Of a DNA stretch of 64,000 bases, positions 1 to 64,000 are shown one piece after another. Source of the DNA: Candidatus Marispirochaeta associata. GTDB lineage: Bacteria; Spirochaetota; Spirochaetia; JC444; Marispirochaetaceae. Below the pieces are notes generated by a model, which saw only the letters and a program-made list of their open reading frames with translations, did no database searches and had not been told where the DNA came from. The stretch spans positions 310,001-374,000 of the forward strand of contig JWTM01000532.1 of NCBI GenBank assembly GCA_001749745.1, given 5' to 3'. Position numbers and translations under genes: made by a program. How positions within the stretch are numbered: position 1 is the first letter of the stretch; the number at the start of each line of letters is the position of its first letter.

Positions 1-1
1 G

Positions 2-373
2 ATGGAACTGGTAGATTTCTTCGACCCGGAAGAGGAAAAGGGCGGCGCTCTGCTGCTTACCTATTCCGGGTCTATCTTGAGCATCGGGCCAGAAGGGAAT
101 GAGGGTAGAAATACCAGCTATGCCAGTATTGGGATTCGCAAGGATGTGCCCGAATTAGCGGAAGCGGAGGACGGAGAGTTAGCCGGCAAGGTAGCGGTAG
201 GCGATAAGGCCGAATTCGTACGGGGGCCGATACAATCGAGTTCGCCGATCTACAAGATCGCTATTTTCAGCGCCGAGATGGATGCCGAGGAGGAGGAAGA
301 GCTCCTGTCTGAGGTTACCCAACTGTTGGCAGAGGATTTTGCCGAGGTCAACCGCACGATTATCAGCGGCTAA
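2..373 (+). CDS. Hypothetical protein, possibly 5'-truncated by the window edge
   Basis: A 123-residue acidic protein if it starts at the ATG at base 2. No in-frame stop separates it from the window edge, so the real start may lie outside. The C-terminal part carries a run of Glu (about residues 95-100) in a likely helix. I recognise no family. It ends 11 bp before the phosphatase gene in the same direction, so it is probably the upstream member of the kinase/phosphatase/FHA operon. Confidence 0.6.
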   Translation: MELVDFFDPEEEKGGALLLTYSGSILSIGPEGNEGRNTSYASIGIRKDVPELAEAEDGELAGKVAVGDKAEFVRGPIQSSSPIYKIAIFSAEMDAEEEEELLSEVTQLLAEDFAEVNRTIISG

Positions 374-384
374 AGTTTGCATTA

Positions 385-1410
385 ATGCCCGATCTTAACG
401 GTGGAATCGAGACTGAACTGCGGCGTTTTGCCTCTCGCGAAGCGCCGCCGTCGCCGGATGAATTGATAGAGGCCCTAGGGGAGACCAGAAAACTGATGTG
501 CCGAATAGCGGAGGAGGTACGCCCGGCGGCTGAGAACGGCTTGGGCGCGCTGGTTATTCTGCCGAAGAATACACCTACGCTGATTATTCCTGATCTGCAT
601 GGGCGCAGAGATTTCCTGCTGGAAGCCCTGCAGATTCCCCTCGTTCAGGGGCGGAGCTTTCTTGAACTTCTGCAGAGCGGTAAGGGGACGGTAGTCTGCG
701 TCGGCGACGCCTTTCACGGGGAAGCCCCGGTAAGAGATCGTTGGGAGCGGGCCTATAAGGAGTACGCTTCGGACTTTAAACGGCATAAGGCTATGGATGC
801 TGAAATGACCGACAACCTGGGCCTGCTCGAGATGGTTCTTCTATTGACGCGCAGCTACCCGGAAAGGTTCTTCTTCCTGAAGGGGAACCATGAAAACATC
901 CGCAATGAACTCGGCGGCGGCAACTATCCTTTTCGCAAGTTTGTCTATGAAGGGGAGATGGTTCTCCACTGGACTGAGCATTTCCTGGGATCCCGTGCTC
1001 TGGACGAGATCTACCAGTATGAAAAAAGCCTACCCCTGGTTGCCGAGGGAGACGGGTTTCTCGTCACCCATGCAGAGCCTATACGTCCCATGGGACGGGA
1101 TGAGGTGATCAACGCCTATTCAAGTGAGGAGCTGGTTTACGGATTGACCTGGACCGGAAACGGCGACGCCGAGGAGGGGAGTGTGGCGGCCCTGCTTGAG
1201 GATTTCTTTCCCGGACGCGTAGATACCCTCTGTTTCGGAGGACATCGACCGGTCAAAGGGCTCTATGATCTGCGCAATAACGCACGCTATGTGCAGATCA
1301 ACCATCCCGTAGCGCATATTGTCGCCGTGATCCGTCGGGGCGAAGGGTTTTCTCCCGACGAAGATATATTTCGAATCGACACGCAACCACGAGCTCGAGG
1401 TTTAAGATAG
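385..1410 (+). CDS. PPP-family metallophosphoesterase (Ser/Thr protein phosphatase-like)
   Basis: Predicted dimetal phosphoesterase of the calcineurin/PPP superfamily. The sequence shows the motif series in order: DLHGR (residues 70-74), GD (107-108), GNHEN (167-171), a His in THAEP (H229) and GGHRP (285-289). About 70 N-terminal residues precede the first metal motif and are unassigned. The stop is 1 bp from the start of the Ser/Thr kinase gene, so the two are co-transcribed and probably translationally coupled. The context makes it the likely eraser for that kinase. It is PPP-type rather than the PP2C type usually paired with bacterial Hanks kinases. The substrate is inferred, not shown. 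Confidence 0.85.
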   Translation: MPDLNGGIETELRRFASREAPPSPDELIEALGETRKLMCRIAEEVRPAAENGLGALVILPKNTPTLIIPDLHGRRDFLLEALQIPLVQGRSFLELLQSGKGTVVCVGDAFHGEAPVRDRWERAYKEYASDFKRHKAMDAEMTDNLGLLEMVLLLTRSYPERFFFLKGNHENIRNELGGGNYPFRKFVYEGEMVLHWTEHFLGSRALDEIYQYEKSLPLVAEGDGFLVTHAEPIRPMGRDEVINAYSSEELVYGLTWTGNGDAEEGSVAALLEDFFPGRVDTLCFGGHRPVKGLYDLRNNARYVQINHPVAHIVAVIRRGEGFSPDEDIFRIDTQPRARGLR

Positions 1411-1411
1411 A

Positions 1412-3310
1412 ATGGCTAAGCAACCGGAGAAGATTGATAAGTACGGGGAAGTCTCGCTGATCGCCAGAGGGGGAATGGGGGCCGTTTATAAAGCGATGCA
1501 TCCGACCCTCAATCGCCCGATCATCCTCAAGAAACTTACCCTCCGGGGTAAGAGCGCCTTCGCAGAGCGTTTCCGCCGGGAGGCCCGGATTCTGATGGAT
1601 TTCCGGCATGACGATATTGTCACCGTCTTTGATCACTTCAAACAGGGAAGTTCCTACTACATCGTTATGGAATTTGTGGAGGGGAACTCGTTAGAGGGGC
1701 TGATCAAGGAGCAACGCTATCTCGATTCGGTAATCGCCGCTTATATCGTGCTCCATGTGGCTAAAGCCTTGGGATATGCCCATCGCCGTGGGGTTGTTCA
1801 CCGTGATATAAAACCGGCCAATCTCTTAATCTCCCGCACCGGAGCGATCAAACTGGCCGATTTTGGTATCGCCGCATCTGCAGACGATGTGGACAGCGGC
1901 CTTACCAGCGAAGGAATGACCCTGGGAACTCCCTCCTACATGGCGCCGGAACAGTTCGAGAACTCCAAGAATGTCGATGCCCGGGCCGATATCTATGCCT
2001 TGGGAGTAATGGCTTACGAGATGAGCACCGGGAAAAGGCCCTTCAGCGGCGGATTTTCGCCGGAACTCATCACGGCCAAGCAGAAGGGACGCTACCCGCG
2101 TCCGGCCCGAATAGTGCCGGGGATAGCCCGTCCTTTGCGCCGCATTATCAGAAAAACGATGCGGAGTTCCCGTAAGCGGCGAATCGATACGGTCGACCCT
2201 ATCATCAAGGAGGCCAATCGCATCCTGCGCTCCTACAACCGAGTGGAGGTTCGGGACCGACTTGCCGCGCTTGTTCGCGGGGATAAAGATCTCAAGCCCC
2301 TGCAGCCGCGCCGACGCGGAGGGAAGATGCTGGCGGCCTCCCTCTTAGGCGGCGCCGCGGCCATCCTGCTGGGACTTGGAATCTATCTCTCGACGGCTCT
2401 GCATCCCCTTTTCCTAACCGATACTCACGGTAAGTTCCGTCTCGAACTGCGTATCCCGGATGTTGCAGTTCAGGAATCACTAAAACCTGAGGGAGTCAAA
2501 ATTTTCTTGGATGACGGGAAGGAGATACCTCTGCTCCTTGAACCTCTGCTGGTGAGAATCCCGAACTTCGCAGACGATGAGGGTATCCGCTACACCAGTC
2601 GGCCCTTCTTTCTGCCCGCCCGGGGCTACCGCTTGAAGATTATCCTCCCCGGGGAGGTTTACTGGCAATCCTTTACCTTGAGTTCATACCGCAAGCAGAA
2701 GCTGCAGGAGACGCCCGGGACGCATCTTATTCAACTGCAGGCGCCGGAGAGCCAACCCTTAAGCCTGCGCTGGGATCTGCGGGATGCTCTGACCGGCGCC
2801 GCCCTGACGGAAGGAACCGAGCTTCAGGTAGAGACTCCGAATGGACTCGAAACCTATCCCTTCGCGGAGCCCGGACGTAGCCTTGCAACAGGGCGGGTAT
2901 GGCGTTTTCATATCTCCCACCCCGGGTATGAGCGACAGATCTTCTCGCTCTTTCTCTCTCCCAAGGAGACGCTTCTCAACCTTCGGGCCGAATTGCTGCC
3001 CATTCCGGCAACCTTGAGGATAGTTGCGGGGGAAGAGGCCCCATCAGTAACCGTCAACGGCAGCGAAACCGTTGACCTCTATTATCGGAGTAATCCCGAT
3101 ACCAACGACAGCTTCACCATCGCCCCCTTCAATCTAAAGGAGCTCTCAACCATAGAGGGCGGACGGCTAAAACTTGCTCCCGGATCATATCGTATCGAGA
3201 GCTCGATCAAGGATGAGCAGGCGAGGGTAGATCTGAATTTGGAAAGCGGTCGGGAGACGACGATTTATATCTCCGCCGCCGACGGCGTACCGATTATCGA
3301 ACGCAGGTGA
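1412..3310 (+). CDS. Membrane-anchored eukaryotic-like (Hanks-type) Ser/Thr protein kinase
   Basis: The kinase domain spans about residues 10-275. It has a Gly-rich loop RGGMGAVYK (19-27), a candidate ATP-binding Lys at 40-41, HRDIKPANL (130-138), DFG (150-152) and APE (178-180). A single TM segment at about 307-328 separates it from an extracytoplasmic C-terminal region of about 300 residues that is beta-rich and repetitive, of a PEGA/carboxypeptidase-like style. The kinase sits in the cytoplasm and the sensor or anchor outside. It lies between the PPP phosphatase and two FHA-domain genes. FHA domains bind phospho-Thr, so those are plausible readers or substrates. Confidence 0.93.
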   Translation: MAKQPEKIDKYGEVSLIARGGMGAVYKAMHPTLNRPIILKKLTLRGKSAFAERFRREARILMDFRHDDIVTVFDHFKQGSSYYIVMEFVEGNSLEGLIKEQRYLDSVIAAYIVLHVAKALGYAHRRGVVHRDIKPANLLISRTGAIKLADFGIAASADDVDSGLTSEGMTLGTPSYMAPEQFENSKNVDARADIYALGVMAYEMSTGKRPFSGGFSPELITAKQKGRYPRPARIVPGIARPLRRIIRKTMRSSRKRRIDTVDPIIKEANRILRSYNRVEVRDRLAALVRGDKDLKPLQPRRRGGKMLAASLLGGAAAILLGLGIYLSTALHPLFLTDTHGKFRLELRIPDVAVQESLKPEGVKIFLDDGKEIPLLLEPLLVRIPNFADDEGIRYTSRPFFLPARGYRLKIILPGEVYWQSFTLSSYRKQKLQETPGTHLIQLQAPESQPLSLRWDLRDALTGAALTEGTELQVETPNGLETYPFAEPGRSLATGRVWRFHISHPGYERQIFSLFLSPKETLLNLRAELLPIPATLRIVAGEEAPSVTVNGSETVDLYYRSNPDTNDSFTIAPFNLKELSTIEGGRLKLAPGSYRIESSIKDEQARVDLNLESGRETTIYISAADGVPIIERR

Positions 3311-3333
3311 TACCTACTCAAAGGAGTAAATAG

Positions 3334-4215
3334 ATGACGAATACCCTTCGAAAGATCCTTTTTATGCTGCTCGGACTCACCGCCGGCCTACTGGTATGGG
3401 CTGCAGCCGAAGTGCAGCTTTTTACCGATGGGGGCGGTTTCTACTGGCGGCTGGTGCTCCTCGGTGCCAGCATGGGCGCCCTGTTCGGTGGCATTATCGG
3501 TACGGGAGAGGGAGTGGCGCTCTCAATCGCCCAGAAGACGCTACGGGGCCTGCTCTTCGGTATCCTCCTCGGGATAGCCGGGGGGATAGTCTCGATTCTC
3601 TGCGCCCAAGGCCTGGTACTCTTCTTTATTAACCGTGAAGGGGCCAGTCCGGTGGACATTAGCAGTCGCTATCTTCCTCTCGGGCGATTCATCGGCTGGG
3701 TTGTGCTTGGACTGGTCTTAGGTGGAATCGAAGGCTTGCGCTCCGTTTCGCTTCGACGGACCCTCTTCGGACTCGCCGGCGGGGTATTGGGAGGTCTCAT
3801 CGGCGGCGCAATCTTTGAACTGAGCGGTCGATCGGATCTCTCCAGTTCAATTCAGCGTCTTCTCGGCTTCGGTATACTCGGAATCTGTATCGGTGCCGGT
3901 ATCAGTCTGACAGAATCCTGGGGGCGCTTTGGTACAATCAAGGTATTAAATGGTCCGTTTAAGGGGAAGGAGTTCATCATTTCCAAGGGACGCAGCTTAA
4001 TCGGGGCCTCCCCTGCGGCTGAGATAACCCTTCCGGGAGATGCGAAGATCCAGGCGAAACATGGTCGTATCGTCAAGGACCGGGAGGGCCTGCGTCTGGA
4101 AAAAATCGGGAAAAGTGGAAGCTTGACGGTTAACGATCGTCCGGAGACATCCTGTCGTCTAAAATTCGAGGATGTTATTCGTCTCGGCGAAACAAGCCTT
4201 CGTTTGAATCCCTAA
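3334..4215 (+). CDS. Polytopic membrane protein with C-terminal FHA domain
   Basis: About 190 N-terminal residues form Gly-rich hydrophobic helices (roughly six TM segments), for example near residues 8-28, 72-95, 115-135 and 150-170. The last 100 residues look like an FHA domain: GRSLIGAS at about 229-236, KHGRIVKD, and a final DVIRLG strand. The Ser expected before the conserved His is replaced (QAKH), so phosphothreonine binding may be altered. The start at 3334 has an AAGGAG Shine-Dalgarno 9 bp upstream. It lies 23 bp after the kinase gene and 10 bp before the VWA-FHA gene. Confidence 0.75.
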   Translation: MTNTLRKILFMLLGLTAGLLVWAAAEVQLFTDGGGFYWRLVLLGASMGALFGGIIGTGEGVALSIAQKTLRGLLFGILLGIAGGIVSILCAQGLVLFFINREGASPVDISSRYLPLGRFIGWVVLGLVLGGIEGLRSVSLRRTLFGLAGGVLGGLIGGAIFELSGRSDLSSSIQRLLGFGILGICIGAGISLTESWGRFGTIKVLNGPFKGKEFIISKGRSLIGASPAAEITLPGDAKIQAKHGRIVKDREGLRLEKIGKSGSLTVNDRPETSCRLKFEDVIRLGETSLRLNP

Positions 4216-4225
4216 GGAGTTCCAC

Positions 4226-5605
4226 ATGAAGCGAATACTAGTCTTTATTATTCTGAGTCTCCTTCTCTCTACACTAATCGGCCAGACTCCCGGAGAGAGC
4301 TTGACCATAACCCAAATAGAGAATCGACGGCTGGCCATCGACGGGACGGCGGACATCTTTTTTCTCCTCCGCGACGAGACCGGCGAACCTCGGGATCTTG
4401 ATTCCACCGAGGAGCTTGCTCTTTTTAGTAGGGCCGGGAACGATGATTTTAAAGAGGCGAAGATCCTCTCACTCCAACGGAATGCCCCCAGGGAGGAGGG
4501 AATAAATTTTCTTTTACTCATCGATAATTCGGGTTCCATGCATGATGAACAGATGGGCGATGTCAGCCGCTATGAAACTGCAGCCTACGCCTTGGGACGT
4601 TTTCTCGATAGTATCGATAATCCGTTAGACAGGATCGGCGTCAGTGCATTTAATACCTACTATACCGAGTTGAGTCCGGTGGCGCCTCCCGATAACGCCC
4701 AAAGGAACTCCATCGAGGCCCTGCCTGCCCCTACGGCGGATGAAGCCTTCACCGAGCTCTACCAGGCCATGCGCCTGGCAGCGGATGAGCTCTCGCACTT
4801 CTCCGGCCGAAGGGCGCTTATTATCCTCTCGGACGGGGAAAACTATCCCTATACCCTGCGGCATGATGAACATCCTGAATTCGGAACAGTAGAGGTCGTC
4901 CCGGACGACTTGATGACCTTGATGTCCGCATCGGGAGTGAGTGTCTATGCCGTACATATCGGCGATAGGCGGGATCCCTTTCTCGACCGTATTGCCGCAG
5001 CATCCGGAGGCAGGGGCTTTGGTGCGCAGAATCGGGAGAACCTCGGGTCCATCTACGAGGAGATTAGAGCGGAGATCCAGCGCGAGTATCGTGTGCGCTT
5101 TCGCCACACCTACGCCGCCGGGGGAAGCTCTGAGGTACTGCTTAAGTCCAATGGACTCGAGGCCCTCGGCCGCTATACGGTACCCCATTTCTTCGGACGA
5201 CCGTCCGACTCGATCAGTATCATATATCTACTCCCCGTCCTCATCGGACTTGGTGTTATCCTACTGCTGCTATTGATCCGCTTCGAACGGCCGGTAAGCC
5301 GGGCCGAACTTAATCTCTTGTTGCCGGGCAAACGCTTTTCTGCCGCTACCAGGGTCGCCCTGAGCGATCAGCGAACGGTGATTGGCCGCAGCTCCGAGGC
5401 GGACATGACTATCGCCGGTAATCCGGCGCTCAAGGGCTCGCATGCCACCATTGTGGCCGATAAAGCCGGTAACTATACCGTCACTGCCGACACAGAGTTC
5501 AAGGTCAACAACCGCCTCACCAAGGAGCAACGTCTAAAGAGCGGAGACGTAATCGACTTCGAAGGCACCACCATCGTTTTCGATAAACCGGTAAAGGAGA
5601 AGTGA
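4226..5605 (+). CDS. Exported VWA-domain protein with TM helix and C-terminal FHA domain
   Basis: A signal peptide covers residues 1-20. A von Willebrand A domain follows with the MIDAS motif DNSGS (100-104). A strong TM segment lies near 328-350. A cytoplasmic FHA-like domain covers about 375-455, with the core VIGRSSEADMTI followed by a GSHATI strand. The topology would put a metal-dependent adhesion/interaction domain in the periplasm and a phosphopeptide reader inside. The start has AAGGAG 8 bp upstream. It is the last gene of the kinase/phosphatase operon. Its partner outside the membrane is unknown. Confidence 0.85.
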   Translation: MKRILVFIILSLLLSTLIGQTPGESLTITQIENRRLAIDGTADIFFLLRDETGEPRDLDSTEELALFSRAGNDDFKEAKILSLQRNAPREEGINFLLLIDNSGSMHDEQMGDVSRYETAAYALGRFLDSIDNPLDRIGVSAFNTYYTELSPVAPPDNAQRNSIEALPAPTADEAFTELYQAMRLAADELSHFSGRRALIILSDGENYPYTLRHDEHPEFGTVEVVPDDLMTLMSASGVSVYAVHIGDRRDPFLDRIAAASGGRGFGAQNRENLGSIYEEIRAEIQREYRVRFRHTYAAGGSSEVLLKSNGLEALGRYTVPHFFGRPSDSISIIYLLPVLIGLGVILLLLLIRFERPVSRAELNLLLPGKRFSAATRVALSDQRTVIGRSSEADMTIAGNPALKGSHATIVADKAGNYTVTADTEFKVNNRLTKEQRLKSGDVIDFEGTTIVFDKPVKEK

Positions 5606-5623
5606 AAACACGCCGGTACGATA

Positions 5624-5643
5624 GGTGTTTCGGTAGAAACACC
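5624..5643 (+). terminator. Stem-loop after the VWA-FHA gene
   Basis: Perfect 8-bp stem GGTGTTTC/GAAACACC with a 4-nt loop, 18 bp after the stop of the VWA-FHA gene. There is no T-run behind it, so it is a weak or Rho-assisted terminator candidate at best. Confidence 0.4.
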
Positions 5644-5651
5644 GAAAGTAC

Positions 5652-5717
5652 TCGAGGCTGGACAAAAAAATGCACCTCACGAATGTGAGGTGCAAGCTCC
5701 CCCGGACAGACTCGAAC
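5652..5717. repeat. 66-bp direct repeat, copy 1 (tRNA-Asn 3' end plus terminator)
   Basis: This block matches 5786-5851 along its whole length. The match includes the tRNA-Asn 3' end (21 identical bases, 5697-5717), a terminator hairpin of identical layout but different stem sequence, a poly-A run, and a shared TCGAGGCTGG. Stem bases differ in a compensatory way: TGCACCTCAC/GTGAGGTGCA here against GACCTCAC/GTGAGGTC in copy 2. Confidence 0.85.
5664..5694 (-). terminator. Rho-independent terminator (decayed tRNA copy)
   Basis: On the minus strand a 10-bp perfect stem with a 4-nt loop (5671-5694) is followed by seven T residues (5664-5670). It ends whatever transcript covers the tRNA-derived remnant. 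Confidence 0.8.
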
Positions 5718-5782
5718 CACAAGGAGACCGCAGGTCTCCGTTCAGCCCTCTGAGCAAGCGCATTGAGCGCTTGCGGGAGGGC
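5697..5782 (-). pseudogene. tRNA-Asn-derived remnant / possible tRNA-like small RNA
   Basis: The minus strand keeps the T-loop (TTCGAGT) and acceptor 3' strand of tRNA-Asn (5697-5717). The D arm and anticodon arm are replaced by two perfect hairpins: GGAGACC/GGTCTCC with loop GCA (5723-5739) and a nested stem GCAAGCGC/GCGCTTGC enclosed by GCCCTC/GAGGGC (5745-5782). I could find no matching 5' acceptor strand. It is therefore not a functional tRNA, although it has its own terminator. Confidence 0.6.
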
Positions 5783-5785
5783 AGT

Positions 5786-5851
5786 TCGAGGCTGGGCAAA
5801 AAAAAAGACCTCACTGTTGTGAGGTCCTTGCTCCCCCGGACAGACTCGAAC
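5786..5851. repeat. 66-bp direct repeat, copy 2 (intact tRNA-Asn 3' end)
   Basis: Partner of 5652-5717. It contains the terminator of the intact tRNA-Asn gene and the tRNA 3' end. The spacing between copies is 134 bp, the size expected for a tandem tRNA duplication whose other unit has decayed. Confidence 0.85.
5798..5826 (-). terminator. Rho-independent terminator of tRNA-Asn
   Basis: The minus strand reads GACCTCAC, a 4-nt loop, GTGAGGTC, then nine T residues, starting 4 nt after the tRNA 3' end. Confidence 0.9.
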
Positions 5852-5903
5852 TGCCGACCTAGTGGTTAACAGCCACCCGCTCTACCGACTGAGCTACAGG
5901 GGA
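5831..5903 (-). tRNA. tRNA-Asn (anticodon GTT)
   Basis: Full cloverleaf on the minus strand, 73 nt. The acceptor TCCCCTG pairs with CGGGGGA (one T:G wobble) and the D-stem is GCTC/GAGC. The anticodon stem GTGG/CCAC encloses loop CTGTTAA, giving GTT. The T-arm GGCAG/CTGTC has loop TTCGAGT. The discriminator is G and CCA is not encoded. Confidence 0.97.
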
Positions 5904-5924
5904 ATGCCCTTGCGGACGATGGCA

Positions 5925-5953
5925 ACTATACATGAGTCGCCGGTTTACGTCAA
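5925..5953 (-). promoter_or_regulatory. Sigma-70-type promoter of tRNA-Asn
   Basis: Minus strand: TTGACG (5953-5948), 17-bp spacer, TATAGT (5930-5925), about 22 bp before the mature tRNA 5' end. Confidence 0.8.
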
Positions 5954-6002
5954 TAGAATTCAGTAAGAGTTTTGCCCTTAGATCGTCAGGTTTTTCCGCA
6001 TT

Positions 6003-6974
6003 TTATATCCGGTAGGGAAGGGAGGTTCCGCACTCATCGCAGCCTGTTCGGTCCCTGTTTTTTATCAGCGTCCTATACCCAGACCGGCTTATCAGGAGCC
6101 TTCCGCATGCGGGGCAGCGAGTGTCGGTGAGGTCGCTTCGCATGTTTCCAAGATAGACAAAAGAGAGCCGCCGGGATGCCTTCTCCGCCAGATCGATGAG
6201 TTCTTGCTCCGGCGTAGGCGGCTTCGTTGAACGGTAGCGTGGAAAATAGCGGCTCAAATGCCACGGAATTTCCTCGGATAGGGCGGCAATAAACCCGATC
6301 ATGGCCTCAAATTCCTCAGGACCGTCGTTTCCGTCAGGGATTATCAGTGTCGTAAGCTCAAGATGAAGGCTCCGATAGGCGATAGCTATGGAGTTGAGGA
6401 CGGTATCAAGATCCCCCATGAGGGTCGAACGGTAATAATCGCGGGAGAAGCTCTTTAGATCGATATTGGCTGCATCCATGGCCCGATAGAGATCCTTTGC
6501 AGGACTCTCGTTGAGCATTCCGTTGCTGACCAGTACATTTTTGAGACCATTGCGCCGGGCGATAGCCGCTGTATCGAGGATGAACTCAATATGAATTAGG
6601 GGTTCGGAGTAGGTATAGCTGATACTCCCCGCCCCGGATTCAATAGCCCGTTCAACCGCCTCGGCCGGAGAGAGCGCATTCGTCTGTGAATCTGTTGATT
6701 GCGATATTTGATAATTTTGGCAGAAGGGGCAGCGCAGGTTACAGCCCACGAAGCCTAGGGAAAAACTGAGACTCCCGGGGTAAAAGTGGTAGAGAGGTTT
6801 TTTCTCGATAGGATCGAGCCCTTGCGCCGAGAGAGCGCCGTAGTAGGGAAGATCAAGCTCTCCGCCCCTATTACCGCGCACACCGCAGAATCCGTCCTTA
6901 CCCGGTGCAATCCGGCAGGCGTGGGGGCAGAGTTCGCAGATAAGGTATTGTTTATCCCTTCTTGTGTAGGCCAT
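6003..6974 (-). CDS. amrS: AmmeMemoRadiSam-type radical SAM enzyme (AmrS-like)
   Basis: 323 residues resembling the radical SAM member of the AmmeMemoRadiSam set, formerly annotated as pyruvate-formate-lyase activating enzyme homologue. An N-terminal Cys-rich segment (C13, C16, C20, C30) precedes the 4Fe-4S motif CNLRCPFC (C78, C82, C85). The C-terminus has an extra zinc-ribbon-like pair CPACG and CDECG. The biological substrate of the family is unsettled. The partner AMMECR1 and Memo genes are not in the window. It lies 15 bp downstream of the 125-aa gene on the same strand, so it is probably in its operon. Confidence 0.88.
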   Translation of the reverse strand: MAYTRRDKQYLICELCPHACRIAPGKDGFCGVRGNRGGELDLPYYGALSAQGLDPIEKKPLYHFYPGSLSFSLGFVGCNLRCPFCQNYQISQSTDSQTNALSPAEAVERAIESGAGSISYTYSEPLIHIEFILDTAAIARRNGLKNVLVSNGMLNESPAKDLYRAMDAANIDLKSFSRDYYRSTLMGDLDTVLNSIAIAYRSLHLELTTLIIPDGNDGPEEFEAMIGFIAALSEEIPWHLSRYFPRYRSTKPPTPEQELIDLAEKASRRLSFVYLGNMRSDLTDTRCPACGRLLISRSGYRTLIKNRDRTGCDECGTSLPYRI

Positions 6975-6989
6975 AAGCCTCCGGATCGA

Positions 6990-7367
6990 CTACTCCCGAT
7001 CGAATGAGGCCTGATGCAGCAGCTCGGAGTCGTGATAGAAGTTCAAGGTATCGTCCACTTCGAAGGGTTGATATCGAAGGCCGAGGCTACCCCGTTTGAC
7101 CCAAATCTTGGCCATAAAGAGGTTCGATCCGGTATCAGTCACCATGCTCGGCAGATTCTCCGCATGGCGAATATCCTCGATTCTAAATTCGTAGAAGACG
7201 GTGTTGGTACTGAACGGTTCGGTTACCAAAAGCACCTTTTCAGAGTCGTAGGGATGTTTCTTCGGAGCCCCCTCGAAAGCAATGCACTCCTTTGTGTAAT
7301 CCTCCTCACCGGTATACTTGACCAAGTCGTAAAGAGGCGCTGTTGATAGGTATTTGCGGATACTCAT
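6990..7367 (-). CDS. Conserved-looking hypothetical protein (125 aa)
   Basis: No signal peptide or TM segment. It is rich in aromatic and charged residues and probably mixed alpha/beta. I recognise no family. The start ATG at 7367 has AGGAGGGAG a few bases upstream (minus strand), a strong ribosome site. It sits between the PilZ-like gene (83 bp gap) and amrS (15 bp gap) in one minus-strand run. Confidence 0.7.
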   Translation of the reverse strand: MSIRKYLSTAPLYDLVKYTGEEDYTKECIAFEGAPKKHPYDSEKVLLVTEPFSTNTVFYEFRIEDIRHAENLPSMVTDTGSNLFMAKIWVKRGSLGLRYQPFEVDDTLNFYHDSELLHQASFDRE

Positions 7368-7449
7368 ACTTCACTCCCTCCTCACATATCAGTATAGACC
7401 TTCTGTGAATCTTACGCAAAGGGATTTGGATTATCGATCGAATTGTGAA

Positions 7450-8181
7450 TTAAGAGAGCTGGGAGGCGAGAGCCCGTTCCGCCGCGGCGGCGAAATAGTG
7501 TGTAAGGAGTGCCTCATCCTCACTTCCCAAGCCTTCCATAGCAAAGATCATGCTCTTATTGTTCCTCAGTAAACGGCAGGCAAAGGTGAGGATCTTGTCG
7601 TCTACCTGGAGGGAACAGTTTTCGAGCAGGGTGTTTTCCGGGATGCCGGCGGTCTTGTCCAAGGCGTCAGGATAGAAGCGGATACTTTCAACAGTAATAT
7701 CGAGAACGGTGCCGGTTAGAATGGTAAAACTTTCGGGATGGGGGAACATAAAGGCCAGGGTATCGTAGTCGCGGGGAGTATAGCGACGGCTGCGTCGCTG
7801 GTCATCCAAGGCGACATAGCGCTGTATAATCTCCTCCAAGGAGCTTTGGACCAGCTGCTCCTCCTGGGGATATGGAACGAGTCCGTTGACTCCGAGGAGT
7901 TGCGCCTTAGCCGCCTCATCCTCGGTAAAGAGGTCGCCCGTCAAGAGTACGGCGATACCATTCTCGAGATTATTCAGACTGCGGTAGAAGCGCATAAAAG
8001 GCTTCCAGTGGCGGGGAAAATCCTGGGTATAGAAAATGACTATGTCCGGGCGAATCTCTTCAAGATTATCCATTGCTTTGATGGGATTTCGGTAATGGAT
8101 AACCGATGCGCCCCGGGAGATAAACTGTGCGTTGACAATCTCTTTCAGGCGCTCTTCCCGCGCCACAATAAGTACAATCAT
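7450..8181 (-). CDS. Receiver-like / PilZ two-domain protein
   Basis: The first 120 residues have a response-regulator fold pattern: a VLIVAR strand, then IRPDIVIFYT, then an AVLLTG strand. The usual acidic pocket is poor, so it may be a pseudo-receiver. The second half (about 130-240) has a PilZ-like start, QRRSRRY at about 133-139, followed by a TGTVLDIT strand. PilZ domains bind cyclic di-GMP. The window also encodes a GGDEF enzyme and an HD-GYP enzyme, so a c-di-GMP effector role is plausible. The ATG overlaps the stop of the upstream secreted-protein gene (ATGA-type, 4 bp), indicating coupling. Confidence 0.65.
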   Translation of the reverse strand: MIVLIVAREERLKEIVNAQFISRGASVIHYRNPIKAMDNLEEIRPDIVIFYTQDFPRHWKPFMRFYRSLNNLENGIAVLLTGDLFTEDEAAKAQLLGVNGLVPYPQEEQLVQSSLEEIIQRYVALDDQRRSRRYTPRDYDTLAFMFPHPESFTILTGTVLDITVESIRFYPDALDKTAGIPENTLLENCSLQVDDKILTFACRLLRNNKSMIFAMEGLGSEDEALLTHYFAAAAERALASQLS

Positions 8182-9122
8182 TCGGTGCCCAAATTCCTCA
8201 CATCGTAGGCGGTAATCATCCAGATCCCGTCCCGTCGGTCGAGATAATAGGTAAACTGTTTTACTTCGACGAAGTCGATATTGTCAAACCGTTCCACTAC
8301 CTCCACCGTACCGTTCAGCGGCGTATAGCGGGTCTCGAGGATCTCGTAACTCTCTGGGATCTGAACGATCTCGTCCCTGGTTTCCCGGGCCATCAGATCT
8401 TCCCGATACTCGCCTAACATTCGTATACGCTCCGATTCAGATGAGCGGGTATATCGGTTTCTGGCCTGGGGGTTGGTCAGATAGAGGGATTCCAGGTCGA
8501 GGTAGAGAAAAAATTTATTCCATTCCCCTTTTTGCCGGGCTTGGATGAAATATTCCACCACCTCGTCCGGGGGAAGTGGATTCTGTCTGAGTATCTCACC
8601 GGTCATTTGATCGATCTCGGCGGAGAGCCCCATAGTGCCCGCCGACGGACGAACGGTAAAGGAGACGGCATTGGAACGCAACTGCATAGCTCCGGAACGC
8701 AGGTCGGGATGATAGACCGCTCGAGCGACATAGGCGCCCGCTTCGTCTACCGCCATGAAATCCTTGAGATTGGCTACGAAGGAGTAGCGTTCACCCGGTT
8801 CGAGGTCCACATCCCGGTAAAAGACCTGTTGATTCCTTTCTATGGCCGTGATAAATTGCTCTGAGCGCCGGATTGGCTCATTCGTCAGGGTAGACACCTC
8901 GAATGAGAGGTTGAACAGCCGATTCTGGGCTGCCTTGAAACGATAGGTTTCGCCGGTATTGTTAGTTATTTCTATCAGCACCCGAATCTCCGTCTCGGGG
9001 TAGTAGATGCGTTTATCGTAGAGACGCATACTCAGATCGACTCCTCCGTTATCGAGTCCCAACAGGGGGAGTGAACTACATACCGCGAGCACGCCTAGTA
9101 TGAAAGCTTTGTTTATCTTCAT
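8178..9122 (-). CDS. Secreted hypothetical protein
   Basis: 314 residues with a signal peptide (about 1-22) and no later TM segment. The first half looks like an Ig/beta-sandwich fold (ITNNTGETYRF, then DVDLEPGERY). The second half is helical and Arg/Glu-rich before a beta-rich end. I recognise no named family. It is first in a minus-strand run with the receiver/PilZ gene. Its start lies only 38 bp from the divergently transcribed mfd, so both promoters must overlap or lie inside the genes. Confidence 0.7.
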   Translation of the reverse strand: MKINKAFILGVLAVCSSLPLLGLDNGGVDLSMRLYDKRIYYPETEIRVLIEITNNTGETYRFKAAQNRLFNLSFEVSTLTNEPIRRSEQFITAIERNQQVFYRDVDLEPGERYSFVANLKDFMAVDEAGAYVARAVYHPDLRSGAMQLRSNAVSFTVRPSAGTMGLSAEIDQMTGEILRQNPLPPDEVVEYFIQARQKGEWNKFFLYLDLESLYLTNPQARNRYTRSSESERIRMLGEYREDLMARETRDEIVQIPESYEILETRYTPLNGTVEVVERFDNIDFVEVKQFTYYLDRRDGIWMITAYDVRNLGTE

Positions 9123-9160
9123 TGCTATAGCACCACACTATTCATTGTCGGAATATTAGC

Positions 9161-12100
9161 ATGGTAACATTATTCCTGGAAAGCATTCTAAAAAAACTTA
9201 AGACATATCGTCCCTATACGGATTTTATGGGCCGTTGCGCCAAGGACGAGTACCCCGTCTCCCTCTACGGGCCCAAGGGATCTTTTCTATCGCTGATCAT
9301 CGCCGCCCTCCAACGGCAGCGGCAGCGAACGATCCTGGCGGTACTCCCGTCGGAGAAGGAGGTGGAGGCCCTGGTCAAGGATTGTTCGGCCTTCGGCATC
9401 GATGCCGTCTCCTTTCCCTGGTGGCAGGCCGCACCCTACAGCGAGCAGCCTAATCATACCAATGTCAGTGCGATGCGCATGTCGGTCTTAGCCAAGTTGA
9501 TGAACGGCGAGCATCTCATCGTTTGCACCTCGGTTCGAGCCTTAATGGGGGTGCTGCCGCCGCGGGATCACTTGGAAAATAACCTCATCCGCCTGAAACG
9601 TCGGGGCAGCTTCGATCCACAGGCCATCGAGGCCCGTCTTGAAGCGTGGGGATACCTGCGGGTTCCCCGGGTTTCCTCGCCGGGGGAATTCGCGCTACGA
9701 GGCGAGGTCCTGGATGTAGGGATCCCCGGGGAGACGGAGGCCGTCCGCATAGTATTCGATTTCGACGAAATTGAGGAGATCAAACGCTTCGATCCCATTT
9801 CCCAATCTTCCCTGGAGAAGCTGGAGGCGGTAACCCTCTTTCCGGCCTCTGAGTTTATCTGGACCGACGAGGGGATAGAGCGGATCGTCGAGTTTCTCGA
9901 GGGTCAGCGTTATCCGGGAAGCGGCGACGGCGAGGTGGCCGAACGGCTGGTAGAGACTCGAAGCACCCGTTTCGAGGAGATCTACTATCCCCTGGCCTTC
10001 GATAGGCCCGGCAGTCTCCTGGATTACCTCGACCAAACGGCCCTGACGATCTTTTTCTCGGATAAACGCCTTATCAATGCCGCCGAGGGCATCATCAAGG
10101 AGTTCGAAGAGCTCTATCGCCGCAGCGTCAGGGAGAAGAAACACTCCTTTCCGGCTCCCGAGAAGATATTGTCCGGCTATGAAGAGCTCTTCCAGCGCAA
10201 TAGCCGCCGGATCGTCCTCAAGTCCCTGAAGGAGGATGCAGAAAGCGAGCGCCCGATTGAGATCGTTTGTCAGGATCCCCGCTCATTTTTCGGGAATATA
10301 ACCTTCCTAAAGGAGGAGTTGGAGCAGTACCGCGCATCGGGCTATGAGGTGGTTATCTTTGCGGAGACGGATATCCAGGCGGAACGGATCGAACAGCTCT
10401 TAAAGGAGTACCCTGTAACCGTGCATGCGGCTCCGTTGAGCCAGGGCTTTGTGCTGCCGGATCTGAAGATCCTTGTTATTCAGGAGAATGAGATCTTCGG
10501 GCGCCGCAAGCGGGTGGCTGCATCGGTAAAAAAGACTCGCAGCCAAGCCATCGACACCTTCGTAGAGTTATCGCCCGGTGACTATGTCGTCCACGTCAAC
10601 TACGGGATCGGCCGCTTCAAAGGGATCGAACGGATCAAGGCCGCCGGTACCGAGCGGGATTATATTCAGCTCGAATATGCCGGGGACGAGACAGTATTTA
10701 TTCCTATTGAACAGGTCAATCTTGTCCAACGCTATATCGGCTCCCAGGGAAAGGCCCCGGCTCTCGACACCATGGGCGGAAAGTCATGGGAGAAGCGCAA
10801 AAGCCGCGTCCGGAAGTCCGTAGAGGATCTGGCGGATATGCTGATCGATCTCTACGCCAAGCGACAGAATGCAAAGGGTTACTCATTCGGGAAGGATACC
10901 GACTGGCAGATCCAGTTCGAAGCGGCCTTCCCCTACGAGGAGACCCAGGATCAGCTGAGTTGCATCGATGACGTTAAACGGGATATGGAGCTGACCAGGC
11001 CCATGGATCGGCTTATTTGCGGCGATGTCGGCTACGGTAAGACCGAGATCGCCATGCGGGCCGCCTTCAAGGCCGTAATGGCCGGCAAACAGGTGGCGGT
11101 ATTGGCTCCGACCACCATCCTGGCTGAGCAGCACTACGAGAATTTCGTCGATCGCTTCGAACATTTTCCGGTGAGCATCAAAATGGTCTCCCGCTTCGTC
11201 TCTAAGAAGGAGCAGAATAGTGCCCTCGACGGCATCTTCTCCGGGGAGGTGGATATCATGATCGGCACCCACCGGATCCTGCAGAAGGATGTGCGCTTCA
11301 AGAACCTGGGACTGATCATTGTGGATGAGGAGCAGCGTTTCGGGGTCAAGGATAAGGAACGGCTGAAGCAGATGAAGCATACCGTCGATGCCCTGGCACT
11401 TTCGGCCACACCTATTCCACGAACCTTGCATATGAGCCTGCTCAAGATCAGGGATATGTCGCTCCTGAAAACGCCTCCCCACAACCGGCAGTCGGTAGAC
11501 ACCTATATCCGTGAATTCGACGAAGAGCTGGTCGCAGAGGCTATTCGCAAAGAGATTGAACGGGGCGGGCAGGTCTTTTATCTGCACAACCGGGTGGAAA
11601 CCCTACAGGAGGTACGGCTCTTCCTGGAAAGAATTGTTCCGGAGGCGATGATCGAGAGCGCCCATGGACAGATGAGTTCCCACGAGCTGGAAGAGGTGAT
11701 GCACCGCTTTGTACACGGGGCGTTTCAGGTGCTCGTGGCTACCACCATAATCGAGAACGGGATCGATATCCCCAACGTCAATACCATTATCATTGACCGG
11801 GCCGATGTCTACGGCATATCCCAGCTCTACCAGCTGAGAGGGCGGGTCGGCCGCTCGGAGCGCAAGGCCTATGCCCACCTCCTTTATCCCGCGGATACCG
11901 CCTTGAGCGAAATCGCGATGAAGCGGCTCCAGATCCTGTCGGATTACGCCGATTTGGGGGCGGGATTCAAGATAGCCATGAAGGATATGGAGGTCAGAGG
12001 GGCCGGGAACCTCCTCGGCAGGCAGCAATCGGGCGAGATCGTCTCGGTCGGATTCGATATGTACCTGAGACTCCTGGACGAGGCCGTCCGCGAGAAGAGC

Positions 12101-12562
12101 GCCAAGGAGGATGACGGCAGGGAGGAGATCTTCCTGGAGCTCGATTATTCAGGTTATATCCCGGACAGTTATATCAGCGAACCCGTGGAGAAGATGGAGG
12201 TTTACAAGAAGATTGCCGCCATCGATTCCGACGAGGAGCTCGAGCGGGTCACCGGTGAGCTCCTCGACCGCTTCGGTCCGATGCCGGAGGAGGCGTCGAG
12301 TCTACTCTCCCTGGCAGAGGTACGCATTGTCTGCCGTAAACTGCGGGTCAGCGCCTTACGAGAACGGCGTGGTAAGGTCCAGATCGAGTTCGGCAAGGTA
12401 TCCCTGATCTCGGTGGATAAGGTGTTGCATCTCATGCAGACCTCCGGCGGCAAGGTCAAACCGGATCCCAAGAACCCCAATATTCTGCTGATGGAGACCG
12501 GATCTATCGGCCTGAAGGAAAAATCTGAATTCATTCGAGAAAGACTCTCGGCGCTTCTCTAA
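9161..12562 (+). CDS. mfd: Transcription-repair coupling factor
   Basis: 1133 residues, normal length for Mfd. It displaces stalled RNA polymerase and recruits UvrA. A UvrB-homology region occupies the first 350 residues. An RNAP-interacting CarD-like domain follows near 465-560 (PGDYVVHVNYGIGRF). The superfamily 2 translocase has Walker A GDVGYGKTE (about 621-629), DEEQ box (about 722), SATPIPRTL and the motif QLRGRVGRS. The C-terminal TRCF domain is complete. It is transcribed divergently from the secreted-protein gene and followed within 40 bp by ptsP. Confidence 0.98.
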   Translation: MVTLFLESILKKLKTYRPYTDFMGRCAKDEYPVSLYGPKGSFLSLIIAALQRQRQRTILAVLPSEKEVEALVKDCSAFGIDAVSFPWWQAAPYSEQPNHTNVSAMRMSVLAKLMNGEHLIVCTSVRALMGVLPPRDHLENNLIRLKRRGSFDPQAIEARLEAWGYLRVPRVSSPGEFALRGEVLDVGIPGETEAVRIVFDFDEIEEIKRFDPISQSSLEKLEAVTLFPASEFIWTDEGIERIVEFLEGQRYPGSGDGEVAERLVETRSTRFEEIYYPLAFDRPGSLLDYLDQTALTIFFSDKRLINAAEGIIKEFEELYRRSVREKKHSFPAPEKILSGYEELFQRNSRRIVLKSLKEDAESERPIEIVCQDPRSFFGNITFLKEELEQYRASGYEVVIFAETDIQAERIEQLLKEYPVTVHAAPLSQGFVLPDLKILVIQENEIFGRRKRVAASVKKTRSQAIDTFVELSPGDYVVHVNYGIGRFKGIERIKAAGTERDYIQLEYAGDETVFIPIEQVNLVQRYIGSQGKAPALDTMGGKSWEKRKSRVRKSVEDLADMLIDLYAKRQNAKGYSFGKDTDWQIQFEAAFPYEETQDQLSCIDDVKRDMELTRPMDRLICGDVGYGKTEIAMRAAFKAVMAGKQVAVLAPTTILAEQHYENFVDRFEHFPVSIKMVSRFVSKKEQNSALDGIFSGEVDIMIGTHRILQKDVRFKNLGLIIVDEEQRFGVKDKERLKQMKHTVDALALSATPIPRTLHMSLLKIRDMSLLKTPPHNRQSVDTYIREFDEELVAEAIRKEIERGGQVFYLHNRVETLQEVRLFLERIVPEAMIESAHGQMSSHELEEVMHRFVHGAFQVLVATTIIENGIDIPNVNTIIIDRADVYGISQLYQLRGRVGRSERKAYAHLLYPADTALSEIAMKRLQILSDYADLGAGFKIAMKDMEVRGAGNLLGRQQSGEIVSVGFDMYLRLLDEAVREKSAKEDDGREEIFLELDYSGYIPDSYISEPVEKMEVYKKIAAIDSDEELERVTGELLDRFGPMPEEASSLLSLAEVRIVCRKLRVSALRERRGKVQIEFGKVSLISVDKVLHLMQTSGGKVKPDPKNPNILLMETGSIGLKEKSEFIRERLSALL

Positions 12563-12599
12563 AGCCGGTGTACAATAGTGGGTGACTGAGGAAACCGAC

Positions 12600-14852
12600 A
12601 TGAAAAAACCAGCCATCGATCTTGTCTATAGTGTCGCCGAAATCATCTCCCTTTTTGAGCAGACCCGTTCGATTGAGAGCTTTCTCAAACAGACGGTAAC
12701 CCTCATTGCGGAGCATATGGTTACCGACCTCTGCTCGATCTATCTGATCGATCAGGAGAGCGGCAACCTGGTGCTGCGGGCCTCTACCGGGCTCAAACCC
12801 GAGGCGGTGGGGAAACTAAGCCTCGCGCCGGGAGAGGGCATTACCGGCAAGGCTCTGAAGGAGCTGCGCCCCATAATCGCCCCCAAGGCCGCGGAGTACC
12901 CCGGATTCAAGCCGATTCCGAATATCGACGAGGAGCCCTACGAATCCTTTTTAGCGGTACCCATCCTTCATGGTCTGCGTCGGATAGGAGTGATCGTCTG
13001 TCAGCACGGCAAGGCTGCCTATTTCAATCAACGCGATTCCCGGGCGCTAACCGCCATCGCAGCACAGCTGGCGGCCATGATCGAGAACGCCATGTTGCTC
13101 ATGGAGCTCCATCAGGAACAGAAGATCCAGGGGCCCGGGGACAGCAGCCTGCCGGGGGTGCTCAAAGGACATAACGCCACCAAGGGAATCGGACTCGGCG
13201 CCAGCTATGCGCTTACTCGCAGCAGTACCGGGGCGTATCTGAAAGTGGAACGGGACGTTCCCTATGCTACGGGTCGGGAATCCTTCCTCAATGCGCTGGA
13301 GGAGACGAAGCAACAGATTCAGGAGCTGCAACAGGAGCTCAAGAAGAACTTCCTCGACGTAGGATCCCTCATCTTCCATGCCCATCTCCTCATGCTCACC
13401 GATTCAGCCTTCTCCGGAGAGATGCTGACCCTCATCGAGAGCGGAAAAGAGGCGGCTGAAGCGGTTGTAGAGGTGGTTAACCGCTATATCTCGATCTTTT
13501 CACAGACCGACTCTATTGCCGTGCGGGAGAAAGCCCAGGATCTGAAGGACTTGGGGCACCGACTGCTGCAGAATCTGCGGGTTGAAAAGGATACCCGCGG
13601 GGATTACCAGGACTCTATAATTCTGACGGAAGAGCTCTTTCCGTCTGAGTTGATCAAACTCGCCGCCCAGGGAGCGGCGGGAATTATTGTCCATAAGGCC
13701 TGCATCACCTCCCATCTTCAAATTCTGGCCCAATCGATCAAGATCCCGATGATATCCGTGGACGATAAGCGGCTCTTCTCGGTCGAGGACGGTACCAGGC
13801 TCATTCTCGACGGCTATCAGGGGAATGTCTTCATCAATCCTGAACAGGAGACCTTGGATGAGTTTATCCGTATCTCCCAAGAACATGCCCGCTTACCCCA
13901 AATTCAGCCGGTACGCACCAGCTACACCCTTACCGACGGCAGCGAACTCCGTATTCTAGCCAATATCAGCCTGCTTGGCGATCTAAGACTAGCCAAGGCT
14001 TACGGAGCTCAAGGGATTGGTCTCTACCGCAGCGAGTTCCCCTTTATCATTCGCAATGATTTCCCTTCTGAGGAGGAGCAGTATCTTATCTATCGCCGGC
14101 TCTTCGAGGAGTTCGACGGATCACCGATCTATATGCGGATTCTGGATATCGGCGGAGACAAGCAGTTGGAGTTTATCGACGAGACGGAGGAACCGAACCC
14201 CTTCCTGGGCCTGAGGGCGATCCGCTTTAGCCTGAAGAATAGAGATATTCTCGACACCCAGCTCCGGGCAATGCTGCGGGCCGGCGTCGGCGGGGATCTG
14301 CGAATCATGATTCCCTTTCTGACCAGCCTCGATGAGCTTCGCACTATTAAAGCGGCCTTAAAGGAACAGCTGGAGGAGCTTGCCCAGGATGAGATCCCCC
14401 ATAATCCCCAACCGTCCCTGGGAATCATGGTTGAGCTACCGGCCACCGGCTACATTCTGGAGGAGTTAGCCGGAGAGTGTGATTTTATGAGCATCGGCAC
14501 CAACGATCTGGTGCAGTATCTCTTGGGGGTCGACCGAACCAACCCGCGGGTGGCCGATCATTACGATCCTTATCATCCTGCAGTGCTGCGCTTTATTGCA
14601 AATGTGGCTGATACCTGCGCCCGCCACAACCTCCCGCTCTCTATCTGCGGCGATGTAGCCGCCGAGGAGACGATGTTCCGTTTTGCCGTGGGCGTCGGCA
14701 TCCGTGATTTCAGTGTAGCACCGCCGGCGGCGTCGTCCCTGGAGAAGTGGATGGAATACTGTTATGACCATGAAGCGCAAAAGGCCTTTGCAGCAGAAAT
14801 TCTCAAACTAAGTACAGGCGAGGAGATCCGCACAAAGGGGCGGCGCCCCTAA
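12600..14852 (+). CDS. ptsP: PEP-protein phosphotransferase with N-terminal GAF domain (PtsP / EI-Ntr)
   Basis: The GAF domain covers about 10-165 and the PEP-utilising enzyme I core follows. The phospho-accepting His lies in ITSHLQILA. The PEP-binding barrel carries GIGLYRSEFPF, and the C-terminal Cys lies in SICGDVA. This is the nitrogen-type PTS enzyme I, which phosphorylates an NPr/HPr protein from PEP under GAF-sensed control. I chose ATG 12600 because GAGG lies 8 bp upstream. A GTG at 12582 would add six residues. No HPr or EIIA gene is nearby. Confidence 0.93.
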   Translation: MKKPAIDLVYSVAEIISLFEQTRSIESFLKQTVTLIAEHMVTDLCSIYLIDQESGNLVLRASTGLKPEAVGKLSLAPGEGITGKALKELRPIIAPKAAEYPGFKPIPNIDEEPYESFLAVPILHGLRRIGVIVCQHGKAAYFNQRDSRALTAIAAQLAAMIENAMLLMELHQEQKIQGPGDSSLPGVLKGHNATKGIGLGASYALTRSSTGAYLKVERDVPYATGRESFLNALEETKQQIQELQQELKKNFLDVGSLIFHAHLLMLTDSAFSGEMLTLIESGKEAAEAVVEVVNRYISIFSQTDSIAVREKAQDLKDLGHRLLQNLRVEKDTRGDYQDSIILTEELFPSELIKLAAQGAAGIIVHKACITSHLQILAQSIKIPMISVDDKRLFSVEDGTRLILDGYQGNVFINPEQETLDEFIRISQEHARLPQIQPVRTSYTLTDGSELRILANISLLGDLRLAKAYGAQGIGLYRSEFPFIIRNDFPSEEEQYLIYRRLFEEFDGSPIYMRILDIGGDKQLEFIDETEEPNPFLGLRAIRFSLKNRDILDTQLRAMLRAGVGGDLRIMIPFLTSLDELRTIKAALKEQLEELAQDEIPHNPQPSLGIMVELPATGYILEELAGECDFMSIGTNDLVQYLLGVDRTNPRVADHYDPYHPAVLRFIANVADTCARHNLPLSICGDVAAEETMFRFAVGVGIRDFSVAPPAASSLEKWMEYCYDHEAQKAFAAEILKLSTGEEIRTKGRRP

Positions 14853-14878
14853 GCATCCCACAGAGGAGAATACGAACG

Positions 14879-15562
14879 ATGAGTCAGCCAGAATCCCGGC
14901 GGGAGATCCGTAGCTACGTGCTGCGGGCCACCAGGATGAGTAAGCTTCAACGCAGATCCTATGCGGAACTACTTCCAAAGTATGGGATCCCTTTTCAGGA
15001 GAGAGAACTGGATCTCTCATCCCTCTTCCCCGGTACCGAAAAGTCTATTGTGGAGGTCGGTTTCGGCATGGGCGAAGTCACGGTGCAGCTGGCCGAACAG
15101 AACCCAAGCACCGCCTATCTCGGCATAGAGGTTCATAAACCGGGGGTGGGCAAGGTTATGAGCGAGATAGATCTCCGCGGCCTGGATAACCTCCGCGTGG
15201 TAAACCACGATGCGGTCGAGGTTTTCCGCTCCATGATTCCCGATGCCAGCCTGGACGGGATTCATCTCTTTTTCCCCGATCCTTGGCCCAAGAAAAAGCA
15301 TCACAAGCGCCGGTTGCTGAAAGCGGACTTCCTCAGGATTATCATCCCCGCTCTCAAGCCGGGCGGTTATCTCTACATCTGCACCGACTGGGAGGAGTAT
15401 GCCGAGGAGATCTTAGCGGCCTGCACTGCCCAAGAGGGGATCCGCAATGCCTATCAGGGCTTTGCCGAAGCTCAAGCGTGGCGGCCGAGGACGAAATTCG
15501 AGGAGAAGGGACTGGCAAAGGAACATCTGATTCGGGAGATACTCTTTCTCAAGGATACTTGA
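14879..15562 (+). CDS. trmB: tRNA (guanine-N7-)-methyltransferase
   Basis: 227 residues. It methylates G46 in the variable loop of tRNAs using SAM. The Rossmann SAM motif VEVGFGMGE lies near residues 59-67, followed by GIEVHKPGVGK. The family signature FPDPWPKKKHHKRR (about 131-144) and a CTDWEEY strand are also present. A GAGGAG box lies about 11 bp before the ATG. It lies 26 bp after ptsP, same strand. Confidence 0.97.
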   Translation: MSQPESRREIRSYVLRATRMSKLQRRSYAELLPKYGIPFQERELDLSSLFPGTEKSIVEVGFGMGEVTVQLAEQNPSTAYLGIEVHKPGVGKVMSEIDLRGLDNLRVVNHDAVEVFRSMIPDASLDGIHLFFPDPWPKKKHHKRRLLKADFLRIIIPALKPGGYLYICTDWEEYAEEILAACTAQEGIRNAYQGFAEAQAWRPRTKFEEKGLAKEHLIREILFLKDT

Positions 15563-15604
15563 TCAAATTCTATATTTATACGATCATTGTGTATCTTTAT
15601 ACAA
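15559..15604 (+). promoter_or_regulatory. Candidate promoter and dyad upstream of citrate synthase
   Basis: TTGATC (15559-15564), 17-bp spacer, GATCAT (15582-15587), then an imperfect dyad TTGTGTATCTTTATACAA (15587-15604), 20 bp before the gene. The -10 is poor. The dyad overlaps the start-site region and could be an operator. Confidence 0.4.
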
Positions 15605-15624
15605 TCGACACGGCAGGAGGCTCT

Positions 15625-16977
15625 ATGGATCGGGATTGGTTAGAAAGGTACGCGCAGCATGCTCAAGCAAATACGAAGATTCCGATAGAGTTTTATGAGA
15701 AGTTCAACGTCAAGCGCGGTCTCCGAAATAACGACGGGACGGGAGTCCTGGTCGGCCTGACTGAGATCGGAGATGTGCACGGATACATCATCGACGAGGT
15801 CGACAAGGTGCCGGTCGAAGGTCGTTTGCGCTACCGGGGAATTGATCTCTTTGACCTGGTGCGCGGATTTCAGCAGGAGAAGCGTTTCGGTTTCGAGGAG
15901 ACGGTCTATCTGCTGCTTTTCGGGACCTTGCCCACCGGCCGGGAACTCGAGGCCTTCGGAAAACTGATCGGGGAAGCTCGTCTCTTACCGGAGAACTTCA
16001 CCGAGGATACGATCCTGACCACCCCTAGTCAGGATATCATGAACAAGATGGCCAGGAGTGTGCTCGTCTCATACAGTTATGATCAGCAGGCCGAGGATTA
16101 CTCCATCCCCAATATCCTGCGCCAATGCATCTACCTGATCGCCCAGTTGCCGGTTTTTGCAGCCTACGGATATCAAGCGCGAAGGCACTATTTTCATAAC
16201 GAGAGTCTGTATATCCATAATCCTTCGGCCGAACTCTCTACGGCTGAGAACTTCCTGCAGATGATCCGCCCGGATCAGTCCTACACCCCCCTGGAAGCCG
16301 ATCTATTGGATTTATCCTTGGTCCTGCATGCCGAACACGGAGGCGGTAATAACTCGGCCTTTACGGTACATGTGGTATCCTCTGCAGAGACCGATACCTA
16401 TTCGGCCGTTGCTGCGGCTATCGGCTCCCTGAAGGGGGCCAAGCACGGCGGCGCGAATATCCGCGTCATGGGGATGTTCGAGGACATTAAGGCCAACGTG
16501 AAGGATTGGTCCAGCGAAGCAGAGGTCGGCGCCTACCTGAGGAAAATTCTTCGCAAAGAGGCCTACGACAAGAGCGGACTGATTTATGGGATCGGCCATG
16601 CGGTCTACACCCTCTCTGATCCCCGGGCGAAGCTCTTGAAGGAACGCGCAGAGCTCCTGGCTAAAGAGAAGGGCTTTAACGAGGAGTTCAATCTCTATGC
16701 TCTGGTAGAACGGCTGGCGCCCGGGATCTTCCAAGAGGAGAAGGAATCCGACAAGGTGGTCTCTCCGAACGTCGATTTCTACTCCGGTTTCGTCTACAGC
16801 ATGTTGAACATCCCCTTCGGCCTCTATACGCCGCTCTTTGCTATCTCCAGGATTGCGGGGTGGAGCGCCCACCGGCTGGAGGAGCTCATCAGCGGCGGAC
16901 GAATCATTCGTCCCGCATACAAGAATATCCTTCAAGCGGACAGCTATGTTCCGCTCTCCGATCGCAAGAATCCCTAA
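15625..16977 (+). CDS. gltA: Citrate synthase
   Basis: 450 residues from ATG 15625, which follows AGGAGG with a 4-bp gap. An open frame runs further upstream through trmB but that part is not protein-like. It condenses oxaloacetate and acetyl-CoA. Active-site elements are the His of LHAEHGGGNNSAF, the GIGHAVYTLSDPRA block and the Asp in NVDFYSG. The GGGNNSAF variant and about 30 extra N-terminal residues resemble the clostridial/anaerobe citrate synthase type. A strong terminator follows at once, so it is probably monocistronic. Confidence 0.93.
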   Translation: MDRDWLERYAQHAQANTKIPIEFYEKFNVKRGLRNNDGTGVLVGLTEIGDVHGYIIDEVDKVPVEGRLRYRGIDLFDLVRGFQQEKRFGFEETVYLLLFGTLPTGRELEAFGKLIGEARLLPENFTEDTILTTPSQDIMNKMARSVLVSYSYDQQAEDYSIPNILRQCIYLIAQLPVFAAYGYQARRHYFHNESLYIHNPSAELSTAENFLQMIRPDQSYTPLEADLLDLSLVLHAEHGGGNNSAFTVHVVSSAETDTYSAVAAAIGSLKGAKHGGANIRVMGMFEDIKANVKDWSSEAEVGAYLRKILRKEAYDKSGLIYGIGHAVYTLSDPRAKLLKERAELLAKEKGFNEEFNLYALVERLAPGIFQEEKESDKVVSPNVDFYSGFVYSMLNIPFGLYTPLFAISRIAGWSAHRLEELISGGRIIRPAYKNILQADSYVPLSDRKNP

Positions 16978-16990
16978 TCCACCAGCTGCA

Positions 16991-17026
16991 GGGGCACGTC
17001 GAAGCAGGACTTCGGCGGCCCCTTTT
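16991..17026 (+). terminator. Terminator of citrate synthase
   Basis: GGGGC/GCCCC outer stem with inner CGTCGAAG/CTTCGGCG (one wobble) and loop CAGGA, followed by TTTT. Confidence 0.8.
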
Positions 17027-17058
17027 CGCTCTAAGATAGGCCTATCAGTAACTTTTTC

Positions 17059-17087
17059 TTGACAGCTCGCCAGAGTCGATTTACCAT
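17059..17087 (+). promoter_or_regulatory. Promoter of the UroD-fold methyltransferase gene
   Basis: Perfect TTGACA (17059-17064), 17-bp spacer, TACCAT (17082-17087). The next gene starts 183 bp later, leaving an unusually long leader of about 175 nt. Confidence 0.65.
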
Positions 17088-17201
17088 ACAGGCAGAATAC
17101 GTAGTCATTTCTATGTATAAGCTATACATCCATAGAACAGCCGAAAAGCGAAATTCAGACGAAGAAAAAGTGTCGATAGATCAATGTATTAATTGAGAAG
17201 C

Positions 17202-17235
17202 TGGCAGATGATTGCCATTAGTGCATACGTATGCA
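17202..17235 (+). promoter_or_regulatory. Two palindromes in the leader of the UroD-fold gene
   Basis: TGGCA/TGCCA with a 6-nt loop (17202-17217) is followed by a perfect 14-bp palindrome TGCATACGTATGCA (17222-17235), ending 35 bp before the ATG. Another imperfect hairpin (CTATGTATA/TATACAT..ATAG) lies near 17115-17140. They may be RNA structure or a repressor site. No known riboswitch class is recognisable. Confidence 0.45.
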
Positions 17236-17270
17236 GCTGCGAAGACTTAAATTTTTGGGAGTAAGACTGT

Positions 17271-18317
17271 ATGTCAACGCTACGAGAACGAAACTTTAAA
17301 CGACTAAGGGAGAGCATCGCCGGGGAGCAATCGGACGGCCATGCCGTATTCAATTTCTATACCTTTCCCTATTTCCGGGCGGTAACCGGAGTTAATCTAG
17401 ATGATTACTTCCACAATCCCGAGGTTACCCTGAAGTGCCAAATTGAAGGGCTGGAGCTGGTCGAGGGTATTGGAAACCCCTTGCCCGACATGGGCGCGGT
17501 AGCCGAAGCCAGCGGTCTCGGCGGGGTGATCGCCTTCGACGACAACGGCTTTATATCGGCCCATCCGAATCCCAAGATAGCCGAGGCGGAGACCGTCGAC
17601 GATCTGGATTGGCTTAAACCGGGCGATCCATACGGCGATAACTATATGGGACAGGCTTTGAAGACGCTGCAGTATATGGTCGACCATTGTCCGGAGAACT
17701 ACCGGGTCAACCCTCATCCAGTCATGGGACCCTACACCGTCGGCTCGACCATTAGGGGCATCAGCGAGTTCGCTATGGATACCCTGATGGAGCCGGATCT
17801 GGTCAACAAGATCCTGGACGTGGTCGTGGAGACACAGGTACGCTTCATGAAAGCCCAGGAGAAGATTCTCGGCTCTCTGCACCATATCCTGGTGGCGGAC
17901 GACCTCTCTGCCTTTATCAGTGAGGAATCCTACCGGGAGTTCGTTCTGCCCCGATACCATCAGATGTTTGAGGATTTCCCGAACACCCAGCGCTGGCTGC
18001 ATAACGACTCTACCGCTCGGCACGTTGCGCCGGCCATCGCCGATTCCGGGATGGTCGCCTGGCAGTATCTGCCCGAGATTGAGCCCATGGAAGCCTTGGA
18101 ACTGACCGGAGGCAAGGTTACCCTTTTGGGCGGTCTGAGTCCTCTCGAGCTGGCGAGTTGGACGGAAGAGGAGACCTACGAGAAATGTACCGAGGTTCTA
18201 AAATCCTTTCAGGGAAACAATAAGTGTGTTCTTGCCGCCGGAGGTTCGGTCAATCAAGTCCCTATTCCCAACCTGAAGGCTATGTTCCGGGCCGCAGACG
18301 ATTATAAGATCAACTAA
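17271..18317 (+). CDS. Uroporphyrinogen decarboxylase-fold protein, likely corrinoid methyltransferase-type
   Basis: 348 residues of the UroD/MtaA/CmuA superfamily. Typical blocks are HPVMGPYTVGSTIRG (about 150-164), an ADDLSAFIS segment, WLHNDST and TLLGGLSP. In this superfamily the C-terminal His/Cys residues bind zinc and activate methyl groups for a corrinoid protein, whereas true HemE has an N-terminal Arg cluster that I do not see. No corrinoid-protein gene is adjacent, so the substrate is unknown. The gene stands alone with its own promoter and a long leader. Confidence 0.75.
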   Translation: MSTLRERNFKRLRESIAGEQSDGHAVFNFYTFPYFRAVTGVNLDDYFHNPEVTLKCQIEGLELVEGIGNPLPDMGAVAEASGLGGVIAFDDNGFISAHPNPKIAEAETVDDLDWLKPGDPYGDNYMGQALKTLQYMVDHCPENYRVNPHPVMGPYTVGSTIRGISEFAMDTLMEPDLVNKILDVVVETQVRFMKAQEKILGSLHHILVADDLSAFISEESYREFVLPRYHQMFEDFPNTQRWLHNDSTARHVAPAIADSGMVAWQYLPEIEPMEALELTGGKVTLLGGLSPLELASWTEEETYEKCTEVLKSFQGNNKCVLAAGGSVNQVPIPNLKAMFRAADDYKIN

Positions 18318-18346
18318 CAGCCGTACCAGCTTAGTCTCTCTTCAAT

Positions 18347-18380
18347 AAAAAAGAGGCTGTCTCCATTAGGAGGCAGCCTC
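18347..18380 (-). terminator. Terminator of the EF-G-like gene (bidirectional hairpin)
   Basis: A 12-bp stem (one T:G pair) with loop ATTA at 18353-18380. The minus strand runs into six T residues. Convergent use for the UroD-fold gene on the plus strand is possible. Confidence 0.85.
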
Positions 18381-18422
18381 TTCACTTATAAAGCTCTTTT
18401 TAGGAAAAGCAGGGCAGGGGAG

Positions 18423-20501
18423 CTAAGCCTGCTCGCTCAGCGCCTTTGCTTCCTGGATGACCATATCCGCAACCCGTCCGGAGATAGGATTGTAGTGGTC
18501 GAAATCCATCTCGAATGAACCGGTTCCGGAGGTCATGGATTTGAGATCGATCGCATAGCGAAGCATCTCCGATTGGGGCACCTCGGCGTCAACCTCGTTG
18601 ATTCCGCCGCCCAGAGCCTCTTGTCCCAGAACACGGCCTCTGCGGGAGGAGAGATCCGAGAGGATATCCCCCAGATACTGCTCGTCCACAAAGACCCGCA
18701 GCTTCATCACCGGCTCCAGAAGCACAGTACCGGCCTTCTCCAAAGCGGCCTTCAAGGCACCCTTTGCAGCCAGCTTAAATGCCATCTCGGAGGAGTCTAC
18801 CGGATGTTCCTTTCCATCGATGATATGGGCTTCGATATCGACGATGGGATAACCGGCCAGGTAGCCCTCTTCCATAGCCTCGGCGATGCCCTTCTCGATG
18901 CCCGGCATATAGCCTTTTGAGATCGATCCGCCTTTGATGTCGTTAAAGAATTCCAGATATTTTCCCCGCTCGATGGGGCCTACATCCATCACAACCCGGC
19001 CGTACTGACCGTGACCGCCGGACTGCTTCTTGTGGGTATACTCGGCGCCGGCCTTTTTGGTGATAGTCTCCCGGTAAGCGATACGCGGAACCTTGGTCTC
19101 TATCTCGATCTTCTGCTTCTCTTTGATTTTATCCAGGATCATGTTGATATGCAGCTCCCCCATTCCGGAGATTACATTCTCGTGGGTCTCCTTATTGAAG
19201 GAGATCTGGAAGGTGAGATCCTCTTCCGCCGCCCGGTGGATAGCTGCATTGAGCTTGTCCTCCTCCTTCTTACTCGAGGCGTTTATGGCCAACGAGAATA
19301 CCGGCTGGGGCAGATGCAAAGCGTCGAATTTGAGAAAGGAGTCAGGTGCGCAGAAACTGCTGTTGGTGTTGAACCCCTCTACCTTGGCTACCACACCCAG
19401 ATCGCCGGCGAAGAGCTCTTTCACCTCGATGAGTTTCTTCCCCAGGGTCACATAGAGCTTCGAAATACGTTCCTTCTTGCCGGTGTCGCAGTTGAGGACC
19501 TCAGAATCCGCCGCCAGTCTACCGCGCATAACCTTGAAGTAGGAGAGCCTGCCGGAGAACTGATCGATGGCAGTCTTGTAGACCATACCGGCCAAGGGAC
19601 CCTCGGCGTCGATTTCGACAACCTGCTCGTTACCCTCGCTATCCCGTGCCAGTTCGTCGATGTGGTCCGGAGAAGGGCAGATATTACTGATAAAGTTCAG
19701 GAGCGATGCGACCCCGGTATTCTGCAGCGCCGAACCGCACAGGGTGGGAACGATCTTGTTATCCCTGAGACCGTCGATCAGACCCTGGCGGATTTCATCG
19801 GGGGTAAGGGTTCCCTCGGCGAAATACTTCTCTAAGAGCGCATCCTCGCCTTCGGCGGCGCTTTCGATCAGGGTAAGCCGATACTCCTCAACCATCTCCG
19901 CATATTCAGCGGGAATGTCGACCGGTTCATCCTTGGCGGAAGGATCGTGGGCCATATAGGCCTTGTTCTCGATCAGGTTGATAATGCCCTTAAACTCAGT
20001 ACCGCTTCCCATGGGAATGGTAACCGGGACAAAGGTCATCTTGAACTTATCTTGCAGATCGCTGAAGACATGTTCAAAATCAGCTCTCTCACGGTCCATA
20101 CGGTTGATAAATACAAAACGAGGCATCTTACGCTGATCCAGACGGCGCCATCGCTTAATCGTCTCGATCTGAACTCCGTCCCGCCCGTCTACGACCATCA
20201 TGGCGCTTTCGGCGCAGCGGAAGGCCGCTACAACCTCTCCGATAAAGTCGGCGGCTCCGGGAGTGTCCAGTAAATTAACCTTGTGATTGTTCCAGTCACA
20301 GTTGGCCACGGCGGTGTGAATCGAAATACCCCGGGCGATCTCTTCTTCAGAGTAATCGCTGACGGTTTTTCCCGACTCTACGCTTTCTGCCCGGTCGATA
20401 ACCCCCGAGTTGAACAGCAACTGTTCTAACAAGGTGGTTTTACCAGTGCTTCCGTGGCCGACAATTGCAATGTTGCGGATATCAGCAGTGGAAAAACTCA
20501 T
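18423..20501 (-). CDS. Elongation factor G-like GTPase (EF-G paralogue)
   Basis: 692 residues with the full EF-G domain order. G1 is GHGSTGKTT (about 15-23), followed by a switch region with RGISIHTA. G3 is DTPGAADF. G4 is NRMD instead of the usual NKMD, which may slightly change guanine binding. Domains III-V are complete, including SGMGELHINM. This matches the EF-G-like family often annotated FusA2/EF-G2, whose precise role varies. It has its own terminator and lies directly downstream of a second EF-G on the same strand, separated by a terminator. Confidence 0.88.
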   Translation of the reverse strand: MSFSTADIRNIAIVGHGSTGKTTLLEQLLFNSGVIDRAESVESGKTVSDYSEEEIARGISIHTAVANCDWNNHKVNLLDTPGAADFIGEVVAAFRCAESAMMVVDGRDGVQIETIKRWRRLDQRKMPRFVFINRMDRERADFEHVFSDLQDKFKMTFVPVTIPMGSGTEFKGIINLIENKAYMAHDPSAKDEPVDIPAEYAEMVEEYRLTLIESAAEGEDALLEKYFAEGTLTPDEIRQGLIDGLRDNKIVPTLCGSALQNTGVASLLNFISNICPSPDHIDELARDSEGNEQVVEIDAEGPLAGMVYKTAIDQFSGRLSYFKVMRGRLAADSEVLNCDTGKKERISKLYVTLGKKLIEVKELFAGDLGVVAKVEGFNTNSSFCAPDSFLKFDALHLPQPVFSLAINASSKKEEDKLNAAIHRAAEEDLTFQISFNKETHENVISGMGELHINMILDKIKEKQKIEIETKVPRIAYRETITKKAGAEYTHKKQSGGHGQYGRVVMDVGPIERGKYLEFFNDIKGGSISKGYMPGIEKGIAEAMEEGYLAGYPIVDIEAHIIDGKEHPVDSSEMAFKLAAKGALKAALEKAGTVLLEPVMKLRVFVDEQYLGDILSDLSSRRGRVLGQEALGGGINEVDAEVPQSEMLRYAIDLKSMTSGTGSFEMDFDHYNPISGRVADMVIQEAKALSEQA

Positions 20502-20572
20502 TTGTGCTCCTCGTTCTGTTAGGATTTGATGATGTGAATATTAGGTTAACCGCACATATTCTAGATGTCAAT

Positions 20573-20620
20573 AAAAAAAGCCTCCCCCGGATCCGGCGCC
20601 GAGGCGCTGCGGGGAAGGCC
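20573..20620 (-). terminator. Terminator between the two EF-G genes
   Basis: On the minus strand a GC-rich hairpin (10-bp outer stem GCCTCCCCCG/CGGGGAAGGC with one mismatch) precedes seven T residues. Confidence 0.8.
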
Positions 20621-20658
20621 TGTAAGACTAAGTTGAGAATCGAGGCGTGGCAGCCGGT

Positions 20659-22686
20659 TTAATCGCCGCTTTTCTGCTGAAAATGGGAGAATTCCATCGC
20701 AAAGGTACCCCGCCCCTGGGTTATGCTCCGGAGGGCGGTGGAATAGCCGAACATCTTGGCCAGGGGAACCTGGGCGCGAACATGCTCGATAGCCGTTCTC
20801 GATTCGAGGCTGTTAATGATACCCGAGCGGGTGGTCAAGTGATTGATAACCTCCCCCACAAAATCCTTGGGGCACATCACATCGACGTTCATCACCGGTT
20901 CCAGAAGTATCGGCGAAGCGCTGCGGCAGGCATTGTCGAAGCCCATGGCGGCGGCGGCTTCGAAGGCGAGGGGAGTGGCTCGCATCTCATCGTACTTGGC
21001 GGCCACCAGGGTAACCCCCACATCATAGCACTGATAACCGAACATGATCCCCGACGAGAAGGCGTTGGTGACCCCCCGTTCGACGGCTTCCACCATCTCC
21101 GCCGGAAGCTCGGATTTCTTCAGGGCCGAGGTAAAACTATTTCCCGCTCCCCGTTCGACCGGTTCGACCTTGAGGGTGATAGAGGCGTAGTTCTCCTTAC
21201 CCGCCAGCACCTTCAGATACTCCTCGGTATGCTCCACGGCGGCGGTGACGGATTCACGATAGGTAACCTGGGGATTGCCGATACGGGCGTCCACCTTGAA
21301 ATCTGCCGTTATCCGGGTGACCAGTACCTCCAGGTGGAGCTCGCCCATACCGGAAATAATCAGCTGGCCGGTCTCCTTATCCTCCTTGACCTGGAAGGTC
21401 GGATCCTCCTTCTGCAGGAGATCGAGTATCTCACGCAGCTTCTTGGCGTCGGAGATGCTCTTCGGCTCGATAGCCACGTCGATTACCGGCATGGGGAAAT
21501 CCATCTGCTCCAGCACTACCTGATGGCCTTCAGAGCCGAGGGTATCGCCGGTTTGAGAGAATTTACAGCCGATTATAACCGCGATATCGCCGGCGGAAAC
21601 GGAGTCGATCGCCTCGCTCCGGTTGGAGTGCATCCGGAGCAGCCGATTGACCCGCTCCTTCTTCTTCTTGTTGATGTTGTAGACGGCGCTGCCTTTCTTG
21701 ATGCTTCCCGAATACATTCGAATGAAGGAGTAGCTCCCGGCCTCTCGGTCGCTTTGGATCTTGAACACCAAACCCAGGGGAGGGCCGTCCGGATCATGAT
21801 GTACCGGATACTCTTCCTCGCTCTTCACGACCATCCCCGTAGGCGGGGTGACCTCGTGGGGAGCCGGCAGAAAATCGATGATAGCATCGAGCAGGGGCTG
21901 AACGCCGATATTCTTAAGGGAGGCGCCGCAGAGGACGGGAATAAAGCTGCGCTTTATCGTCTCCTGCCGCAAGGTGGCTACCAGAAGTTCCCGGGGCACC
22001 TCCTTGCCTTCCAGATAGAGCTCGGTAATCTCGTCGCTATAGCCGGAAACGGTATCGATCAACTTCTCCCGCCATTCGGCTGCCTGAGCGGCAAGCTCAT
22101 CCCGAATCGGGTGAAAATCCATCTCGGCTCCCTTGGAATCGCTGATCCAGTGGATCTCCTGCATATTGATCAGGTCGATGACCCCCTGAAACTCGGATTC
22201 TGCCCCGATGGGGAGTTGCAGCGGAACGGTAGTCACCTTGAGCTTCTTCTCCATCTCGGCCAGAACGGCGTAGAAATCGGCGCCTATCCGGTCCATCTTA
22301 TTGATGTAAGCGATTCGGGGAACATGATAATGATCCGCCTGATGCCAGACCGTTTCCGACTGGGGTTCGACTCCCCCCACCGCACAGAATATGCCGACGG
22401 CGCTGTCCAGGACACGCAGCGCCCGTTCTACCTCGGCGGTAAAATCGACATGTCCCGGGGTATCGATGATATTGATGCGAGTATCGTTCCAGTTACAGGT
22501 GGTTGCCGCAGAGGTGATGGTAATTCCCCGATCCTGCTCCTGGGGCATCCAATCCATGATGGCCTCACCGTCGTCCACCTCGCCGATGCGGTGGCTTTTC
22601 CCGGTATAGTAGAGGATCCGCTCGGTGGTAGTCGTCTTTCCGGCGTCGATGTGGGCTATGATTCCGATGTTTCTCATGTTTTGCAT
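20659..22686 (-). CDS. fusA: Elongation factor G (spirochaetal paralogue)
   Basis: 675 residues. G1 is AHIDAGKTT (about 10-18), G3 is DTPGHVDF, G4 is NKMD, and a standard switch [10 protein letters not shown] is present. Domains II-V are complete. Spirochaetes are known to divide EF-G work between paralogues: in Borrelia one promotes translocation and the other acts in ribosome recycling. Which role this protein has cannot be told here, although the shorter length would fit the recycling type. The ATG at 22686 has GGGAGA 10 bp upstream. An ATG three codons later is possible. Confidence 0.9.
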
Positions 22687-22778
22687 GACTGAATTTCTGT
22701 CTCCCGATTATTCCAGAGGCGAGCGTTTTAAGGGATAGTATCATATACCTAAACCTTCAGAAAAGAGGTTGAGATATA

Positions 22779-22808
22779 TTGACATTTTTTAAATGCGTGT
22801 GCTATTGT
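22779..22808 (+). promoter_or_regulatory. Promoter of tRNA-Val
   Basis: TTGACA (22779-22784), 18-bp spacer, TATTGT (22803-22808), 15 bp before the tRNA. Confidence 0.8.
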
Positions 22809-22823
22809 CCTCAAGACTTCAGC

Positions 22824-22896
<73 letters not shown>

Positions 22897-22900
22897 TTAA

Positions 22901-22935
22901 AGGCCGATTCACTACAGGTGGATCGGCCTTTTTTT
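22901..22935 (+). terminator. Terminator of tRNA-Val
   Basis: AGGCCGAT/ATCGGCCT stem with 13-nt loop, then seven T residues. Confidence 0.9.
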
Positions 22936-22973
22936 CTTGATCGTTCGTATTCATTCGCGTATGCTAGTGGTGA

Positions 22974-24485
22974 ATGAGGTATGACGTGCTCATCGATAAG
23001 CTGTGCGAACTACTAGAACGGCACTCCACTCCCGACGCTGTTTCCCGTTTCTTACAGGTCCTGGAGAAAGAATCCCGTATCAGAAACGCTCGCGTATGCC
23101 TTCAGGATGACGGTATCGATAGGCTCTATTGTATATCTTCATCTCTGACCAGAGGGAAGTCCGACGCGCTCACTCGGCATGATCAGTTCACTATCGATAT
23201 TAGTGAAAAAGAACCGATCTGGGATCAAGGTCTGGGTAAAGTGAACTCCCCCCATGGGGTTGCGCTGAAGGAAGCGGGCGCACTCTTTCGCTCAGTTATA
23301 CCGCTCTTTATCCGCCCGAGTCGCACCGAGCAGGAAAGGGGATTTCTCGAGATCGCTTCTGTCTCGCCGCTGCATGAGAACGATGGGGACGCCGATGAGC
23401 TTTTAAGAGTTTGCCGGGTGCTGAGTCTCGCCCTCCGGTACTGGCTCTCCAGCAGCCGGGAGCGGATGCAATTGCGAGAGGCTGAGCTCTTTCGCGAGGC
23501 GGCAATATCCTTGACCTCCTCCCTGAGCAGGGATGAGGTGATCGAACAGATCCTTGTCCGTCTGCAGGAACTGGTTCCCTATAAGACCTGTAGCGTGCAA
23601 CTCTTAAAGCAGGAGCAGGGGGGGGAATTTCTCGAGATCGTCGGGGGAAACGGTTTTCCCAATCTGCCCGAGATTCTCGGTATCCGCTTTCCGGTGGGGG
23701 GAGATAATCCCAACACCCGCGTAATCCGCAGTCGCAAGAGCTACTTTTCCGCCAACATTACCCGGGATTTTAAAGCCTTCATGGAGGGGCCGCATCGTTT
23801 CGCCGAGATTGTCTCCTGGATGGGGGTGCCTATGATCTTGGGAAACAAGCTGATCGGGATGCTGACCCTCGATAAGAGCGAAGAGGATTTTTTCACCGAA
23901 GCCCATGTGCGCAGCACGGAGGTGTTTGCAGTCCAAGCGGCGGTTGCCCTGGAGAACGCCCGGCACTTCGAGGAGTTGAAAGAGCTCAATGCCAGGCTTG
24001 AACATGTCGCAATTACCGATGAGTTGACCGGGCTCTACAACCGGCGCGGGTTTATGACCCTGGGCAGCGAGCAGCTTCACTACTTCAGACGACACAAGAT
24101 CGACTCCCTGCTAATCTACCTCGATCTTGATAACTTCAAGGAGATAAACGATACCCTCGGTCATGCGGAGGGAGACCGGGCCCTACGCAACTATGCCCAG
24201 ATCCTGAAAGAGAGTCTGCGTAAATCCGATCTGGTCGGTCGCATGGGGGGTGACGAGTTTGTGATCCTTACCGGGCAGAGCGAGAATCAGAGCAGGGCGG
24301 CTATCATCGAACGTATCGAGAAGAGGCTGGCCCGCTTCAACGCCTCCGACAAGGCGCAGTATCTCCTCTCCGCATCCACCGGAGCGTGCCCGGCGATTCA
24401 GCCTTCAAACATGAAGTTGGAGGAGATGATCCAAATAGCGGACAAGGAGCTTTATCAGAGTAAGCGCCGGGACGCAAACTGTTAA
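22974..24485 (+). CDS. Diguanylate cyclase with GAF domain
   Basis: 503 residues. A less clear N-terminal sensory region (1-165) is followed by a GAF domain (about 175-330), a short helix and a GGDEF domain (about 335-500). The active-site motif is GGDEF (426-430), preceded by ELTGLYNRRGF. It would make cyclic di-GMP from two GTP. I see no clear RxxD inhibitory site. The ATG at 22974 has a poor ribosome site. The stop overlaps the stop region of the convergent secreted-protein gene by 4 bp. Confidence 0.93.
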   Translation: MRYDVLIDKLCELLERHSTPDAVSRFLQVLEKESRIRNARVCLQDDGIDRLYCISSSLTRGKSDALTRHDQFTIDISEKEPIWDQGLGKVNSPHGVALKEAGALFRSVIPLFIRPSRTEQERGFLEIASVSPLHENDGDADELLRVCRVLSLALRYWLSSSRERMQLREAELFREAAISLTSSLSRDEVIEQILVRLQELVPYKTCSVQLLKQEQGGEFLEIVGGNGFPNLPEILGIRFPVGGDNPNTRVIRSRKSYFSANITRDFKAFMEGPHRFAEIVSWMGVPMILGNKLIGMLTLDKSEEDFFTEAHVRSTEVFAVQAAVALENARHFEELKELNARLEHVAITDELTGLYNRRGFMTLGSEQLHYFRRHKIDSLLIYLDLDNFKEINDTLGHAEGDRALRNYAQILKESLRKSDLVGRMGGDEFVILTGQSENQSRAAIIERIEKRLARFNASDKAQYLLSASTGACPAIQPSNMKLEEMIQIADKELYQSKRRDANC

Positions 24486-25258
24486 GAGTACTCTTCCTCT
24501 ATTAGGTCTGAGAACCAGCTATACATGGCCTTGATGCGGTTGTAGAAAGAATCCTTCTTCGACTTCTCGATACCAAAGAGGGAGGCCGAATCCACGCTTG
24601 AGGCGCCGTAGAAGTAGAGGGTATCCCCGTCGGGAATGATCAACATATTCATCCGAAAACGTTCGCTCTTAACCAGGGGGAGAAAATAATACCACATGGT
24701 GGTCTCGTTCCGGACCTGCATCATGAATCGGCCTTCCTGATAGGTAAAACCGGTGGTGACATAGTTCTTCCCGAAGGTGAGATCCTCCTGGAAGAGGACC
24801 TGCTCCTGAAATCGAGGAATCTGGTCGAAGCTCAAGTCGTTTAAGGGCTTCTTCGATCCCACTTCATCGACTCGATGGGCTTCGGCAAAGAGGGTCCGCA
24901 TCCGTTCCCGGCTGGCGGAGTAGTACTCTATTCCCTTGAGGGTACTCACCCGGTTCATCAGATTATATAGCTTCAGATCCCGTTCAGGATCCTCGGCCAG
25001 TCCCTGGGGAAGATCGATGGTGAAGAGCGCTTCTACTCCTATGGTGGCCTCCTGGTCCTGCAGGTCGGCGATCAGTTCCTCGCTCAAAGGGCCGAACGGC
25101 AGATATTCAAGATCCAGATCGCCGTAGAAGTAGCGTACCAGTTCTCCCTCCGCCTGCAGTTCCTCGAGAACAGAGAGGGGGATACCTGAATCAGAATAGG
25201 CCGGCGCGGCCAAGCTAACAATAATCAGTCCGCAGAGCATGAATAGTATGCGCTTCAT
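24482..25258 (-). CDS. Secreted hypothetical protein
   Basis: 258 residues with a signal peptide (about 1-22, ending APAYS) and otherwise soluble. Patterns include an LNDLSFDQIPRF segment and an RFMMQVRNETTMWYYF segment, suggesting a mixed alpha/beta domain. I do not recognise a named family. The ATG overlaps the pdxT stop by 4 bp on the same strand, so it is the third gene of a pdxS-pdxT operon, although no link with vitamin B6 is apparent. Confidence 0.7.
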   Translation of the reverse strand: MKRILFMLCGLIIVSLAAPAYSDSGIPLSVLEELQAEGELVRYFYGDLDLEYLPFGPLSEELIADLQDQEATIGVEALFTIDLPQGLAEDPERDLKLYNLMNRVSTLKGIEYYSASRERMRTLFAEAHRVDEVGSKKPLNDLSFDQIPRFQEQVLFQEDLTFGKNYVTTGFTYQEGRFMMQVRNETTMWYYFLPLVKSERFRMNMLIIPDGDTLYFYGASSVDSASLFGIEKSKKDSFYNRIKAMYSWFSDLIEEEYS

Positions 25259-25845
25259 ACATGTATCTCCCGTTGGCAGTGGGCCATCTCTAGGAAGTAA
25301 CGGTGAATTTCGTTATTATCGGTGAGTTCCGGATGAAATGAGGCGGCCAGGAGGTTCCCCTGCCTGACCATGACCGGATCGTCCTCGTAGCGGGCGAGCA
25401 CCTCGACATCGCTTCCGAGACGCACGATCTTCGGCGCCCTGATAAATACCCCGTGGACGGAGTTTAACATCGGGGTGTCCACAGGGATCTCAGCCTCGAA
25501 GCTCTCGATCTGCCTGCCGTAGGCGTTACGGGATACCGTTACATCGAGCAGCCCCAGCCGAAATTGATCATAGCCCTCTATCTCGCGGGCCATCAGTATC
25601 AATCCGGCGCAGGTTCCGAAGAGGGGCATCCCGGCGCTAACGCGCGTTTTCAGCGGTTCGGCGACACCGTAGGCAACCAGCAGCTTGCCGATGGTGGTGC
25701 TCTCTCCGCCGGGGATAATCAAGCCGTCTATTGCGTCCAGCTCCTCCGGAGTCCGCACCAAGACGACTTCCGCGCCGAGAGTGCGTACGTGTTCTGCATG
25801 TTTCTGAAAATCTCCCTGCAGAGCCAGGATCCCGATTCGTATCAT
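25255..25845 (-). CDS. pdxT: Pyridoxal 5'-phosphate synthase glutaminase subunit
   Basis: 196 residues from the ATG at 25845, which gives the usual family N-terminus MIRIGILALQGDFQKH. A TTG at 25881 overlapping pdxS would add 12 residues and is less likely. This is a class I glutamine amidotransferase that feeds ammonia to PdxS. GGEST is near 47-51, the nucleophile Cys lies in GTCAGLI, and the His-Glu pair lies in FHPELT near the end. It follows pdxS by 29 bp. Confidence 0.96.
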   Translation of the reverse strand: MIRIGILALQGDFQKHAEHVRTLGAEVVLVRTPEELDAIDGLIIPGGESTTIGKLLVAYGVAEPLKTRVSAGMPLFGTCAGLILMAREIEGYDQFRLGLLDVTVSRNAYGRQIESFEAEIPVDTPMLNSVHGVFIRAPKIVRLGSDVEVLARYEDDPVMVRQGNLLAASFHPELTDNNEIHRYFLEMAHCQREIHV

Positions 25846-25874
25846 GTGCGTATCGCTACGGTCCGTCGCTCCGA

Positions 25875-26780
25875 TTACCAACCCCGGGAAGCGAGCCGCT
25901 CTTCAGGGGCAAGTTCGTTGAGGCCGATGCCGACCATCGGTTCGCCCAGGTCGTAGGAAATCTCGGCCAGTTTGACCGGATCCTGATAATAAGTGACCGC
26001 CTCGACAATCGCCTTGGCCCGTTTGGCCGGATCCCCGGACTTGAAGATGCCCGAGCCGACAAATACGGCTTCGGCGCCGAGTTGCATCATAAGGGCCGCA
26101 TCGGCCGGAGTGGCGACGCCGCCGGCGGAGAAGTTGGGTACCGGGAGCTTCCCGGTTTCGGCGATCTCGCAAATCAGATCGTAGGGGGCGCCCAGATTCT
26201 TGGCCTCGGTCATCAGCTCCTCCTTCGGGAGGATGGTAAGCCGTCTCACGCCGTCCATCACGGTCCGCATGTGGCGAACCGCTTCAACCACGTCGCCGGT
26301 TCCGGCTTCGCCCTTGGTGCGGATCATGGCCGCGCCTTCGCCGATGCGCCGTAAAGCTTCCCCCAGATCGCGGCACCCGCAGACGAAGGGAACCTTGAAG
26401 CCGTGCTTCTCTACATGGTACGCCTCGTCCGCAGGGGTAAGGACTTCGCTCTCGTCGATGAAGTCTACGCCCAGGGCCTGCAGAATCTGGGCTTCAACCA
26501 GGTGTCCGATACGGCATTTGGCCATAACGGGAATGGATACTGCTTCTTGAATGCCTTTAATCATTTTGGGATCGGACATGCGGGCCACGCCGCCGTCGGC
26601 GCGGATATCCGCGGGAACCCGTTCCAGCGCCATTACCGCCGCCGCTCCGGCGTTCTCGGCGATCTTTGCTTGCTCAGGGGTCACTACGTCCATGATGACG
26701 CCTCCCTTGAGCATCTCAGCCAGGCCAACCTTGTTTCTCCAAGTTGCCTGCTGTCGGTTTGACCAGTTTTGTTCTGACAT
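25875..26780 (-). CDS. pdxS: Pyridoxal 5'-phosphate synthase lyase subunit
   Basis: 301 residues, full length. It builds PLP from ribose 5-phosphate, glyceraldehyde 3-phosphate and ammonia in the deoxyxylulose-independent route. Characteristic blocks are [17 protein letters not shown], the catalytic Lys region [23 protein letters not shown] and [17 protein letters not shown]. It starts the pdxS-pdxT-secreted protein run, divergent from the yggS-like gene 148 bp away. Confidence 0.98.
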
Positions 26781-26928
26781 AGCTACTCGACCTCGTTCTG
26801 TATTGAATCAGCGGCTGCTGTGGATGCGTTATTTTACTAGCTCAAAATAGGTTAGAAGAGGTGAAAAGTCAAGAAGCTGAAGGTTTACGCCTCTTTCCGC
26901 AGAGGGCTCATCTTGGTACTATGAGGCT

Positions 26929-27612
26929 GTGATTAGAGACAATATTGAACGAGTGGAGACGGCCGTCTCCGCCGCCGCCGAAAGGGCAGGCCGGGATCCC
27001 TCGGTAATACGGTTGATGGCGGTTTCGAAAACCCAGAGTATTGAAACGATCGACGAGGCGTACGCCGGCGGGATGCGTCTTTTCGGCGAGAACCGGGTGT
27101 CCGAGGCCGCAGAGAAGTTCGGCGGCCGCTATCCCGAAGCCGAGCTGCATCTAATTGGCCATATACAGCGCAATAAAGCCAAACAGGCGGTAGAGATCGC
27201 CCACACCATCCAATCCGTCGATGCCGTCCGCACCTTAAACGCCCTCGAGAAGTATGCGACCGATTGGGATAAAGAGATCAATATTCTGATCGAGATGAAT
27301 ACCAGCGGCGAGGAGTCCAAACAAGGAGTGCGTAGTGAGGCCGATCTGCGGGAGTTGGTCGAGGCGGTGCTCGAGGCCCCGCATATCCTGCTGGAGGGCT
27401 TAATGACCATGGCTCCCTTTACCGACGATCAGGCCCTTATTCGGCGCTCCTTCCGGAGTCTGAAATCCTGGCAGGAGAGACTCTCCCGGGAATACGGGGC
27501 CGATTATTTCCGCACCCTCTCCATGGGCATGACCAACGACTACGAGATCGCGGTCGAGGAGGGCTCCACCCTGTTGCGCGTCGGCACCGCCATCTTCGGT
27601 TCCCGGAGCTAG
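26929..27612 (+). CDS. yggS: YggS-family pyridoxal phosphate-binding protein (PLPBP)
   Basis: 227 residues, single alanine-racemase-like barrel without the racemase C-terminal domain. The PLP Lys lies in LMAVSKTQ (about residue 36). GENRVSEA, HLIGHIQRNK and SMGMTNDYEIAV are the family blocks. Its role is PLP homeostasis. It is divergent from the PLP-synthase genes, a fitting neighbourhood. The start is GTG with ATGAGG 3 bp upstream. Confidence 0.95.
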   Translation: MIRDNIERVETAVSAAAERAGRDPSVIRLMAVSKTQSIETIDEAYAGGMRLFGENRVSEAAEKFGGRYPEAELHLIGHIQRNKAKQAVEIAHTIQSVDAVRTLNALEKYATDWDKEINILIEMNTSGEESKQGVRSEADLRELVEAVLEAPHILLEGLMTMAPFTDDQALIRRSFRSLKSWQERLSREYGADYFRTLSMGMTNDYEIAVEEGSTLLRVGTAIFGSRS

Positions 27613-27617
27613 GCTCG

Positions 27618-27953
27618 ATGAACTTCTCCGGGAAGGGACTCCTCTTCATGCTCCTGATCCTCTTTATCCTCAACCCGCTTCTTCCGCTCTATAGCCAGGA
27701 GACGGCGGAACCGATTCCCTATGATCCGGAGGAGTTCTCTTCGGGACTTCGCACCCTGCGTCGGGCGGAGATTATCTTCTTTGGTTCGGTCCCGATCACC
27801 TTTCTTATCTCCGGCTTGGGGTGGGAGCTCGGACAGGCCGCCGCAGGAGACTCCTATGCCTTTTCCGATGAACAGCACGGCTACAATGTATTGATTACCG
27901 CCGGAGCTCTCTCTTTCGGGATTGCTCTTATCGACTATCTTCTCGGTCTATAA
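27618..27953 (+). CDS. Small membrane protein, hypothetical
   Basis: 111 residues. An N-terminal hydrophobic stretch or signal (about 7-26) is followed by two more TM-like segments near 52-68 and 92-109. It lies 5 bp after yggS and 3 bp before rluD, so it is within one operon. No family is recognised. Confidence 0.7.
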   Translation: MNFSGKGLLFMLLILFILNPLLPLYSQETAEPIPYDPEEFSSGLRTLRRAEIIFFGSVPITFLISGLGWELGQAAAGDSYAFSDEQHGYNVLITAGALSFGIALIDYLLGL

Positions 27954-27956
27954 GGG

Positions 27957-28868
27957 ATGGATCAGCTCTACTGTTTTACTATCCTGAAGCATTACCCGCT
28001 GAGCATCAGAGCCGATCGTTTTATCTGCGACGAAGCCGGGATATGTACCCGCAATCAGCTCAAACAGCGTTTGAAGTCCCTTCGGATCGACGATAAGGAG
28101 GCCAAACCGGCCCGCAAGGTGGGCCCCGGCTCATCGATAGAGTTGCGTCTCTCCCCGCCGCCGAGGATCGAGGTAGTCCCGGAGGAGATGGAACTCGACG
28201 TCATCTTCGAAAATGCGGACGTGCTTGTGCTCAACAAGCCCCAGGGGCTGGTGGTTCACCCCGCGCCGGGCAATTATACCGGCACCCTGGTCCATGGTTT
28301 GCTCCATTATCATGACCAGGAGACCGAGCGGGATGATTACCGGCCGGGAATCGTTCATCGTCTCGACAAGGATACCAGCGGGATCCTCATTACCGCCAAA
28401 AACGATGCGGCCCACCACGCGCTGGCGGCTCAGTTTCAGGCGAAAACGACCGGGAAACAGTATCTGGCTCTCTGCCGGGGCGAGCTGTCGAGCAGGGAAG
28501 GGAGAATAGAGAACCGCCTCGGCCGCTCGATACGCAACCGTCAGCGCTTCACGGAGGTTGCATCAGGCGGCAAGGAGGCCCGCACGCGCTATCGGCTGAT
28601 AAAGACTTTTTCGGGGGTCTCCTTCGTGAGTCTCTACCCTGAAACTGGTCGGACCCATCAGCTTCGGGTGCACATGAAGGAGCTCGGCCATCCTATTCTG
28701 GGGGATCCCCTCTATGGGCGAGGCGATGCCGACGGCTGCAGTCTGATGCTGCACGCCTTCTGCTTAAAGATTATTCTGCCCGGGGAGAGTTCCCCTAGGC
28801 TCTTCTTCGCCAGACCGCCGATACGCTTCGCGGAACAGCTTCAAGGGCTTAGAGCAAATAAGGGTTGA
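27957..28868 (+). CDS. rluD: RluA/RluD-family 23S rRNA pseudouridine synthase
   Basis: 303 residues. An S4-like N-terminal region (about 15-75, RADRFICDE and TRNQLKQRL) precedes the catalytic domain. The active-site Asp lies in HRLDKDTSG (about 134-142). RTHQLRVHM and GHPILGDPLYG are also present. Exact uridine targets cannot be read from sequence. The last 20 bp overlap the convergent MBL-fold gene. Confidence 0.92.
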   Translation: MDQLYCFTILKHYPLSIRADRFICDEAGICTRNQLKQRLKSLRIDDKEAKPARKVGPGSSIELRLSPPPRIEVVPEEMELDVIFENADVLVLNKPQGLVVHPAPGNYTGTLVHGLLHYHDQETERDDYRPGIVHRLDKDTSGILITAKNDAAHHALAAQFQAKTTGKQYLALCRGELSSREGRIENRLGRSIRNRQRFTEVASGGKEARTRYRLIKTFSGVSFVSLYPETGRTHQLRVHMKELGHPILGDPLYGRGDADGCSLMLHAFCLKIILPGESSPRLFFARPPIRFAEQLQGLRANKG

Positions 28869-29406
28869 AGCGCCGTTCTGCCTCGATCGTACTGGGCGGA
28901 CCGTGCCCGGGATAAAGCACGCCGCGGTCATGCTTGAGTAGTCGCTCCTGAATAGCGTGAATCAAAAGCGCCTGGGCATAACGGTTGGGGGTCGATCCGA
29001 TGCTTCCGGCTTTAATCACATCTCCGGTGAAGAAGGCGTTGTCGATTCTATAGACCATGGAATCGCTTGAATGTCCCTGTATTTCGATACATTCGATCTC
29101 TAAATCGCCTATCTTCAGGATCTCTCCATCCTGAACCTGTATGGAATCGCGCTGCAAGAGATGGCGGGCGCTGCCGTAGAGATCTGCATCGTAGATCTTC
29201 AGCAGGGTGGCGCCGCCTCGGGTATGGCTCTCATGACCATGAGTTATGAGGACGGCCCGGACGTAGTAGCCGTTGTCCTCGATAAGATGCAGCAGCGGAA
29301 TATCCATCACGCCCGGATCGATAATAACCGCGTCCCCTCCGTCCCGGGGACCAACCAGGTAGCTGTTCGAAAAACCTAGAAAGGAGAAGTGGGTGTAGAC
29401 CTTCAT
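28849..29406 (-). CDS. Metallo-beta-lactamase-fold hydrolase (glyoxalase II-like) with altered metal motif
   Basis: 185 residues, a minimal MBL fold. Metal ligands are visible in THGHESH (55-61), IQGHSSDS, FFTGDVI and LYPGHGP. The first motif should read HxHxDH, but the metal-2 Asp is Ser here (S60). That may leave a single-metal or inactive enzyme. Family members hydrolyse thioesters or similar bonds. The stop overlaps rluD by 20 bp, and the start overlaps the end of the pentapeptide gene by 4 bp. Confidence 0.85.
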   Translation of the reverse strand: MKVYTHFSFLGFSNSYLVGPRDGGDAVIIDPGVMDIPLLHLIEDNGYYVRAVLITHGHESHTRGGATLLKIYDADLYGSARHLLQRDSIQVQDGEILKIGDLEIECIEIQGHSSDSMVYRIDNAFFTGDVIKAGSIGSTPNRYAQALLIHAIQERLLKHDRGVLYPGHGPPSTIEAERRFNPYLL

Positions 29407-30041
29407 CCCGGAAACTCTTCGGCGGAGAAATCCGCCTCTTCGTAATTGGAATACTTAAAATTGACGTTCTCCCGGACGGATCCAATGTAGCTGACCTTTT
29501 TCAGATTGCAGTCCATAAAGCGGACGTTGTCCAGCCGGGAGAGTACAAAGGTGGAGTAGTAGAGATCGGAGTCGCTGAAGTTGAGGTCCCTGCCATTAAT
29601 TCCATTGAAATTTGAATGGAGAATATCGGATCCGGAGAAATCACAGTCTTTGAACTGTGCTCCTGAGAATATGCAGTACTTCACGTCGCAGCCGGAGAAA
29701 CGACAGGATTCGAAGCGGGCGTTCTGGAATCGTGAGGCCAGGGCGACGCTCTCGGCAAAACTGCACTCAGCGAAGAGGGCGTCGTCGAAGACACAGTCTA
29801 CAAAGCGGTGCTTCTCCATATTCAAGCCGCGCAGATCGACTCCCTCCAAATGAAGATTCTCGTGCAGTTGCTCCTCACGCAGCAGATGTAAGAGGCGCTC
29901 TTGGTACTCCTCCGGATCCGGCAGATGCAGAATGCAGTGCTCGGCCCCGGTTAAATGACGACGTTCACACTCTGGTTCGGCACAGATCTGGCCTTTTATA
30001 TGCATATCCTCAAGCTTAGACCAATCTGCTTCAGGAGACAA
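29403..30041 (-). CDS. Pentapeptide-repeat protein with N-terminal Cys/His motif
   Basis: 212 residues. From about 70 to 205 it has repeated A(D/N)LXX-like units: the C-F-D-A and C-S-F-A series, then LNFSDSDLYYS and VRFMDCNLKK. These predict a right-handed beta-helix. The first 50 residues hold a possible metal site with C20, C24, H28, H35 and C36. A wider role is unknown; related repeats mimic DNA or act as scaffolds. It is coupled to the MBL-fold gene. Confidence 0.85.
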   Translation of the reverse strand: MSPEADWSKLEDMHIKGQICAEPECERRHLTGAEHCILHLPDPEEYQERLLHLLREEQLHENLHLEGVDLRGLNMEKHRFVDCVFDDALFAECSFAESVALASRFQNARFESCRFSGCDVKYCIFSGAQFKDCDFSGSDILHSNFNGINGRDLNFSDSDLYYSTFVLSRLDNVRFMDCNLKKVSYIGSVRENVNFKYSNYEEADFSAEEFPG

Positions 30042-30154
30042 GAGAAGGACCTAAATCAGGGACGCCTTGCTTGAACCGGAGAGGGAAATTCTATATGATG
30101 CCCACATTCTTTAACGGCAACCCGCCACGCAGGGCTTTAGGAAGGAAGGGAATT

Positions 30155-30436
30155 ATGGGAATCCGCGGGGAAGTCTTTTCATCGAAAACTTCTGTAGGAA
30201 AACGCACCTATTTTTTTAATGTGAAAGAGAACCGCCACGGTGATCTCTTTCTCAATATCGTAGAAAGTAAGAAACATGAAGGCACCGGATTCGAACGGCA
30301 TTCGGTGATCGTATTCGGCGAGGATCTGGAAGATTTCGTCGGCGAGTTCCAAAAAGCAGTGGAGTTCATGCAGCAGCGCCCTCAGGGCCCCGGTCGCGAG
30401 AAGGACCGGGATACGAAAAAGCGGGATAAAGACTAA
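30155..30436 (+). CDS. PUR-domain nucleic-acid-binding protein (BpuR-like)
   Basis: 93 residues from ATG 30155, preceded by GGAAGG at 8 bp. An upstream ATG at 30071 would add 28 unlikely residues. It has one PUR repeat (GIRGEVFSSKTSVGKRTYFF, then the SVIVFGEDLEDF block), matching the family annotated DUF3276 and the Borrelia protein BpuR, which binds DNA and RNA as a dimer. The tail is highly charged. It is convergent with rnhB. Confidence 0.85.
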   Translation: MGIRGEVFSSKTSVGKRTYFFNVKENRHGDLFLNIVESKKHEGTGFERHSVIVFGEDLEDFVGEFQKAVEFMQQRPQGPGREKDRDTKKRDKD

Positions 30437-30445
30437 TGCGCCCGA

Positions 30446-31018
30446 TCAGGTCAGGGGTGCGACCGTAAAACTCAGACGCTGGATAGGGCTGGGTCCCAGG
30501 CGCAGACAGGCCTCGCGGTGAGCTCGCGTCGGGTAGCCTTTATGCCTCTCGTAGCCGTACTCCGGCTCGAACCACGAGTAACGGAGCATCCATTGATCCC
30601 TGACCACCTTGGCGACGATCGAAGCCGCCATAACCGCCGGAACTTGCGCATCCGCCTTGATCCGCGCTTCACCTGCGGCGGGAATCGCCGGGAAGTCCCG
30701 GCCGTCGACTATGACATAATCTGAGCTCTCCGGCAGGGCCTCGAACGCTCGGGCCATAGCGATGAGGGAGGCTTGTAGGATATTGATCCTATCGATCTCC
30801 TCCGGCCAGGACCAGCCGATTCCGATGGGAGTCCGATACTCCTGGAGCAGCCAAAAGAGCTCCTCCCGACGGGGGGCGCTCAGTTTCTTAGAGTCATTGA
30901 GTCGGGAAACTGGAAAGTCTTTACCGAGGATAACCGCCGCCGCCGTCACCGGTCCCGCCAAAGGCCCGCGGCCGGCTTCATCGATACCGCATACCCGGTT
31001 TTCGCTCATGAATTTCAT
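30446..31018 (-). CDS. rnhB: Ribonuclease HII
   Basis: 190 residues. It cuts the RNA strand of RNA-DNA hybrids at embedded ribonucleotides. Active-site residues are in GIDEAGRGPLAGPV (D13, E14), the VDGRD segment and the AASIVAKVVRD block, which bear the two further acidic positions. A second in-frame ATG three codons in (31009) is equally plausible as the start. Confidence 0.96.
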   Translation of the reverse strand: MKFMSENRVCGIDEAGRGPLAGPVTAAAVILGKDFPVSRLNDSKKLSAPRREELFWLLQEYRTPIGIGWSWPEEIDRINILQASLIAMARAFEALPESSDYVIVDGRDFPAIPAAGEARIKADAQVPAVMAASIVAKVVRDQWMLRYSWFEPEYGYERHKGYPTRAHREACLRLGPSPIQRLSFTVAPLT

Positions 31019-31143
31019 CGCCTGTGAGGGTAGCCGGTTAATCCTGATGCCGCAAGAGTACTTTGCTTGACGCTCTGTAGCTGGTAGTATTAGATAGAAT
31101 GCGAGTAAATGGTCTAAATATGGAAAGAGTAGGACAGAAATAG

Positions 31144-34023
31144 GTGTTCTTAAAAAATATCGAAGTCTTCGGATTCAAGTCATTCGCCGATCGGGTAAAG
31201 ATCGATTTCTCACCGGGCATATCGGCCCTTATAGGGCCCAACGGCTGCGGCAAGAGCAACGTGGTCGATTCAATCAAATGGGTTTTAGGAGAACAGTCCT
31301 CGAAGACCCTCCGGGCCGACCGTATGGAGGACGTGATTTTCAACGGCACCGAACAGCGCAAGGCGCTGAACGTGGCCGAGGTCACCCTTACCCTCAGCAA
31401 TGATGAGGGTCTCCTCCCGATGGACATGCCGGAAATCGCCATCAAACGACGCCTCTACCGCTCCGGCGAGAGCGAATACTTTGTGAACAATACCCCGGTT
31501 AAACTGCGGGAGCTCAGAGAACTCTTCTTCGATACGGGAGTGGGGAAGTCGGCCTACTCCATCATGGAGCAGGGGAAGATTGATCAGATCCTCTCCAACA
31601 AGCCCGAGGAGCGGCGCTACATCTTCGAAGAAGCCGCGGGAATCACCAAGTTCAAGATAAAAGGGGCCGAGGCGGAGCGAAAGATTACCCGAACCGAGGA
31701 GAATATGCGCCAGGTCGAGGGCATCCTCGGCGAGGTTAAGCGCTCCTATGATTCCTTGAAGAAGCAGGCCGAGAAGACCGATCTCTACCGGGGCTACCGG
31801 GAAGAGATATTCGAACTGGAACTCTCGATCCAGCTCCTCAAATTGAAAGACTTTCTGGAAGGGGAGAACGAGAAAGAGAAGGCCTTGGCCGAGAAGAGCT
31901 CCCTCAGGGATTCTATCAAGGCGGAGATCGATACTATAAACGAGTCCTTAGAAGAGAACCTCGATCAGGTAAATACCATGGAGTCTGATTTAATCGAGAG
32001 TCAGAAGAAACTTTATGGTATCGATCTGGAAAAAGGGAATCTGCAGAATCAGCAGGCTATTATCAGCGAGCGCAAGGGAGAGCTCAAGCGGCATCTCGAA
32101 TACTGTCTGAACCGCAAAAAGCAGTTGGAAGAGAAGCAGGCTGAGCTGAAAGCCTCTCTGGACCAGAAGCGACAGGGATTGGAGGAGCTCAAGGAACGGC
32201 ATGCGGGAATCGAGATCAATATCGGCGAGTTTGAGGAGCGGATCAGCCATTCCCAGCAGAAGATTCAGAGCAACGAAGAGCGGGTTGAAAAGCTCAATTC
32301 CGGAATTGAAGCCGATGAGGGACGTATTACCGAGCTACAGGATCAACTCCGCTCCCTGACCGACGATATCGTGCGTCAGTTGGACAGCAAACTCGCCGAA
32401 AGCGGCTACTCCCATACCGAGCGTATCCGGATCGAGGAATCGGTGCGCGAGCGGATCGATAAGCTGGCGATTCATTTGCGGGGAAAAAGAGACCTGATCG
32501 GAGATCTCGACTCCTTGAGCGAGATCGCAGAAAAGGAGCGTCGGGATCTCGTCGCATCCGTCCGGAGCGGATTGGACGAGTCCTTAAACGGGTTGGATGA
32601 GTTAAAGAGTGAATTCCAGCACTACACCGCCTCTATTCCGGGCTTTTTGGACGATTTTCTGGCCCCCGAAGGAACGATGACCAAGAAGCGCAAGATCGAC
32701 GAAGAGGTTGAGAAGACCCGTACCTCGATCAGCGACAAAAAAGAGGAGATAGCCTCCCTCCAGCAGGAGAATCGGACCCTCTTCGTCAAGATTGAGGAGT
32801 ACCGCGGAACCTTGCAGGATCTGCGGGTCAGCAAGGCACAGGCTGCCGCGCAGATTACCGCCGCAGAGGATGCCCTGGCGCAGACCGGCAAAGAGATCTC
32901 CGATATCGCTGTCTCCATTGAGGAAAATCAGAACGACGCCGACGAGACCAATGCCAAGTTGGAATCGACCCAGAAGCGGATCGCCGTACTCCAGGAGCGG
33001 CAGGATGAGATTCTCCAGGAGGAGAAGAGCCTCAGAAAGAGCCTCGATCAGCTGGAAAAGAATATCAGCAAGCGTAACAAGGATGCCCTTCAGAAAGAGA
33101 AAAATCTGAAGGATAAGATGGCCAAGCTCGCGCAGACCCAATCATCGGTCGAGAAGATCCATGTGGAACTCTCGGCCGTTAAAACCGAGATCCGAAACCT
33201 CTTCGAGAACTTCCGGGAGAAGCACTCCCGGGATCTGAATGAGTTCGAGGATCGTATGTACGAGATCCGGGAAGATGCTAAATCCCTGCGTGAGAAGCTT
33301 GCGAAGGTGCGGGAACAGCTGCGTCAGCTGGGGCATGTCAATCTGATGGCCCCCGAGGAGTTTGCGGAGGTAAAGGAACGTTACGACTTCCTCGAAGGAC
33401 AGCTGACTGATCTGCGCAAGGCCCGGGAGGATCTGAATACCATTACCAAGCAGATCCGTCACGAGTCATCCGAGCTCTTCTTGAAGACCTACGAGAAGAT
33501 CAAGCGAAATTTTCACTCCACCTTCCGCAGGCTCTTCGGCGGCGGACGGGGGGAATTGAAGCTTACCGATCCCGATCATGTACTCACCTCCGGAATCGAG
33601 ATCTTTGCGCAGCCTCCCGGCAAGCGTCTGGAGAATATTACTCTCCTCTCCGGCGGCGAGCGCAGTCTGACTGCCGTGGCGCTGCTCTTCGCCACCTACA
33701 TGGTTCGCCCCTCTCCCTTCTGTATCCTGGACGAGATCGATGCCGCCCTGGATGAGAACAATGTGGGACGATTCGTGACCATGCTCATGGAGTTCGCCCA
33801 CTCATCACAGTTTATTGTTATTACCCATAACAAGAAGACCGTGGCCGGGGCTCAGACGATGCTCGGTATTACCATGGAGGAGTCGGGGGTCTCGAAGATC
33901 ATCGCTATCCGGGTCGATGATTCCGGCGGCGTTAATCTCGACGATGCGGCCCCCGAAGAGGAGTCTCCGGAACTGGAGCTCGAAGGGGCTCAGGTCGCCG
34001 AGACGGAGGGTAGCAGGGAGTGA
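31144..34023 (+). CDS. smc: Chromosome segregation SMC protein, short, without a recognisable hinge
   Basis: 959 residues from a GTG start, against about 1150-1200 for a standard bacterial SMC. The ATPase head is complete: Walker A GPNGCGKSN (32-40), signature LSGGERS (about 836-842), Walker B FCILDEIDAALDENN. Long coiled coil fills about 170-780. The centre (about 395-515), where a hinge with conserved Gly pairs should be, is instead charged and helical with no such motif. SMC condenses and segregates chromosomes with ScpAB. A promoter-like TTGACG lies at 31067. The stop overlaps the next gene. Confidence 0.93.
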   Translation: MFLKNIEVFGFKSFADRVKIDFSPGISALIGPNGCGKSNVVDSIKWVLGEQSSKTLRADRMEDVIFNGTEQRKALNVAEVTLTLSNDEGLLPMDMPEIAIKRRLYRSGESEYFVNNTPVKLRELRELFFDTGVGKSAYSIMEQGKIDQILSNKPEERRYIFEEAAGITKFKIKGAEAERKITRTEENMRQVEGILGEVKRSYDSLKKQAEKTDLYRGYREEIFELELSIQLLKLKDFLEGENEKEKALAEKSSLRDSIKAEIDTINESLEENLDQVNTMESDLIESQKKLYGIDLEKGNLQNQQAIISERKGELKRHLEYCLNRKKQLEEKQAELKASLDQKRQGLEELKERHAGIEINIGEFEERISHSQQKIQSNEERVEKLNSGIEADEGRITELQDQLRSLTDDIVRQLDSKLAESGYSHTERIRIEESVRERIDKLAIHLRGKRDLIGDLDSLSEIAEKERRDLVASVRSGLDESLNGLDELKSEFQHYTASIPGFLDDFLAPEGTMTKKRKIDEEVEKTRTSISDKKEEIASLQQENRTLFVKIEEYRGTLQDLRVSKAQAAAQITAAEDALAQTGKEISDIAVSIEENQNDADETNAKLESTQKRIAVLQERQDEILQEEKSLRKSLDQLEKNISKRNKDALQKEKNLKDKMAKLAQTQSSVEKIHVELSAVKTEIRNLFENFREKHSRDLNEFEDRMYEIREDAKSLREKLAKVREQLRQLGHVNLMAPEEFAEVKERYDFLEGQLTDLRKAREDLNTITKQIRHESSELFLKTYEKIKRNFHSTFRRLFGGGRGELKLTDPDHVLTSGIEIFAQPPGKRLENITLLSGGERSLTAVALLFATYMVRPSPFCILDEIDAALDENNVGRFVTMLMEFAHSSQFIVITHNKKTVAGAQTMLGITMEESGVSKIIAIRVDDSGGVNLDDAAPEEESPELELEGAQVAETEGSRE

Positions 34024-34397
34024 AGCTCGGAGGGCAAAGAGGTGTAGCGAAACTCTTCTCTTCCCGTTCTTTTCTGATCTACATTCTCACGGTGCTCGCC
34101 ATCGCCCTCCTATCCGTACTTTTTCTGCTGTTGACGCACCCCGGCGGTCCGGTTCAAGCCCGCTCCGAAGCTCCGCCGACTGTGGATAATCAAGATTTCC
34201 CGTACCACCGCATCCTCATCCCTGAGGAGACCCTCGAACTCATCCCCGGCGGTTTCGCCCCTATTCGGGAGCCTCGGGAATACTGGGATCAGGAAACGGT
34301 CGACCGTTACTGGATAGATCCCGCGCCTATAGTAGAAGAGCTGCTTCGAGAAGAGAACCGACGCCTGGTGGAGGATATCTTTGAATCCCTCCCCTAG
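34020..34397 (+). CDS. Single-pass membrane protein, hypothetical
   Basis: 125 residues with one TM segment (about 17-38) and a short basic cytoplasmic N-terminus. The periplasmic part is Pro/Glu-rich with no known domain. The GTG start overlaps the smc stop (4 bp) and its end overlaps the next gene by 17 bp, so all three are coupled. Confidence 0.65.
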   Translation: MKLGGQRGVAKLFSSRSFLIYILTVLAIALLSVLFLLLTHPGGPVQARSEAPPTVDNQDFPYHRILIPEETLELIPGGFAPIREPREYWDQETVDRYWIDPAPIVEELLREENRRLVEDIFESLP

Positions 34398-35535
34398 TCG
34401 CCTAATCATCCCAGTAGCCTTGCTCCTCCTCTCTACAATTAGCCTTGTCTGCGAAGAGGCGGTCGACCCGCTCCTGCCGCCGGAGCTCGGCTTTATTGAG
34501 GACATACAGCTTCCGCCGGGACCGGCCTCCGAGATCGCCGAATATCATCTGAAACCGAAACCTGCAGCTCCGGCGAAAGCGGCGCCGGCGGCTGAAACGC
34601 CTGCAGCTGCCGCCCCCGCTCCTGTGTCCTCCGCGCCCAGACCATCCGCGCCCCCGGAACCGGAACCGGAACCGGAGATTGTCGCTGATTTCTCCGGCGA
34701 GCCGGATCTGGTTGCTCCCGAAGATGAGCTCTTCAGCCTCTTTTTAGACGGGAGCGGCTGGTTATTTACCCGAACCATCTCCTCCGCCGGGGATGAGGAG
34801 GGAATCGATTACCGCGGGCGCAGCCGGGAGTCCGGCGGGATTCGTTTTTCATTCGCCAGCCGGGGGAGGGGACTTTATAGGCTGATATTTATGCAGAGCA
34901 GCGCCTCCGGAAATCCGGGGGCGAGCAGCAGCTATCTGGTGGAAGTACTGCCGGAGGATCAATTCCTCGCCCTGGTCAGCGGAACCGATACGCCCCCCGA
35001 CGACGAAGCGGAGCCCAGCGCAGAAGAGGAAGGGAAGGAGGAAAGAGAAAGGGCTGAGGCAATGCAGGCGGACCTGGAGAGAGCCAAGGAACTCCTCTTC
35101 GACGGCCGATACCGGGAGGCGGGGATTGCTTTAGAAGGCGACTTCTCCGCGCTGGAGACCGATTCGGTCGAACTCTGGACCTTGCGCTTCGCCTTATCAA
35201 GCCTGACCGATAGCGAAAACATCCCGCCCCGGACCGAAGCTGAGATGACTATCACCCTGATCGACCGACTCTTGAGTCTGGCCGCACTGCTCGGGGGGCA
35301 GGCGGAGCTCGATATTCTACATGGAGCCTACCGCTATTTCGAGAGCCACAGCTATGCCGATCGGCTGCTCTTCAGGCTCGCATCCCGCTACGAGAGTGCG
35401 GGGCCACTGAGGGATATCGAGGCGGCGGTACGCTTCTACGGCCTGATTCTAAAGGAATTTCCTTTAAGTCCTTTCTGGGATGCGGCGGAACGGCGGAAGA
35501 TCTATCTTGAACGGCATTTCCTTCTAATACGGTAA
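34381..35535 (+). CDS. Exported Ala/Pro-rich protein with TPR-like C-terminus
   Basis: 384 residues from a TTG start. A signal peptide (about 1-24) is followed by an Ala/Pro low-complexity linker (about 56-100) ending in repeated Pro-Glu. A beta-rich module (about 105-195, SGSGWLF-like) follows, and then helical repeats (about 220-380) of tetratricopeptide style. I recognise no named family. The linker suggests a periplasm-spanning or wall-binding design. Confidence 0.65.
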   Translation: MNPSPSRLIIPVALLLLSTISLVCEEAVDPLLPPELGFIEDIQLPPGPASEIAEYHLKPKPAAPAKAAPAAETPAAAAPAPVSSAPRPSAPPEPEPEPEIVADFSGEPDLVAPEDELFSLFLDGSGWLFTRTISSAGDEEGIDYRGRSRESGGIRFSFASRGRGLYRLIFMQSSASGNPGASSSYLVEVLPEDQFLALVSGTDTPPDDEAEPSAEEEGKEERERAEAMQADLERAKELLFDGRYREAGIALEGDFSALETDSVELWTLRFALSSLTDSENIPPRTEAEMTITLIDRLLSLAALLGGQAELDILHGAYRYFESHSYADRLLFRLASRYESAGPLRDIEAAVRFYGLILKEFPLSPFWDAAERRKIYLERHFLLIR

Positions 35536-35565
35536 GTTGCTCTGCATTCCGATACCCCTATCCCA

Positions 35566-35593
35566 TTGACAGCGCCCCTCCGTTTCGTATATA
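35566..35593 (+). promoter_or_regulatory. Promoter of the ffh-rplS operon
   Basis: TTGACA (35566-35571), 16-bp spacer, TATATA (35588-35593), or TATAAC with an 18-bp spacer. It lies 43 bp before ffh. Confidence 0.75.
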
Positions 35594-35636
35594 ACTGACC
35601 TAAAACTCTCACGGGGTGGGGTTAGACGCGTAGTTC

Positions 35637-36974
35637 ATGTTCGATAAATTGACGAATACATTTTCAGACGTATTTCGGCAGATCTCAGGCAAATCGGCTA
35701 TCAGCGAGAAGAACATCCAGGATGCGGTTGAGCAGATCAAGCTCGCCCTACTCGAAGCGGATGTGAACCTGAGAGTGGTCCGGCGTTTCGTCAACCACAC
35801 CATTGAGGAAGCCAAGGGCGAATCTGTCTTGAGGGCGGTAGATCCGGGACAGCAGTTCGTTAAGATCGTCCACGACCGCCTGGTTTCCCTCCTCGGGTCG
35901 GAGACGCAGGGTCTGGAGCTGAAAGGGCCTGACACCCTGAGTTCGATTCTCTTCATGGGACTCCAGGGATCCGGTAAGACCACCAGCTGTTCAAAGCTGG
36001 CTTTGCGCCTCAAGAAGGAAGGACGCAAACCCTTACTGGTAGCGGCCGACCTGGTACGTCCCGCGGCGGTTAAACAGCTGCAGGTGCTCGGGGAACAGAT
36101 CGATGTTCCGGTCTTCGCAATAGAGGGCGAAAAGAACCCGACCAAGGTTGCCAAAGAGGCCTTGAAGCATGCCAAGAAGCACAGCTTCAATACCATGATC
36201 GTCGATACTTCGGGGCGCATGCATCTCGACGAAGCCCTGATGAAAGAGATCCGGGATGTGCATAAGATCCTCGATCCCTCGGAAGCACTCCTGGTGGCAG
36301 ATGCTATGACCGGGCAACAGGCGGTGGAGATCGCCAAGGAGTTCAACGAGACGGTCGGCATCTCAGGCGTCATCTTGAGTAAGTTCGACTCCGATACCCG
36401 GGGCGGCGCGGCCCTCTCGTTGAAGAGCGTCACCAAGAAGCCGATTAAGTTTATCGGTGTCGGGGAGAAACCAGAGGATTTCGAGCCCTTTCATCCGGAG
36501 CGAATGGCCACCCGGATCCTTGGAATGGGCGATGTCGTTTCCCTGGTCGAGAAGGCCCAGGAGACCATCGAGGTGGAGGAAGCCGAAGAGCTGCAGAAGA
36601 AGCTTATCTCTTCGACCTTCACCCTGCAGGATTATTTAGAACAGTTTACAAGAATAAAAAAAATGGGTAGTCTGCAGTCTCTTGTCGAAATGATTCCCGG
36701 GATGAAGGGGAATATCGACGAAGACGCCATCGATACGAGTGAGATGAAGCGGGAAGAGGCGATCATCCTCTCCATGACGCCGAAGGAGCGGGAGAATCAC
36801 CGGATTATCAGTCCTTCGCGCCGCAAGCGGATCGCCGCGGGCAGCGGCACCTCGGTATTCGATGTGAACAGGCTCTTGAAGAAGTTTGAAAAGATGCGTC
36901 TGATGATGAAGAAAATGACCAAGAACAAGAAACTTCAGGCACAGATGCTCTCGCAGTTTAGCGGAAAAATATAG
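35637..36974 (+). CDS. ffh: Signal recognition particle protein Ffh
   Basis: 445 residues. It has an N helical bundle (1-90) and a GTPase domain with GLQGSGKTT (about 105-113), DTSGRMHLD and TKLDSD-like SKFDSDTRGG. The Met-rich M domain (about 325-440) ends in a run RLMMKKMTKNKK that binds 4.5S RNA. It targets nascent membrane proteins. It heads the conserved ffh-rpsP-khpA-rimM-trmD-rplS operon. I did not find the 4.5S RNA gene in the window. Confidence 0.97.
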   Translation: MFDKLTNTFSDVFRQISGKSAISEKNIQDAVEQIKLALLEADVNLRVVRRFVNHTIEEAKGESVLRAVDPGQQFVKIVHDRLVSLLGSETQGLELKGPDTLSSILFMGLQGSGKTTSCSKLALRLKKEGRKPLLVAADLVRPAAVKQLQVLGEQIDVPVFAIEGEKNPTKVAKEALKHAKKHSFNTMIVDTSGRMHLDEALMKEIRDVHKILDPSEALLVADAMTGQQAVEIAKEFNETVGISGVILSKFDSDTRGGAALSLKSVTKKPIKFIGVGEKPEDFEPFHPERMATRILGMGDVVSLVEKAQETIEVEEAEELQKKLISSTFTLQDYLEQFTRIKKMGSLQSLVEMIPGMKGNIDEDAIDTSEMKREEAIILSMTPKERENHRIISPSRRKRIAAGSGTSVFDVNRLLKKFEKMRLMMKKMTKNKKLQAQMLSQFSGKI

Positions 36975-37006
36975 CTTAAGCGTTCGATTATAGACAGGAG
37001 GATCGA

Positions 37007-37258
37007 GTGAGCGTAAAAATCAGGTTGAAGCGGTTTGGGACGAAGAAGCGTCCCTACTACAGAATTGTCGTAATGGACTCCAGAACGCCCCGGGACGGCC
37101 GCGCCATCGAAGAGGTCGGTCTCTACCACCCGATCGAGGTTGAGGAAAAGCAGCTTCGGGTAAAAGAGGATCGCATCAAGGAGTGGATTGCCAAAGGCGC
37201 CCGCCCCAGCGACACCGTAAAGCGGCTTCTAAATAAACTCAATCTGTACATGAAGTAG
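37007..37258 (+). CDS. rpsP: Ribosomal protein S16
   Basis: 83 residues with the family N-terminus VKIRLKRFGTKKRPYYRIV. GTG start, with AGGAGG 8 bp upstream. Confidence 0.97.
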   Translation: MSVKIRLKRFGTKKRPYYRIVVMDSRTPRDGRAIEEVGLYHPIEVEEKQLRVKEDRIKEWIAKGARPSDTVKRLLNKLNLYMK

Positions 37259-37297
37259 GGCAATCCCAACTTGGGATTGTACAGGAAGGAAGTGTAC

Positions 37298-37531
37298 GTG
37301 GAAAAAGATCTCGTTGAATATATCGCGAAATCCTTGGTCGACGACCCCTCCGAGGTAGTGGTTAACGTTATCGAAGGGGAAAAATCGACTATTCTCGAGT
37401 TGAGGGTCTCTTCCGACGATATCGGTAAGGTCATCGGCAAGCACGGTCGGATCGCCAAAGCGGTCCGCACCATTCTCAGTGCTGCAGCGACTAAAACCGG
37501 CAAGAGGATTGTACTGGAAATTCTGGATTGA
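37298..37531 (+). CDS. khpA: KH-domain RNA-binding protein KhpA
   Basis: 77 residues from GTG 37298, which follows AGGAAGGA by 7 bp. A longer open frame from 37271 has no ribosome site. It is one small KH domain with the GXXG loop GKHG in [13 protein letters not shown]. It usually pairs with KhpB and binds small RNAs and mRNAs. Gene order between rpsP and rimM is conserved in many bacteria. Confidence 0.92.
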
Positions 37532-38034
37532 TGGACCGTATCAGCGTCGCCAGGATCGGAAAGACCCACGGCGTCAAAGGTTTTATCAAGGTCGTAAGCT
37601 TCTCGGGAGAGTACGACCATCTATTTGACTTACGAGAGGCCGTGGCCGTCTCGAAGCAGGGGAAGGAAAAGCCCCTCCGCATCGAAGAGATTCGTCCCTT
37701 CGGTGGTCAGGTGCTGATCAAGTTCGTCGGATTCGACTCTCCGGAGGATGCCCGCGTCTTAAGCGGATGCGAGCTGCTTGCGGAGAACAGGTTCGCCGCT
37801 CCGCTCAAGAGTGATGAGTACTACATCAAGGATCTTATCGGCTGCTCTCTCTATGTAGAGGAGAAGCCGGTTGCGAAGGTTCTGGGCGTAGCCGATACCG
37901 GTCATTCTGATCTGTTGGAGGTTAAGACCTCCGAGGGAGCATTTCGCTATGTACCACTAAAAAAAGAGTACATCGGCGAGGTGGACACGGCGGCGGGTCG
38001 AATTGAACTAGTGGCGGACTGGATACTGGAATGA
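37531..38034 (+). CDS. rimM: 16S rRNA processing protein RimM
   Basis: 167 residues. The N-terminal barrel begins RISVARIGKTHGVKG and the C-terminal PRC barrel (about 92-165) holds YIKDLIGCSLY. It assists 30S head maturation around S19. The ATG overlaps the khpA stop (TGATG) and the stop overlaps trmD (ATGA). Confidence 0.95.
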   Translation: MDRISVARIGKTHGVKGFIKVVSFSGEYDHLFDLREAVAVSKQGKEKPLRIEEIRPFGGQVLIKFVGFDSPEDARVLSGCELLAENRFAAPLKSDEYYIKDLIGCSLYVEEKPVAKVLGVADTGHSDLLEVKTSEGAFRYVPLKKEYIGEVDTAAGRIELVADWILE

Positions 38035-38768
38035 AAGTCACCATACTTACGCTTTTCCCGGAGATTTTGGAGGGCTATTTTAGCTCGTCGATCATGGCTA
38101 AGGCGGTGGATAAGGGGCTTTTTTCCTATGAAATCGTGAATTTCCGCGATTTCGCCTATGACCGCCACCGAACCTGTGATGATGCCCCCTACGGGGGCGG
38201 AGCCGGAATGGTGCTCAAGGCCGAACCCTTGGCGGAAGCCCTGGAGAAAGTCGGCGCGTTAGAGAAGCGAACGATCTATCCGAGTCCTTCAGGCCGGGTC
38301 TTCGATCAGGCTGCGGCGGCGGATCTTTCCGCAGAAGAGGAACTGGTCATCGTCTGCGGACGCTACGAAGGACTGGATCAGCGTATCATCGATCTCTATG
38401 TGGACGATGAACTCTGTATCGGTGATTATGTGCTCTCCTCCGGGGAGGTTGCGGCGCTCACCATTGTCGATGCGGTCTATCGTTTGTGCGACGGGATAAT
38501 CAATGCGGAATCCCTGGAGGAGGAGAGCTTCTCCGACGGACTGCTCGAGTATCCCCATTACACCAGACCCGAGGTTTTTCGGGAATTACAGGTTCCGGAG
38601 ATTCTGCTCTCCGGACACCACGAACATATACGGCAATGGCGGTTGAAGGAGCGCTTACGCAAGACCCTGAAAAACCGTCCGGATCTGTTAGAAACACGCA
38701 GCCTCACGAGCGAGGAGCAGAAGTTCATACGGGAACTCAAGGATATTGAGGGAGGAGAGAACCAATGA
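38031..38768 (+). CDS. trmD: tRNA (guanine-N1-)-methyltransferase
   Basis: 245 residues of the SPOUT class. It makes m1G37. The knotted SAM site is shown by [24 protein letters not shown] and [14 protein letters not shown], and the SAM-linked Asp loop by [12 protein letters not shown]. It is coupled at both ends, to rimM and rplS, by 4-bp overlaps. Confidence 0.98.
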
Positions 38769-39151
38769 ATACGATTAACGCTATTGAAGCGGAGCAGTTG
38801 AAAGAGAGTGCTGAGAATTTCAGCATCGGTGATACCGTCAAGGTTCACTTTAAGATTGTAGAGGGCGCCACCGAGCGGATTCAGATCTTCGAAGGGGTCG
38901 TTATTGCCAAGCGGCACAGCGGCATCCGGAAGACCTTTACCGTCCGGAAGATCTCCTACGGAGTGGGCGTAGAACGTATTTTCCCGCTGCACTCTCCGCG
39001 GATCGAACGGGTTGAGCTGGTTCGTCGCGGGCGAATCCGCCGGGCTAAGCTCTACTACCTTCGCGATAGGGTCGGAAAGGCCGCCAAGGTCGCCGAACTT
39101 ATCCGCAGAAAGCAGCCTAAGTCACAGAAGGCTCCGGCCGAGAAGGCCTAA
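38765..39151 (+). CDS. rplS: Ribosomal protein L19
   Basis: 128 residues. The L19 core (about 14-112, including [20 protein letters not shown]) is followed by a Lys/Ala-rich tail slightly longer than usual. It lies at the 30S-50S interface. It overlaps trmD by 4 bp. Confidence 0.97.
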
Positions 39152-39162
39152 TCGCCAGCTGA

Positions 39163-40143
39163 ATGATCCGCCTGAATCCCGAAGCGCTGGCATTGCTGAA
39201 AAGCGCTCCCGGATCAGGCTTCGGCCGGAACGGGGTCGCCCGGCTCAGGGTGTTAGACGTCTCCGGCAAGACAGTTACTATCAGCCTCGACGGACTCCGC
39301 CTAAAGGCGGTGAGCGACATCCCCTTACACAAAGGGGATGTTTTTATGGTACGACAGCAAGCGGCCGACGGCGGCATGCGGCTGAAAATCCTCTCCCGGG
39401 GCATATTCCCCGATAGCGGGACAAATACGGGACTCCAGACCCTGCTTGAAGAGGATCCCGCCCTGGCCAAGGCCTTGATCAACGCCGGCCTGCGCCTGAG
39501 TGAGGAACGGATCGATCGCTTTCGTCGCCGGCTGCAGGGAAAATCGGGCCCCGAAAGGGACGAGGCCGCCCGGGAGCTGGCCTTGTGGGAGGAGAAACAT
39601 TCAGGCTACTGGGGCGTGCCGATCGGGTTCCCCCGAGAGTCGGATCGACAGCAACACGGGGAGGGCGAGAATGGAGAGATCCCTTCTCGATGGACAAATG
39701 TCGCCCTGAATCCCGCCGAAATAGCCCGCATTTTGAAACGAAGATCCGCTGAACTCAACAGCTATCAACTCTTCAATCACACGCCCAGCGGTGAAGACTA
39801 TCACTGGCTGCGACTACCCTTTCGGGTTAAACTGCATCAACAGATCTACCGCGGGGAGCTACGTATCAATTTAGGGCTCTCTGAAGGATCACCGCAGTAC
39901 GGGGCGCTCAAGCTGGAGGGTGAGTTTAATCCTCAGGATATCTGGAAATTCCACCTGGAGTTTTCCGGCAAGGGAAGGATTGATCTGGTGGAGGCCCCCG
40001 AGCATCTATTGGAAAAGGGCGCGGATTTAACCGAAAAAGTACGAAAAGTGGGCTTTAATATTGTCGATACTTTAAATAGAGCATTCGACGGCTATACCTA
40101 TCAGACGGATTCCGTTGTAAAAGGCTTCGATGCTGAGGTGTGA
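39163..40143 (+). CDS. YlqG / FliK-like protein next to FhlB
   Basis: 326 residues. I see no strong domain, but the N-terminal beta-rich third (residues 20-85) and a C-terminal block (about 200-300, with LRLPFRVKLHQ and LKLEGEFNP) resemble FliK/YlqG-type proteins. The position after rplS and before an FlhB C-terminal homologue copies the Bacillus gene order (ylqG-ylqH). A role in flagellar export substrate control is inferred from this context only. Confidence 0.55.
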   Translation: MIRLNPEALALLKSAPGSGFGRNGVARLRVLDVSGKTVTISLDGLRLKAVSDIPLHKGDVFMVRQQAADGGMRLKILSRGIFPDSGTNTGLQTLLEEDPALAKALINAGLRLSEERIDRFRRRLQGKSGPERDEAARELALWEEKHSGYWGVPIGFPRESDRQQHGEGENGEIPSRWTNVALNPAEIARILKRRSAELNSYQLFNHTPSGEDYHWLRLPFRVKLHQQIYRGELRINLGLSEGSPQYGALKLEGEFNPQDIWKFHLEFSGKGRIDLVEAPEHLLEKGADLTEKVRKVGFNIVDTLNRAFDGYTYQTDSVVKGFDAEV

Positions 40144-40161
40144 TTCTGGAATGAGGCTATA

Positions 40162-40428
40162 ATGGATACCGCTTTGAGGAAAAAGAAGGCCGTTTCGATA
40201 CAGTATGATCCTACGTATCCCGCCCCCTTCGTAAGCGCCAGGACAGAGGGAGAACTGGCGACGGCGATGATCAAACTGGCCGAAAGGGAGGGTGTCCCGG
40301 TAATGGAACTTCCGGCTTTAAGCGAGGAACTCTTTCTATTGAACCCGGGCGATATGATTCCCGAGTCCAGCTTTCGCATAGTTGCGGAGATTCTCGCATT
40401 TATATACAGTGTACAGGACGCCCAATGA
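40162..40428 (+). CDS. FlhB C-terminal-domain homologue (FhlB / YlqH)
   Basis: 88 residues matching the cytoplasmic switch domain of FlhB without its membrane part. The N-terminus KKKAVSIQYDP and the AREGVPVMEL-like segment are typical. The NPTH autocleavage motif is replaced by DPTY, so self-cleavage is not expected. It probably substitutes for or modulates the FlhB switch in flagellar type III export. The stop overlaps the HD-GYP gene by 4 bp. Confidence 0.8.
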   Translation: MDTALRKKKAVSIQYDPTYPAPFVSARTEGELATAMIKLAEREGVPVMELPALSEELFLLNPGDMIPESSFRIVAEILAFIYSVQDAQ

Positions 40429-41573
40429 AGACTATCAGAGTAGACGATCTAAAAGCGGGAACAAAATTTGATCAACCGGTCTATATCGACGGTGAAAATA
40501 TCCTCGTCCCTGCGGATATACGCATCAAGGATAAGGATATAGAGCGCCTCCAGAAGTGGGGCATCAACACCGTTCAGACCGCCGGTAACCTGATAGACGA
40601 AGAGGCCGAGAAACAGGCCAAAGAGGCGAGTATAGCCGATCTCAAGGAGTCCAGAACCTACAAGGAGCTCCTCCAGATCTATCTGACCATCGTTAAACAG
40701 ATCAACATTCTCTTCGCGACCCTCAAGCAGGGGAGACGGGTAACAACCAAAGAGATCAACAAGATCGTCGAACTCCTCTACCAGGCGGTCAAGAAGAATC
40801 CGGTAGAGATGACCGGTTTTACCATCCGCAGCGACAAGAACAGACACGGTCTGGCGGTTAGCTCGGTCAACGGCGCCATCCTATCCCTGGTGACCGGTAT
40901 GAATCTCAATCTGGACGAAGCCAAACTCCACAGCCTGGTTCTGGGCGCGCTGCTGCATGATGTAGGCATGCTGCGCATCCCCGATAATATCCTCAACAAG
41001 AGCGGCGACCTTCGGGACGACGAGTTGAAGACGATCTATACCCACACCCTCCACTCCTACAACATCATCACCAAGGAGCTGGGCTACCCTGAAGAGATCG
41101 GTCTGATCGCCCTGCAGCACCATGAACGCTGGGACGGTAAGGGCTACCCTCATCAGAAGAGCTCCGATCAGATCTATCTTTTAGCGAGGATCGTGTCGGT
41201 GGCCGACTCCTTCGAAGCGATGGTTCGGGATAAACCCTACCGGGATTCGATGATCGGTTACAGCGCCATGCGGCAGATTCTCAATGATAATTCCCGCCGT
41301 TTCGACGCCGATATCGTCAAGGTTTTCTTGAAGAGCATGGGCATATATCCTCTGGGATCGGTGGTTATCCTCAACGACGGATCAATCGGCACGGTGGTAC
41401 GCACCCATGCTTCGGTTCCATTACGCCCTGTAGTGCGGATTCTGGTCGACCAGCAGGGCAAGCGCTACGACAACGACGATGGACAGGTAATCGATCTACT
41501 GGAGACCAAAACCCTCTTTATCATTCGGGCCATCAACCCACATGAACTCGGTAAATCGGGGGTCGGAAAATGA
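40425..41573 (+). CDS. HD-GYP domain protein (probable c-di-GMP phosphodiesterase)
   Basis: 382 residues. An N-terminal beta region (1-60) starts TIRVDDLKAG as in many HD-GYP proteins. The HD-GYP core (about 130-310) shows HDVGMLRIP, HTLHSYNII and HHERWDGKGYP. It probably degrades cyclic di-GMP, opposing the GGDEF enzyme at 22974-24485. It is coupled to FhlB upstream and YraN downstream by 4-bp overlaps. No receiver domain is present. Confidence 0.93.
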   Translation: MKTIRVDDLKAGTKFDQPVYIDGENILVPADIRIKDKDIERLQKWGINTVQTAGNLIDEEAEKQAKEASIADLKESRTYKELLQIYLTIVKQINILFATLKQGRRVTTKEINKIVELLYQAVKKNPVEMTGFTIRSDKNRHGLAVSSVNGAILSLVTGMNLNLDEAKLHSLVLGALLHDVGMLRIPDNILNKSGDLRDDELKTIYTHTLHSYNIITKELGYPEEIGLIALQHHERWDGKGYPHQKSSDQIYLLARIVSVADSFEAMVRDKPYRDSMIGYSAMRQILNDNSRRFDADIVKVFLKSMGIYPLGSVVILNDGSIGTVVRTHASVPLRPVVRILVDQQGKRYDNDDGQVIDLLETKTLFIIRAINPHELGKSGVGK

Positions 41574-41929
41574 ATACCACCCGCAGGGGTCTGAACGGCG
41601 AATCCAGGGCGCTCGCGTATCTTGAAAGCCGGGGCCAACGACTGGTTGCGCGCAACTACCGCAGTCGCCACGGCGAAATCGACCTGATTACCCGGGAACC
41701 GGCCCACCTGCACTTCGTGGAGGTCAAAAACTGGCGGATGGGCGAGGAGAACCTCGAATACGCCATTGGAAAGACAAAGCGGAGGCGGATTATCCATACA
41801 GCCGAGGATTTCTTGGCCAGGAATCATGCGTTCGCCGCCGATGAAAAACAGTACGATGTGATATATCTTAAGAATGACGGCCAGGTTGTTCGCTACCTAC
41901 CGCACGCCTTTGAAGGGGGGCACTCATGA
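41570..41929 (+). CDS. YraN-family nuclease-fold protein (UPF0102)
   Basis: 119 residues. It has a PD-(D/E)xK-like core: GESRALAYLESRGQRLVARNYR, then HGEIDLI (catalytic Asp) and HFVEVKNW (E-x-K). The function is unsettled. The gene usually sits near rplS/rnhB as here. The ATG overlaps the HD-GYP stop, and its stop overlaps the next small gene. Confidence 0.9.
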   Translation: MNTTRRGLNGESRALAYLESRGQRLVARNYRSRHGEIDLITREPAHLHFVEVKNWRMGEENLEYAIGKTKRRRIIHTAEDFLARNHAFAADEKQYDVIYLKNDGQVVRYLPHAFEGGHS

Positions 41930-42069
41930 TTCGGATCGCCAAACCGACAGACCCGAAGAAGATTGCGGAATTAAAACGAAAGATCAACGACAGCAAGTAT
42001 CTACAGACGGCGATTCAAAGCATCGCCCAAACGATTACTAAAGAGATTCTCCAAATCGACGAACACTAG
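41926..42069 (+). CDS. Small hypothetical protein (47 aa)
   Basis: The ATG at 41926 overlaps the yraN stop (ATGA). The frame encodes 47 residues starting MIRIAKPTDPKK, mostly one amphipathic helix ending in LQIDEH. GGGG precedes the ATG by 6 bp. It is supported by the coupling, the same strand and the lack of any other use for this 156-bp interval. No family is recognised. Confidence 0.65.
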   Translation: MIRIAKPTDPKKIAELKRKINDSKYLQTAIQSIAQTITKEILQIDEH

Positions 42070-42085
42070 GGATAGGCATACGTAT

Positions 42086-42508
42086 ATGGCAGAAGAGCAG
42101 AACGGCAAGGATAAGAACCAGAAGGAACGGAGCGGAAAAAACCGCGGCCGTCGTTCACGAAATGACTCCCGGGGACGCCGCAGAGGCGGGAAGGGCGGTT
42201 CCAACCGTCGCTACTACTCGGAGTGTCCCATCTGCGGACAGGGGGTCCGGGACGTTCTGACGGCGATAGCCTGGGGCGAGGAGCGCAAACCCGCTCATTT
42301 CGACTGTATCCTCAAGAATATAGGGGAATCCGAGGAACTTTCCCCCAAAGAGAAGCTTGTCTACCTGGGAGGCGGGAGCTTCGGAATCGTTAAATTCAAA
42401 TCCGGCGGTGGGCCGGGTCCGCGTTTCACGGTGCGCAAGAGAATACAGCTTGAAGAGAAAGAAGAAAAGATAGAGTGGCGACGGCAAGTCAGCCGTAAGA
42501 TCCGCTAA
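42086..42508 (+). CDS. Basic protein with a CPxCG zinc-knuckle motif
   Basis: 140 residues. A Lys/Arg-rich, disordered N-terminus (1-45, with RGRRSRND and RGRRRGGKGG) suggests nucleic-acid binding. It is followed by CPICGQGV (about 50-57) and HFDCILKNI, whose Cys/His set could bind one zinc. The C-terminus is charged. Last gene of the ffh operon before a terminator. The function is unknown. Confidence 0.7.
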   Translation: MAEEQNGKDKNQKERSGKNRGRRSRNDSRGRRRGGKGGSNRRYYSECPICGQGVRDVLTAIAWGEERKPAHFDCILKNIGESEELSPKEKLVYLGGGSFGIVKFKSGGGPGPRFTVRKRIQLEEKEEKIEWRRQVSRKIR

Positions 42509-42511
42509 TAA

Positions 42512-42543
42512 GAAAAGCTTCCGCCCGCGGGTGGAAGCTTTTC
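42512..42543. terminator. Bidirectional terminator
   Basis: Perfect 11-bp stem GAAAAGCTTCC/GGAAGCTTTTC with loop GCCCGCGGGT between convergent genes. U-rich ends occur in both directions. Confidence 0.88.
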
Positions 42544-42568
42544 TATTTATTGAAGATCGAGTAGCGAA

Positions 42569-43288
42569 CTAATTCTTCTCGCGCAAGAGAGAGATTACCT
42601 GGTAGGCTTTCTCCTTAACCGGTCGGATGTAGTTGCCGTTCTGGGCTATCTGAACCACCGCCGAGTAGATCATCTGATTCTCGATGGCGCCGTTCTTTTC
42701 AATCAGCTTCTCGATTGCCAGGAGCGATGCGTGGGCGAAGTTGTCGTTGGGAACCAGCTGATCCTGATTCTGCAGGGCGAATGCGATCGACTGGCTAACC
42801 TCGCCCTCGTCATCCATCCCGATAACCCCTAATGCGTAGACCGCTTCGGCTAAGACAACCGGGTCGTCATCGGTCTTGAGTACGTTCATCAGGGTCTCTT
42901 TCGAGTTCTCTCCGCCTAATTCGCCCAGTAAACGGCATGCTTCCCGTCGCACGGTGGGAAAATAGTTAACCGTACGGTTGTTTTCCTTGACAATGCGACT
43001 GATCCCCTCCTCGGAGAGGTAATCAAGCACGAAGTGCGCCCCGGGATCACCGGTAGAGAAGGTCCCGTCCTTGAGCGATTCCTCGATCATGACCAGGGAT
43101 TGGAGTTTCATGTCGCGATCCTGGATAAAAGCCATCTCCCGCATGATCATTATATCGCCGCTCTGAAGATAAAGTTCCTCGATCGTAGCGGTTCTGTCCC
43201 TGGGCACATCATCATTGGCCTGGCTGAAGAGCCCCGGCACCGCAATGAGTGACAAGAGAAGCATTAGACTGATACATTTAGCTTTCAT
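42569..43288 (-). CDS. Exported HEAT-repeat-like protein
   Basis: 239 residues with a signal peptide (about 1-23). Helical repeats follow, with HEAT/PBS-lyase style units such as VRREACRLLGELGG and LAEAVYALGVIG. It is probably a periplasmic scaffold. The start has GGGAGAT upstream. It is 18 bp downstream of the lipoprotein-like gene's end on the same strand. No enzymatic motif. Confidence 0.75.
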   Translation of the reverse strand: MKAKCISLMLLLSLIAVPGLFSQANDDVPRDRTATIEELYLQSGDIMIMREMAFIQDRDMKLQSLVMIEESLKDGTFSTGDPGAHFVLDYLSEEGISRIVKENNRTVNYFPTVRREACRLLGELGGENSKETLMNVLKTDDDPVVLAEAVYALGVIGMDDEGEVSQSIAFALQNQDQLVPNDNFAHASLLAIEKLIEKNGAIENQMIYSAVVQIAQNGNYIRPVKEKAYQVISLLREKN

Positions 43289-43306
43289 ACTATCTCCCTT
43301 TATCGA

Positions 43307-43867
43307 CTACTGCCATTTCGCGATCTTCCAATCGCCGTCCTCGTTTGCTAAATAGTATAGGATAGCAGGCGTCTCATTTACAATACTATACGCCAAAAGA
43401 TGGTTTTCATCTATAAATTCTATCTCTTCCAGATCGGCTTCCTGTCGGCTGCCGACCACGATATAGAGAAAATAATCCTGTAGGGTCCGCAGGCGAAGTT
43501 CATAACGATACTTCTTCTTCAATTCATCGGAGATTCCCTTCAAAACCGCCGGATCCGAGTAGTAGGCAACATATTCATCAGTCAGATATTCGCGCCAGGC
43601 GCTGAAATCTTCGCTCTGAATAATTGCATTCAGTTCCTCAATCAGAGCTTCAACATCGACGAAGGTCTGTTCATAGATCTCTTGGGTAACTACGAACTCC
43701 TCCTCTTCCTCGACCGGTTGAGGCTCTTCCGGCATCGGTTCCGGTTCAGGCGCTGGCTCCTCCACCGGAACCGGTTCGGGCTCCGGAGCGCTTGTACAGC
43801 CGCTAAGAGCTATCAGGGTAGAGAGAATCGTGAAGAGTAAAAATGGATATATCCCTCTATATTTCAT
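43307..43867 (-). CDS. Predicted lipoprotein with Pro/Glu repeat linker
   Basis: 186 residues from ATG 43867. The lipobox LSGC ends at about residue 24, so Cys would be acylated. A linker of Pro-Glu/Pro-Val repeats (about 28-55) lifts the globular part (about 60-186) away from the membrane. The globular part looks like an NTF2-like alpha/beta fold (WREYLTDEYVAYYSDPAVL and a final DGDWKIAKW strand). No specific function. Confidence 0.75.
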   Translation of the reverse strand: MKYRGIYPFLLFTILSTLIALSGCTSAPEPEPVPVEEPAPEPEPMPEEPQPVEEEEEFVVTQEIYEQTFVDVEALIEELNAIIQSEDFSAWREYLTDEYVAYYSDPAVLKGISDELKKKYRYELRLRTLQDYFLYIVVGSRQEADLEEIEFIDENHLLAYSIVNETPAILYYLANEDGDWKIAKWQ

Positions 43868-43933
43868 CGAGTTAAGTGTACTCGTTTGCCCCCATTTTGT
43901 CAAAACGAAAAAAAATTGAACTCCTGTCGGGAA

Positions 43934-43962
43934 TTGATTTTTTTAGCGACGCCGTCTACTAT
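43934..43962 (+). promoter_or_regulatory. Promoter of coaD, leaderless spacing
   Basis: TTGATT (43934-43939), 17-bp spacer, TACTAT (43957-43962). The ATG of coaD begins 6 bp after the -10, so transcription would begin at or beside the start codon. Confidence 0.6.
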
Positions 43963-43967
43963 GAATC

Positions 43968-44450
43968 ATGCGCAAAGCAGTACTACCGGGATCATTCGAT
44001 CCGCCGACCAACGGACATCTGAATCTCATCAATCGCGCGGCATCCATTTTCGACGAATTGCATGTGGTTATCGCCTTCAACCGGGGCAAGAATTACCTCT
44101 TCGACGAGCACGAACGCCAGGATCTGATGGTAAACCTCTTATCATCCATGCCGAATGTACATGTTCGCCTCTGGGACCGTCTGGTGGTCGATTACGCCCG
44201 CCAGGAGGGTATCGATGTGATGATTCGCGGGGTTCGGGCGCTTGCCGATTTTAGCTATGAATTCGAACTGGCGATGACCAACAGGGAACTCAATCCGAAG
44301 CTCGAGGTCATTTTCATGCCTACCGATCCTCAGTATTTTGTACTGCGTTCGTCGGCGATCAAGGAGATCGCCATGTTCGGCGGTGACATCAGCACCATGG
44401 TTCCGCCGACCGTCGCTCGGGCGCTGACCGAGAGATTAAAGGGTGCTTGA
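43968..44450 (+). CDS. coaD: Phosphopantetheine adenylyltransferase
   Basis: 160 residues. Transfers AMP to 4'-phosphopantetheine, the fourth step of CoA synthesis. Nucleotidyltransferase motif GSFDPPTNGH (about 7-16), with RGVRALADFSYEFELA and the C-terminal SSAIKEIA block. There is no ribosome site before the ATG, consistent with the leaderless spacing of its promoter. Confidence 0.97.
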   Translation: MRKAVLPGSFDPPTNGHLNLINRAASIFDELHVVIAFNRGKNYLFDEHERQDLMVNLLSSMPNVHVRLWDRLVVDYARQEGIDVMIRGVRALADFSYEFELAMTNRELNPKLEVIFMPTDPQYFVLRSSAIKEIAMFGGDISTMVPPTVARALTERLKGA

Positions 44451-44475
44451 CAAGCATTTACATATGGGGTACGTT
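44447..44475 (+). promoter_or_regulatory. Promoter of rpmF-acpP-rnc
   Basis: TTGACA (44447-44452) overlapping the coaD stop codon, 17-bp spacer, TACGTT (44470-44475). A small stem TTCTCT/AGAGAA lies in the leader at 44474-44493. Confidence 0.7.
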
Positions 44476-44509
44476 CTCTCTCACTAAAGAGAATGCGAGG
44501 TTCTAAGAA

Positions 44510-44698
44510 ATGGCAGTACCAAAATATAAGACTTCGAAATCACGAAGCCGCCGCAGACGCTCGATCAACAATCGCCTCGTTGCGCCCAATCTGGTAGAGT
44601 GCTCTACGTGTGGAAATAAGGTTCTCCCACACCGCGTTTGTCCCAAATGCGGTTTTTACCGGGGCAAGCAGGTCCTGGATCTTGAAGATATGGCTTAA
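44510..44698 (+). CDS. rpmF: Ribosomal protein L32
   Basis: 62 residues. Basic N-terminus VPKYKTSKSRSRRRRS and a four-Cys zinc site (CSTCG and CPKCG), so this is the zinc-binding form of L32. Confidence 0.97.
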   Translation: MAVPKYKTSKSRSRRRRSINNRLVAPNLVECSTCGNKVLPHRVCPKCGFYRGKQVLDLEDMA

Positions 44699-44710
44699 AG
44701 GAGTTAAGGC

Positions 44711-44947
44711 ATGGAAGAATTATTCGGAAAGCTGAAGAAGTTGATTGCCGAGAAGCTGGAGATCGAAGAGGATCAGATCAAGATGGAATCCTCTTTTCGT
44801 CAGGACCTAGGCGCCGACAGTCTCGACACCTACGAACTCGTCTACGCCATCGAGGAAGAGCTGGGAATCAGCATCCCCGACGAAAAGGCTAACGAGTTTG
44901 AAACCGTTGCCGACGCTCTCGAGTACATTAAATCTCAGGTAAAATAA
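44711..44947 (+). CDS. acpP: Acyl carrier protein
   Basis: 78 acidic residues. The phosphopantetheine Ser is in GADSLDTYE (S37). The AAGGAG ribosome site precedes the ATG. It lies between rpmF and rnc. The usual fab genes are not adjacent. Confidence 0.97.
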   Translation: MEELFGKLKKLIAEKLEIEEDQIKMESSFRQDLGADSLDTYELVYAIEEELGISIPDEKANEFETVADALEYIKSQVK

Positions 44948-44959
44948 GCTTAGATTACT

Positions 44960-45715
44960 GTGGGGGCTCTGTTGAAAACTCCTTCGCTGAATACGCCTGG
45001 CGTTGATAGCGCGAGGAAGAAGGAGCTCCTGCTCTTCGAGCGTCACGCACGGATAAGGTTCAAGAGGCTCGACCTCTTGAACCTTGCTTTTACCCACCGA
45101 TCCTACGCCAACGAAAACAGCGCCGAAATAGACAATAACGAGAAACTCGAGTTCCTGGGCGACAGCGTCCTCGGGATCGTCGTCAGCGACTATCTCTTCC
45201 GAACCCTCCCGGACAAGGCCGAGGGGGACTTGGCTCGTATCAAGTCCTTCGTAGTCTCCGAAGCAAGCCTGGCCGGAATCGCCCGGGACCTGAAGGTGGA
45301 CAACTTCATTATGATAGGGAAGGGGGAGGAGTACTCCGGCGGAAGGGCTAAGAAGGCCATTCTCGCCGATTGTATGGAGGCCATAATCGGCGCCTACTAC
45401 CTCGATTCGGGCTTCAAGAGCGCCCGGAACTTCATTCTCTCATTCTTTGTGGAAGAGATACAGAAGGTCCTCGACAACCGTCACCAGAAGGACTACAAGA
45501 CTCTACTGCAGGAGTACGCCCAGAAGCAGTTTCACAGCTATCCCCGGTACAAACTGGTTCGTAAATCGGGGCCCGATCACGACCGCACCTTTTGGATCGA
45601 TGTGGAGCTCAACAACCGGAGCTTCGGCCCTGGAAAAGGCAAGAACAAAAAAGAGGCCGAACAGGAAGCCGCCTCCATGGCCTATAAGCACTTCTGCGAA
45701 GCGAATAAAGCCTAG
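44960..45715 (+). CDS. rnc: Ribonuclease III
   Basis: 251 residues from a GTG start. The RNase III signature NNEKLEFLGDSVL (about 55-67) carries catalytic Glu and Asp, and the second Asp/Glu pair lies in DCMEAIIGAYYLD. A dsRNA-binding domain occupies about 175-248. It processes rRNA precursors and structured RNAs. The first 20 residues are unconserved, so the exact start is uncertain. Confidence 0.96.
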   Translation: MGALLKTPSLNTPGVDSARKKELLLFERHARIRFKRLDLLNLAFTHRSYANENSAEIDNNEKLEFLGDSVLGIVVSDYLFRTLPDKAEGDLARIKSFVVSEASLAGIARDLKVDNFIMIGKGEEYSGGRAKKAILADCMEAIIGAYYLDSGFKSARNFILSFFVEEIQKVLDNRHQKDYKTLLQEYAQKQFHSYPRYKLVRKSGPDHDRTFWIDVELNNRSFGPGKGKNKKEAEQEAASMAYKHFCEANKA

Positions 45716-45724
45716 GCTATCTGA

Positions 45725-47077
45725 TTAGTCGGCCTGCACCGATGCGATCTGCCGGTAGATATTTTCCGCCAAAGGCAGGAGTTGCTCACTGCTATTCATG
45801 GAGGGATCATCGAGCACCGCCTCCAAGAGCTGTTCCAGCACCACCCCCATCATTCGATTCTTGGGGATCCCCCGTTCTGCCAGATCATTTCCGTTCACCG
45901 CTAAATCCTTGATGCTCAGCGCCTCCTCCTGGGCGATGACTTTGCGGATACGCTCTTGGAACTCAAGGAGATTATCCAACTGCGGGATTCGTCGTTGCAT
46001 AGCATAGGCATCCGCCCGGCGCAACGCGAAGAGCTCATCCACAAACTCCACGCCGACCCGGGCCAGGAAGCGGCGAACCGCCGAATCGCTCCACTCGGGG
46101 GTATAGTTGAACATATGCATTCTAATCAGGTGGGAAACCCGGTGTATCTGATTGTTAGAAGCTTTCAGCCTCCTCAGAATCGCGCTACTCATCCGGGCGC
46201 CGATCTCTTCATGATGGTAGAAGCTGATGCCCCCCTCTGCATTCTTTTCGACGGCTTCAGCCTTCCCGATATCATGCAGGAGGGCCGCCAGACGCGGGAC
46301 CGGCTCCCGGGGGGCGCCTTCGCAGGCGTAGAGGCTGTGTTCATAGACATCGAAGGCGTGGCCAGAGGGCTGTTCAACCCCCTTGCAGGCGCTTAACTCG
46401 GGCAGCGTAATGGATAGAATACCGATCTCCTCCATCAGCCGAAGGCCGCGAACGCACTCCTCGGCCGTTATCAGCTTGAAGAACTCATCCCGGATTCTTT
46501 CTGCCGATACTCGCAGAAGATCCTTCGCGGCCGCGGAGGCGGCTGCGCGGGTCGCTTTTTCCACCTGAAAGTTGAGCTGCGCCGCAAAACGGCAGGCCCG
46601 CATAATGCGCAGAGGATCCTCGGTAAAACGTTCCTCAGGCTCTCCGATAGCGACGATCTCACGCCGCCTAATAGCCCCAACGCCGTCGTAGAGGTCGATA
46701 AGGGAGGCGCGACCTATATCCCAGGCCAGGGCGTTCATGGTGAAGTCCCGGCGCATAAGGTCCTCTTCAAGGCTTGAAGAGAAGGCTACCGCATCCGGGT
46801 GGCGCCCGTCGGAGTAGGTGGATTCGGTGCGAAAGGTGGTGATCTCATACTGTCCGCCCGAGAGGAGCACCGTAACCGTGCCGTGGTCGATACCGGTGGG
46901 AATCGTGCGCCGAAAAAGCCTCTGGACCTCCTCAGGCCTCGCATCGGTCGCCAGGTCGTAGTCGCTAGGGGGGATACCCGCCACATGGTTTCGTACCGCG
47001 CCGCCGACGATGTAGCACTGAAAGCCTTCTTCTTTGAGAATTCTATGGATATTACGGATGTCTCTATTTATCTGCAT
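45725..47077 (-). CDS. cca: CCA-adding enzyme / poly(A) polymerase family, with HD domain
   Basis: 450 residues. A class II nucleotidyltransferase head has YIVGGAVRN (about 21-29) and the catalytic Asp pair in SDYDLATDA. The neck contains the RRDFTMNALAWD block. A C-terminal HD domain holds HDIGKAEAVEK. The tRNAs in this window lack encoded CCA, so this activity is needed. Convergent with rnc (9 bp apart). Confidence 0.95.
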   Translation of the reverse strand: MQINRDIRNIHRILKEEGFQCYIVGGAVRNHVAGIPPSDYDLATDARPEEVQRLFRRTIPTGIDHGTVTVLLSGGQYEITTFRTESTYSDGRHPDAVAFSSSLEEDLMRRDFTMNALAWDIGRASLIDLYDGVGAIRRREIVAIGEPEERFTEDPLRIMRACRFAAQLNFQVEKATRAAASAAAKDLLRVSAERIRDEFFKLITAEECVRGLRLMEEIGILSITLPELSACKGVEQPSGHAFDVYEHSLYACEGAPREPVPRLAALLHDIGKAEAVEKNAEGGISFYHHEEIGARMSSAILRRLKASNNQIHRVSHLIRMHMFNYTPEWSDSAVRRFLARVGVEFVDELFALRRADAYAMQRRIPQLDNLLEFQERIRKVIAQEEALSIKDLAVNGNDLAERGIPKNRMMGVVLEQLLEAVLDDPSMNSSEQLLPLAENIYRQIASVQAD

Positions 47078-47151
47078 CTGTCTCCACGATTAAATAGGGA
47101 GGCTAGTTGTCTGTCAAGGCGGAGGATTCAAGCTTCCATAGGGGAGGGGAT

Positions 47152-47183
47152 AAAAAAAACCGCGCCTGTTGGACGCGGTTTTT
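47152..47183 (-). terminator. Terminator of flaB
   Basis: ACCGCG/CGCGGT stem extended by A/T pairs, 9-nt loop, with eight T residues on the minus strand and five on the plus strand. It lies 21 bp after the flagellin stop. Confidence 0.88.
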
Positions 47184-47204
47184 GACCAGAATGTCTGACG
47201 ACTC

Positions 47205-48077
47205 TTACTGGAAGAGCTGCAGTACCGACTGGGTCTTCTGATTAGCCTGGGCCAGCATGGCGGTTCCGCTCTGAACCAGAATCTGGTTGCGAGTAAAATC
47301 CACCATCTCCTCTGCCATATCGGTGTCGCGAATCCGCGATTCCGAAGCCTGAAGGTTCTCGGCACCCACAGAAAGGCCCTCGGTGGCGTACTCGAGGCGG
47401 TTCTGGTAGGCGCCCAGGTCGGCTCTCTGCTTGGAGACCTTTTTCAGTGCCTCATCGATAACGCCGATTGCGATGTTGGCCTGATCGGGGGTCTCCATGG
47501 AGATAAAGGTAGCCGTCTCGGGTACGCCCGACGCTCCCTGTACTCCCAGGCCCTGGGCGGTCATGGTGCCGATGTAGACCCGCTCCCGCTGATCCATGTT
47601 GGCGCCGATGTGGAACCACATGGAAGCGGTCACCGCATTCTCTCCGGTGTCCTGGGCGAAACGGCCGGTCAGCATATTCATGCCGTTGAACTGGGCATGC
47701 GAGGCGATCCGGTTGATTTCGTCCACCAGCTGAGAGATCTCGACCTGGATCTGCATCCGGTCTTCGGATGAGTAGATACCGTTGGACGACTGTACCGCCA
47801 GCTCGCGCATCCGCTGCAGAATATCCTGGGATTCCTGCAGGTAACCTTCGGTGGTCTGGATGAAGGAGATGCCGTCCTGGGCATTCTGCTCTGCCCGCTG
47901 TAGACCGCGGATCTGGGAGCGCATCTTCTCGCTGACCGCCAGACCGGAGGCATCGTCGCCGGCGCGGTTGATCCGCATTCCGGACGAGAGGGCTTCCATG
48001 TTGCCGTCTACCGCACGGTTCGAGAACTTCAGGGTCCGTTGCGCGAACATTGCGCTCAGGTTGTGGTTGATTATCAT
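47205..48077 (-). CDS. flaB: Periplasmic flagellar filament core protein FlaB
   Basis: 290 residues from ATG 48077, which follows GGAGG 5 bp upstream. A longer frame reaches 48110 but lacks a ribosome site. The N-terminus [14 protein letters not shown] and the C-terminus ending QSVLQLFQ are the conserved flagellin D0/D1 helices; the variable region is short as in spirochaetal FlaB. There is no signal peptide, since export uses the flagellar type III apparatus. It is controlled by a sigma-28-type promoter. Confidence 0.97.
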
Positions 48078-48102
48078 AACATCCTCCGTGATGTTGGTTG
48101 AT

Positions 48103-48120
48103 AGGGACATCCTTGTCCCT
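48103..48120 (-). promoter_or_regulatory. Leader hairpin of flaB mRNA
   Basis: Perfect 7-bp stem AGGGACA/TGTCCCT with a 4-nt loop, between the promoter and the ribosome site. It may stabilise the mRNA 5' end or tune translation. Confidence 0.6.
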
Positions 48121-48130
48121 TCATCTTATT

Positions 48131-48157
48131 TGATCGGCGTTTTACGGCGCGGCTTTA
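48131..48157 (-). promoter_or_regulatory. Sigma-28 (FliA) promoter of flaB
   Basis: Minus strand: TAAA (48157-48154), exactly 15 bp, GCCGATCA (48138-48131). The consensus is TAAA-N15-GCCGATAA, so 11 of 12 fixed positions match. Confidence 0.9.
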
Positions 48158-48232
48158 CCCTTATTTTTCTAACGGCGCCACTAAATTGAAATAACGGCAA
48201 CACTCTGCTATGCTCATAGGCAAGTAGGTAGT

Positions 48233-48865
48233 ATGGAAGGTTGTCTTCTTATTGGCGGAAAGGGGCCGGAACGTTCGTTTCTCGGTCCCCGCATCGCAGC
48301 TTGTTCACTCATTATCGCCGCTGACTCCGGGCTCAAGCACGCCCGCGAACTGGGAATCGAACCGTCGGAGATCGTCGGCGATTTCGATTCGGTCGATCAA
48401 GAGGATTTAGCTCTGTTCCCGAATATCCGTACCCACTGCTTTCAGCGGGACAAGGATGATACGGATACGGAAATCGGCATTAAACTCCTGCGGGAGAGGG
48501 GCGCGGAGACGGTGCACATCGTCGGCGGCGGAGGGGGACGGCTAGACCACCTCTATGCCGTTTTATCCCTCTTCCACCGGGAAAACGCACCCGACCACTG
48601 GTATACACATCGGGAGCATATTATGCTGCTCCAGGGGCGATGCAGTATCGAGCTTCCGAAGGGCAAGCGGGTCTCCTTCTTCCCGGTGGGGACGCAGATT
48701 TGCAGAATGAAGAGTAAGGGGCTGAAGTGGCCGTTGGATCAGCTTGAATGGCGTATCGGCGATTTCGGCATCAGCAATGTTGCTACCCGTACCACGATTG
48801 AGATCGAAGTAGAAGAAGGCCGGCTGATTATGATGTACGATCTGGGTCATGAGGACAGAGCATGA
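48233..48865 (+). CDS. thiN: Thiamine pyrophosphokinase
   Basis: 210 residues. Transfers pyrophosphate from ATP to thiamine. Motifs: AADSGLKHARELGIEPSEIV then GDFDSVD (about 28-55), QRDKDDTDTEIG (about 74-85) and VGGGGGRLDH (about 97-106). The C-terminal beta-sandwich is present. The stop overlaps the next gene by 4 bp. Confidence 0.93.
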   Translation: MEGCLLIGGKGPERSFLGPRIAACSLIIAADSGLKHARELGIEPSEIVGDFDSVDQEDLALFPNIRTHCFQRDKDDTDTEIGIKLLRERGAETVHIVGGGGGRLDHLYAVLSLFHRENAPDHWYTHREHIMLLQGRCSIELPKGKRVSFFPVGTQICRMKSKGLKWPLDQLEWRIGDFGISNVATRTTIEIEVEEGRLIMMYDLGHEDRA

Positions 48866-50613
48866 GCGAAGTATTCCATGAACTCTCCCAATCCCTTGCG
48901 GAGGATGAGCGTCGGGCTCTGCTGAAGCGCATTTCCGAGAGTCTCAACTTCCGCAACGATCTACAGGAAAACATCTACCACAAGGATCCCAACCGGGAGG
49001 AGCGCACGAAGCTGATCAAACGGGATCTCTCTCGCTTAAACTGGCTGCAGCGTCTGTTGCTCTGGTTGCGCCAGAGCTTCTCCGGGAAAAGCCGGTCGGC
49101 AGCCTTAACCGAATATAAACTGGCCGGTATCCGCCGGGTCATTAACAGGAAGATTCCCGGTTATGCCGGATTCGAGACCCAGGTACTCTATCCCAAGTTT
49201 GCCTCCCGGGTATTCGAGCTCTTCAAGGCGGTAATGCCGCTCAGGGAGGCCTTCAAGGAGCTGTGGACCAAACGGGAACTCTTCGAAGCCATCCTCTCCA
49301 CGCTGATTGAACAGAATCTTGAGGATCCGAAGTATCTGGTCGAGGATCTAATCACTCGAGAGGAGCTGATTCAAATCTATGCGGAGAAGGGGAGCCGCAA
49401 CGGCGTCCGGGATGCGGTAGTAAAAAGTCTCGAGGAGTATACAGACCGACTCGACGATGCACTCTTCGATGAGCTTCAGAGCTCTATTCTACCGGTCTAC
49501 TACCTGAAAGAGCTGGTGCTCTTCCCGTTCAACTCCTTCTTTCAACTTTTCCATTTTGTTCCCAATCAGAAATCCGAGGATGCGGAGCCGTTCTTCAAGA
49601 ACGCATCGGCTAATCTTGCGCTGGAGATGATCGAACGCCTCTACTACGCCGTCTACATCCTGACTAAAATCGACGACAAGACGGAACTGGACGAGAAGGT
49701 GATCGGGGATATTTTCCGCAGTGAAGACGGGGAGGATGTAGCCCAGGAGATGATCGCGGCTGTCAAGCGGGTCATCAAGCTCGGTCAGAAGTTCTATAAG
49801 GATGTCCCCTTAAGCGACCTGATCCGTTTCTTCCACAAGGATCCCTACTATCAGCTCATCTTCTATATGCCGAGCATGGACCTGAAGGAATTCTACCTCT
49901 CGGTTCTCAAGATTCGCCTGATCAGTAATGTGGATGCGGTCTTCCCGTCGATTCGGGACGAGTATATCGACCGGGAGGTCGCCAAGTTTTTTCACGGCAA
50001 GAGGTTTATCAACTTTCAGCACTACCGGGTCTATACCAGTATCGACTATAAGCAGATCGGTTTGCCGTTTTTCATCCATACCAGATCGATCAATCTGATC
50101 TATAATTATCTGGTTAACTATTACCGCGAGAACCTGCAGGAGATCATAAACATCCTTGAACGGACGGTTATCGACCAAAACAGGATCACCCGGGACAGAC
50201 TGCTGACCCATGCGGCCAACATCGAAGACGTGGAGGATAAAATAAAGGAGTTCGATCTCTCCCTCTCGACCGATGCGGAGGACGGCAAACTCTTTCACCG
50301 CCTGCGATTCTCCCTCGCCGGAGATGCTACTCATCAGAAGATGTTCCGCACCCTGGTGATTCAGAAGGATAGGGAGGTAAAATCCCTACTGGAGCGCTCC
50401 CATGAAGCCCTGGGAGGGCTTTCAAAGGTATTTCGAGAGGTGCTTCTCAGCAAATCCGATAATGCCCGCATTCAGCTGCGCAGCCACTATATGATCGACA
50501 ACAAGCCCCACTCCTTGGAATCCCTGCTGCGTTCCTGGAGCGACCATATCGATGAATTTCTGCGTCTGTTCAATCAGGTATTGCGCATAGAGAAGGGACG
50601 CTCCTCGAAATAG
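48862..50613 (+). CDS. Large hypothetical cytoplasmic protein (583 aa)
   Basis: Almost entirely helical and highly charged, with no signal peptide, TM or catalytic motif that I can see. Blocks such as LNWLQRLLLWLRQSFSGKSR (about 55-74) could contact the membrane. Length and style suggest a lineage-specific spirochaetal family. The ATG overlaps the thiN stop (ATGA). The last 40 bp overlap the convergent HIT gene. Confidence 0.75.
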   Translation: MSEVFHELSQSLAEDERRALLKRISESLNFRNDLQENIYHKDPNREERTKLIKRDLSRLNWLQRLLLWLRQSFSGKSRSAALTEYKLAGIRRVINRKIPGYAGFETQVLYPKFASRVFELFKAVMPLREAFKELWTKRELFEAILSTLIEQNLEDPKYLVEDLITREELIQIYAEKGSRNGVRDAVVKSLEEYTDRLDDALFDELQSSILPVYYLKELVLFPFNSFFQLFHFVPNQKSEDAEPFFKNASANLALEMIERLYYAVYILTKIDDKTELDEKVIGDIFRSEDGEDVAQEMIAAVKRVIKLGQKFYKDVPLSDLIRFFHKDPYYQLIFYMPSMDLKEFYLSVLKIRLISNVDAVFPSIRDEYIDREVAKFFHGKRFINFQHYRVYTSIDYKQIGLPFFIHTRSINLIYNYLVNYYRENLQEIINILERTVIDQNRITRDRLLTHAANIEDVEDKIKEFDLSLSTDAEDGKLFHRLRFSLAGDATHQKMFRTLVIQKDREVKSLLERSHEALGGLSKVFREVLLSKSDNARIQLRSHYMIDNKPHSLESLLRSWSDHIDEFLRLFNQVLRIEKGRSSK

Positions 50614-51074
50614 GCCTGGAGTCTGTCCCGGGTTTCCCGGGGATCCTCGATCAGTACCCGTTTTCCGCCTATAAGCTCCGGAATTCCGACCTCGTTCGGA
50701 TAGCGGGGAATCATATGCAGGTGCATGTGAGCGATCGATGCCCCCGCTGCAAGGCCAAGATTGTAGCCGATGTTGTAGGCCCGGGGACGGTAGATGGCGT
50801 CCAGCATATCCAGCGCATAGTTGCGCAGTCGCCAGAGCTCCTCCTCCTCTTCCTCGCTTAGCCGGCGCACGTCCTCGATGTGCCGCTTGGGATAGATCAG
50901 GAGGTGTCCGGGATTAAAGGGGTAGAGATTGATGGTGCAGGTGTGAAATCGGCTGCGGAAGACGGTCAGATCCTCCACCTCAGGATCCTGTTTCTCGATC
51001 CGGCAGAGAACGCAGCCGCCGACTTTCTTGGTTCGAACGTACTCGGCCTTTGAGAAATTCAAAAAATGCTCCAT
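50574..51074 (-). CDS. HIT-family nucleotide hydrolase/transferase
   Basis: 166 residues. The histidine triad is seen as HMHLHMIPR (about 119-127). A zinc-type pair CVLCR lies near the N-terminus. It resembles the AP4A phosphorylase/HIT type. Its end overlaps the 583-aa gene by 40 bp on the opposite strand. The downstream neighbour on its strand is none; upstream is the SPFH-like gene, 15 bp away. Confidence 0.92.
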   Translation of the reverse strand: MEHFLNFSKAEYVRTKKVGGCVLCRIEKQDPEVEDLTVFRSRFHTCTINLYPFNPGHLLIYPKRHIEDVRRLSEEEEEELWRLRNYALDMLDAIYRPRAYNIGYNLGLAAGASIAHMHLHMIPRYPNEVGIPELIGGKRVLIEDPRETRDRLQAYFEERPFSMRNT

Positions 51075-51089
51075 GCGCTTCCTCTGGCC

Positions 51090-51926
51090 TTACTGATTCT
51101 CCGGTAAAGGAATCAGGGAAAGCTCCCCCCCGCTATTGGAGAAGTACTCCATCAGAATAGGATATTCCTCTAGCAGCCTGCCGTACTCCTTCAGGATTTC
51201 GATGCGGCTCGACTCTGCGGCCCTGGTAGATGCAGCCTCGGAGATAGTACTCATGGTTACCTCATGGCTGCGGGCGGCGAAGGTGAGGTAATTCTCCTTG
51301 GCCGTACGGTAGAGATCGAGATCGGGGAAGCGGTAATCGCCGATTAGGAGCTCTATGGATTCTATCTCAGGAATTTCCTGTTCCAGGGTCTGTTGCAGGC
51401 GATCCTGGAAGGAACTACTGGTCAAGCTGAAATCCCCCTGCTCGACAACGGCCCGGCTCCGGTCCGCGAGGATGCGCGTTATCCGCTTGTCCAGAGCGGT
51501 ATAGATCTCATCCAGCAGGGCTTCGGGATCAATCTCATCCTCAGGTTCGAAGTATTCGGAGAAGAGGTCGGGAAGAGGTTCGGGCCGCAAGCGATAGCTT
51601 ACCTCGAGGGACACCCGGTAGCTGAACTCTACCGGCCCTTCGCTGTAGGCGGCATAGAGTTCGCCCGAAGGAAGATCCTCTGCCACAGAGAGGCTTACCT
51701 CACGTTTCTCCAGGGTAAAGGGAAAGAGCTTGAGATTAGTGGGCAGGAGCCCCTGCCACGCCCAGACGAAATCGCCGGGTTGGAGGATCGGATGCTCCCA
51801 ACCGTTGGTCTTGCTCAATAGAACCGCGTGTTCTCCCGCATCGATCCACATCGGCAGGTAACCGAAGAGAAAAGCGGCGCCTGCCACTATCATAATGAGT
51901 AAAAGACTAAAAACGAACTTCTTCAC
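51090..51926 (-). CDS. Membrane-anchored SPFH/HflC-like protein
   Basis: 278 residues. One N-terminal TM segment (about 4-24) is followed by a beta-rich domain starting at about 30 (DAGEHAVLLSKTNGW). A long helical stretch follows, with an Ala/Glu-rich coil near 230-255 (SEAASTRAAESSR). This order matches prohibitin/HflC-like proteins, though similarity is loose. The start overlaps the end of the HAD gene by 20 bp on the same strand. Confidence 0.6.
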   Translation of the reverse strand: MKKFVFSLLLIMIVAGAAFLFGYLPMWIDAGEHAVLLSKTNGWEHPILQPGDFVWAWQGLLPTNLKLFPFTLEKREVSLSVAEDLPSGELYAAYSEGPVEFSYRVSLEVSYRLRPEPLPDLFSEYFEPEDEIDPEALLDEIYTALDKRITRILADRSRAVVEQGDFSLTSSSFQDRLQQTLEQEIPEIESIELLIGDYRFPDLDLYRTAKENYLTFAARSHEVTMSTISEAASTRAAESSRIEILKEYGRLLEEYPILMEYFSNSGGELSLIPLPENQ

Positions 51927-52803
51927 GTCGCTCTCCTTGAAGCTGCGGAATGAGATCCGTCAGTTGGCTAAGATGGGTAAGAATCAGGTCGGGTTTCGCG
52001 CCCTCGACTCGGGGATCCCCGTCGCGGAGGCGCAAGGAACGTTTATCGCCGGCAAACAGCGCCGTATGCAGGCCGGCCGATTGGGCGGCGGCGATATCAT
52101 TGAGCATGTCATTGCCCACGTAGAGTATTTCATCGGCTTCTATGCCATACGAATCGCGGGCGGCAAGGGTCAGCTCCTCGAAGAGGGTCGGATCGGGTTT
52201 GGCTCTGCCCATTGCATAAGACCAGACAAGCAGGCTGGAATCGAAGATCCCCATCCCTCCGGGAAAGAAATGGCTCATCACCAGGGGGGTGTAGAACTGT
52301 GCGTTAGAGACGATCCCCAGGGGAAGAACCCCTTTGAGTCCCTGCAAGAGCTCCTTACTCCCCGGCATAGGCCAGACCGGATTCCGGGCCAGCTCAAAGA
52401 GGAGCGCCAGGGCCTCGGGGTCCGCGGCGATCTCGTTTTCACTAGATATCCTGCGCCAAATCTCCCGGGAGTCGACCTCCGGATAGGGGATTCCGTCTGA
52501 CTTCAACCTGGCGTGGATCGAAAGTACCTGCTCTCGGAAGAGCTTCTCGGCCTCTAGTGCAGCGGGTAGCTCGATCCCCAACTCTTCCGCCACCAGACGG
52601 CGGAAGCGCAGTTCACCTTCGTCCGGGGCAACCGTCCCGATATCGCCGCTCCCGCTAATCATCAGGGTGCCGTAGATATCGAATGCGATCAGTCGGATAC
52701 CGGAAAGCGGTTTCAGCCGGGGGCGGGTTTCGGTTGCCTGCGCTTCGAGAGGCGAGGAATAACGACCGATGCGGCGAAGCTGTTCCCTGGCGGGCTGGGT
52801 CAT
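51907..52803 (-). CDS. HAD-superfamily hydrolase
   Basis: 298 residues from ATG 52803. A longer frame to 52899 would overlap the opposite-strand gene's promoter and start, so is unlikely. HAD motif I is AFDIYGTLM (Asp nucleophile, with the second Asp replaced by Tyr: DIYGT). Motif II/III and the final GNDMLNDIAAAQSAG acidic loop are present. The DxYGT form is common in haloacid dehalogenase-like phosphatases. Substrate unknown. Confidence 0.85.
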   Translation of the reverse strand: MTQPAREQLRRIGRYSSPLEAQATETRPRLKPLSGIRLIAFDIYGTLMISGSGDIGTVAPDEGELRFRRLVAEELGIELPAALEAEKLFREQVLSIHARLKSDGIPYPEVDSREIWRRISSENEIAADPEALALLFELARNPVWPMPGSKELLQGLKGVLPLGIVSNAQFYTPLVMSHFFPGGMGIFDSSLLVWSYAMGRAKPDPTLFEELTLAARDSYGIEADEILYVGNDMLNDIAAAQSAGLHTALFAGDKRSLRLRDGDPRVEGAKPDLILTHLSQLTDLIPQLQGERREEVRF

Positions 52804-52840
52804 GGGTGTATTGTATTCGCTTACCGCAGCCGGATCAAGC

Positions 52841-52868
52841 TTGATTGGTATTTTCCCCCGCTTATGAT
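52841..52868 (+). promoter_or_regulatory. Promoter of the 109-aa membrane protein and map
   Basis: TTGATT (52841-52846), 16-bp spacer, TATGAT (52863-52868). The GTG start follows 11 bp later, giving a very short leader. Confidence 0.55.
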
Positions 52869-52879
52869 ACTCTTCCCCT

Positions 52880-53209
52880 GTGAAGCACACCGCCCGCACC
52901 TACTGGATAATCCTCTTTCTTCGGCGTCTCTCCTTCTTCCTTTTCGTCCTTACCATGATCCTGGTGCTGCTCTATCTGACCGGTAACTTTCAGAATTTTC
53001 TCGATTCGACCCTCCTCAACCTGCTGGGACTGATCGAAACAACCGCCTTGACCGGCGGGGTGACTACTCTTTTCCTGCTGATCATAACCCTGCTTTTCGG
53101 TTTAGCCGGCAGAAGTTTCTCGGTGGGACGCTGGATCCTGCATGCGATTTCACTATTTCTATTGGTATTGCTGCTCTTCAGTGTAAAATTTCTCCTGGTT
53201 TGGTTCTAA
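52880..53209 (+). CDS. Small integral membrane protein, hypothetical
   Basis: 109 residues with three likely TM segments (about 12-35, 58-78 and 85-107). GTG start close to its promoter. It ends 1 bp before the map gene, so they are coupled. No family is recognised. Confidence 0.65.
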   Translation: MKHTARTYWIILFLRRLSFFLFVLTMILVLLYLTGNFQNFLDSTLLNLLGLIETTALTGGVTTLFLLIITLLFGLAGRSFSVGRWILHAISLFLLVLLLFSVKFLLVWF

Positions 53210-53210
53210 G

Positions 53211-54008
53211 ATGGATCTCCAGGTAATCCTCAAGACTCGACCCGAGATACAGCGCATCGAGCGGGCGGCACGACCCATCAGACGGCTCTTTCGCTCCCTG
53301 CGCCCCATAATCGTTCCCGGCCTAGCGGTACGGCAGCTCCGGGATTACTGTGTCGAGTTTCTTGCCCAGGCGGGGGTTCGCCCGGCGCTCCGCGGCTTCA
53401 ACGGCTATCCGGAGGATCTCTGTATATCGATAAACAGTGTAGCCGCCCACGGAATCCTCTTCGACGGGGTGCTGGGAGACGGCGACCTGCTGACTATCGA
53501 TATAACCACCGTCCTCGGCGGATGGCACGCGGACGCTGCCTGGAGCTATCCGGTAGGCAAGACGTCGCCTCAGGTAGCGCGGCTGTTGCGCTGCGCATGG
53601 CAGGCGTCGGCCGCCGGGGTGAAAGCCCTTAAGGCCGGCGGCTATCTGTCGGCGGTTGGGGAGGCGGTCGAAGCCTGCGCCGAGCGTCACGGCTGCAGGG
53701 TATTGCCGAACTTCGTCGGCCACGGCATCGGCGAGGGGATCCATGAAGATCCAAAGGTGCTCCATACCGCTGTAAACCAGCTTCCTACGCCGGTAGTTCC
53801 CGGCATGGTCCTTACGGTCGAACCGATTATTACTTTAGGCGATACGGCGACCAAGGTTCTTCCCGACGGCTGGTCGCAGACGACCTCGGACGGAAAGCTG
53901 ACCGCCCAGTTCGAGCACACCGTAGCGGTATTCGCCGACGAGGTACGGGTGCTGACCCTTGAAGATCAAGGACTCATTGATCTTGACTTTCCGCCCTTTG
54001 TTTACTAA
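53211..54008 (+). CDS. map: Methionine aminopeptidase, type I-like
   Basis: 265 residues. It removes N-terminal Met. The metal and catalytic residues are recognisable: His in SVAAHGI, first Asp in LTIDITT, second Asp in WHADAAWSYP, His in VGHGIGEGIHE, Glu in LTVEPII and Glu in AQFEHTVAV. The overall length and lack of an SH3-binding N-terminus fit type Ia. The gene's 3' end contains the promoter of tRNA-Thr. Confidence 0.94.
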   Translation: MDLQVILKTRPEIQRIERAARPIRRLFRSLRPIIVPGLAVRQLRDYCVEFLAQAGVRPALRGFNGYPEDLCISINSVAAHGILFDGVLGDGDLLTIDITTVLGGWHADAAWSYPVGKTSPQVARLLRCAWQASAAGVKALKAGGYLSAVGEAVEACAERHGCRVLPNFVGHGIGEGIHEDPKVLHTAVNQLPTPVVPGMVLTVEPIITLGDTATKVLPDGWSQTTSDGKLTAQFEHTVAVFADEVRVLTLEDQGLIDLDFPPFVY

Positions 54009-54011
54009 TAT
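53983..54011 (+). promoter_or_regulatory. Promoter of tRNA-Thr inside the end of map
   Basis: TTGACT (53983-53988), 17-bp spacer, TAATAT (54006-54011). The -10 covers the map stop codon and lies 14 bp before the tRNA. Confidence 0.85.
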
Positions 54012-54025
54012 GCCGGTCACTGAAC

Positions 54026-54099
54026 GCCGACTTAGCTCAGCTGGCCAGAGCACGTGACTTGTAATCTCGGGGTCTTCGGTTCGAATCCGAAAGTCGGCT
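54026..54099 (+). tRNA. tRNA-Thr (anticodon TGT)
   Basis: 74-nt cloverleaf. Acceptor GCCGACT/AGTCGGC. The anticodon stem CGTGA/TCTCG has one central T:T mismatch and loop CTTGTAA. T-stem TTCGG/CCGAA with loop TTCGAAT. Discriminator T. Its 3' half is repeated at 54276, and it is the probable integration site of the island. Confidence 0.95.
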
Positions 54100-54293
54100 C
54101 TCCAGGCGCTCCACTTACGGAGCGCCTTTTTTTATTTTTCCTTGCAGGGTAACCACTTACGGGATACACTATTCATACAGTGATTTTGCCTGATAAGGCA
54201 GAAATGAGCCGTTTTTGGGTACATTGTACCCATCTATTCGGGTGGAGATATTGGATTTTGTGTACACGGCATGTTGGTCTTCGGTTCGAATCC
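54071..54293. repeat. 18-bp direct repeat of the tRNA-Thr 3' region (candidate att sites)
   Basis: GGTCTTCGGTTCGAATCC occurs at 54071-54088 within tRNA-Thr and again at 54276-54293, just before the integrase ribosome site. After it the second copy keeps CGAA following one inserted C. Such a repeat is the usual footprint of a tRNA-targeting tyrosine recombinase. The spacing is only 205 bp, so the second copy marks either a deleted inner element or a tandem attachment site. Confidence 0.75.
54104..54133 (+). terminator. Terminator of tRNA-Thr
   Basis: AGGCGCTC/GAGCGCCT stem with 8-nt loop CACTTACG and seven T residues. Confidence 0.9.
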
Positions 54294-54312
54294 CGAATAT
54301 GGAGGACACCCT
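54134..54312 (+). other. Non-coding leader of the integrase with inverted repeats
   Basis: No gene is seen here. It holds a perfect inverted repeat GGGTACATTGTACCC (54217-54231), a short hairpin TGCCTGATAAGGCA (54187-54200) and a 10-bp repeat CCACTTACGG (54153-54162, also 54111-54120 in the terminator loop). The second att-like copy is at 54276. These could be recombinase arm sites or an operator. Confidence 0.5.
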
Positions 54313-55488
54313 ATGCCACGAAAACGCGGAACCGGAAAGCCATATCGCTTTAGAATCCGAAAATTGAAGACTGGCGATTATTATTACGTGATGTTCCGAT
54401 CACAGCCAGGGAAATGGATCGCCACAGGGTGCCAAACCCGGGATGAGGCTGAGATCTGGGCTGCAAACTACGAGATCACCATCAAACCTGACGTTCAAAT
54501 GACCCTCAGGGAGTTTACAAACGGATTCTATGACCCAGGATCGCCATGGCTCCGCCGAATGGCAGCAAAGGGTAGGAGCTTCACGGAACGGCATTTGGTT
54601 AAAATGCGGGGAAACCTCAAAAACTATATCCTGCCTGAGTTCGGCAATCTGATCCTGCCGGCAATCAAACAGCGGGATATCGATGATTACCTCCTGGATC
54701 TAAAATCGATTCGGGAAAATACCAAGCCCTTGAAGGCGGATGCGAAGAACAAGGTGATCATCACCTTCAGGCACATCATGCAGGAAGCAGTCTCTCAAGG
54801 CCTGATCGAACGAGACCCCACAGAAGGCATTGTGTGGTTCAAGGACGCCGTTGAGAGTGAAAGAGGTATCTTTACCCCAGAAGAGCTGAAGAAGCTCTTC
54901 CCGCCCATCCTCGACGAAATGGTGGTGATTTGGGGAACCTTCGAATGGGCTGCATATTTTATGGTTATGGGCTCATGTGGGCTGCGTCCCCAGGAAGTCG
55001 GGGCTCTGACTTGGGGGAAATGGTCGAGGACGCTGCATGGGCTCGCGATCACGCATAAGATCGATCCTGATACGAAACAACGGGTAAAAGGGACGAAGAC
55101 AGGCTATTCGAAAGCGGTTGCCCTACCAAAACGGGCTGAGGAGCTCCTCTTGCTTCACGAAGCTACGTCTGATCGTACTGATCCGGAGGATTTGATCTTC
55201 CATCCCAGGAATGCCTCTGGTGGGATTCAGGCGGATACAGCTAATAAGCATTTTAAAGGTGCCTGTAATAGAGCAGAGATAGAGCGAGGTGATCGTACAC
55301 CATATAGCCTGAGGCATAGCTTTAATACATATGCACTCCAACTATTGGACAGAAAGGAAGTGCAGGTGCTCATGGGGCACAGAACCCACATGATGACCCA
55401 AAGATACGATCACCCTACAGATCATCAGCTTATACAACGAATTCCGTCGGGAATATGGGAAAAGATAAACCTACTCTGGGAAGAGTAG
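54313..55488 (+). CDS. Tyrosine recombinase / integrase
   Basis: 391 residues from ATG 54313, preceded by GGAGGA at 6 bp. An open frame from 54271 runs through the att-like repeat and is not a likely start. The N-terminal arm-binding part is followed by a core SAM-like domain and the catalytic domain. The first Arg lies in CGLRPQE (about 224), the His/Arg box is YSLRHSF (about 333), then LMGHRTHMMTQRY with the nucleophile Tyr (about 365). It presumably integrates into the tRNA-Thr gene next door. A hairpin CCTACTC/GAGTAGG covers the stop. Confidence 0.95.
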   Translation: MPRKRGTGKPYRFRIRKLKTGDYYYVMFRSQPGKWIATGCQTRDEAEIWAANYEITIKPDVQMTLREFTNGFYDPGSPWLRRMAAKGRSFTERHLVKMRGNLKNYILPEFGNLILPAIKQRDIDDYLLDLKSIRENTKPLKADAKNKVIITFRHIMQEAVSQGLIERDPTEGIVWFKDAVESERGIFTPEELKKLFPPILDEMVVIWGTFEWAAYFMVMGSCGLRPQEVGALTWGKWSRTLHGLAITHKIDPDTKQRVKGTKTGYSKAVALPKRAEELLLLHEATSDRTDPEDLIFHPRNASGGIQADTANKHFKGACNRAEIERGDRTPYSLRHSFNTYALQLLDRKEVQVLMGHRTHMMTQRYDHPTDHQLIQRIPSGIWEKINLLWEE

Positions 55489-55492
55489 GCAT

Positions 55493-55521
55493 TTGACGAG
55501 CGACAATTGATACATTATCAT
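55493..55521 (+). promoter_or_regulatory. Promoter of the DprA-like/PRTase pair
   Basis: TTGACG (55493-55498), 17-bp spacer, TATCAT (55516-55521). It lies 30 bp before the gene and right after the integrase stop. Confidence 0.7.
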
Positions 55522-55551
55522 CATTCCAATTGAAAGGGAGTGGAAGCTTAG

Positions 55552-56430
55552 ATGGAAGTACAATCGGTAATCTCTCCATATGAAGAACTTATTGCATATG
55601 AGATTCTTATGGCTTCTGGATATAGTACAAAAAAAATCATAAATACTATCTCTAATAATGACACTATCTCTGTAAAAAACATTCTAGACAAGGATCTAAG
55701 TAATAAGCTCTTTGACGAGCATGACATCAGAAGAAATATTGAGAAGCATATAGAATCTAAAATTGGAACATTCTCAGTTGTTATTAAGGATCAAATTCAG
55801 TATCCGGACACTCTCAAAACAGCAAATCACCCACTTGGGCTTCTCTATTATAGGGGGGATCTATCTCTTCTCAACAGAAGATCAGTTTCAGTCGTCGGCT
55901 CTAGAAAGCCTTCAGATGAAGGGTTACGCAGGGCGAAAAAGATTGTAAAAAAGTTGGTTCGTGAAAACTTTAACATTGTCTCTGGCCTAGCTCGAGGTAT
56001 TGACACTATTTCGCATCAAACTGCAATTGAGGAAAATGGGACTACAATAGGCGTTATTGGGACTCCTATTGATCAGTATTATCCCAAAGAGAACCAATCT
56101 TTGCAGGATTATATTGCCGGAAACTTTCTATTACTATCACAAGTACCATTCTATAAATATGCCACTGAACACTTCAAAGCACATAGATATCATTTCCCAG
56201 AGCGAAATGTAACCATGTCGGCAATATCTGAAGCTACGGTAATCATTGAGGCATCCGATACAAGCGGCACACTTATTCAAGCCCGTGAGTGCTTGCGACA
56301 AAATCGTAAGTTATTTATTTTAAAATCCTGTTTTGATAATCCAAGGATTACATGGCCTCACAAGTACCTTGAGCGGGGAGCAATCAAGGTAGAAGATTTT
56401 GATGATGTAATAGAAGCTTTAAATAAGTGA
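55552..56430 (+). CDS. DprA/Smf-like Rossmann-fold protein on the island
   Basis: 292 residues. The DprA family core has SVVGSRKPS (113-121), SGLARGID (144-151), GTPIDQYYP (about 170-178) and a TMSAISEATVII strand followed by SGTLIQA, all typical. The N-terminal part (1-95) is mostly helical. The C-terminal winged-helix of RecA-loading DprA is absent. The gene is AT-rich, unlike the host. Its stop overlaps the PRTase start by 1 bp (TGATG), so the two are coupled. The chromosomal DprA would be elsewhere; this copy is more likely a specialised member. Confidence 0.88.
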   Translation: MEVQSVISPYEELIAYEILMASGYSTKKIINTISNNDTISVKNILDKDLSNKLFDEHDIRRNIEKHIESKIGTFSVVIKDQIQYPDTLKTANHPLGLLYYRGDLSLLNRRSVSVVGSRKPSDEGLRRAKKIVKKLVRENFNIVSGLARGIDTISHQTAIEENGTTIGVIGTPIDQYYPKENQSLQDYIAGNFLLLSQVPFYKYATEHFKAHRYHFPERNVTMSAISEATVIIEASDTSGTLIQARECLRQNRKLFILKSCFDNPRITWPHKYLERGAIKVEDFDDVIEALNK

Positions 56431-57038
56431 TGATAAAAATGTGGGTTAAAATTGATCGTCTCAGACTCTATGATCGCCCTTTTTTAAATGAATCTGATGA
56501 ATGCTACTTTGCGCGCGAGCGTCTAGTTGGCGGCAGTTTTCGTGATAGTGACGGAAACCAATTAATAACTAACCTACAAATACCACTTAATGAGACTCAT
56601 AGACTACAGCATAAAACCGCAGCTATTAGACAGTTCGCACAAGAACTAAATTATTTCCCCTTTGAGAAAAACAGTTACATTATGCCGATGCCAAGCTCTA
56701 AGACTGAAGACCATCCTGAATACGACAATAGAATAGAGAGGGTTTGTCGACTATTTTGCAAGAATCAGGATTTAGGTGTTAAATTTCTGTGTCCTATTGT
56801 TAATACCGTAGATTTTAAAAGTTCGAAAAGTGGTGGAACTAGAAGCGTCCAGGCTTTTAAAGACGCTTACATGTGTGAACTGCTCCCATCTGACTGTATC
56901 AATGTTTACATAGTTGATGATGCACTTACAATGGGAACTCACTTTCGAGCAACGGCAGACTTGCTTAGAGAAAGTAAGTCTGATCTTAATATATTTGGAC
57001 TTTTTTGGGTCATCAATGTACACAAGTTAAGTGAATAG
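56430..57038 (+). CDS. ComF-like phosphoribosyltransferase-fold protein
   Basis: 202 residues from ATG 56430; a GTG one codon earlier also exists. The PRPP-binding loop is YIVDDALTMGTHF (about 160-172), matching the type I PRTase pattern of two acidic residues then T-x-G-T. The segment MPMPSSKTEDHPEYDNR (about 86-102) resembles the ComF P(V/M)P..K loop. There are no zinc-finger Cys at the N-terminus as in ComFA/ComFC. It is coupled to the DprA-like gene. Substrate unknown. Confidence 0.82.
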   Translation: MIKMWVKIDRLRLYDRPFLNESDECYFARERLVGGSFRDSDGNQLITNLQIPLNETHRLQHKTAAIRQFAQELNYFPFEKNSYIMPMPSSKTEDHPEYDNRIERVCRLFCKNQDLGVKFLCPIVNTVDFKSSKSGGTRSVQAFKDAYMCELLPSDCINVYIVDDALTMGTHFRATADLLRESKSDLNIFGLFWVINVHKLSE

Positions 57039-57179
57039 CTTATATATATTCTGCTTGTTTACGGCCTTTCCAGACAATTGTAAAACTACTCTATCAATTT
57101 ACATAACTCATTGTTTTAGAATAAAAGAATGATCATGAGAGGATAGATACTGGTCTTAGCACATATTAGTATCCGATAT

Positions 57180-58361
57180 TTATAAATCGAAAGTAGCCTG
57201 TTTACTCGGCTTATCAATAGTCTCATCTGTCCATAATCCTCGCTTCAATCGTTCTTTTCGAACCTTATCAGTAAACAATGTATTTAGATTATCTCTATGT
57301 TTTTCTAGGAAGACCTTTTCAGAGTCAATAATACTGAATCGCTGAACTATTTCTTCGGGTGGACCTATTTCGCAACCTATCCATAGCCGTTGTTTGAGTT
57401 CTGACACAATGTATGTTGATCCAGATCCTCCAAAGGGGTCAAACACTGTGTCACCAGGATTACTACTCATTTCAATAATTCTATCTAGTAACTTTATCGA
57501 AAGCTCATTTGAACCATTGCGCCTTTTGTACTTTGCATGTCTTACAGGAGGTATATCTGTCCATACATCAGATATATTTACTCCCGCCGGATTCATTTTA
57601 GATTTATACCCACCATAATCTTTTAGGTCTCCATAGCATTTTGGGCAAATATCCATAGGTATACGGTCAGGATGAAATGCCCTTGGCTTTTCTCCTTTGC
57701 AGAAGTATATCAAAGAATAATGGGAAGGATACAACCTACCCGGTATTGGAAGACTATATTTCATGCTAATCGCAATCCAGTTTCTAAAAGTTAGATGGCG
57801 TTCAAGAAAGTTGACTACTTTACTGTTCCATTTTGGAAGATTATAGATAAATAGCGATCCGCCATCTTTTAATAACCTTACACATTCAACAAGCCAATCC
57901 TCCATCCACTCTATATACTTATGTTCAGCTATGTTATCGTTCATCTTCGATGGATAAAGCTTATTAAGGTTAAATGGAGGATCAGCAAAGATCAGATCAA
58001 ATTTTTCATCTTCAAAATGTGACATCAGATCAAGACAATCATTTTGGTAAAGTTTACCATACTTACTAGTATAAACTTCCTTCGGTTCAGAAGTTAGAGC
58101 TTTCGCGACATCATCCAATATCTCATTTCTTTTTAATTGTTCTCGCACATGAGAATCAAAGACTTCCCATGCTACTTTCAATGATACCTCCGAAATCTGG
58201 AAATATTCTAAAATCTTATGCCTATCCTCACCAACTGGACACTTGTTTGATTGGAAATACCACTTAAGTCTGTCATAGGAAATTTCGATACTTTTGGATA
58301 ACGATCTTAGAACTTTGCTGTCTGCATTAAACAGAGATTGAATATCAACTGGACTGTTCAT
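57180..58361 (-). CDS. Type II DNA methyltransferase (beta-class amino-methyltransferase)
   Basis: 393 residues. DPPF (127-130) comes before the SAM motif DPFGGSGST (about 308-316), the beta-class order. An NLPKW segment and a CPKC pair (239-242) lie between them. About 100 extra N-terminal residues are helical and could be a dimer or recognition part. DPPF favours N6-adenine, though N4-cytosine is not excluded. It is divergent from the controller gene, with the C-box between. Confidence 0.93.
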   Translation of the reverse strand: MNSPVDIQSLFNADSKVLRSLSKSIEISYDRLKWYFQSNKCPVGEDRHKILEYFQISEVSLKVAWEVFDSHVREQLKRNEILDDVAKALTSEPKEVYTSKYGKLYQNDCLDLMSHFEDEKFDLIFADPPFNLNKLYPSKMNDNIAEHKYIEWMEDWLVECVRLLKDGGSLFIYNLPKWNSKVVNFLERHLTFRNWIAISMKYSLPIPGRLYPSHYSLIYFCKGEKPRAFHPDRIPMDICPKCYGDLKDYGGYKSKMNPAGVNISDVWTDIPPVRHAKYKRRNGSNELSIKLLDRIIEMSSNPGDTVFDPFGGSGSTYIVSELKQRLWIGCEIGPPEEIVQRFSIIDSEKVFLEKHRDNLNTLFTDKVRKERLKRGLWTDETIDKPSKQATFDL

Positions 58362-58407
58362 TAAGGAAAAATCATAATGTCAAACAAGCATTTTGTCAAT
58401 CCTGCAG

Positions 58408-58432
58408 ACTATAGTCCGTGGACTGACAGTCT
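58408..58432. promoter_or_regulatory. C-box: controller-protein operator of the R-M system
   Basis: GACTATAGTC, CGTG spacer, GACTGACAGTC. Two dyads GACT..AGTC around a GTGG-type centre match the known C-box consensus of controller proteins of type II R-M systems (for example those of PvuII). It lies 24 bp upstream of the controller start and 46 bp upstream of the methyltransferase start. Confidence 0.9.
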
Positions 58433-58456
58433 CGCAGATGAAAAAATGTTTAACAA

Positions 58457-58693
58457 ATGACTATTGAAGAATCATTCGGATCTGTAATTCGTAATTTTCG
58501 AACCGAACAAGATATATCCCAAGAAAAGCTAGCTCTCGAATGTGGACTTGATAGAACATATATTTCACTTCTTGAACGTGGAATGCGACAACCTACACTA
58601 AAGACAATAATTAAGTTGGCGGCAGTTTTAGGTGTCAGTGCCTCAGACATCATAGAAAAATCGGAGACTCTTTTTTCTAATGAAAATAAATAA
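58457..58693 (+). CDS. Controller (C) protein of the R-M system, XRE-type HTH
   Basis: 78 residues, one helix-turn-helix domain of the XRE/Cro type: RTEQDISQEKLALECGLDRT followed by YISLLERG. Size and position fit C proteins, which activate their own operon and the endonuclase gene after a delay and often repress the methylase. The stop overlaps the endonuclease start by 14 bp. Confidence 0.92.
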   Translation: MTIEESFGSVIRNFRTEQDISQEKLALECGLDRTYISLLERGMRQPTLKTIIKLAAVLGVSASDIIEKSETLFSNENK

Positions 58694-59276
58694 GACAGAA
58701 TTTTTAATCCACAATAGTGAACTTCTCGATAAGATTGAAGTAAAAGAAGTTTTTGAACAAATATATCATTCGATCTCAATCATTTCTTGGCCTGAAGACT
58801 CTGATTCATTTACCATATACCCAGGTAAACATGCAAATGGAGTTGTGCCAATTAAGAAAGCATGCATGCTGCAATTAAGCGAATATAATTGGGATCTTGA
58901 ACGACGTATGGAACTTGGATCTAGGTTGAAGCCTGGCAAAGTCGATGCTGTAAAGGAAATAATAGGTACCGGAAATTTTGCTGTCGAGTGGGAAACGGGA
59001 AACATTTCATCTAGCCACAGGGCCTTAAATAAAATGTCTTTGGGACTTATGGATGGTGAATTGATAGGTGGTGTATTGATTGTTCCATCTAGACTCCTTT
59101 ATCCATATCTAACCGATAGGATAGGCAATTTTGCTGAGTTAGAACCTTATTTTCCTTTATGGAGAAGCTTAGATGTAAAACGCGGGCTACTGGGTGTGAT
59201 AGAGATTGAACATGATTATGAGTCGTTCGATGTTGCTCCCATTAAAAAGGGGACAGATGGACGGGCACTAAGATAA
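58680..59276 (+). CDS. Type II restriction endonuclease (BamHI/BglII-like fold, predicted)
   Basis: 198 residues. Position (C-overlapping, opposite the methylase) is that of the R gene. A candidate active site is D89 with E103-W-E105 (VEWETGN), the E-x-E pattern of BamHI rather than the usual E-x-K. A later IEIEHDY block could complete it. Length fits a homodimeric enzyme. The recognition sequence cannot be inferred. Confidence 0.82.
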   Translation: MKINKTEFLIHNSELLDKIEVKEVFEQIYHSISIISWPEDSDSFTIYPGKHANGVVPIKKACMLQLSEYNWDLERRMELGSRLKPGKVDAVKEIIGTGNFAVEWETGNISSSHRALNKMSLGLMDGELIGGVLIVPSRLLYPYLTDRIGNFAELEPYFPLWRSLDVKRGLLGVIEIEHDYESFDVAPIKKGTDGRALR

Positions 59277-59361
59277 AAACTAATATAAGCCACCAATCAA
59301 AAAACTTTTTTTAATGAAAGTAAACTATTGTTGATAGCTGTCTAATGTATGATATGCATCT

Positions 59362-59388
59362 AAAAAAAGAGGCGCCAAAGCGCCTCTT
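59362..59388 (-). terminator. Terminator of the 92-aa gene
   Basis: AAGAGGCGC/GCGCCTCTT stem with a 4-nt loop; the minus strand runs into seven T residues. Confidence 0.8.
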
Positions 59389-59477
59389 CCAACAAGGGAA
59401 CCAATTAACAAAACGAAGCTATCTAACGTGGGCCTCTGCCCCAATAGCTTCTGTGGTCAGATCAGGATCAGTAAAAA

Positions 59478-59756
59478 CTAACCCATTCCTCCCATTTGGA
59501 TTGAATCCAGCAGTTCAGAATCTCCGATCTCATCCATACTCAGCGAAGGGAAGACACTCCGAGTAATAGCGACTCGATCATCTTCCTTCTGTTTATCCCG
59601 TTTCGACTGAACTTTCCCTGAAGCTTTCTTCAAGGTTTGAAGCGAACGCTTGATAAGATCAAGCTCTTTCTCCGAAAACTCAGCTGAAACTGTCATAAAC
59701 AGGTTTTCAAGCTGCGCAATTGAACTTTGTAGTTCACTTTCCTTTGATTTTGCCAT
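59478..59756 (-). CDS. Small helical protein, hypothetical (92 aa)
   Basis: Lys/Glu-rich with one amphipathic helix (about 5-55) likely to form a coiled coil, then a polar tail ending in MGGMG. No known domain. It has a terminator of its own about 90 bp downstream and an AGGGGGCC ribosome-like site before the start. It lies between the endonuclease and the sensor kinase. Confidence 0.6.
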   Translation of the reverse strand: MAKSKESELQSSIAQLENLFMTVSAEFSEKELDLIKRSLQTLKKASGKVQSKRDKQKEDDRVAITRSVFPSLSMDEIGDSELLDSIQMGGMG

Positions 59757-59949
59757 CTCTGGCCCCCTTCATGTTGGTTTCAAATCGGCAACGCCGACTA
59801 GTTGCTCATGAAGGCTCTAATAGCATAACGCTACTTATCGTAGAAGTCAATATTCAATGTATACAATATATAACCTGCCACCGTCCAATTGTGTCATTGA
59901 CAGATAAGTATTGTGCTTTAAAATGTATGAGTCAAAATGGAGATTATAG

Positions 59950-61281
59950 ATGGGTAAGATTATAGATATAATAGAGAATAACAAGTTTTTATACCTAGTA
60001 TTCTCCTTGTTTATCTTTGCTCTTGTCACTGTGATATTATTGTTTGGTGTCCATGTAACTATCCCGCGGATATTATTAGTCACGATTACCACCATCTTGT
60101 TTGCTCTGTACAGTAGGATCATGGGTGTGCTTGTAGGTGCGCTATCAATGGTGATTCTTGCTATATCGTTCAAGAGACTAGGTGCTGATGAATTTGCTTT
60201 ATCCATGCAACAAATCATGACAGTAGGTATATTCATAAATGCAATCGTCTCTTACACAATTGGTACGCTTAAGATATCCTATTTAAAGAACCGATCAATT
60301 TTAAAGATTGTGGAAAATTCAAAAGCACAGTATCAAAAAGTTGTAGACCACATCACTGAAGGAATGCTTGTAATTAACCGTGAAGGGTATATCAGCTTCA
60401 TGAATAAGTCGATGGCTATCATCCTTGGTAAGAGTGTTAAGGACGTCTACTTCCATATCAGTGTAGTACCGATGAATAACGATGAGCTCAATATTGAAGA
60501 ACAATTAAAGCCATGTGAGCAAGGAAAAACAGTGAAGATTTCCTTTGACTACATGCATCCAGATAATGAAGTTAGAAGATTAGAATTGATCAGCAACCCA
60601 TACATTGATGAGCACGGAATTTATGAGGGTAGTTTAGGATTTATCAATGATGTAACTGAAATGCGAGATCTCGAATCCCGATATGAGCATGAAAGAACCA
60701 AGAATGAAAAGATTATACAGGAAATGGATCACCGTCTCGGGAATACACTCACTCTTATTCGAGCCTATCTTAATATATATCTTGCAGACCAAAATTTAGA
60801 TAAAAATCAAAGTTTTGTTAAAGTAGAATTGATCATTCAGGTTATAATGATTCTGTACAGAGAATTTTATACAAATATTGATACACCTATTGTTTCGTTA
60901 AAAAGCTTGATCTTACGTACTGCAGATATTTTAAAAGAACGATATCCCGTAGGAACTCTTCAGATAGAGTGCAATCTAAGTGACATTTTCTTGGAGCCAG
61001 AAAAGGCCACGCCATTTATTATGCTGGTTACTATATTATCATCGCATATAATAGATCAAGAAATGGATATTTATAGTAATCATGATAAGCTGTTTCTTGG
61101 ATTGGCTAAAAACGAAACCGGTGCAGAACTTCGCTTCAAGCTTGAAACTGAGCAGGATAGTGAAATGTCAAACATACTAGAATCTTCCTCTGCATTAGAG
61201 GAGATATCAACGGCACTTCTACATCAGTTTAACGGCAACCTGAGTCACAATAATAGAAATCAGCTTCTTCTCTCTTATTAG
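59950..61281 (+). CDS. Membrane sensor histidine-kinase-like protein with PAS domain, degenerate ATPase
   Basis: 443 residues. Several TM segments (about 12-35, 41-57, 60-76, 90-108) are followed by a PAS domain (about 130-235, containing VVDHITEGMLVINREGYI) and a coil. A HisKA_2/HWE-type phospho-acceptor helix follows: His261 in MDHRLGNTLTLIRAYLNI. The C-terminal ATPase part (about 320-440) lacks a clear N-box Asn (ATPFIMLVTILSSHII) and G boxes, so it may not bind ATP. No response regulator is nearby. Confidence 0.75.
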   Translation: MGKIIDIIENNKFLYLVFSLFIFALVTVILLFGVHVTIPRILLVTITTILFALYSRIMGVLVGALSMVILAISFKRLGADEFALSMQQIMTVGIFINAIVSYTIGTLKISYLKNRSILKIVENSKAQYQKVVDHITEGMLVINREGYISFMNKSMAIILGKSVKDVYFHISVVPMNNDELNIEEQLKPCEQGKTVKISFDYMHPDNEVRRLELISNPYIDEHGIYEGSLGFINDVTEMRDLESRYEHERTKNEKIIQEMDHRLGNTLTLIRAYLNIYLADQNLDKNQSFVKVELIIQVIMILYREFYTNIDTPIVSLKSLILRTADILKERYPVGTLQIECNLSDIFLEPEKATPFIMLVTILSSHIIDQEMDIYSNHDKLFLGLAKNETGAELRFKLETEQDSEMSNILESSSALEEISTALLHQFNGNLSHNNRNQLLLSY

Positions 61282-61331
61282 GATGAAGAAAAATAAATAC
61301 TATCGATTAACTCAGTAACAGATTTATGTTG

Positions 61332-62741
61332 TTACTGTGTATTCTTGCTCTCCTCAGAATGAAGTGGCACATTGTCCAAGTAATCGGAGATGGGCTCAGC
61401 AATCTTTTTTTCTGCGACCTTAGGCGCAGGTTTTTCCCAATTTTTTAAATGCTGAACATAACATTCATAGAAATCAAGAAGCATCTCCTCGATAATGGAA
61501 ACGAATTTCTTCCGATTCGAGAAGCTCTTACCAAAATCCCTCACATACACAAGCTTTATGGACCGAATTTCTTTCCCTTTAATCTCATCAATGATCCTAT
61601 CAATATCGCCAATGAGAAACCTATCCGCGTGGCTTGTGTTTTTGATACCGACCTCTATAATCGTCTCTGGGTGAAGCTTCAAATAGAGCTCAGAATCTTT
61701 CTTCTCACACAGGTTTAGTTGATTTCTGAACCACCCGATTTTCCCTTTTTCCGTTTTATCCGCGGGCGGAATAAGATCTACACTCATTTCAATTGTTCGT
61801 TTCTCTAAAAGTCCACAGACAGTAATATCAGAGACCGCACCCTTTACTCGAAATGACGAAACTAACTCCTTCTTTTCGATCACATGCTTCTTATCAGCTT
61901 CTAATCGGACCTTTAAGTCATTTTTCGCTTTGGTAGATCCTAATGTTACAAATACTCCAAGTTTTTTGCTGAGGATAAGTGCCATATCTTTTTCTTCTTG
62001 TTGCCAGCTACTCACTGCATCCTCTAAGTCTGAGTCCGATGCTTTTAGTCTAGCGCCGGTATTAATCCGCTCGATTAAATCTTTCCACCCGGCTTTCATT
62101 TGGTTGAACCCAGAAACTCCACACTTATCATTCTCTAGATAAGCGACTACCTCTTTCATAATCTCGACCTGGTCTTGATCTTCAATATTAATATCATTCT
62201 TAAAGAGCAAGATATGAGCAATAGTAAGAATGTAGGTCCAGGAGAAGTGATAGAGACTAACGTCCTTTGGGGCTTTAATAGGAATGGGGAATTGACTTGA
62301 AGTCGATACAAACTGATTGGATATAGTAACCAGACGCGGGATTGAGTACCTCTTTGCAATCTCCAAATATTTCTGTATCTGATCTTCCCTTAATTCATTA
62401 GATTCGTTCTTCATTTCGAAGAGGGCTGCATCTTTGATCTTTCCACTTTTCACTACCAATGCAAGTCCGTCAACACGACTATCTTCAAATCCAGGAAGTG
62501 AAACTTCTGTATAGAAGAATAATTGTCCGCCTCTGGGCATCTTTATGTCAGAGAAGATCATGTCGCGGAATTCATCAATCATGCGAAGTGCAGAAAGAAA
62601 AACTGATGTAAGCGCCATTTCATCACCAGCCTTAAGGACCGGGATTAATCGGGCGGGTCGAACCTGTATCTCTCCACTACTGCGAAACTCGTCAAAATCA
62701 ACTTTGGACAAACCGATTAAACTCGTTAACTTCTTTGACAT
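61332..62741 (-). CDS. PD-(D/E)xK nuclease-like protein, stand-alone (469 aa)
   Basis: The first 200 residues show a restriction-endonuclease fold: E79 strand, D91 in RVDGLALVV and E109-M-K111 in ALFEMKNES, followed by a helix RLVTIS-type strand. The remainder (220-440) is charged alpha/beta without a clear domain, and the tail (445-469) is Pro/Lys-rich. No helicase or methylase is next to it. It could be an effector of a defence module or a DNA repair-type nuclease. It overlaps nothing and lies 17 bp from the VasI-like gene. Confidence 0.75.
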   Translation of the reverse strand: MSKKLTSLIGLSKVDFDEFRSSGEIQVRPARLIPVLKAGDEMALTSVFLSALRMIDEFRDMIFSDIKMPRGGQLFFYTEVSLPGFEDSRVDGLALVVKSGKIKDAALFEMKNESNELREDQIQKYLEIAKRYSIPRLVTISNQFVSTSSQFPIPIKAPKDVSLYHFSWTYILTIAHILLFKNDINIEDQDQVEIMKEVVAYLENDKCGVSGFNQMKAGWKDLIERINTGARLKASDSDLEDAVSSWQQEEKDMALILSKKLGVFVTLGSTKAKNDLKVRLEADKKHVIEKKELVSSFRVKGAVSDITVCGLLEKRTIEMSVDLIPPADKTEKGKIGWFRNQLNLCEKKDSELYLKLHPETIIEVGIKNTSHADRFLIGDIDRIIDEIKGKEIRSIKLVYVRDFGKSFSNRKKFVSIIEEMLLDFYECYVQHLKNWEKPAPKVAEKKIAEPISDYLDNVPLHSEESKNTQ

Positions 62742-62758
62742 TATTCTCTCCTTGGCAG

Positions 62759-63724
62759 TTATAACAATTGAGATGGATCAAGATAGGAACAGAAAAGAGT
62801 TAATAGCTCAATGAAAGCTGTATTATCTGCAATTCTAAAATATGTACCATCAGATAGCCGTATTTGTATTACCACATCCTCGGTGCACAAATCATCCACA
62901 TAGGCATTCGGAAGCTCTGTTCTATATGATAGACCAGAACCAAATGAAGCATTATCTTTCACATTCTCAAGCACAGCATAACCAGTTTCTTGGGAATCAG
63001 GAAGGAATGGGGCAGGATAATCATTATCCAAACGATAGAGCCAACGACCATTTGCAGTGTCTATAGCCAGGAACTCAATCCCACGCCTCAACGCCTTAGA
63101 ATCCTTTAGTTCTAGGAAAAACCGGCCTTCACCATTTGGAATGGTTAGATAGAAGACGACATCTTGATTAAGCTGCCATTCAAGCGTAACAGTACCTTGG
63201 TCTTCATAGATACCATAACCATCACTCCCATGTTTGTATTGGTTCTCCTGCAGTGCAAACGCCTCGGGGTAAGTCTCAACTATCTCTTGTAGCCCTACAA
63301 GATCGAAAATAGCAGTGATCGGAGAGTCACGATAGGGAAATGTGCGTACCACCAACTGATTAGTTTGTGTAAGCTTTTTAAGAAAACTATTAGTCGTACC
63401 CGAATAGAAGAGAGCAGTGCTGTCCACCGAGGGTAGCCATCTTTGTCGTATTGCTTCCTCTTTATCGAACCGTACAATAATCTCATCATTATCGCCGAGA
63501 TAATCATCAAAGGAGATGAATACTTCATTCTGGTTCTTATGGCTACGTATAATTAGAAAAGCAGGATCTGCATCATCGATAGATAAGTTGATAGCAGAGA
63601 TCTTTTTGCTATCATCGATTGGATCGATGTCGATGGTAACATCCCAGTTGCCAAATGTCTCACCACAAAGAATAGATAGGAAACAGACTTTAAGTACTAA
63701 AACGATCAGCTTTTTCATGCTCAC
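62759..63724 (-). CDS. Exported VasI-like protein
   Basis: 321 residues with a signal peptide (about 1-25). The next 150 residues match the VasI/TagO-type pattern: DNDEIIVRFD, TNSFLKKLTQTNQLVVRTFPY and ITAIFDLVGLQEIV. The second half is beta-rich with no known domain. VasI-type domains were named in type VI secretion clusters, but no such genes are seen here, so the role is open. It lies upstream of the nuclease-like gene on the same strand and may share its transcript. Confidence 0.72.
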   Translation of the reverse strand: MSMKKLIVLVLKVCFLSILCGETFGNWDVTIDIDPIDDSKKISAINLSIDDADPAFLIIRSHKNQNEVFISFDDYLGDNDEIIVRFDKEEAIRQRWLPSVDSTALFYSGTTNSFLKKLTQTNQLVVRTFPYRDSPITAIFDLVGLQEIVETYPEAFALQENQYKHGSDGYGIYEDQGTVTLEWQLNQDVVFYLTIPNGEGRFFLELKDSKALRRGIEFLAIDTANGRWLYRLDNDYPAPFLPDSQETGYAVLENVKDNASFGSGLSYRTELPNAYVDDLCTEDVVIQIRLSDGTYFRIADNTAFIELLTLFCSYLDPSQLL

Positions 63725-63858
63725 AATCCACCATTCAACTTTTCGCCAAAAATCTAAAATTCGAACAATTGATAAATTCAGCTTCCGTTTATTATTCTAA
63801 CGGGAAAATATGCAAAATGCAAAAATCTTTTCATTTTTTTCGCTAATGCAACATAATG

Positions 63859-64000
63859 CTACGAGTCTGTCACAATCTGATATCTCATGTAGACACCAAC
63901 ACCGTAGATTTCCTTTGTCCGATCGGTAATAAGGGGCTTTCCAATCGCGAATCCATAGACACGGTTCAGATTGAAGCCAGCCTCCACTAACGTCTTCCTT
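63859..64000 (-). CDS. 3' end of a gene running off the window
   Basis: The last 46 codons before a TAG stop at 63861-63859 are open on the minus strand and read to the window edge. Residues such as VEAGFNLNRVYGFAIGKP and the end YMRYQIVTDS alternate like beta-strands with a terminal aromatic, suggesting an outer-membrane or beta-rich exported protein. The 134 bp between it and the VasI-like gene hold no other gene. Confidence 0.6.
   Translation of the reverse strand, partial: RKTLVEAGFNLNRVYGFAIGKPLITDRTKEIYGVGVYMRYQIVTDS

What the first reader, a model, noticed from the sequence alone, without database searches (positions are those of the whole stretch)
55552..57038. Coupled DprA-like and ComF-like phosphoribosyltransferase pair: candidate undescribed immune or DNA-handling system
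A shortened DprA-like protein (no winged helix) is translationally coupled with a PRTase that retains the PRPP loop but lacks the ComF zinc finger. Both are competence-type folds, on a mobile element next to an R-M system. I recall that DprA-PRTase associations have been proposed as conflict systems from comparative genomics, but I cannot verify this. One hypothesis: the DprA-like part senses foreign single-stranded DNA or a nucleotide and the PRTase alters a nucleotide pool or modifies a base or protein.
Basis: partly seen in the sequence, partly recalled or inferred. Interest (0 to 1): 0.7.

Follow-up and report, generated by a model that had tools for sequence, protein, structure and literature searches.

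The report
Prophage-borne ShosTA anti-phage toxin–antitoxin pair
The two coupled genes are a divergent copy of ShosTA, an anti-phage toxin–antitoxin system already described in E. coli, carried here as cargo of a prophage beside a BamHI-type restriction system; it is a good annotation, not a new kind of system.

Summary
The 292-aa DprA-like gene (55552-56430) matches PADLOC ShosA (E 1.5e-85). The overlapping 202/203-aa phosphoribosyltransferase (PRTase) gene matches PADLOC ShosT (E 1.2e-23). Fold searches with confident models find solved E. coli ShosA (8zva) and ShosT-PRPP (8zvc). The pair behaves as one unit elsewhere: 48 of 49 genome loci found with ShosT have ShosA just upstream, 67 of 80 viral-contig loci found with ShosA have ShosT just downstream, and the families co-diverge (r = 0.83). 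Here the pair lies directly after the integrase of a ~42.6-kb prophage in tRNA-Thr (22-bp att repeats), next to a BamHI-family R-M system. Published work shows phage defence by DprA+PRTase pairs and a ShosT toxin held off by ShosA. Most likely function: abortive infection, in which a PRPP-using toxin disturbs nucleotide metabolism and is restrained by DNA-binding ShosA. One real difference: this is the short, PRTase-only ShosT; the biochemically studied E. coli ShosT is about 430 aa, and its closest relative examined here matches HAD hydrolase models before the PRTase. The short form is already a PADLOC model. Verdict: new member of a known kind, low interest.

The parts
55552..56430 (+). shosA: DprA-like antitoxin/DNA-binding protein, 292 aa (N-terminal helical region, Rossmann domain 74-280, no winged helix)
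   Evidence: PADLOC ShosA PDLC03961 E 1.5e-85; Pfam PF02481; 42-46% identity to plasmid/phage ShosA; model pLDDT 88.5, folds like 3uqz and 8zva ShosA
56427..57038 (+). shosT, short form: PRTase toxin, 203 aa from GTG or 202 aa from the more likely ATG at 56430; PRPP loop VDDALTMGTHF (D164 D165 T168 G170), PxPxSK motif 87-92, D100, R102
   Evidence: PADLOC ShosT PDLC03962 E 1.2e-23; conserved residues; model pLDDT 93.7, matches 7p0h ComF and 8zvc/8zvd ShosT
56427..56430 (+). gene overlap (GTGA/TGATG) between shosA stop and shosT start, consistent with translational coupling
   Evidence: sequence; same order and overlapping or abutting genes in relatives
54271..55488 (+). tyrosine integrase of the prophage
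   Evidence: Pfam PF00589 E 2.5e-16
54080..54101 (+). one att site: 22-bp direct repeat at the 3' end of tRNA-Thr (54026-54100); second copy at contig C529:406640-406661, beyond the window
57180..58361 (-). N6/N4 DNA methyltransferase of the adjacent R-M system (neighbour, not part of ShosTA)
   Evidence: PADLOC MTase_II PDLC03238 E 1.4e-125; Pfam PF01555
58457..58693 (+). HTH controller (C) protein of the R-M system
   Evidence: PADLOC Control_protein E 2.4e-18; PF01381
58680..59276 (+). BamHI-family restriction endonuclease
   Evidence: Pfam PF02923 E 1.7e-61; PADLOC REase_II PDLC03435 E 5.9e-67

Best explanation
The pair is a prophage-encoded ShosTA toxin-antitoxin system that protects the lysogen by abortive infection. 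ShosT, a PRTase that binds PRPP, is the toxin. When released it consumes or diverts PRPP/nucleotides, which damages DNA metabolism and stops the infected cell. ShosA, a DprA-like Rossmann protein that binds DNA, is made first from the same coupled message and restrains or counteracts ShosT. Phage takeover (a phage-encoded product or abnormal replication DNA) tips the balance. Shown here: identity, fold, retained PRPP-loop residues, strict pairing, co-divergence, prophage location. Shown by others for related ShosTA: phage defence and toxin/antitoxin roles. Inferred for this copy: activity, trigger and exact chemistry.
For: PADLOC ShosA and ShosT hits. Foldseek PDB hits to ShosA 8zva (E 6.6e-18) and ShosT-PRPP 8zvc (E 1.8e-4). 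All nine opened phage/plasmid homologue records whose upstream DNA is present carry the pair in the same order. Pairing in 48/49 genome and 67/80 viral loci; several exceptions have a divergent or oppositely oriented PRTase that PADLOC also calls ShosT. Distance-matrix correlation r 0.83, Mantel p 0.001. Conserved D164, D165, T168, G170, P87, P89, S91, K92, D100, R102. Rousset et al. 2022: DprA+PRTase from a P2-like phage hotspot protects against T7 and lambda (PMC9122126). Review of Pu et al. 2025 (Nat Commun 16:3141): ShosT is a PRTase and pyrophosphatase that disturbs purine pools, ShosA binds DNA, T7 Gp0.7 is a trigger (PMC12593503). Reported activation by phage SSB (PMC10732053).
Against: Window ShosT is only 22-29% identical to the phage/plasmid short forms, and it departs from near-invariant positions (Y32 is R, K51 is Q, H134 is K), so full activity is not assured. 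It is half the length of the characterised ShosT. The closest long-form relative examined (L042) matches HAD models before its PRTase, and the window protein has no HAD match, so the published pyrophosphatase chemistry may not transfer. Whether the system tested by Rousset et al. was the short or the HAD-containing form could not be settled. No expression or phage data exist for this copy.
Confidence: 0.88

Rival explanations
1. The pair is a phage-replication or recombination accessory: the DprA-like protein loads recombinase on phage ssDNA and the PRTase supplies or salvages nucleotides for the phage.
For: DprA is a known ssDNA-binding recombination mediator (background stated in PMC9122126); the pair lies in a prophage beside the integrase.
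Against: The same pair occurs on plasmids and bacterial chromosomes as well as phages; related pairs have measured defence and toxin/antitoxin activity; it sits in a cargo region with an R-M system.
Confidence: 0.06
2. It is a displaced competence/DNA-uptake pair (DprA plus ComF-like) of the host.
For: DprA and ComF folds; H. pylori ComF is the top PDB fold match of the PRTase.
Against: The genome has other DprA genes (C61 and C261) and its best ComF match at C529:235264, all away from this locus; no ComF zinc finger; the pair is mobile and sporadic, with one strong ShosT match in 393 genomes of the phylum.
Confidence: 0.02
3. A PsyrTA/RqlHI-type system, the sister DprA/PRTase toxin-antitoxin kind.
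For: PADLOC PsyrA hits the DprA-like protein at 2.9e-30; RqlH toxicity maps to its PRTase domain (PMC4670107).
Against: The toxin has no RecQ helicase domain (203 aa); PsyrT does not match it in PADLOC; ShosA scores far better than PsyrA (285 vs 104 bits).
Confidence: 0.03

Closest known systems
ShosTA, short-ShosT form (PADLOC PDLC03961/PDLC03962; e.g. E. coli plasmid pair WP_001367158/WP_000175354, Burkholderia phage Mana gp51/gp52)
   Same: Gene order, coupling, ShosA size and motifs, PRTase-only ShosT, mobile-element location
   Different: ShosT only 22-29% identical to the phage/plasmid forms, with substitutions at several near-invariant positions; host phylum otherwise lacks a strong match
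E. coli APEC O1 ShosTA, structurally solved (8zva ShosA; 8zvb/8zvc/8zvd ShosT; Pu et al. 2025)
   Same: DprA-like partner and PRTase with PRPP loop; same fold
   Different: Characterised ShosT is 432 aa; its L042 relative matches HAD models in the N-terminal part, which the window ShosT lacks; in another HAD-containing ShosTA (Pf phage PfAC02a) the order is T then A
PsyrTA / RqlHI
   Same: DprA-like antitoxin restrains a PRTase toxin (PMC4670107)
   Different: Toxin there is a RecQ helicase-PRTase fusion; no helicase here
ComF/ComFC and DprA competence proteins
   Same: Folds
   Different: No ComF zinc finger, no competence context, genes paired and mobile

Membership tests
ShosTA | DprA-like ShosA protein | tested here: met
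   PDLC03961 E 1.5e-85; fold match to 8zva
ShosTA | PRTase ShosT protein with PRPP-binding loop | tested here: met
   PDLC03962 E 1.2e-23; DD-T-G loop conserved; fold match to 8zvc ShosT with PRPP-Mg
ShosTA | Two adjacent co-oriented genes that occur as a unit | tested here: met
   Overlapping ORFs; 48/49 and 67/80 paired relatives; co-divergence r 0.83
ShosTA | N-terminal HAD-like domain of the long ShosT form (a subform feature) | tested here: not met
   203 aa, no HAD Pfam hit, aligns only to the C-terminal part of long ShosT; PADLOC also models a short ShosT, so this marks a subform rather than excludes membership
ShosTA | Toxicity of ShosT neutralised by ShosA; phage defence | not testable with these tools
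   needs bench work; shown for relatives
PsyrTA/RqlHI | RecQ helicase fused to the PRTase toxin | tested here: not met
   toxin is a 203-aa PRTase alone; no PsyrT hit
ComF (competence) | N-terminal four-cysteine zinc finger | tested here: not met
   no CxxC pair in the protein (sequence); comF model only E 0.077
Housekeeping DprA | Equivalog-level DprA match and competence/housekeeping context | tested here: not met
   below TIGR00732 cut-off (176 vs 191 bits); in a prophage; other DprA genes elsewhere in the genome

The most novel reading that the evidence does not exclude
Short, HAD-less ShosT proteins such as this one may form a mechanistically separate branch: a PRTase-only toxin that poisons the cell through PRPP/nucleotide diversion (or by modifying a macromolecule) without the pyrophosphatase step reported for the long ShosT.
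Probability: 0.35. Interest if true: 0.4.

Novelty: new member of a known kind. Interest (0 to 1): 0.2.

Why it matters
It extends ShosTA to a prophage of a phylum in which the short ShosT is otherwise nearly absent, and shows the system travelling with a BamHI-type R-M system in a phage defence cargo. It also points to an open question: the published ShosT mechanism includes pyrophosphatase activity and a toxin twice this length, while a large, widespread set of ShosT proteins, this one included, is PRTase only.

Tried and rejected
Competence origin: rejected. PsyrTA/RqlHI: rejected, no helicase. PADLOC ShosT as a family search over the phylum was useless because it rings on most PRTases (365 of 393 genomes), so a profile from A3 replaced it. 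Full text of Pu et al. 2025 is not held, so its findings are cited second-hand. Foldseek against viral predicted structures gave nothing below E 0.001. Some viral ShosA loci looked unpaired by the short-ShosT profile; several proved to have divergent or oppositely oriented PRTases.

Full report
Observation. The window has two + strand ORFs, 55552-56430 and 56427-57038, as described. The first is a DprA-like protein of 292 aa: Pfam DNA_processg_A at residues 74-280, with nothing after it. The second is a 203-aa PRTase. By alignment its likely start is the ATG at 56430, which overlaps the first gene's stop by one base, because the E. coli homologue starts at the equivalent residue. Pfam gives no hit for the PRTase at E <= 1, but PADLOC names it ShosT (E 1.2e-23) and its partner ShosA (E 1.5e-85).

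Context. A tRNA-Thr gene lies at 54026-54100. The last bases of the tRNA gene plus one base (54080-54101) recur exactly once downstream in the contig stretch read, at C529:406640-406661. The integrase is at 54271-55488, and between the repeats lie terminase, major head and tail tubular/tail genes. So this is a ~42.6-kb prophage with podovirus-like tail genes. The pair is its first cargo after the integrase, followed by a complete R-M set with methyltransferase, controller and BamHI-family endonuclease. In the same genome, other DprA genes lie at C61 and C261 and the best ComF match at C529:235264, away from this locus.

Relatives. Five phage and eight plasmid records encode a relative of the PRTase at 27-33% identity. 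Ten of these thirteen were opened; for one of them, Pseudomonas phage U8, the record begins at the PRTase so the upstream side cannot be read. The other nine carry a DprA-like gene directly upstream in the same order, usually overlapping. They come from a P2-like Burkholderia phage, a Pseudomonas phage, and E. coli, Sphingobium, Rhizobium, Sinorhizobium and NT-25 plasmids. A scan of bacterial genome contigs with the PRTase alignment gave 49 loci, of which 48 have ShosA upstream. A scan of viral contigs with the ShosA alignment kept 80 loci, of which 67 have ShosT downstream. Several of the exceptions have divergent or oppositely oriented PRTases that PADLOC also labels ShosT. Distances in the two families are strongly correlated (r 0.83; no permutation above 0.11), as expected for interacting partners inherited together, although shared ancestry of linked genes contributes.

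Structure. The PRTase model (pLDDT 93.7) best matches H. pylori ComF and then E. coli ShosT with PRPP-Mg (8zvc) and with phosphate (8zvd). TM-scores are moderate (0.52-0.56), so these are fold-level matches. The ShosA model (pLDDT 88.5) matches S. pneumoniae DprA (3uqz), a chain of the same length, and E. coli ShosA (8zva). The PRPP loop residues D164, D165, T168 and G170, the P87/P89/S91/K92 motif, D100 and R102 are kept. The window departs at R32, Q51 and K134 from residues conserved in about 90% or more of relatives.

Mechanism. From the literature: DprA+PRTase from the P2-like phage hotspot protects E. coli from T7 and lambda, and the authors propose DprA sensing and a PRTase suicide effector (PMC9122126). 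RqlH, a relative in kind, is genotoxic through its PRTase domain and is restrained by DprA-like RqlI (PMC4670107). A review of Pu et al. 2025 reports that ShosT is both phosphoribosyltransferase and pyrophosphatase, disturbs purine metabolism and causes DNA duplications and filamentation, while ShosA binds DNA and counteracts it, with T7 Gp0.7 as trigger (PMC12593503). Other work lists ShosTA among systems activated by a phage SSB (PMC10732053). By homology this pair should work the same way; its activity, trigger and substrate are inferred.

Difference. The solved E. coli ShosT chain is 432 aa. A plasmid homologue of it (L042, 414 aa, matching the solved chain end to end at E 1.8e-59) has HAD-hydrolase matches in its N-terminal part (just below the Pfam cut-off, E 3e-5) and the PRTase match in its C-terminal part. 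A Pf phage ShosT is annotated HAD plus PRTase. The window ShosT aligns only to the C-terminal part and has no HAD match. PADLOC holds separate models for the short (237) and long (427) forms. Assigning the pyrophosphatase activity to the HAD part is my inference. Three Rhizobiaceae plasmids carry both forms side by side (PADLOC-checked in L042 only). The figure legend of Rousset et al. mentions a HAD domain, so it is unclear which form was tested there.

Verdict. Interest is low; the one open point is how the short form acts without the N-terminal part.

Noticed in passing
G000 contig C261:75512-77103 (L046:5513-7104): A second ShosTA-like pair in the same assembly, in the opposite order (PRTase 231 aa, then DprA-like 306 aa, overlapping by 25 bases; PADLOC ShosT 1.3e-10, ShosA 1.5e-72), with a recombinase-domain ORF about 2 kb downstream. 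The assembly is 11% contaminated, so it may be another organism's.
   Followed up: partly
L042:3664-6579, L043:3629-5848, L045:3664-6579: Rhizobiaceae plasmids carry a short-form and a long-form (HAD-PRTase) ShosTA side by side and convergent; in L042 and L045 a serine protease gene (trypsin-like in L042) lies directly upstream of the long-form pair and may be a third component.
   Followed up: partly
58680-59276 with 57180-58361 and 58457-58693: BamHI-family restriction endonuclease with its methyltransferase and controller protein, inside the prophage.
   Followed up: partly
L165:4843-5487 and L186:4563-5114: In two viral contigs the ShosT-like gene lies on the opposite strand, convergent to ShosA, unlike the usual coupled order.
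   Followed up: no
59950-61281 and 61332-62741: Prophage cargo after the R-M system: a membrane PAS/HisKA_2-like sensor protein (443 aa) and a 469-aa protein with no convincing family match.
   Followed up: no
E. coli genomes, e.g. NZ_CP028429.1:1188434-1188883: 689 E. coli genomes match a short-form ShosTA query but only 42 cover at least 80% of it; most listed hits are a ~450-bp piece of shosT overlapping an annotated IS30 transposase, suggesting widespread decayed copies.
   Followed up: no
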